Shown here piece after piece: positions 1 to 13,880 of a DNA stretch of 13,880 nt. The notes under the pieces are model-generated. The model did no database searches. It saw only the letters and a program-made list of their open reading frames with translations, and was not told the origin of the DNA. The position numbers and the translations under genes were made by a program. Positions within the stretch are counted from its first letter, which is position 1, and the number at the start of each line of letters is the position of its first letter. This DNA comes from Thermoplasmata archaeon (lineage in GTDB: Archaea; Thermoplasmatota; Thermoplasmata; GCA-020350865), in contig CP070726.1 in assembly GCA_020350865.1 (NCBI GenBank), positions 1,718,731 through 1,732,610 on the forward strand, read 5' to 3'.

Positions 1-424
1 CCAACCTCTTCAAATCCTCTGTGACCCAGGCCCTTATGACATCCACCCCTTCAAGGATGTCCTGTGATTTCAGGTCATCTGCAAGCAGCTGGGGTTTTAT
101 CTCCACGATCCAGGACTGGTACGGGTCCTTGTTGACCCTTATGGGATCATTCACAACATCCTCGTTGATGCTCACAATTTTTCCTGAAACGGGTGAGTAG
201 AACCTTGAAACGAACTTCGCAGACTCGAAGCTGCCCATGGCCTCGCCCTGGCTCACATCCATATTGTCTATGGTGAGGTAGCTTAGATACCCTGCATTCT
301 CTGTCAGAAAGGCATCCATGCCCACCCTGACAGTATCCCCCTCTTCCTTGAGCCAGATGTGGCTCCCGTTGCCCCTGTAGTACTTCCTGTCCAATGGGAA
401 TCTGAGATTGTTTATCTCGATCAA
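1..424 (-). CDS. GcvH-like lipoyl-carrier protein (3' end beyond window)
   Basis: The product resembles the H protein of the glycine cleavage system, a small carrier whose lipoyl-lysine arm shuttles intermediates between enzymes. I translated the minus strand and found the family hallmarks: GDTVRVGMDAF (residues 29-39), GSFESAKFVSRFYSPVSGK around residues 64-82 with the presumed lipoylated Lys70 (codon 215-217), then VNKDPYQSWIVEIKP. The canonical ESVKA is ESAKF here. The gene continues past position 1, so about 141 residues are visible, already longer than a typical H protein (about 130), with a C-terminal extension. I chose TTG at 424 because a G-run (GGGGGGAT) lies six bases upstream; an in-frame GTG at 442 is the alternative. 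It could be a true glycine-cleavage H protein or a specialised lipoate-binding protein such as those of the sHdr sulfur-oxidation system; no T, P or sHdr genes are visible to decide. Confidence 0.85.
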   Translation of the reverse strand, partial: MIEINNLRFPLDRKYYRGNGSHIWLKEEGDTVRVGMDAFLTENAGYLSYLTIDNMDVSQGEAMGSFESAKFVSRFYSPVSGKIVSINEDVVNDPIRVNKDPYQSWIVEIKPQLLADDLKSQDILEGVDVIRAWVTEDLKRL

Positions 425-468
425 TGCAATCCCCCCATTCACATATTTATCAGTGAGAAACCGGCATG

Positions 469-702
469 CTATATGTGTGTGCCTGTGTTACCCACATGGG
501 TTTCGTAGAATTCATTGTGAGTATTTAAAATTTCTTTTTCTGCAACTATTTTATTGAACACCGCAGATCTGATGTCTTCTTCGGAAATGTGAAGGTCCTG
601 GGTTTTCATTAGTTCCAGTCCCTTTATTTTGTCATTTCTCACCTCGAAAATGATGTCCGCACTCCAGTCATCATGTCTGAATGCTCTGTAGATGATGTTC
701 AC
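469..702 (-). CDS. Small hypothetical protein, 77 aa
   Basis: I do not recognise this protein. It is short, soluble and charged, with no signal peptide, membrane segment or cysteine. The middle (about residues 20-60) reads like alternating strand and helix, e.g. DIIFEVRNDKIKGLELM followed by ISEEDIRSAVFNKIVAEKEIL. The start is GTG, with a purine-rich GGGAAGGG just upstream that could serve as ribosome-binding site, although spacing is tight. It lies 44 bases upstream of the GcvH-like gene on the same strand, so the two may be co-transcribed. The codon pattern looks coding, somewhat more A/T-rich towards the 3' end. It could be a chance frame; no competing frame is better. Confidence 0.5.
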   Translation of the reverse strand: MNIIYRAFRHDDWSADIIFEVRNDKIKGLELMKTQDLHISEEDIRSAVFNKIVAEKEILNTHNEFYETHVGNTGTHI

Positions 703-809
703 ACCCTTCCCAATCTAGTCATTCTACCCCATATACCTGGGCACCTTCTGAAAGGGCCTCTTTGGAGTTGAGAATATTTCATCCAAAGGAAACGATTGTG
801 AAGCCTCGG

Positions 810-1373
810 TTACATCTCCCGAACACCCATCTGCCCTGCCTGGGGGCATGTGTACTTGGCTGCGCAGTGGATGCAGGCGACCTTCATGAATATGACGAAG
901 AAGCGGAAAAGGAGGAGCAGGATAACTGCGATAAATATGACCAAAAGTAGGACGGAAAAGTAGAACAGGAGGGCGGGAATCATGGCGATAATCGGGACCA
1001 TGAGCGAGGCCATGTAGAGGTTGTTTGGACATAATAGGCCCTCTGCCCTCTTGGGAAAGTCCTTTGGATTACCAGGTCCTGTCAGCCTCCTTGAAACAAT
1101 ATTCATTCCCGAAACACACAGGGAGTCCTTCATCCTGTAATAGGGGCAGTTGGGGCACACCTTGAAGGGCATGATGAGGTACATCTCTCCGAAGGCAAAG
1201 GCAAGATAAACGATTCCGAATAGAATTGCCAGGGTCGAGAATCCGTAACCGAGAATTATGCCCACTCCACCCAGGATAAAATGAGCAGCCGTGGCTCCAT
1301 TGTAAATTAGCAGGCTCGATTTGGGATAACGCCTGTATACCTTGGCCTTCTTCTTTGGTGTGTTTGCGCTCAT
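810..1373 (-). CDS. Cysteine-rich four-helix membrane protein downstream of arsM
   Basis: Unrecognised integral membrane protein of about 187 residues (numbering from the longer ATG at 1412). Four hydrophobic segments are visible at about residues 34-56, 58-80, 132-153 and 154-176. Two cysteine clusters lie outside them: CPNCPYY (86-92) with further cysteines at 99 and 128 in the central loop, and CIHCAAKYTC (180-189) after the last helix, seven cysteines in all. Such clusters could bind a metal, a metalloid or an Fe-S cluster. It follows arsM by 18-57 bases on the same strand, so a role in handling arsenic or methylated arsenicals is a reasonable inference from context only. The ATG at 1373 is preferred over 1412 because GAGTGGGA precedes it and the 13 extra residues look atypical. 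Confidence 0.75.
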   Translation of the reverse strand: MSANTPKKKAKVYRRYPKSSLLIYNGATAAHFILGGVGIILGYGFSTLAILFGIVYLAFAFGEMYLIMPFKVCPNCPYYRMKDSLCVSGMNIVSRRLTGPGNPKDFPKRAEGLLCPNNLYMASLMVPIIAMIPALLFYFSVLLLVIFIAVILLLLFRFFVIFMKVACIHCAAKYTCPQAGQMGVREM

Positions 1374-1429
1374 TGTCCCACTCTTTTCGTGTTTCGTATG
1401 GATACTAACCATGCGGTTTGCCCATTTCG

Positions 1430-2284
1430 CTAGGGCTTCACTGCCGAGAATTTTATGCTGACTATGGTCTTTCCGAGTTCTCTTGCCTCCTCTATCGATA
1501 GACCGAGCTGCGCAATTATGGATTCTGCAAGTGGGTCATTGACCCAGATGTCCCCGGCGGAGCTCTCGGATACGATCTCGATATCTACAAACCCGGTTTC
1601 CTTGACGAGGCCCAGGTATTCGTCCTTGAGCATTGCACCCGATACGCATCCCACATAGGCCTCAATGGAATCTAAAATGATCTCGGGCAGTTTCTTGAGC
1701 AAAACAATATCCGATATCATGAGCCTGCCGCCGGGTTTCAAAACCCTGTATGCCTCTTTGAACACCGCCTTTTTGTCAGGTGAGAGGTTGATGACACAAT
1801 TTGACGTGATGACGTCCACAGAGCCATCGGCAACAGGCAGATGCTCGATTTCCCCCAGCCTGAACTCAACATTCCCGTACTCGGTTTTCTTGGCATTCTC
1901 CCGGGCACGATCGATCATCTCGGGGGTCATGTCCACTCCAATTACCTTTCCTGTTTTGCCGACCTTTTCTGCTGCAAGGAAGCAATCGATCCCCGCCCCG
2001 GAACCGAGGTCGAGATACGTATCACCCTCTTTCAAGGATGCAAGGGCAACCGGGTTACCGCAGCCCAGACCCAGGTCTGCACCCTCTGGAAGTTTCTCCA
2101 GCTCCTCTTGGCTGTATCCCATCTTCTTGCTCATATCCGAAGCAGTCGGAGGGGCACCGCAGCATGATTCTGCATTCAATGGATTTACACCTGATGGCCT
2201 CTGGGGTCCGCAGCATGAGCTGCTCTGCTTGGCAATATCCCCATAATTCTTTCTCACAACCTTCTTAATATCTTCCTCTTTCAT
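1430..2284 (-). CDS. arsM: Arsenite S-adenosylmethionine methyltransferase
   Basis: ArsM methylates trivalent arsenic with S-adenosylmethionine, giving mono-, di- and trimethylated arsenicals, a detoxification route. The 284-residue protein has a Rossmann methyltransferase core with motif I LDLGSGAGID (91-100), VIGVDMTPEMID (114-125) and VLKPGGRLMISD (181-192). Three single cysteines match the arsenic-binding cysteines of characterised ArsM: C75 (GLGCGNP), C163 (TSNCVINL) and C213 (VGCVSGA). Two extra vicinal pairs sit near the N terminus, C24-C25 and C41-C42, both in SCCG context. The frame is open further upstream, but the start at 2284 gives the family-typical MKEEDIKKVV, has GGAG eight to nine bases upstream, and avoids overlap with the preceding regulator, which stops at 2314. 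It is the second gene of a three-gene leftward operon. Confidence 0.95.
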   Translation of the reverse strand: MKEEDIKKVVRKNYGDIAKQSSSCCGPQRPSGVNPLNAESCCGAPPTASDMSKKMGYSQEELEKLPEGADLGLGCGNPVALASLKEGDTYLDLGSGAGIDCFLAAEKVGKTGKVIGVDMTPEMIDRARENAKKTEYGNVEFRLGEIEHLPVADGSVDVITSNCVINLSPDKKAVFKEAYRVLKPGGRLMISDIVLLKKLPEIILDSIEAYVGCVSGAMLKDEYLGLVKETGFVDIEIVSESSAGDIWVNDPLAESIIAQLGLSIEEARELGKTIVSIKFSAVKP

Positions 2285-2313
2285 TTCAATCATCTCCATG
2301 TTTTGTTCAAATA

Positions 2314-2595
2314 TTATTTCGAAAACATCTCCTTCATCATCGGGCCTAAGAATCCCTTTACCATGTCCCCGAACTCCCCTGCTTTGATCAGGGAAATGCA
2401 GCACACCTTACCGCCCCGCTCCATTGTGATCAGCGCCAGCTTGTCGCCTGCATTGATCCCTGCCCGCTCCCTCACCTCCTTGGGAAGCACCATCTGGCCC
2501 CTGTCATCAACGCTGACAACGGACTCCACTTTACAGCAGCTCATATTTCCACCCGCGGGAGGACAGCAGGTTTCATCCTTCTTTTTCTTGGCCAT
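2314..2595 (-). CDS. AbrB/SpoVT-type DNA-binding protein with vicinal cysteines
   Basis: A 93-residue protein with a swapped-hairpin AbrB-type DNA-binding domain: SVVSVDDRGQMVLPKEVRER (25-44) followed by GINAGDKLALI (47-57). Three vicinal cysteine pairs are present: C10-C11, C20-C21 and C65-C66. As the first gene before arsM it is probably the operon regulator, and the cysteine pairs could sense As(III) or another thiophilic metal; this is inference. Similar cysteine-bearing AbrB-like proteins are, from memory, found beside arsM and beside hgcAB in anaerobes. The short basic N terminus (MAKKKKDE) may aid DNA or RNA contact. Stop at 2314 and the arsM start at 2284 are 29 bases apart. A palindrome and TATA box upstream are described separately. 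Confidence 0.88.
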   Translation of the reverse strand: MAKKKKDETCCPPAGGNMSCCKVESVVSVDDRGQMVLPKEVRERAGINAGDKLALITMERGGKVCCISLIKAGEFGDMVKGFLGPMMKEMFSK

Positions 2596-2630
2596 TTCTC
2601 ATCGCCTCAGGATGGTAATTGAGCTTGGAG

Positions 2631-2656
2631 TATTTATACTTTTCTGATTAATCAGA
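2631..2656 (-). promoter_or_regulatory. arsM-operon promoter: TATA box and 14-bp palindrome
   Basis: Read on the minus strand, TATAAATA occupies 2638-2631, about 40 bases before the regulator ATG at 2595, placing transcription start near 2609 and leaving a leader of roughly 14 bases. Immediately upstream is the perfect palindrome TCTGATTAATCAGA (2643-2656), which abuts or overlaps the BRE position. A second imperfect dyad, CAGAA-N2-TTCTG, overlaps its outer edge and continues to about 2663. The position fits an operator controlling TBP/TFB access. The factor that binds is unknown; the AbrB-type protein encoded downstream is the obvious candidate. Confidence 0.7.
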
Positions 2657-2737
2657 ATGTTCTGAATATTTGGAGGAGGTGGGATATCAACTTCTTTTTA
2701 GCCGACGAACCACAGCCTGTTAATAGGGGGGCCATCA

Positions 2738-3655
2738 TCACAGTAAATTAACACCCATAAGCTCCAGTCCTCCCATCCTCAGTGATACATCCAGGATGAT
2801 GGAGACGGAAAACAGCCAGAACCAAAGGGAGGACTCTATAAATGTTTTTGCAGCCAAACCGGGATTCGGATCCTTTATGAGATTGACCGCCAGCTTGATC
2901 AGGATAACTGCCGATATCACGGACCCCATCAGGAAAACAAACCCAAGCCCAGTGAAGGCAAAAAGAACGATGGACATGAGCAGGACCACAAGCCAGCAGA
3001 GGAGGATGAACTGGGCCACATGCCTGATTCCGTATTTCACAGGCAGTGTTGGCACGCCCCTCATTTTATCCACTTCCATATCCCTGCACACCCCGCTCCA
3101 CGTGAAACCCGGTTCGTAGAAGAATAGAATCACAAGGAGGAGAACGGCCTCAAGGGTGATCTGGTGGGTGTACACGAAGAACACTCCCAAGGGCATCAGG
3201 GCCGTGGGCAGCACCACGAACATATTCGAGTAGGTGACCCTGCCCTTCATGAACCTGGAATATGTGAAAATCGAAAGCATCTGGATGATGCCTACAATAC
3301 CTGTAAGTACGCTGAGGTAGAATAGGATGAGCAGCGATGGGATGCCCAGGATGGCGGCGTATCCCAGGAGGGTCTTTTTCGGAATACCAAACTGCACAGC
3401 CTTGGGTATGGGTGCCCCCATGTCCAGTTCAGCATCGTAGTAGTCGTTCACGGCATAGCCCGAGGTCACGCCCAGGTAGGAGGCGAGTACGATGAGGAGC
3501 AGCTTCGTATAGAACAGAGTATCTCCATGCACGGGCGATGAAAAATCGCCATATTCAATGGAGGCGAAGAGGGCCATGGCCGCCACCCAGGGAAAGGTAA
3601 CGATGCCGATTACGGGTCTCATGGTGATGATGAGCCCCTTTAATCTACCTGTCAT
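2738..3655 (-). CDS. UbiA-family prenyltransferase (first copy)
   Basis: Integral membrane prenyltransferase of 305 residues; the family joins a polyprenyl diphosphate to an aromatic ring or to a glycerol-phosphate ether. The first Asp-rich motif is NDYYDAELD (70-78: N70, D71, D74, D78). The second is DMEVDKMRGVPTLPVKYG (192-209, D192 and D196). About eight to nine hydrophobic helices surround these, as expected. In archaea the main options are digeranylgeranylglyceryl phosphate synthase (lipid ether bond) or a quinone/phenazine prenyltransferase; I cannot separate these by eye. The ATG is preceded by GAGGTAAGAGGC, and a TATA-like TTATAATAAA lies at 3701-3710. It is separate from the second UbiA gene and close to the divergent M23-like gene. 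Confidence 0.9.
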   Translation of the reverse strand: MTGRLKGLIITMRPVIGIVTFPWVAAMALFASIEYGDFSSPVHGDTLFYTKLLLIVLASYLGVTSGYAVNDYYDAELDMGAPIPKAVQFGIPKKTLLGYAAILGIPSLLILFYLSVLTGIVGIIQMLSIFTYSRFMKGRVTYSNMFVVLPTALMPLGVFFVYTHQITLEAVLLLVILFFYEPGFTWSGVCRDMEVDKMRGVPTLPVKYGIRHVAQFILLCWLVVLLMSIVLFAFTGLGFVFLMGSVISAVILIKLAVNLIKDPNPGLAAKTFIESSLWFWLFSVSIILDVSLRMGGLELMGVNLL

Positions 3656-3790
3656 GCCTCTTACCTCAAGCGCGCCAATTTTTGGGGGAAAACGATGTTC
3701 TTTATTATAACTCTTTTTAACTGAAGTAAAATAGACAACATACCTCCTGCAACCCCAACTGATAATAACAATTACTTGTATGTCTTGCCA

Positions 3791-4792
3791 ATGATACCTG
3801 TGGCAGAATCACAAGGCATCACCATCCATGCCCCGCCAAAGGGCATTGTCGGGTTTAACACGAGCCCGTACCCCGTGCATGTACAGGGTGGTGCGGTGGA
3901 CCTGTTCCCCGGCAGTGATTTTTCCATCCCTGTCAAAAGCCCTGTTTTTGGAAAGGTGACCTTCATAGAAAAAAACAAGGTGGGTATCGCCCGACATTTC
4001 AATGCCGACCCAAACGACTACATCATGGCAATCGAGCAGAAGAAAACCTGTGTGCGCATGCTTCATGTAAAACCCAAAATCGGTGTGGGAGAGGCAGTGG
4101 AGGTGGGGGATGAACTGGGCACATACCTGCGCAGCCCCCTGCTCCCCTTCTGGTCGTACCCCCATATCCATGCGGAGGTAAAGGACTGCAGGGATGTGCA
4201 AAGTCCGTTGAACGCCCACCCCTTGAACCTGCTCGGCTCAGGGGAATTCAAGGGTGCCCCCAAAACCGATTATGTGGGATTTGAGGCTGAGGTGCTTCGC
4301 GCCTCTGAAAATTACCTGATCGTCCTGCCCGACATGGATATATTCGGAAACATCGGTAATTACTGGGGTGTTGCATTGGGCGTAGGTGAGGAGTTTGCAC
4401 TGCTCGATGCCCAGGCGCCCTGGAACTGCTACGGCGGTTTGCTACTTCCAAAGGATTCAGATGTCAGGGAGGGACAGGAGGTGTTGTTCGGTGCCGTTTC
4501 CCTGGGTGTCGTAGTGAAGCGCAAGGGGAATTATGCCACCTATGCTTTCGGAGGGGAGCTGGGAGACGGGATCGACAGGTATTCCAAGGGACTGTTGTAT
4601 AAAGATGTGGGCAGGTTCAACGTGCCCTACAAACGCATCAAGGTTAACGACGATATTTTTCTCGGCATATCCACAAGTCTCTCCCTCTACGAAAACAGAA
4701 CCCTAAAACTCGTTCCCGCACAGCCCCTGGAAAGGTCATATGAGGAGGGGGAAAAAGTGTCCATCGAATTGGATATTGGCAATGGCGATTGA
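3791..4792 (+). CDS. Protein with degenerate LytM/M23-like domain
   Basis: A 333-residue protein (numbering from ATG 3791) with no obvious signal peptide or membrane helix. Residues about 25-132 resemble the LytM/M23 metallopeptidase fold: GGAVDLFP (33-40) at the place of the HxxxD metal motif, SPVFGKVTFIE (50-60), MLHVKP (90-95) matching the YxHL strand, VGEAVEVGDELG (99-110) and PHIHAEV (124-130) with the HxH signature. The first metal ligand is not conserved: the residue four before Asp37 is Gly, although His30 lies nearby. The protein may be a non-catalytic relative or a lipoyl-like barrel. Residues 160-333 form a second, unrecognised domain. TTG at 3776 is an in-frame alternative start; neither has a good ribosome-binding site. 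It is divergent from the first UbiA gene and convergent with the second. Confidence 0.8.
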   Translation: MIPVAESQGITIHAPPKGIVGFNTSPYPVHVQGGAVDLFPGSDFSIPVKSPVFGKVTFIEKNKVGIARHFNADPNDYIMAIEQKKTCVRMLHVKPKIGVGEAVEVGDELGTYLRSPLLPFWSYPHIHAEVKDCRDVQSPLNAHPLNLLGSGEFKGAPKTDYVGFEAEVLRASENYLIVLPDMDIFGNIGNYWGVALGVGEEFALLDAQAPWNCYGGLLLPKDSDVREGQEVLFGAVSLGVVVKRKGNYATYAFGGELGDGIDRYSKGLLYKDVGRFNVPYKRIKVNDDIFLGISTSLSLYENRTLKLVPAQPLERSYEEGEKVSIELDIGNGD

Positions 4793-4827
4793 AAAAGGAA
4801 GGATGTAGAGCAATATATACTTCATAC

Positions 4828-5805
4828 TTACCCACCCAAACCCCAGTATCCCACATAATAGGTGAGCATCAGGGCATTTCCAATGACGAGCAGTATGCAA
4901 AGGGACAATATGGCGTAGTACACACTTTTGAACGTCATTTTCCTGAGCAGGAGGGCATAGACCACCACCTGGGCCAAGGCAACGGGCCACACCACCATGA
5001 TTAACTCCGGTGTAATAAAGTAATGATTCAGACCCATGTATATGATGACAGCGTTTGCTATGGTGATGGACGCCACCCCAGAAAGGTAAGCCGTTCTTGT
5101 CCCGAATCTGACCGCAAATGTGTTCACACCTGCAGCCTTGTCACTCGCATGGTCGATGATGGTGGTGGGGATGTAAATGGCTGCAACACCTGTCATCGAG
5201 GCAATTCCCCAGACAAATGGATAATCGACAAATGACTTTACAATGATCCACCCTGCAATGGAGCACAGCAGACCGCTGCCCACCATATTGGTGATGACAT
5301 CCAGCCCGGCCCTTTCCTTTATCCGAACGGGGGGGGTTGAGTACGAGAGCGAAAGCACCAGGCAAATCCCGACCAGAAGGGCGAATACAGGGGACACAAG
5401 AAGCGAGAACAGCACGGCAAGCAGCATGAAGATAATGGACGTGCGGAAAACTGCTTCCTGCGAAAGCAGTCCCTGCGGCAGGGGGAAGAGGCCCTTTCTC
5501 TTGCTGCCCCTATCCACCTCGCTGTCCCAGTAATCGTTGTAAAGCAGGGTGGAGCCTCCAAGGAGCGGACCAAGGGTCAGAAGGGCGAAAAGAAAGGTGG
5601 TGAACTCCGCCGTGTTCTCCGAAGAAGAGGGATTTGAGGCCAGTAAATCCAGAATAAACGTTGGAAAGAGCTTGCCCGAGGCAAAAACCCAGGCCATGTA
5701 GAATGGTATGATGGATACCCCCCAGAATATGGGGACCATGTGCTTTAGCAGGTATCGCAGGATCTTCAAAGGGGAGACTTCATACGACCTATCAACAATC
5801 GGCAT
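4828..5805 (-). CDS. UbiA-family prenyltransferase (second copy)
   Basis: A 325-residue polytopic prenyltransferase, only distantly similar to the other copy. The first Asp-rich motif is NDYWDSEVDRGSKRKG (90-105; D91, D94, D98), the second lies in IIDHASDKAAGVNTF (216-230; D218, D222). SYSTPPVRIKER (154-165) resembles the S-x-PP-K loop of chlorophyll-synthase-like and other UbiA members. A hydrophilic stretch at 57-68 after the first helix is longer than usual. The gene starts 29 bases after the HdrD-like stop, so it is the third gene of a leftward operon (FAD oxidase, Fe-S protein, prenyltransferase). The acceptor is unknown; the redox partners upstream make a prenylated redox carrier as likely as a glycerol ether lipid. 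Confidence 0.9.
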   Translation of the reverse strand: MPIVDRSYEVSPLKILRYLLKHMVPIFWGVSIIPFYMAWVFASGKLFPTFILDLLASNPSSSENTAEFTTFLFALLTLGPLLGGSTLLYNDYWDSEVDRGSKRKGLFPLPQGLLSQEAVFRTSIIFMLLAVLFSLLVSPVFALLVGICLVLSLSYSTPPVRIKERAGLDVITNMVGSGLLCSIAGWIIVKSFVDYPFVWGIASMTGVAAIYIPTTIIDHASDKAAGVNTFAVRFGTRTAYLSGVASITIANAVIIYMGLNHYFITPELIMVVWPVALAQVVVYALLLRKMTFKSVYYAILSLCILLVIGNALMLTYYVGYWGLGG

Positions 5806-5834
5806 GACATCAGCTCGACGTGGCCTGAGAAGGG

Positions 5835-7046
5835 TTACATGGCCTTGGCCACAACGTCTGCGATATCCATAACGTTCATTTTAAACTTTTTACCCTTCGC
5901 CTTCATCTCCTCTTTTTTTGCCTCAACACCTATACTTATCTGCCCCTTGCAGTTGGCACAGGTGGAGACAATGGTTTTGGCACCAAGCTCTATGGCCTCG
6001 TCCACCTTCCTCGCCGTGATCTTTGTGGTGAGATCGTAATCCACAGCCTTCAGGCCCCCGCCTCCGCCGCAGCACTCGCTATCCATCCTGTTGTTGTGAA
6101 ATTCCAATATCCCATCCACCCCGGGGACACTGTTCAAAATCTTCCTAGGCTCCTCAAAGATACCCCTGCCCTCAAGCTGCGCGATTCTTCCCAGCTCGCA
6201 GGGATCATGGTACACTATGGGCAGGTTCTTCTCCTTGAACGGTTTTGCATACTCGATCTTTTTCTCATTGATGAGCCTGAATATCATCTCCGAGGTGTGC
6301 AACAGCTCGAAATCCATCTTTCCCACATATTTTTTGTATTTGTTCAGAGCCCGGTAGCATCCGGGGCAACCCGTGACAACTGTTCGGGCACCGCGCCTTT
6401 CTATCTGGGACACATTGTGCTGGGCAATATCCTTGAATGTGTCGAACTGACCCGTCATCAGGTTGATGGCCCCGCAGCATTTTTCATCCTGACCCAGTGT
6501 GGTGAAATTGACACCTGCCTTGGAGAGAATCTTCATGGTGTTCAAAAGCACCTGGTATTCGTGGTACGATGCCATGCACCCAGGAAAATACACAACCTCG
6601 GCTCTGGCCGGGAGTTTGTAATCGTCCTTGTACCATTCATCCCGTTTTATCTTGGGCTCCATGAAGGGGTTCCAGAATTCCTTCTTTTCGATGTTGTCGT
6701 GCATGTCCCGGGCTGCCCGGGGCGGTCCGTATCCGTTCTCCACCATCCACTTCTTGGCCTCTTCCCAGAACTCGTGAAACTCTATTTCCACATGGCACAC
6801 GGTCTCGCACCGGCTGCACAGGGTGCAAGTGAACATCTTCTTTATCCATTCGTCGCTTGGTTTTATCTTGCGCCCAAGGAGCTTGTCCATCAGGCCCTTT
6901 TCGGCCAGCTGCTTCATGAAGTAGACTTTCCCTCTCGGGGTGAGGGATTCCCAGCCCGTTTCCTTGTAAACGGGACAAATCGAGCGACAGTAACCGCATT
7001 GAAGACATGCGTATACATCATCTATATTTGGTACTTTCATTCCCAT
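5835..7046 (-). CDS. HdrD/GlpC-type Fe-S protein with two CCG domains
   Basis: Iron-sulfur subunit of the HdrD/GlpC/GlcF type, 403 residues from ATG 7046. Two ferredoxin motifs lie at C14-C17-C20-C24 (CLQCGYCRSICP) and C74-C77-C80-C84 (CTLCSRCETVCH). Two CCG domains follow: C157, C190-C191-G, C227/C230, and C283, C325-C326-G, C363/C366. Both CCG domains look complete, as in heterodisulfide reductase HdrD, where one holds the noncubane [4Fe-4S] centre. No membrane helix is present, so any contact with the membrane would need a partner. It overlaps or abuts the FAD-oxidase gene (stop 7051), a classic pairing that passes electrons from a flavin to membrane carriers. Starts at 7061, 7046 and 7040 are all possible; GTGATC upstream, complementary to the 16S tail, favours 7046 or 7040. 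Confidence 0.92.
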   Translation of the reverse strand: MGMKVPNIDDVYACLQCGYCRSICPVYKETGWESLTPRGKVYFMKQLAEKGLMDKLLGRKIKPSDEWIKKMFTCTLCSRCETVCHVEIEFHEFWEEAKKWMVENGYGPPRAARDMHDNIEKKEFWNPFMEPKIKRDEWYKDDYKLPARAEVVYFPGCMASYHEYQVLLNTMKILSKAGVNFTTLGQDEKCCGAINLMTGQFDTFKDIAQHNVSQIERRGARTVVTGCPGCYRALNKYKKYVGKMDFELLHTSEMIFRLINEKKIEYAKPFKEKNLPIVYHDPCELGRIAQLEGRGIFEEPRKILNSVPGVDGILEFHNNRMDSECCGGGGGLKAVDYDLTTKITARKVDEAIELGAKTIVSTCANCKGQISIGVEAKKEEMKAKGKKFKMNVMDIADVVAKAM

Positions 7047-7050
7047 GGGA

Positions 7051-8628
7051 TCACTTCGCATGAGCAGCGGATTTGATATCCATCTTGGGTTTGATCTTCA
7101 TTCCAGGCAGCCTCTTCATCATGGCCATCATATCCATCCCGAAGTTCATGCCAAAGGCCGGGATGGGAATGCCGAAGCGGGTCATTCCCTCCGTGGTTTT
7201 CCCCGGGTTCATGACATCGTAGGGATCCATGGATGACTTGATGCTGATCATCACATTCGCCCCCCCGCCGTGGAGTTTCTTCAGGTTCGATGCAAAGAAG
7301 ATTCCCAGGCCGGCGGGTCTTCCCCCCAGCTTGAAGGAGAGGTCCCCGATTTTCTTGATGAACGACATGGTCATCATGGACCTTAATTTCCTTTCATCTG
7401 TGAGGGCATAGGGCATGAACGTGACTGTGGACCTGTCCGATACCATGCCTGTGATTGCTGCCCTGAGGCCCATCTTCCTGATGACCTTCGACGTTCCTGT
7501 TATCATCTCATTCAACCGGGAGACGGGAATCATGCCTTCGGCCAGCAGAATGGTGGGTCCAAGCCTCTTGATGCGCATCTCGAAGAACCTCTCGTCCCAC
7601 TCGTGTTGTGCGAATTCGGGGCTCTGCTTCTCTCCGTCATGTTTCTGGGAGATCCTGTCCATGACCGCCTCCTCCACGTCCAGGGAGACCTTGGAACCCT
7701 CAAGGGCGATGAGTACCGTGGCCTTCGTATCCGTGACCTTCTTGCCCATCTGTTTGAGGTATTCGAAGTGCTTCTTCTCGAAGAAGGATATGTGAAGAGG
7801 CGTCACCTGGGAGCGGGTGATATCTGAAATGGCATGGCACATCTCCTTTGTCCCAGGAAAAACGTAGGCCAAGGGCCGGATCTCCTCTGCCACGGGATAA
7901 ATTCTCAACGTCACCTTGGTTACGATGCCCAGCGTACCCTCCGAACCTGCGAAGAAGGTGCGCAGGTTGTCCACAATCGAGCCTGATTTTATGGAGGATG
8001 AGCCGAATTGTGCAATCTCGCCTTTTGGAAGCACCATTTCAAGTGCCACAATCTGCTTTTCCACACCACCGTACTTGTAGGAACCCACCCCCACCCCGCC
8101 TGTGTTGATCCATCCCCCCACGGTTGCGGCGGGAGCGCTGCTGGGATACGCACCAATCATGTATCCCTTTCTCAGCAGATGCTCACGGAGGTCATTCCAG
8201 GTGATCCCCGGCTCCACGGTCACCGTCATGTTCTCCTGGTCAATTCCGAGTATGGAATCCATTGTGGCCATATCCAGGAGAATCCCTCCCAGAACCGGCA
8301 CAGCCCCTCCCAGAGCCCAGGAGGCACCGCCTCTCGGCACAACGGGAATCCCCTCCTCCGTGGCCAGTTTAACCACCCTGGATACCTCCGATGCATTCCT
8401 GGGACGCACCACCACATCCGGCTTCATCTTAAAGCCCATCTCCATCATCTTCGGAAGAGGTGCCAGGTCGTGGCTGTATAATCGGCGCTCCAGGTCATCA
8501 TCCGAAATTCTGGTGCGGTCCACTATGCCGGAAAGCGATTCGTAGAGATCAGAATGCTCTATTGATGCCGCTTTTTCTGTGGATTCGTTCTCTTTTTCTG
8601 TTTCATCTTTTTTGTCGGATTTCCCCAT
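7051..8628 (-). CDS. FAD-linked oxidase, GlcD/D-lactate dehydrogenase type
   Basis: Flavoprotein dehydrogenase of 525 residues. The PCMH-type FAD-binding domain is clear: PDVVVRPRNASEVSRVV (70-86), VVPRGGASWALGG (96-108), VEPGITWNDL (138-147), YPSSAPAATVGGWINTGGVG (161-180) and FAGSEGTLGIVTKVTLRIYP (226-245). The C-terminal substrate domain ends in a typical DPYDVMNPGK box. The family oxidises 2-hydroxy acids such as glycolate or D-lactate; it also includes alkyl-DHAP synthase, so the substrate is open. Two oddities are seen: a charged N-terminal extension of about 25 residues and a C-terminal tail rich in Met (MDMMAMMKRLPGMKIKPKM). ATG at 8628 has GGAG four bases upstream. It is the first gene of the operon with the HdrD-like protein, the likely electron acceptor. 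Confidence 0.92.
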   Translation of the reverse strand: MGKSDKKDETEKENESTEKAASIEHSDLYESLSGIVDRTRISDDDLERRLYSHDLAPLPKMMEMGFKMKPDVVVRPRNASEVSRVVKLATEEGIPVVPRGGASWALGGAVPVLGGILLDMATMDSILGIDQENMTVTVEPGITWNDLREHLLRKGYMIGAYPSSAPAATVGGWINTGGVGVGSYKYGGVEKQIVALEMVLPKGEIAQFGSSSIKSGSIVDNLRTFFAGSEGTLGIVTKVTLRIYPVAEEIRPLAYVFPGTKEMCHAISDITRSQVTPLHISFFEKKHFEYLKQMGKKVTDTKATVLIALEGSKVSLDVEEAVMDRISQKHDGEKQSPEFAQHEWDERFFEMRIKRLGPTILLAEGMIPVSRLNEMITGTSKVIRKMGLRAAITGMVSDRSTVTFMPYALTDERKLRSMMTMSFIKKIGDLSFKLGGRPAGLGIFFASNLKKLHGGGANVMISIKSSMDPYDVMNPGKTTEGMTRFGIPIPAFGMNFGMDMMAMMKRLPGMKIKPKMDIKSAAHAK

Positions 8629-8680
8629 GTTACTCCGTCCTCAAATCGGATTGCGGTTGTTGATGCCTCGATGTCATACC

Positions 8681-8700
8681 GTTTAAATATATCGATATAT
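8681..8700 (-). promoter_or_regulatory. Promoter of the FAD-oxidase operon with AT palindrome
   Basis: On the minus strand TATATTTAAAC (8691-8681) forms a TATA-type box about 55 bases before ATG 8628, implying a leader of roughly 30 bases containing the GGAG ribosome-binding site (8633-8636). The perfect 14-bp palindrome ATATATCGATATAT (8687-8700) overlaps and extends this element upstream, and could be an operator or a symmetric TATA region read in either direction. Confidence 0.5.
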
Positions 8701-8704
8701 ATCC

Positions 8705-8825
8705 TTTGGTTTGTTACCACATGATAGGACACTGCCGTAGCTGCGGGAAGCCTGTGACAGCACCCTCCACGGCACTCCACACCCTAGGGCTCCCGGCCCG
8801 GTCGAGGCTTCAAACAGGGTTTGAT
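8705..8825 (-). ncRNA. Possible structured RNA in GC-rich block of the 290-bp gap
   Basis: The gap 8629-8918 has no convincing gene. Its central part (about 8735-8820) is distinctly GC-rich and flanked by AT-rich promoter-like sequence on both sides. A TATA-like TTATATTTAATA (minus strand, 8857-8846) would start a leftward transcript near 8825. Within it GAAGCCT (8747-8753) can pair with AGGCTTC (8805-8811), and GGGC/GCCC (8787-8790/8796-8799) can form a small hairpin next to CCCTAGGG (8782-8789). I could not match it to tRNA, RNase P or SRP RNA. A leader of the FAD-oxidase mRNA or degenerate sequence is equally possible. Confidence 0.2.
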
Positions 8826-8918
8826 TACAAGAACCTTATGTCGAGTATTAAATATAAGGTTTGCGATATTCGTCTCTCTGCTTACTGTATTCGATGGAAA
8901 AGGCTGGTGGAGGAGATG

Positions 8919-10001
8919 TCAGAAATGTCCCAGTGCCTTTAATCTCATCACATACCTGTGGGCCCTCTCGGGACTTGACAGGACGCGCTCCACAAAATCA
9001 ACATCCCTAAGGGAGCCAAGACCGCTTTTATCCAGTTGCTTTGAATACATATGCCCCAAAAACCCGGCATCGAACACGCCCTCTTCAAGGGCCCGGGCTG
9101 CCACCTCCCCCGCTATCCTGCCGCTTTTAACAGCGTAGAATACACCTTCACCTGTGCCCGGGAAAACAAAACCACCCGCGTCACCAGCCAATATCACCCT
9201 CCCGGAGGTCAGAATGTCCAGTGGCCCCTTCATCGGTATGAGGTGGCTCTCGAAATGCTCCATGTGTCCATTAGCCAGCCTCTCCCTCACCCTTTCATGC
9301 TCCAAGAAATCGTCCAGGATGGCCCTGGAATCCCTTTTGAACTCGAGGGATGTGGCCCCGCAGCCCACCTTCACAGCGCTCTTCAACGGGCTTATCCAGA
9401 AGTAGCCGTAGGGGAGGGTGTAATGGACCTCGAACCACCCGCCAAACTGCCTGTTGATTTCCCCTTCCGGAAGCGAGATTTCGTACTGCACCCCAAGTGC
9501 CGTATCACCTTCCTCATTCATCCCGGAACCTTTAGCAAGGCATGTCTTTTTCACCCTTGAATTCACACCATCTGTACCGATGACGATTTTGGCCTTGGCA
9601 GCGAAGCCCTCCCCGATGATCTTCACACTGTCATTTCCTGGTACACACTCGGTAATCCGCATCTGCCTCGGTTTCTTTTTCAGTCTGTTTACTAGAAATA
9701 AATCGAAGTTCTCCCTTCGCACTATGGCTCCGGGTTTGGGAAAAACCGATTCAACCATTTCTCCCTGGGGTGAGAAGATGCGGTATCCCTTCAATGGCAT
9801 CTCTATAACGTCTTCGGGTATATCCAGTTCCGAAAAAATCCGGGGCGGCAGCACACCCGCACAGGCCTTCTTTCTGGGAAATATCTCTTTGTCCGTTAAA
9901 AGTATGCTGTAGCCCCACTGTTCCAGGGTATAAGCGGCAGAGGAGCCTGCCGGTCCTGCCCCGATGATCGCCACGTCGTACATCACGGTGTCATCATCCA
10001 T
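8919..10001 (-). CDS. Geranylgeranyl reductase family flavoprotein
   Basis: A 360-residue FAD-dependent reductase that, by family, saturates geranylgeranyl double bonds of archaeal lipids or of quinone side chains. Visible motifs: N-terminal Rossmann GAGPAG (14-19), RKKACAGVLPPR (43-54) with the conserved cysteine C47, IGTDGVNSRV (141-150), PYGYFWISP (198-206) corresponding to the YxWxFP substrate motif with a Ser replacing Phe, and LAGDAGGFVFPGTGEGV (271-287) binding the flavin. Length is slightly below the usual 390-400 residues. ATG 10001 is taken as start; ATG 9983 is an alternative. Two minus-strand TATA-like elements are available, TTTTATAT (10069-10062) and CTTAAATTG near 10029; the latter would give an almost leaderless mRNA. 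It lies in the same strand and neighbourhood as both prenyltransferases, in line with a role in isoprenoid membrane components. Confidence 0.92.
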   Translation of the reverse strand: MDDDTVMYDVAIIGAGPAGSSAAYTLEQWGYSILLTDKEIFPRKKACAGVLPPRIFSELDIPEDVIEMPLKGYRIFSPQGEMVESVFPKPGAIVRRENFDLFLVNRLKKKPRQMRITECVPGNDSVKIIGEGFAAKAKIVIGTDGVNSRVKKTCLAKGSGMNEEGDTALGVQYEISLPEGEINRQFGGWFEVHYTLPYGYFWISPLKSAVKVGCGATSLEFKRDSRAILDDFLEHERVRERLANGHMEHFESHLIPMKGPLDILTSGRVILAGDAGGFVFPGTGEGVFYAVKSGRIAGEVAARALEEGVFDAGFLGHMYSKQLDKSGLGSLRDVDFVERVLSSPERAHRYVMRLKALGHF

Positions 10002-10086
10002 TCCATCATGTATAATCCTGTGGACAATTTAAGGGTTTTGTGAATTGACCGAACACAGGGGATATAAAATCACAGATAAAGCAAAA

Positions 10087-10123
10087 TTATATAATGGTGC
10101 ATGTATAATTTCGCCACGGGTGA
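10087..10123 (+). promoter_or_regulatory. Promoter and ribosome-binding site of the radical SAM gene
   Basis: TTATATAA (10087-10094) is a good TATA box; transcription would begin near 10114-10118. GGTGA at 10119-10123, complementary to the 16S rRNA tail, sits six bases before TTG 10130. An in-frame TGA at 10120-10122 excludes any earlier start, so this site decides the unusual TTG start. Confidence 0.65.
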
Positions 10124-10129
10124 AACAAG

Positions 10130-11110
10130 TTGCTAACTACGGAAGAGACCATTGAGACCCTGCACAAAGAGCATCTGGATGCCCTCATCTCCCGGGCATG
10201 GAGCATCAGAAACCAGAACTTTCCGCCTATCCTCAACGTGTCCGCCCCCAGTGCCAAGACGTACATCACCGATCATTTCAGGAATGCAAAGAACAGGTTT
10301 GTCAACATCAGTGTCACAGGCCAGGGATGCAAGTTGAACTGCGAGCACTGCGGAGGTAAGCTGCTTGATTCCATGGAGGCCGCAGCAAGTCCACATGAAC
10401 TTACAGAGTTGGGAAAGGCACTTATACAAAAGGGGTGCAAAGGCGTTCTTATCAGCGGCGGGGCAAGGGAAGACGGCAGTGTGCCCCTGGATAATTACAT
10501 GGAGGCCATAAGAAATCTGAAGGACATGGGTCTGCAGGTCATTGTCCACTGCGGCCTTGCTTCGAAAGAGACAGCTGAGAAATTGAAGGGTGCAGGAATC
10601 GACCAGGTGCTCATGGATGTCATCGGCGACGCCGAGACAATCAGGCAGGTGTACCATCTCAACAAAACCCCGGAGGACTTTGAGAATTCCCTCAGGATTA
10701 TCAGGGATGCGAATTTGGCCATGGCGCCGCACATCGTGGTGGGTCTTCATTACGGCAGGATCCTTGGGGAGTACAATGCCCTGCGGATGATATCTGAAGT
10801 GTCACCCGATGTCATCGTCCTCGTGGTGCTGTCTCCCATGCACGGCACACCCATGGAAGGGGTTGTGCCTCCGGCAAAAGAGGAGGTGGCGAAGCTGGCG
10901 GCAGTGGCGAGGATAGTCAATCCAACAGCACAGATCACATTCGGATGCGCAAGGCCGGCGGGTTCAGAAAAACCTGAGCTGGAAAAGCTGTTGATCAAAT
11001 CCGGGATAAATGCCATTGCCTACCCAACTGACAAGGCCGTTGAGTACGCGGAGAACCTGGGCCTGAATATTGAGTTCTCGGAGATGTGCTGCTCGTTACT
11101 GGGCATGTAG
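10130..11110 (+). CDS. BioB-like radical SAM protein, candidate archaeal lipoyl synthase subunit
   Basis: Radical SAM enzyme of 326 residues. The cluster motif is C67-KLN-C71-EH-C74 (CxxxCxxC) preceded by FVNISVTGQG, followed by a glycine-rich LISGGAREDGS (about 107-117) typical of SAM binding and by a TIM-barrel-like alternation. Near the end is a vicinal C320-C321, a plausible ligand pair for an auxiliary cluster. The overall layout matches the archaeal 'biotin synthase homologue' group, two members of which (LipS1 and LipS2) form the archaeal lipoyl synthase; I assign it to that group from memory, without alignment. The GcvH-like carrier at the left edge would be a natural substrate. A second LipS partner is not in the window. 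Start is TTG, forced by an upstream stop and supported by GGTGA. A T-rich stretch follows the stop codon. Confidence 0.85.
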   Translation: MLTTEETIETLHKEHLDALISRAWSIRNQNFPPILNVSAPSAKTYITDHFRNAKNRFVNISVTGQGCKLNCEHCGGKLLDSMEAAASPHELTELGKALIQKGCKGVLISGGAREDGSVPLDNYMEAIRNLKDMGLQVIVHCGLASKETAEKLKGAGIDQVLMDVIGDAETIRQVYHLNKTPEDFENSLRIIRDANLAMAPHIVVGLHYGRILGEYNALRMISEVSPDVIVLVVLSPMHGTPMEGVVPPAKEEVAKLAAVARIVNPTAQITFGCARPAGSEKPELEKLLIKSGINAIAYPTDKAVEYAENLGLNIEFSEMCCSLLGM

Positions 11111-11124
11111 ATTTTTCATTCTAA
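11111..11124 (+). terminator. Possible T-rich terminator after the radical SAM gene
   Basis: ATTTTTCATTCTA follows the TAG at once. Archaeal RNA polymerase stops at T-runs, so this may end the transcript. No hairpin precedes it. Confidence 0.3.
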
Positions 11125-11159
11125 ACCGTTCCGATATCGGCTCAGCAATGCTTTTGGCC

Positions 11160-11191
11160 TGCACAAATCCCCGTGCAAAATGATTTATAAG
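11160..11191 (+). promoter_or_regulatory. Leaderless promoter of the monoheme surface protein with inverted repeat
   Basis: TTTATAAG (11184-11191) is a near-consensus TATA box whose centre is about 26 bases before ATG 11213, so transcription should begin at or next to the start codon. TGCAC (11160-11164) and GTGCA (11173-11177), separated by eight bases, form an inverted repeat ending six bases upstream of the box, where an archaeal regulator could act. A separate 10-bp palindrome CCGATATCGG lies at 11131-11140. Confidence 0.6.
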
Positions 11192-11212
11192 AATATCACA
11201 ATATTATCTGGA

Positions 11213-12121
11213 ATGAAGATGCGCTCCGCACGGATGATCCTTTGGCTTTTCGTCTTCTGTCTGGTTTCCACTGGAACCATCACATCCTGTGGACATGAGG
11301 GAGGGCCAGAAGAGCCCTTTTCCGACGGAAAGGACTGCATGTCCTGTCATGAACCGAATCCATATCTGGGTCTCGGTGCGGGGCATTCCTCCTTTTCCGT
11401 GGGGGAATCCGAACCTGCCATCGGCATAAGGGTGAGGGTGGATATGGCTGACATGCCTGCAAAATCGGACAAGTACGGTGTCATGCTGCTGACAACAGAT
11501 AGGGGCAACATATCGGAGGCCGGGTGGACCGTTGTTGCCGATCCCAATGGAACCGCACCGCCAAGTAGCTACATAGAAAGGCCGGCTTCGGACAACAGCT
11601 TCCTTCATTGGCGGGTGAATAACGCCCCCGGGAATCATACCGTCAAGGTTGTGGTGATGTTCGGGTCCGATGGCGACCCCTATTATAAGGAGCTCGATGT
11701 GCCCGTTCCCATACCTGAACCTGCCGAGAATACTCCCCCCCAGTTAACAAGTCCCACGGCACTGCTCCTTGCGGACGGGAAAACCTACGATTTCGAGGTC
11801 ACCTATTCCGATATCAATCACGATACCCCATTAAACGTCACAGTCAACATCAGCGGTCTGGGCTCATTCGAAATGGAGGAAAAACCCCCGGGACCCTACA
11901 ACGCCACGGCGGGGGTGACCTTCTACCATCTATCCGTACTTCCGGAGGGCAGGTACTCGTACCATTTCTCAGCATACGACGGCTATTCATGGAACTCCAC
12001 CTCTAACAGGGAATTGAGAGCGTTCGAAGAGGAGGAGGAAATCGACATCACACCCTTGGCCTTGGGCGTGTTTGCGGGGTTGATCGTTATTTCGGCGGTA
12101 TTTGTTCTGAGAAGAAGATGA
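11213..12121 (+). CDS. Surface-anchored monoheme protein with Ig-like domains
   Basis: An exported protein of 302 residues. The N terminus is a signal peptide (hydrophobic about 8-24) ending ITSC26, which resembles a lipobox. A single c-type heme motif C42-MS-C45-H46 follows, and then a beta-rich domain (about 55-165) reminiscent of the choice-of-anchor V/Reeler-like domains that often carry one CxxCH in front. Residues 174-270 read as a second Ig/PKD-like domain (PPQL...DFEVTYSD...AYDGYSW). The C terminus has an acidic stretch, a membrane helix (about 278-298) and RRR, a stop-transfer anchor. Seven N-x-S/T sequons (N99, N112, N141, N208, N212, N230, N261) suggest glycosylation outside the cell. 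ATG 11213 is chosen over 11180 because the TATA box falls just inside the longer frame. The multiheme cytochrome gene follows by 128 bases, so an electron-transfer partner role is likely but unproven. Confidence 0.88.
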   Translation: MKMRSARMILWLFVFCLVSTGTITSCGHEGGPEEPFSDGKDCMSCHEPNPYLGLGAGHSSFSVGESEPAIGIRVRVDMADMPAKSDKYGVMLLTTDRGNISEAGWTVVADPNGTAPPSSYIERPASDNSFLHWRVNNAPGNHTVKVVVMFGSDGDPYYKELDVPVPIPEPAENTPPQLTSPTALLLADGKTYDFEVTYSDINHDTPLNVTVNISGLGSFEMEEKPPGPYNATAGVTFYHLSVLPEGRYSYHFSAYDGYSWNSTSNRELRAFEEEEEIDITPLALGVFAGLIVISAVFVLRRR

Positions 12122-12221
12122 GACGCAGCCCAAAGATTTGGTTTAAAATCTATCCATAAATTCCAATACACGGCGGGAAACACCCAGAGCCCAAAAGAGC
12201 AAAACCTTAATACCAATACAA

Positions 12222-12229
12222 AATTATAG
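12222..12229 (+). promoter_or_regulatory. TATA-like box upstream of the multiheme cytochrome
   Basis: AATTATAG (12222-12229) lies about 25 bases upstream of ATG 12250. It allows either a leaderless mRNA starting at 12250 or a short leader for ATG 12274, which has GGGAG (about 12261-12265) eight bases upstream. The 128-base gap between the two heme-protein genes otherwise shows only A/T-rich sequence and the word CCAATACA twice. Confidence 0.45.
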
Positions 12230-12249
12230 GGCAAAAAATCGTAAATCTC

Positions 12250-13880
12250 ATGCTGGAATTGGGAGTAGAGAAGATGATATTCGTTGAATCGCTCATCGTC
12301 TTCGCAATCATCGCCCTCATCTGGTTGCTCATATCCGCATTGATATTCAAGAAATTGAACAAGGCGAGAATCAAGGGTGTGATTTTGATTCTTCTGGCCT
12401 TTGTCGGGGTGGCGGCGGCAATTTTCGCAGTGGGGCACTTTCTGGAATGGCACGAGACAAGCGAGTTCTGCACATCCATGGGGTGTCACGCCATGGAACC
12501 TGTGTACGACAGCTACACCCAGCCAGATAACAACAGCTACATGGAGACTCACTACGAGCACAATGTAACGTGCGCACAATGTCACTCCGGTCCGGGTATA
12601 ACCGGACTTGCAGGTTCCTTTTTGGCGGTGCCGGGAGAGGTGTGGGGACAGTACATAGCCGGTTACGACCCCGACGATTTGGGCGGCCATGTCCCCTCGG
12701 AAAACTGCCTCAAGGGCTGCCACGAGGAATACGAGGTGGACTGGAAGTTCGAGGCCCCCCGGCCCGAAGGGGAGGGGTATTCCGAAGTCAATGGTAAGGT
12801 GGTGTGGCTCAGGATGACCACCTACCATCCTGATACGGTGAACGGGACGGACCTTTCGGAACTCGAGGAACTGGAGGACTGCAAGGAATGCCACGACCCA
12901 AGGGACAACGGCTTCGGGCTGGCGGCCGAGGCCTGTCATGTATGCCATGAAGTGGATTCGGAGGAAATGGAGCTACATGGTGTCTACACCTGCCACATGG
13001 CGGCATGTCACCCCAACGAGGAGGGCGAGGCGGGACAACCGAAGCTTAGGGGGCACGCGGTGGTCAAAGGGCACTGTGCAGAATGCCACAGCAGAAACCA
13101 CCCCGAGGACGCCACGGTACCGTACACCGTAATCACAGAAACAGGCACCTTTACAGCAAACACCAGTTTCTGCTCAGGCTGCCATCACGATGCATACAGC
13201 GAGCTTGAGACCGCAGGTTCGAAGCATTTCACAAGCAACGAGTGCCAGGAATGTCACCTATCTCACAAGACCCGCCCCGATTGCCTCCTCTGTCATGATG
13301 AAGGGGGTGCCTATGAACCTCAACACGCCTTGGCGGACCCCTTCGATGACTGCGGTTCCTGCCATGTGCAGGGGGGCCATAATCCCTTGAATGTGGCCCT
13401 ACAAACCCATGACAGCGGTACCGTATCCCGTGATTTCTGCAATGCTTGTCACCAAAGCGACGTGTACGATCGATTCGAGATGGAGGAACTTCATTTCAGA
13501 GAGGGGTTCGTTGAAGACTGCCTTGCATGCCACGGGGAACATGAGGCGGATGTGGATTGCGACACCTGTCATGTGGAGAACGGGTACGGAGGGCTACTCG
13601 ATGATCCCGGCCATACCACCTCGGAACCGTTCGACGAATGCCCCGACTGTCACACAGACGGGCATGATCCCTCTGACCTGAATTTTACACACTTCAGGGA
13701 GCAACAGGAAACCTCCATTGGTCAGGATTTCTGTGTCAACTGTCACTACGAGGAAACGGGGCAGTATCATTTGGCAGAAAAGCTTGAGCTGGACAATTCC
13801 GGTATGGGCCATGCCCTGCAGGACTGCGCCTCCTGCCATGAAGCGCATGAGGAGGACGTGGACTGCCAAGAATGCCACAG
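12250..13880 (+). CDS. Large membrane-anchored multiheme cytochrome c (3' end beyond window)
   Basis: No stop codon occurs before the window ends; 543 codons are visible. Two hydrophobic helices (about 9-33 and 42-62) anchor the N terminus. Eighteen heme-attachment motifs follow: fifteen CxxCH, two CX4CH (C74-C79 and C248-C253) and one CX3CH (C153-C157). The first, CTSMGCHAMEPVYDSY, keeps the CHxM signature of heme 1 in NapC/NrfH quinol dehydrogenases, and VTCAQCHSGPG (106-116) matches their second site. From residue 307 the chain is made of tandem four-heme modules of about 90-98 residues. The protein therefore looks like a quinol-oxidising head fused to an extracytoplasmic heme wire. Sequons (N94, N105, N198, N304, N478) suggest an external location. 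Start may be ATG 12274. Heme lyase or maturation genes are not in view. Confidence 0.93.
   Translation, partial: MLELGVEKMIFVESLIVFAIIALIWLLISALIFKKLNKARIKGVILILLAFVGVAAAIFAVGHFLEWHETSEFCTSMGCHAMEPVYDSYTQPDNNSYMETHYEHNVTCAQCHSGPGITGLAGSFLAVPGEVWGQYIAGYDPDDLGGHVPSENCLKGCHEEYEVDWKFEAPRPEGEGYSEVNGKVVWLRMTTYHPDTVNGTDLSELEELEDCKECHDPRDNGFGLAAEACHVCHEVDSEEMELHGVYTCHMAACHPNEEGEAGQPKLRGHAVVKGHCAECHSRNHPEDATVPYTVITETGTFTANTSFCSGCHHDAYSELETAGSKHFTSNECQECHLSHKTRPDCLLCHDEGGAYEPQHALADPFDDCGSCHVQGGHNPLNVALQTHDSGTVSRDFCNACHQSDVYDRFEMEELHFREGFVEDCLACHGEHEADVDCDTCHVENGYGGLLDDPGHTTSEPFDECPDCHTDGHDPSDLNFTHFREQQETSIGQDFCVNCHYEETGQYHLAEKLELDNSGMGHALQDCASCHEAHEEDVDCQECH
13168..13880 (+). repeat. Tandem tetraheme protein modules within the cytochrome
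   Basis: Module 1 is residues 307-395 (13168-13434), module 2 is 396-493 (13435-13728) and module 3 begins at 494 (13729) and is cut by the window edge after its third heme. Each has the order FCxxCH, then CxxCHxxH, CxxCH and a final FD-x-CxxCH followed by GH. Modules 2 and 3 align most closely: DFCNACH with DFCVNCH, DCLACHGEHEADVDCDTCH with DCASCHEAHEEDVDCQECH. Spacing between hemes varies by loop insertions. Confidence 0.85.

Follow-up and report, generated by a model that had tools for sequence, protein, structure and literature searches.

Among the closest described counterparts of the cytochrome reported here are proteins of the NapC/NirT/NrfH kind (PF03264; NrfH, CymA, TorC), which likewise have an N-terminal membrane anchor, an E-F-C..CHxM first heme site, and a CX2CH second heme; NapC and TorC also have an Asp that aligns with one in our protein. 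That protein is encoded at the end of a stretch of 13,880 nucleotides of DNA from a sediment archaeon, the whole of which we call the window. It differs from these counterparts in having two membrane helices, CX3 or CX4 spacing at heme 1 across its family, and no Lys at the NapC position; about 30 hemes are expected here rather than 4-5, and the match to the NapC profile stops after heme 2. ImcH of Geobacter is alike in placing an anchor beside an atypical CX3CH and a NapC/NirT-like part in one longer multiheme protein, and it is implicated in extracellular electron transfer; by its description it stands apart, with 3 helices, 6-10 heme motifs, and 495-519 aa in the Geobacter group, and it occurs in Bacteria only in that survey, where CbcL is a further published parallel (PMC6295460). 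Set against these traits, our protein has two helices, not three, and 18 motifs in the part within the window, with 26-30 in 16 of 17 relatives; by the membrane part it has CX4CH, where the 18 family sequences P0001-P0018 have CX3CH in 13 cases, CX4CH in 5, and CX2CH in none.

There are archaeal parallels as well. GAH_01256 of Geoglobus ahangari, also from an archaeon, is a NapC/NirT protein that exceeds NrfH in heme number; its description as a 43.6 kDa protein with 10 hemes and 1 helix sets it apart (PMC4600277, PMC8280799). Mco of ANME archaea also has a hydrogenase-type (VhtC-type) cytochrome b gene beside a multiheme gene, but as described it has 7-11 hemes, its cytochrome b gene comes first, and the passages describing it make no mention of NapC/NrfH (PMC9012536). 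The giant multiheme cytochromes of ANME are archaeal chains of 20-80 heme sites proposed to cross the cell wall; MHC-A and MHC-B among them have S-layer domains and C-terminal helices, whereas here the NapC-like head is N-terminal and a C-terminal helix is lacking (PMC9012536). The GSU1996 nanowire is a single-polypeptide heme chain of repeated domains, but it is periplasmic, with triheme domains and 12 hemes, and the account of its domains mentions no membrane head (PMC10138318). Membrane-anchored multiheme proteins of Carboxydothermus have been proposed as quinol oxidizers (PMC7829351), and single-cell genomes of Thermoplasmatales yielded two cytochrome c proteins in a 2015 survey (PMC4429474).

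Three kinds are thus already known: anchors of the NapC/NirT type that bear additional hemes, very long heme chains in archaea, and pairs of a cytochrome b with a multiheme protein. What is new is the size, modular make-up, lineage, and cytochrome b pairing of this NapC-headed form; among the titles and abstract openings that we found, largely outside the subscription literature, none names a Thermoplasmata NapC-headed cytochrome of this size. The original prediction regarded the architecture as unfamiliar from characterized proteins. It has precedents in ImcH and GAH_01256, which also join a NapC/NirT-like part to additional hemes; of the long modular form we found no study.

Anatomy of the cytochrome and its relatives

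The gene for the NapC-headed multiheme cytochrome c (MHC) lies at 12250..13878 on the + strand, in a reading frame of 543 aa that reaches the window edge without a stop. Most relatives in the alignment begin at a Met that aligns with Met9 of the window protein (MIFVES...), so that translation may in fact start at the ATG at 12274. We count 18 heme motifs: 15 CX2CH, one CX3CH (at 153), and two CX4CH (at 74 and 248). Together they account for all 36 Cys of the protein, at two to a motif. Over 2000 shuffles of the residues, CX2CH appeared 0.18 times on average and at most 4 times, compared with 15 observed, and a chance cluster of motifs was rejected on this count. The original prediction had the number of these motifs and its coordinates right, as it did the two N-terminal membrane helices, which appear as hydropathy peaks at residues 10-33 (12277..12348, +) and 41-63 (12370..12438, +) and as helices 4-36 and 38-68 in a low-confidence AlphaFold2 model. 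It was also correct in reading a CHxM first heme as in NapC/NrfH, although the spacing at this site, CTSMGCHAM (12469..12495, +; motif scan and alignment), is CX4CH and not the usual CX2CH.

Ahead of the second helix, the inter-helix loop FKKLNKARIK is strongly basic. Basic loops of membrane proteins sit in the cytoplasm (the positive-inside rule), which puts this loop in the cytoplasm and the predicted position of the hemes outside; a cytoplasmic heme region was rejected by this basic-loop rule only. Heme 1 is CX3CH or CX4CH in all 27 aligned sequences and never CX2CH. CHxM is literal in 24 of the 27, the other three (P0019, P0021, and P0022) having an insertion between CH and the aligned Met. 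In published work, CXXCHXM at heme 1 is conserved in NrfH and some NapC and absent in CymA (PMC13390432).

A protein search with the window protein returned 22 other proteins at E<=1e-5. The 17 relatives P0002-P0018 align with 80-100% of the window protein at 43-68% identity, and 15 of them are 850-884 aa long. CX2-4CH motifs number 30 in seven, 29 in five, 28 in two, 26 in two, and 18 in one; 11 of the 17 have 60 cysteines, and a further hydrophobic helix after residue 90 was found in none. Because the relatives are mostly 850-884 aa with 18-30 motifs, the window gene is taken to be cut by the window edge and should end at about 880 aa with 30 hemes, some 340 more residues and 12 more hemes. 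The full membrane-anchored protein very probably carries a string of about 30 hemes.

Other Thermoplasmata have a shorter kind. At loci L003, L006, and L007 it is 450-541 aa with 14-18 motifs; in a further set of 23 such proteins, 21 are 486-502 aa, and all but P0083 (25) and P0094 (16) have 17 motifs. P0023 has 11 motifs in 407 aa. The distant relative P0027 has 49 in 1364 aa; its head is similar, as is its tail motif (GGCYNCH vs GGCYDCH). Across five related genomes, the MHC has 14-30 motifs. Seven of 400 genomes from the class of genome G001 match at E<=1e-10, and five of these have the head; the other two, G163 and G035, match only to the mid-chain part of a different 12-heme protein. The named relatives are metagenome-assembled genomes of Thermoplasmata or Methanomassiliicoccales, in agreement with the archaeal host first proposed, and P0007 and P0085 are already named 'NapC/NirT family cytochrome c' in their source record. 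A pattern search found no match in viral contigs, and plasmids gave one weak record (25.6% identity). Separately, P0024 (1527 aa), from a record named Desulfuromonadaceae bacterium GWC2_58_13, has 77 CX2-4CH motifs.

The heme region consists in part of tetraheme units of 92-100 aa. From residue 276, the heme spacing repeats in fours (32-24-13-23, 29-27-13-27, 31-31-13) and delimits three units on the + strand: residues 264-355 (13039..13314), 356-451 (13315..13602), and 452-543 (13603..13878), the last cut by the window edge. The first unit is like the others in heme spacing and only weakly similar to them in sequence. In P0002, raw identity outside Cys and His is 16-19 of 70-79 positions among units 2-4 and 5-8 of 68-77 between unit 1 and units 2-4. 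P0016 (26 motifs) and P0017 (18) are 4 and 12 motifs below 30 and have alignment gaps in the tetraheme region; each comes from one contig and could be an assembly product. The lower count of P0015 (26) is no cassette loss, because part of its head is lost instead. L006 and L007 differ by 4 motifs. Two AlphaFold2 models, with mean pLDDT of 50.0 and 59.8, are too poor to place the hemes, and the Foldseek and VIA-align rows of these low-confidence models, in which the NrfH fold (2J7A) was sought, include no cytochrome. The motif counts of 18, 26, and 30, with 14 and 18 in the short kind and 49 in P0027, are those we cite for a tentative idea that we consider more probably wrong than right. It is that of a length-adjustable single-chain heme wire from membrane to surface with a fixed NapC-like head; the tail would likewise be fixed in long members, and the number of tetraheme cassettes between the two would grow or shrink. 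A cytochrome b would feed this wire in archaea that gave no match to the menaquinone genes we looked for, so that the lipid carrier would be an undescribed one or none.

The NapC/NrfH-type head and a possible membrane carrier

The head was identified by Pfam at residues 39-136 (12364..12657, +), where PF03264 scores 29.9 bits against a cut-off of 24.1. The match spans only positions 4-96 of the 174 in the profile, corresponding to the second helix and hemes 1-2. A NapC/NrfH relationship had been proposed over residues 60-230; it is present at 39-136 but ends after heme 2, and the whole of 60-230 is not covered. PF03264 matches at E<=0.01 in 11 of the 18 rows of our family alignment (A1) and is above the cut-off at the MHC gene in 5/5 genomes, in one of them only with neighboring matches added; weaker matches occur elsewhere in G058 and G066. 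The NCBIfam model of NrfH matches all six heads scanned at E<=0.01 (best 5.8e-11), and none of the NCBIfam models of NapC/NirT/NrfH reaches its cut-off for the window protein, whose own head scores 23.6 bits vs 134.2 for the NrfH model. Among solved structures, a sequence search with the window protein alone gave no matches up to E=1. A profile of the head gave three up to E=10, the best being MccA (E=0.71) and none of the NapC kind, and the A1 profile gave five weak matches that include NrfH (2j7a_C, E=0.00071), on a mid-chain stretch and not on the head.

Two positions of the head were compared with E. coli NapC and TorC. One is an Asp of both these proteins, which 7 of 8 family rows and 17 of the 18 rows of A1 retain. 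The other, occupied by Lys in E. coli NapC, holds Gln or Glu in 18/18 rows of A1, and it is not Lys in the 8 family rows aligned with NapC and TorC. We infer that this Lys is the equivalent of CymA Lys91, which, like ImoA Lys101, is described as a quinol-linked lysine (PMC13390432). Judged from sequence, its replacement weakens the case for direct quinol oxidation by the head. The loss need not be fatal, because E. coli TorC, annotated as a menaquinol dehydrogenase, also lacks Lys at this position in the alignment, and direct oxidation may thus still occur.

Profile searches found MenD in 0/5 genomes, an absence that is weak in G058, G066, and G074, which are in many contigs, and MqnA/MqnD (PF02621) in 0/2. 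McrA was likewise found in 0/5, with the same weakness in those three genomes, which does not support methanogenesis. The UbiE/MenG model matches in 5/5 genomes, above the cut-off in two, and a modified membrane carrier is possible because of these matches.

Gene neighborhood and the putative cytochrome b partner

Upstream of the MHC gene, the order UbiA, UbiA, CCG, GlcD, GGR, LipS1, MHC is common to the window and loci L001 and L002, at 52-77% identity. On the - strand of the window are two UbiA-family prenyltransferases (2738..3655 and 4828..5805; Pfam and locus comparison), an Fe-S/CCG protein of the HdrD/GlpC/TmcB kind (5835..7061; 77 and 75% identity, no NCBIfam equivalog cut-off reached), a GlcD-like FAD dehydrogenase (7051..8628; PF01565 and PF02913, 74% identity), and a geranylgeranyl reductase (GGR) family protein (8919..10001; TIGR02032 at 196.1 bits, cut-off 158.8; 55 and 52% identity). 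The conserved neighbor on the + strand is a LipS1-family lipoyl synthase (10130..11110; 251.1 bits, cut-off 230; 63% identity in L001 and L002). Between it and the MHC gene, at 11180..12121 (+), is the gene of a protein of 313 aa that has a single CX2CH and two hydrophobic helices, at 19-37 and 292-310; the compared loci showed no counterpart of it. The presence of UbiA-type and GGR genes next to the MHC gene, in genomes that gave no match to MenD or MqnA/D, suggests an undescribed membrane carrier.

Two other genes of the window were noted in passing. One, between the two UbiA genes (3776-4792, +), encodes a 338-aa protein with no Pfam or NCBIfam match that is 62% identical in L002. The other encodes a GCV_H-like protein (2-442), in the same window as LipS1; L002 also has a protein similar to it (34% identity) in the vicinity of LipS1.

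In 5/5 related genomes, a four-helix cytochrome b-like gene lies directly 3' of the MHC gene on the same strand. The gaps are 21 bases in L001, 20 in L002 (26 if its ATG is the start), 20 in L003, 9 in L006, and 8 in L007. The match to PF01292 (cytochrome b561 / Ni-hydrogenase cytochrome b) exceeds the cut-off for L001 and L002 and stays under it for L003 and L006; L007 has no match. The five proteins can be aligned, with His63, His77, His161, and His206 invariant and position 18 His in three and Asn in two. Because the window ends before this gene, we infer its presence in the source organism, past the window edge, from the relatives. A GlcD-like gene directly follows in L003, L006/L044, and L007, and L001 and L002 have further GlcD and CCG genes beyond an opposite-strand gene.

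Genes for c-type cytochrome maturation are also nearby in relatives: a CcmF-sized PF01578 protein is encoded near the MHC gene in four of five genomes (G001, G002, G066, and G074), and G001 has CcmE, CcmB, and a CcmC-sized protein. Elsewhere, at L009:1111-2058 and L010:1192-2145, a 12-motif multiheme protein with a C-terminal helix is followed by two genes that, by reading only, resemble a split bc-type cytochrome b; this would be a different electron export candidate in other Thermoplasmata.

Proposed route of the electrons

The best explanation as a whole, to which we give a probability of about 0.58, is a membrane-anchored electron conduit that is fed by the cytochrome b and leads over about 30 hemes to an outside acceptor. 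Archaea mostly have no outer membrane. The two helices and the NapC/NrfH/ImcH-like head would hold the protein in the cytoplasmic membrane with the hemes on the outer side. The partner cytochrome b would be reduced by a lipid carrier or, without such an intermediate, by the GlcD/CCG dehydrogenases of the cytoplasmic side; it would pass the electrons to the head, from which they would run along the hemes, in part through the tetraheme units, across the cell wall zone to the acceptor. What we observe directly is the anatomy, the homology, the gene pairing, and, in relatives, the maturation genes nearby; the partnership, the direction of flow, the extracellular acceptor, and the carrier are all putative. 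Delivery of electrons to minerals or to a syntrophic partner would be speculative here. Several observations count against this explanation: the partnership is drawn from gene order only, the window itself ends before the partner gene, PF01292 falls below its cut-off in two of five proteins and is absent in one, and His18 is Asn in two. The AlphaFold2 models are too poor to trace a continuous heme chain, and G058 and G066 have other, weaker PF03264 matches. The terminal enzyme could also be a second multiheme protein, outside-facing and with CXXCK, whose gene in G001 and G002 is some 11 kb further downstream.

The original prediction had both jobs done by one protein, the head itself oxidizing membrane quinol and the same polypeptide exporting the electrons with no need of a cytochrome b. 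The fusion of a NapC/NrfH-type head to a long chain is borne out; that it acts by itself seems unlikely to us. CHxM in 24 of 27 sequences, the nearly invariant Asp, and the lack of Lys in TorC all speak for such a head, and the nearby UbiA, UbiA, and GGR genes could make a prenylated carrier for it. On the other hand, the NapC Lys is replaced in 18/18 rows, NapC similarity ends after heme 2, MenD and PF02621 were found in 0/5 and 0/2 genomes, and the cytochrome b-like gene is paired with the MHC gene in every genome compared. Electrons are more likely to enter through the cytochrome b than through a self-sufficient NrfH-like site.

A different role for the chain, which we consider distinctly improbable, is that of electron donor to a specific reductase at the cell surface that acts on a soluble acceptor, in the way NrfH serves NrfA, and not that of a wire to minerals or partners. 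The second multiheme protein (L037:7524-9647 and L041:4805-7051, both -; 707 and 748 aa) has 6 CXXCH, a shared CXXCK, a carboxypeptidase-regulatory domain, and a C-terminal helix, and is possibly such a reductase; NrfA has a Lys-ligated CXXCK heme (PMC8840924), and the G001 protein scores 24.3 bits with PF02335 (cut-off 24.1). That match is marginal and is not listed for the G002 protein, however, the gene is not adjacent to the MHC gene, and 30 hemes are far above the need of a donor subunit. G058, G066, and G074 carry other multiheme proteins, which also argues against the donor role. A census of G001 over about 77% of the chromosome (2,400,000 bases including 30,500 N, and a further 76 kb or so) found three ORFs with two or more CX2CH (3, 6, and 30 motifs), counted after removal of any ORF that a longer one overlapped. 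It is very improbable that the chain is a capacitor that stores electrons or a path that imports them, with the GlcD/CCG enzymes run in reverse. Repeat-built multiheme chains such as GSU1996 have been proposed as capacitors (PMC10138318), and the transmembrane complexes Tmc and Hmc of Desulfovibrio return electrons to the cytoplasm (PMC10920352), but the genes neighboring the MHC are dehydrogenase-like.

For the biology of these archaea, the MHC and cytochrome b pair addresses the question of how uncultured Thermoplasmata might respire acceptors outside the cell. If chain length does vary by tetraheme cassettes, comparison of the family members would reveal how the span of a protein wire is adjusted in nature. 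As a conserved pair, a long NapC-headed heme chain and one cytochrome b make up a concrete, testable candidate for a minimal export route.
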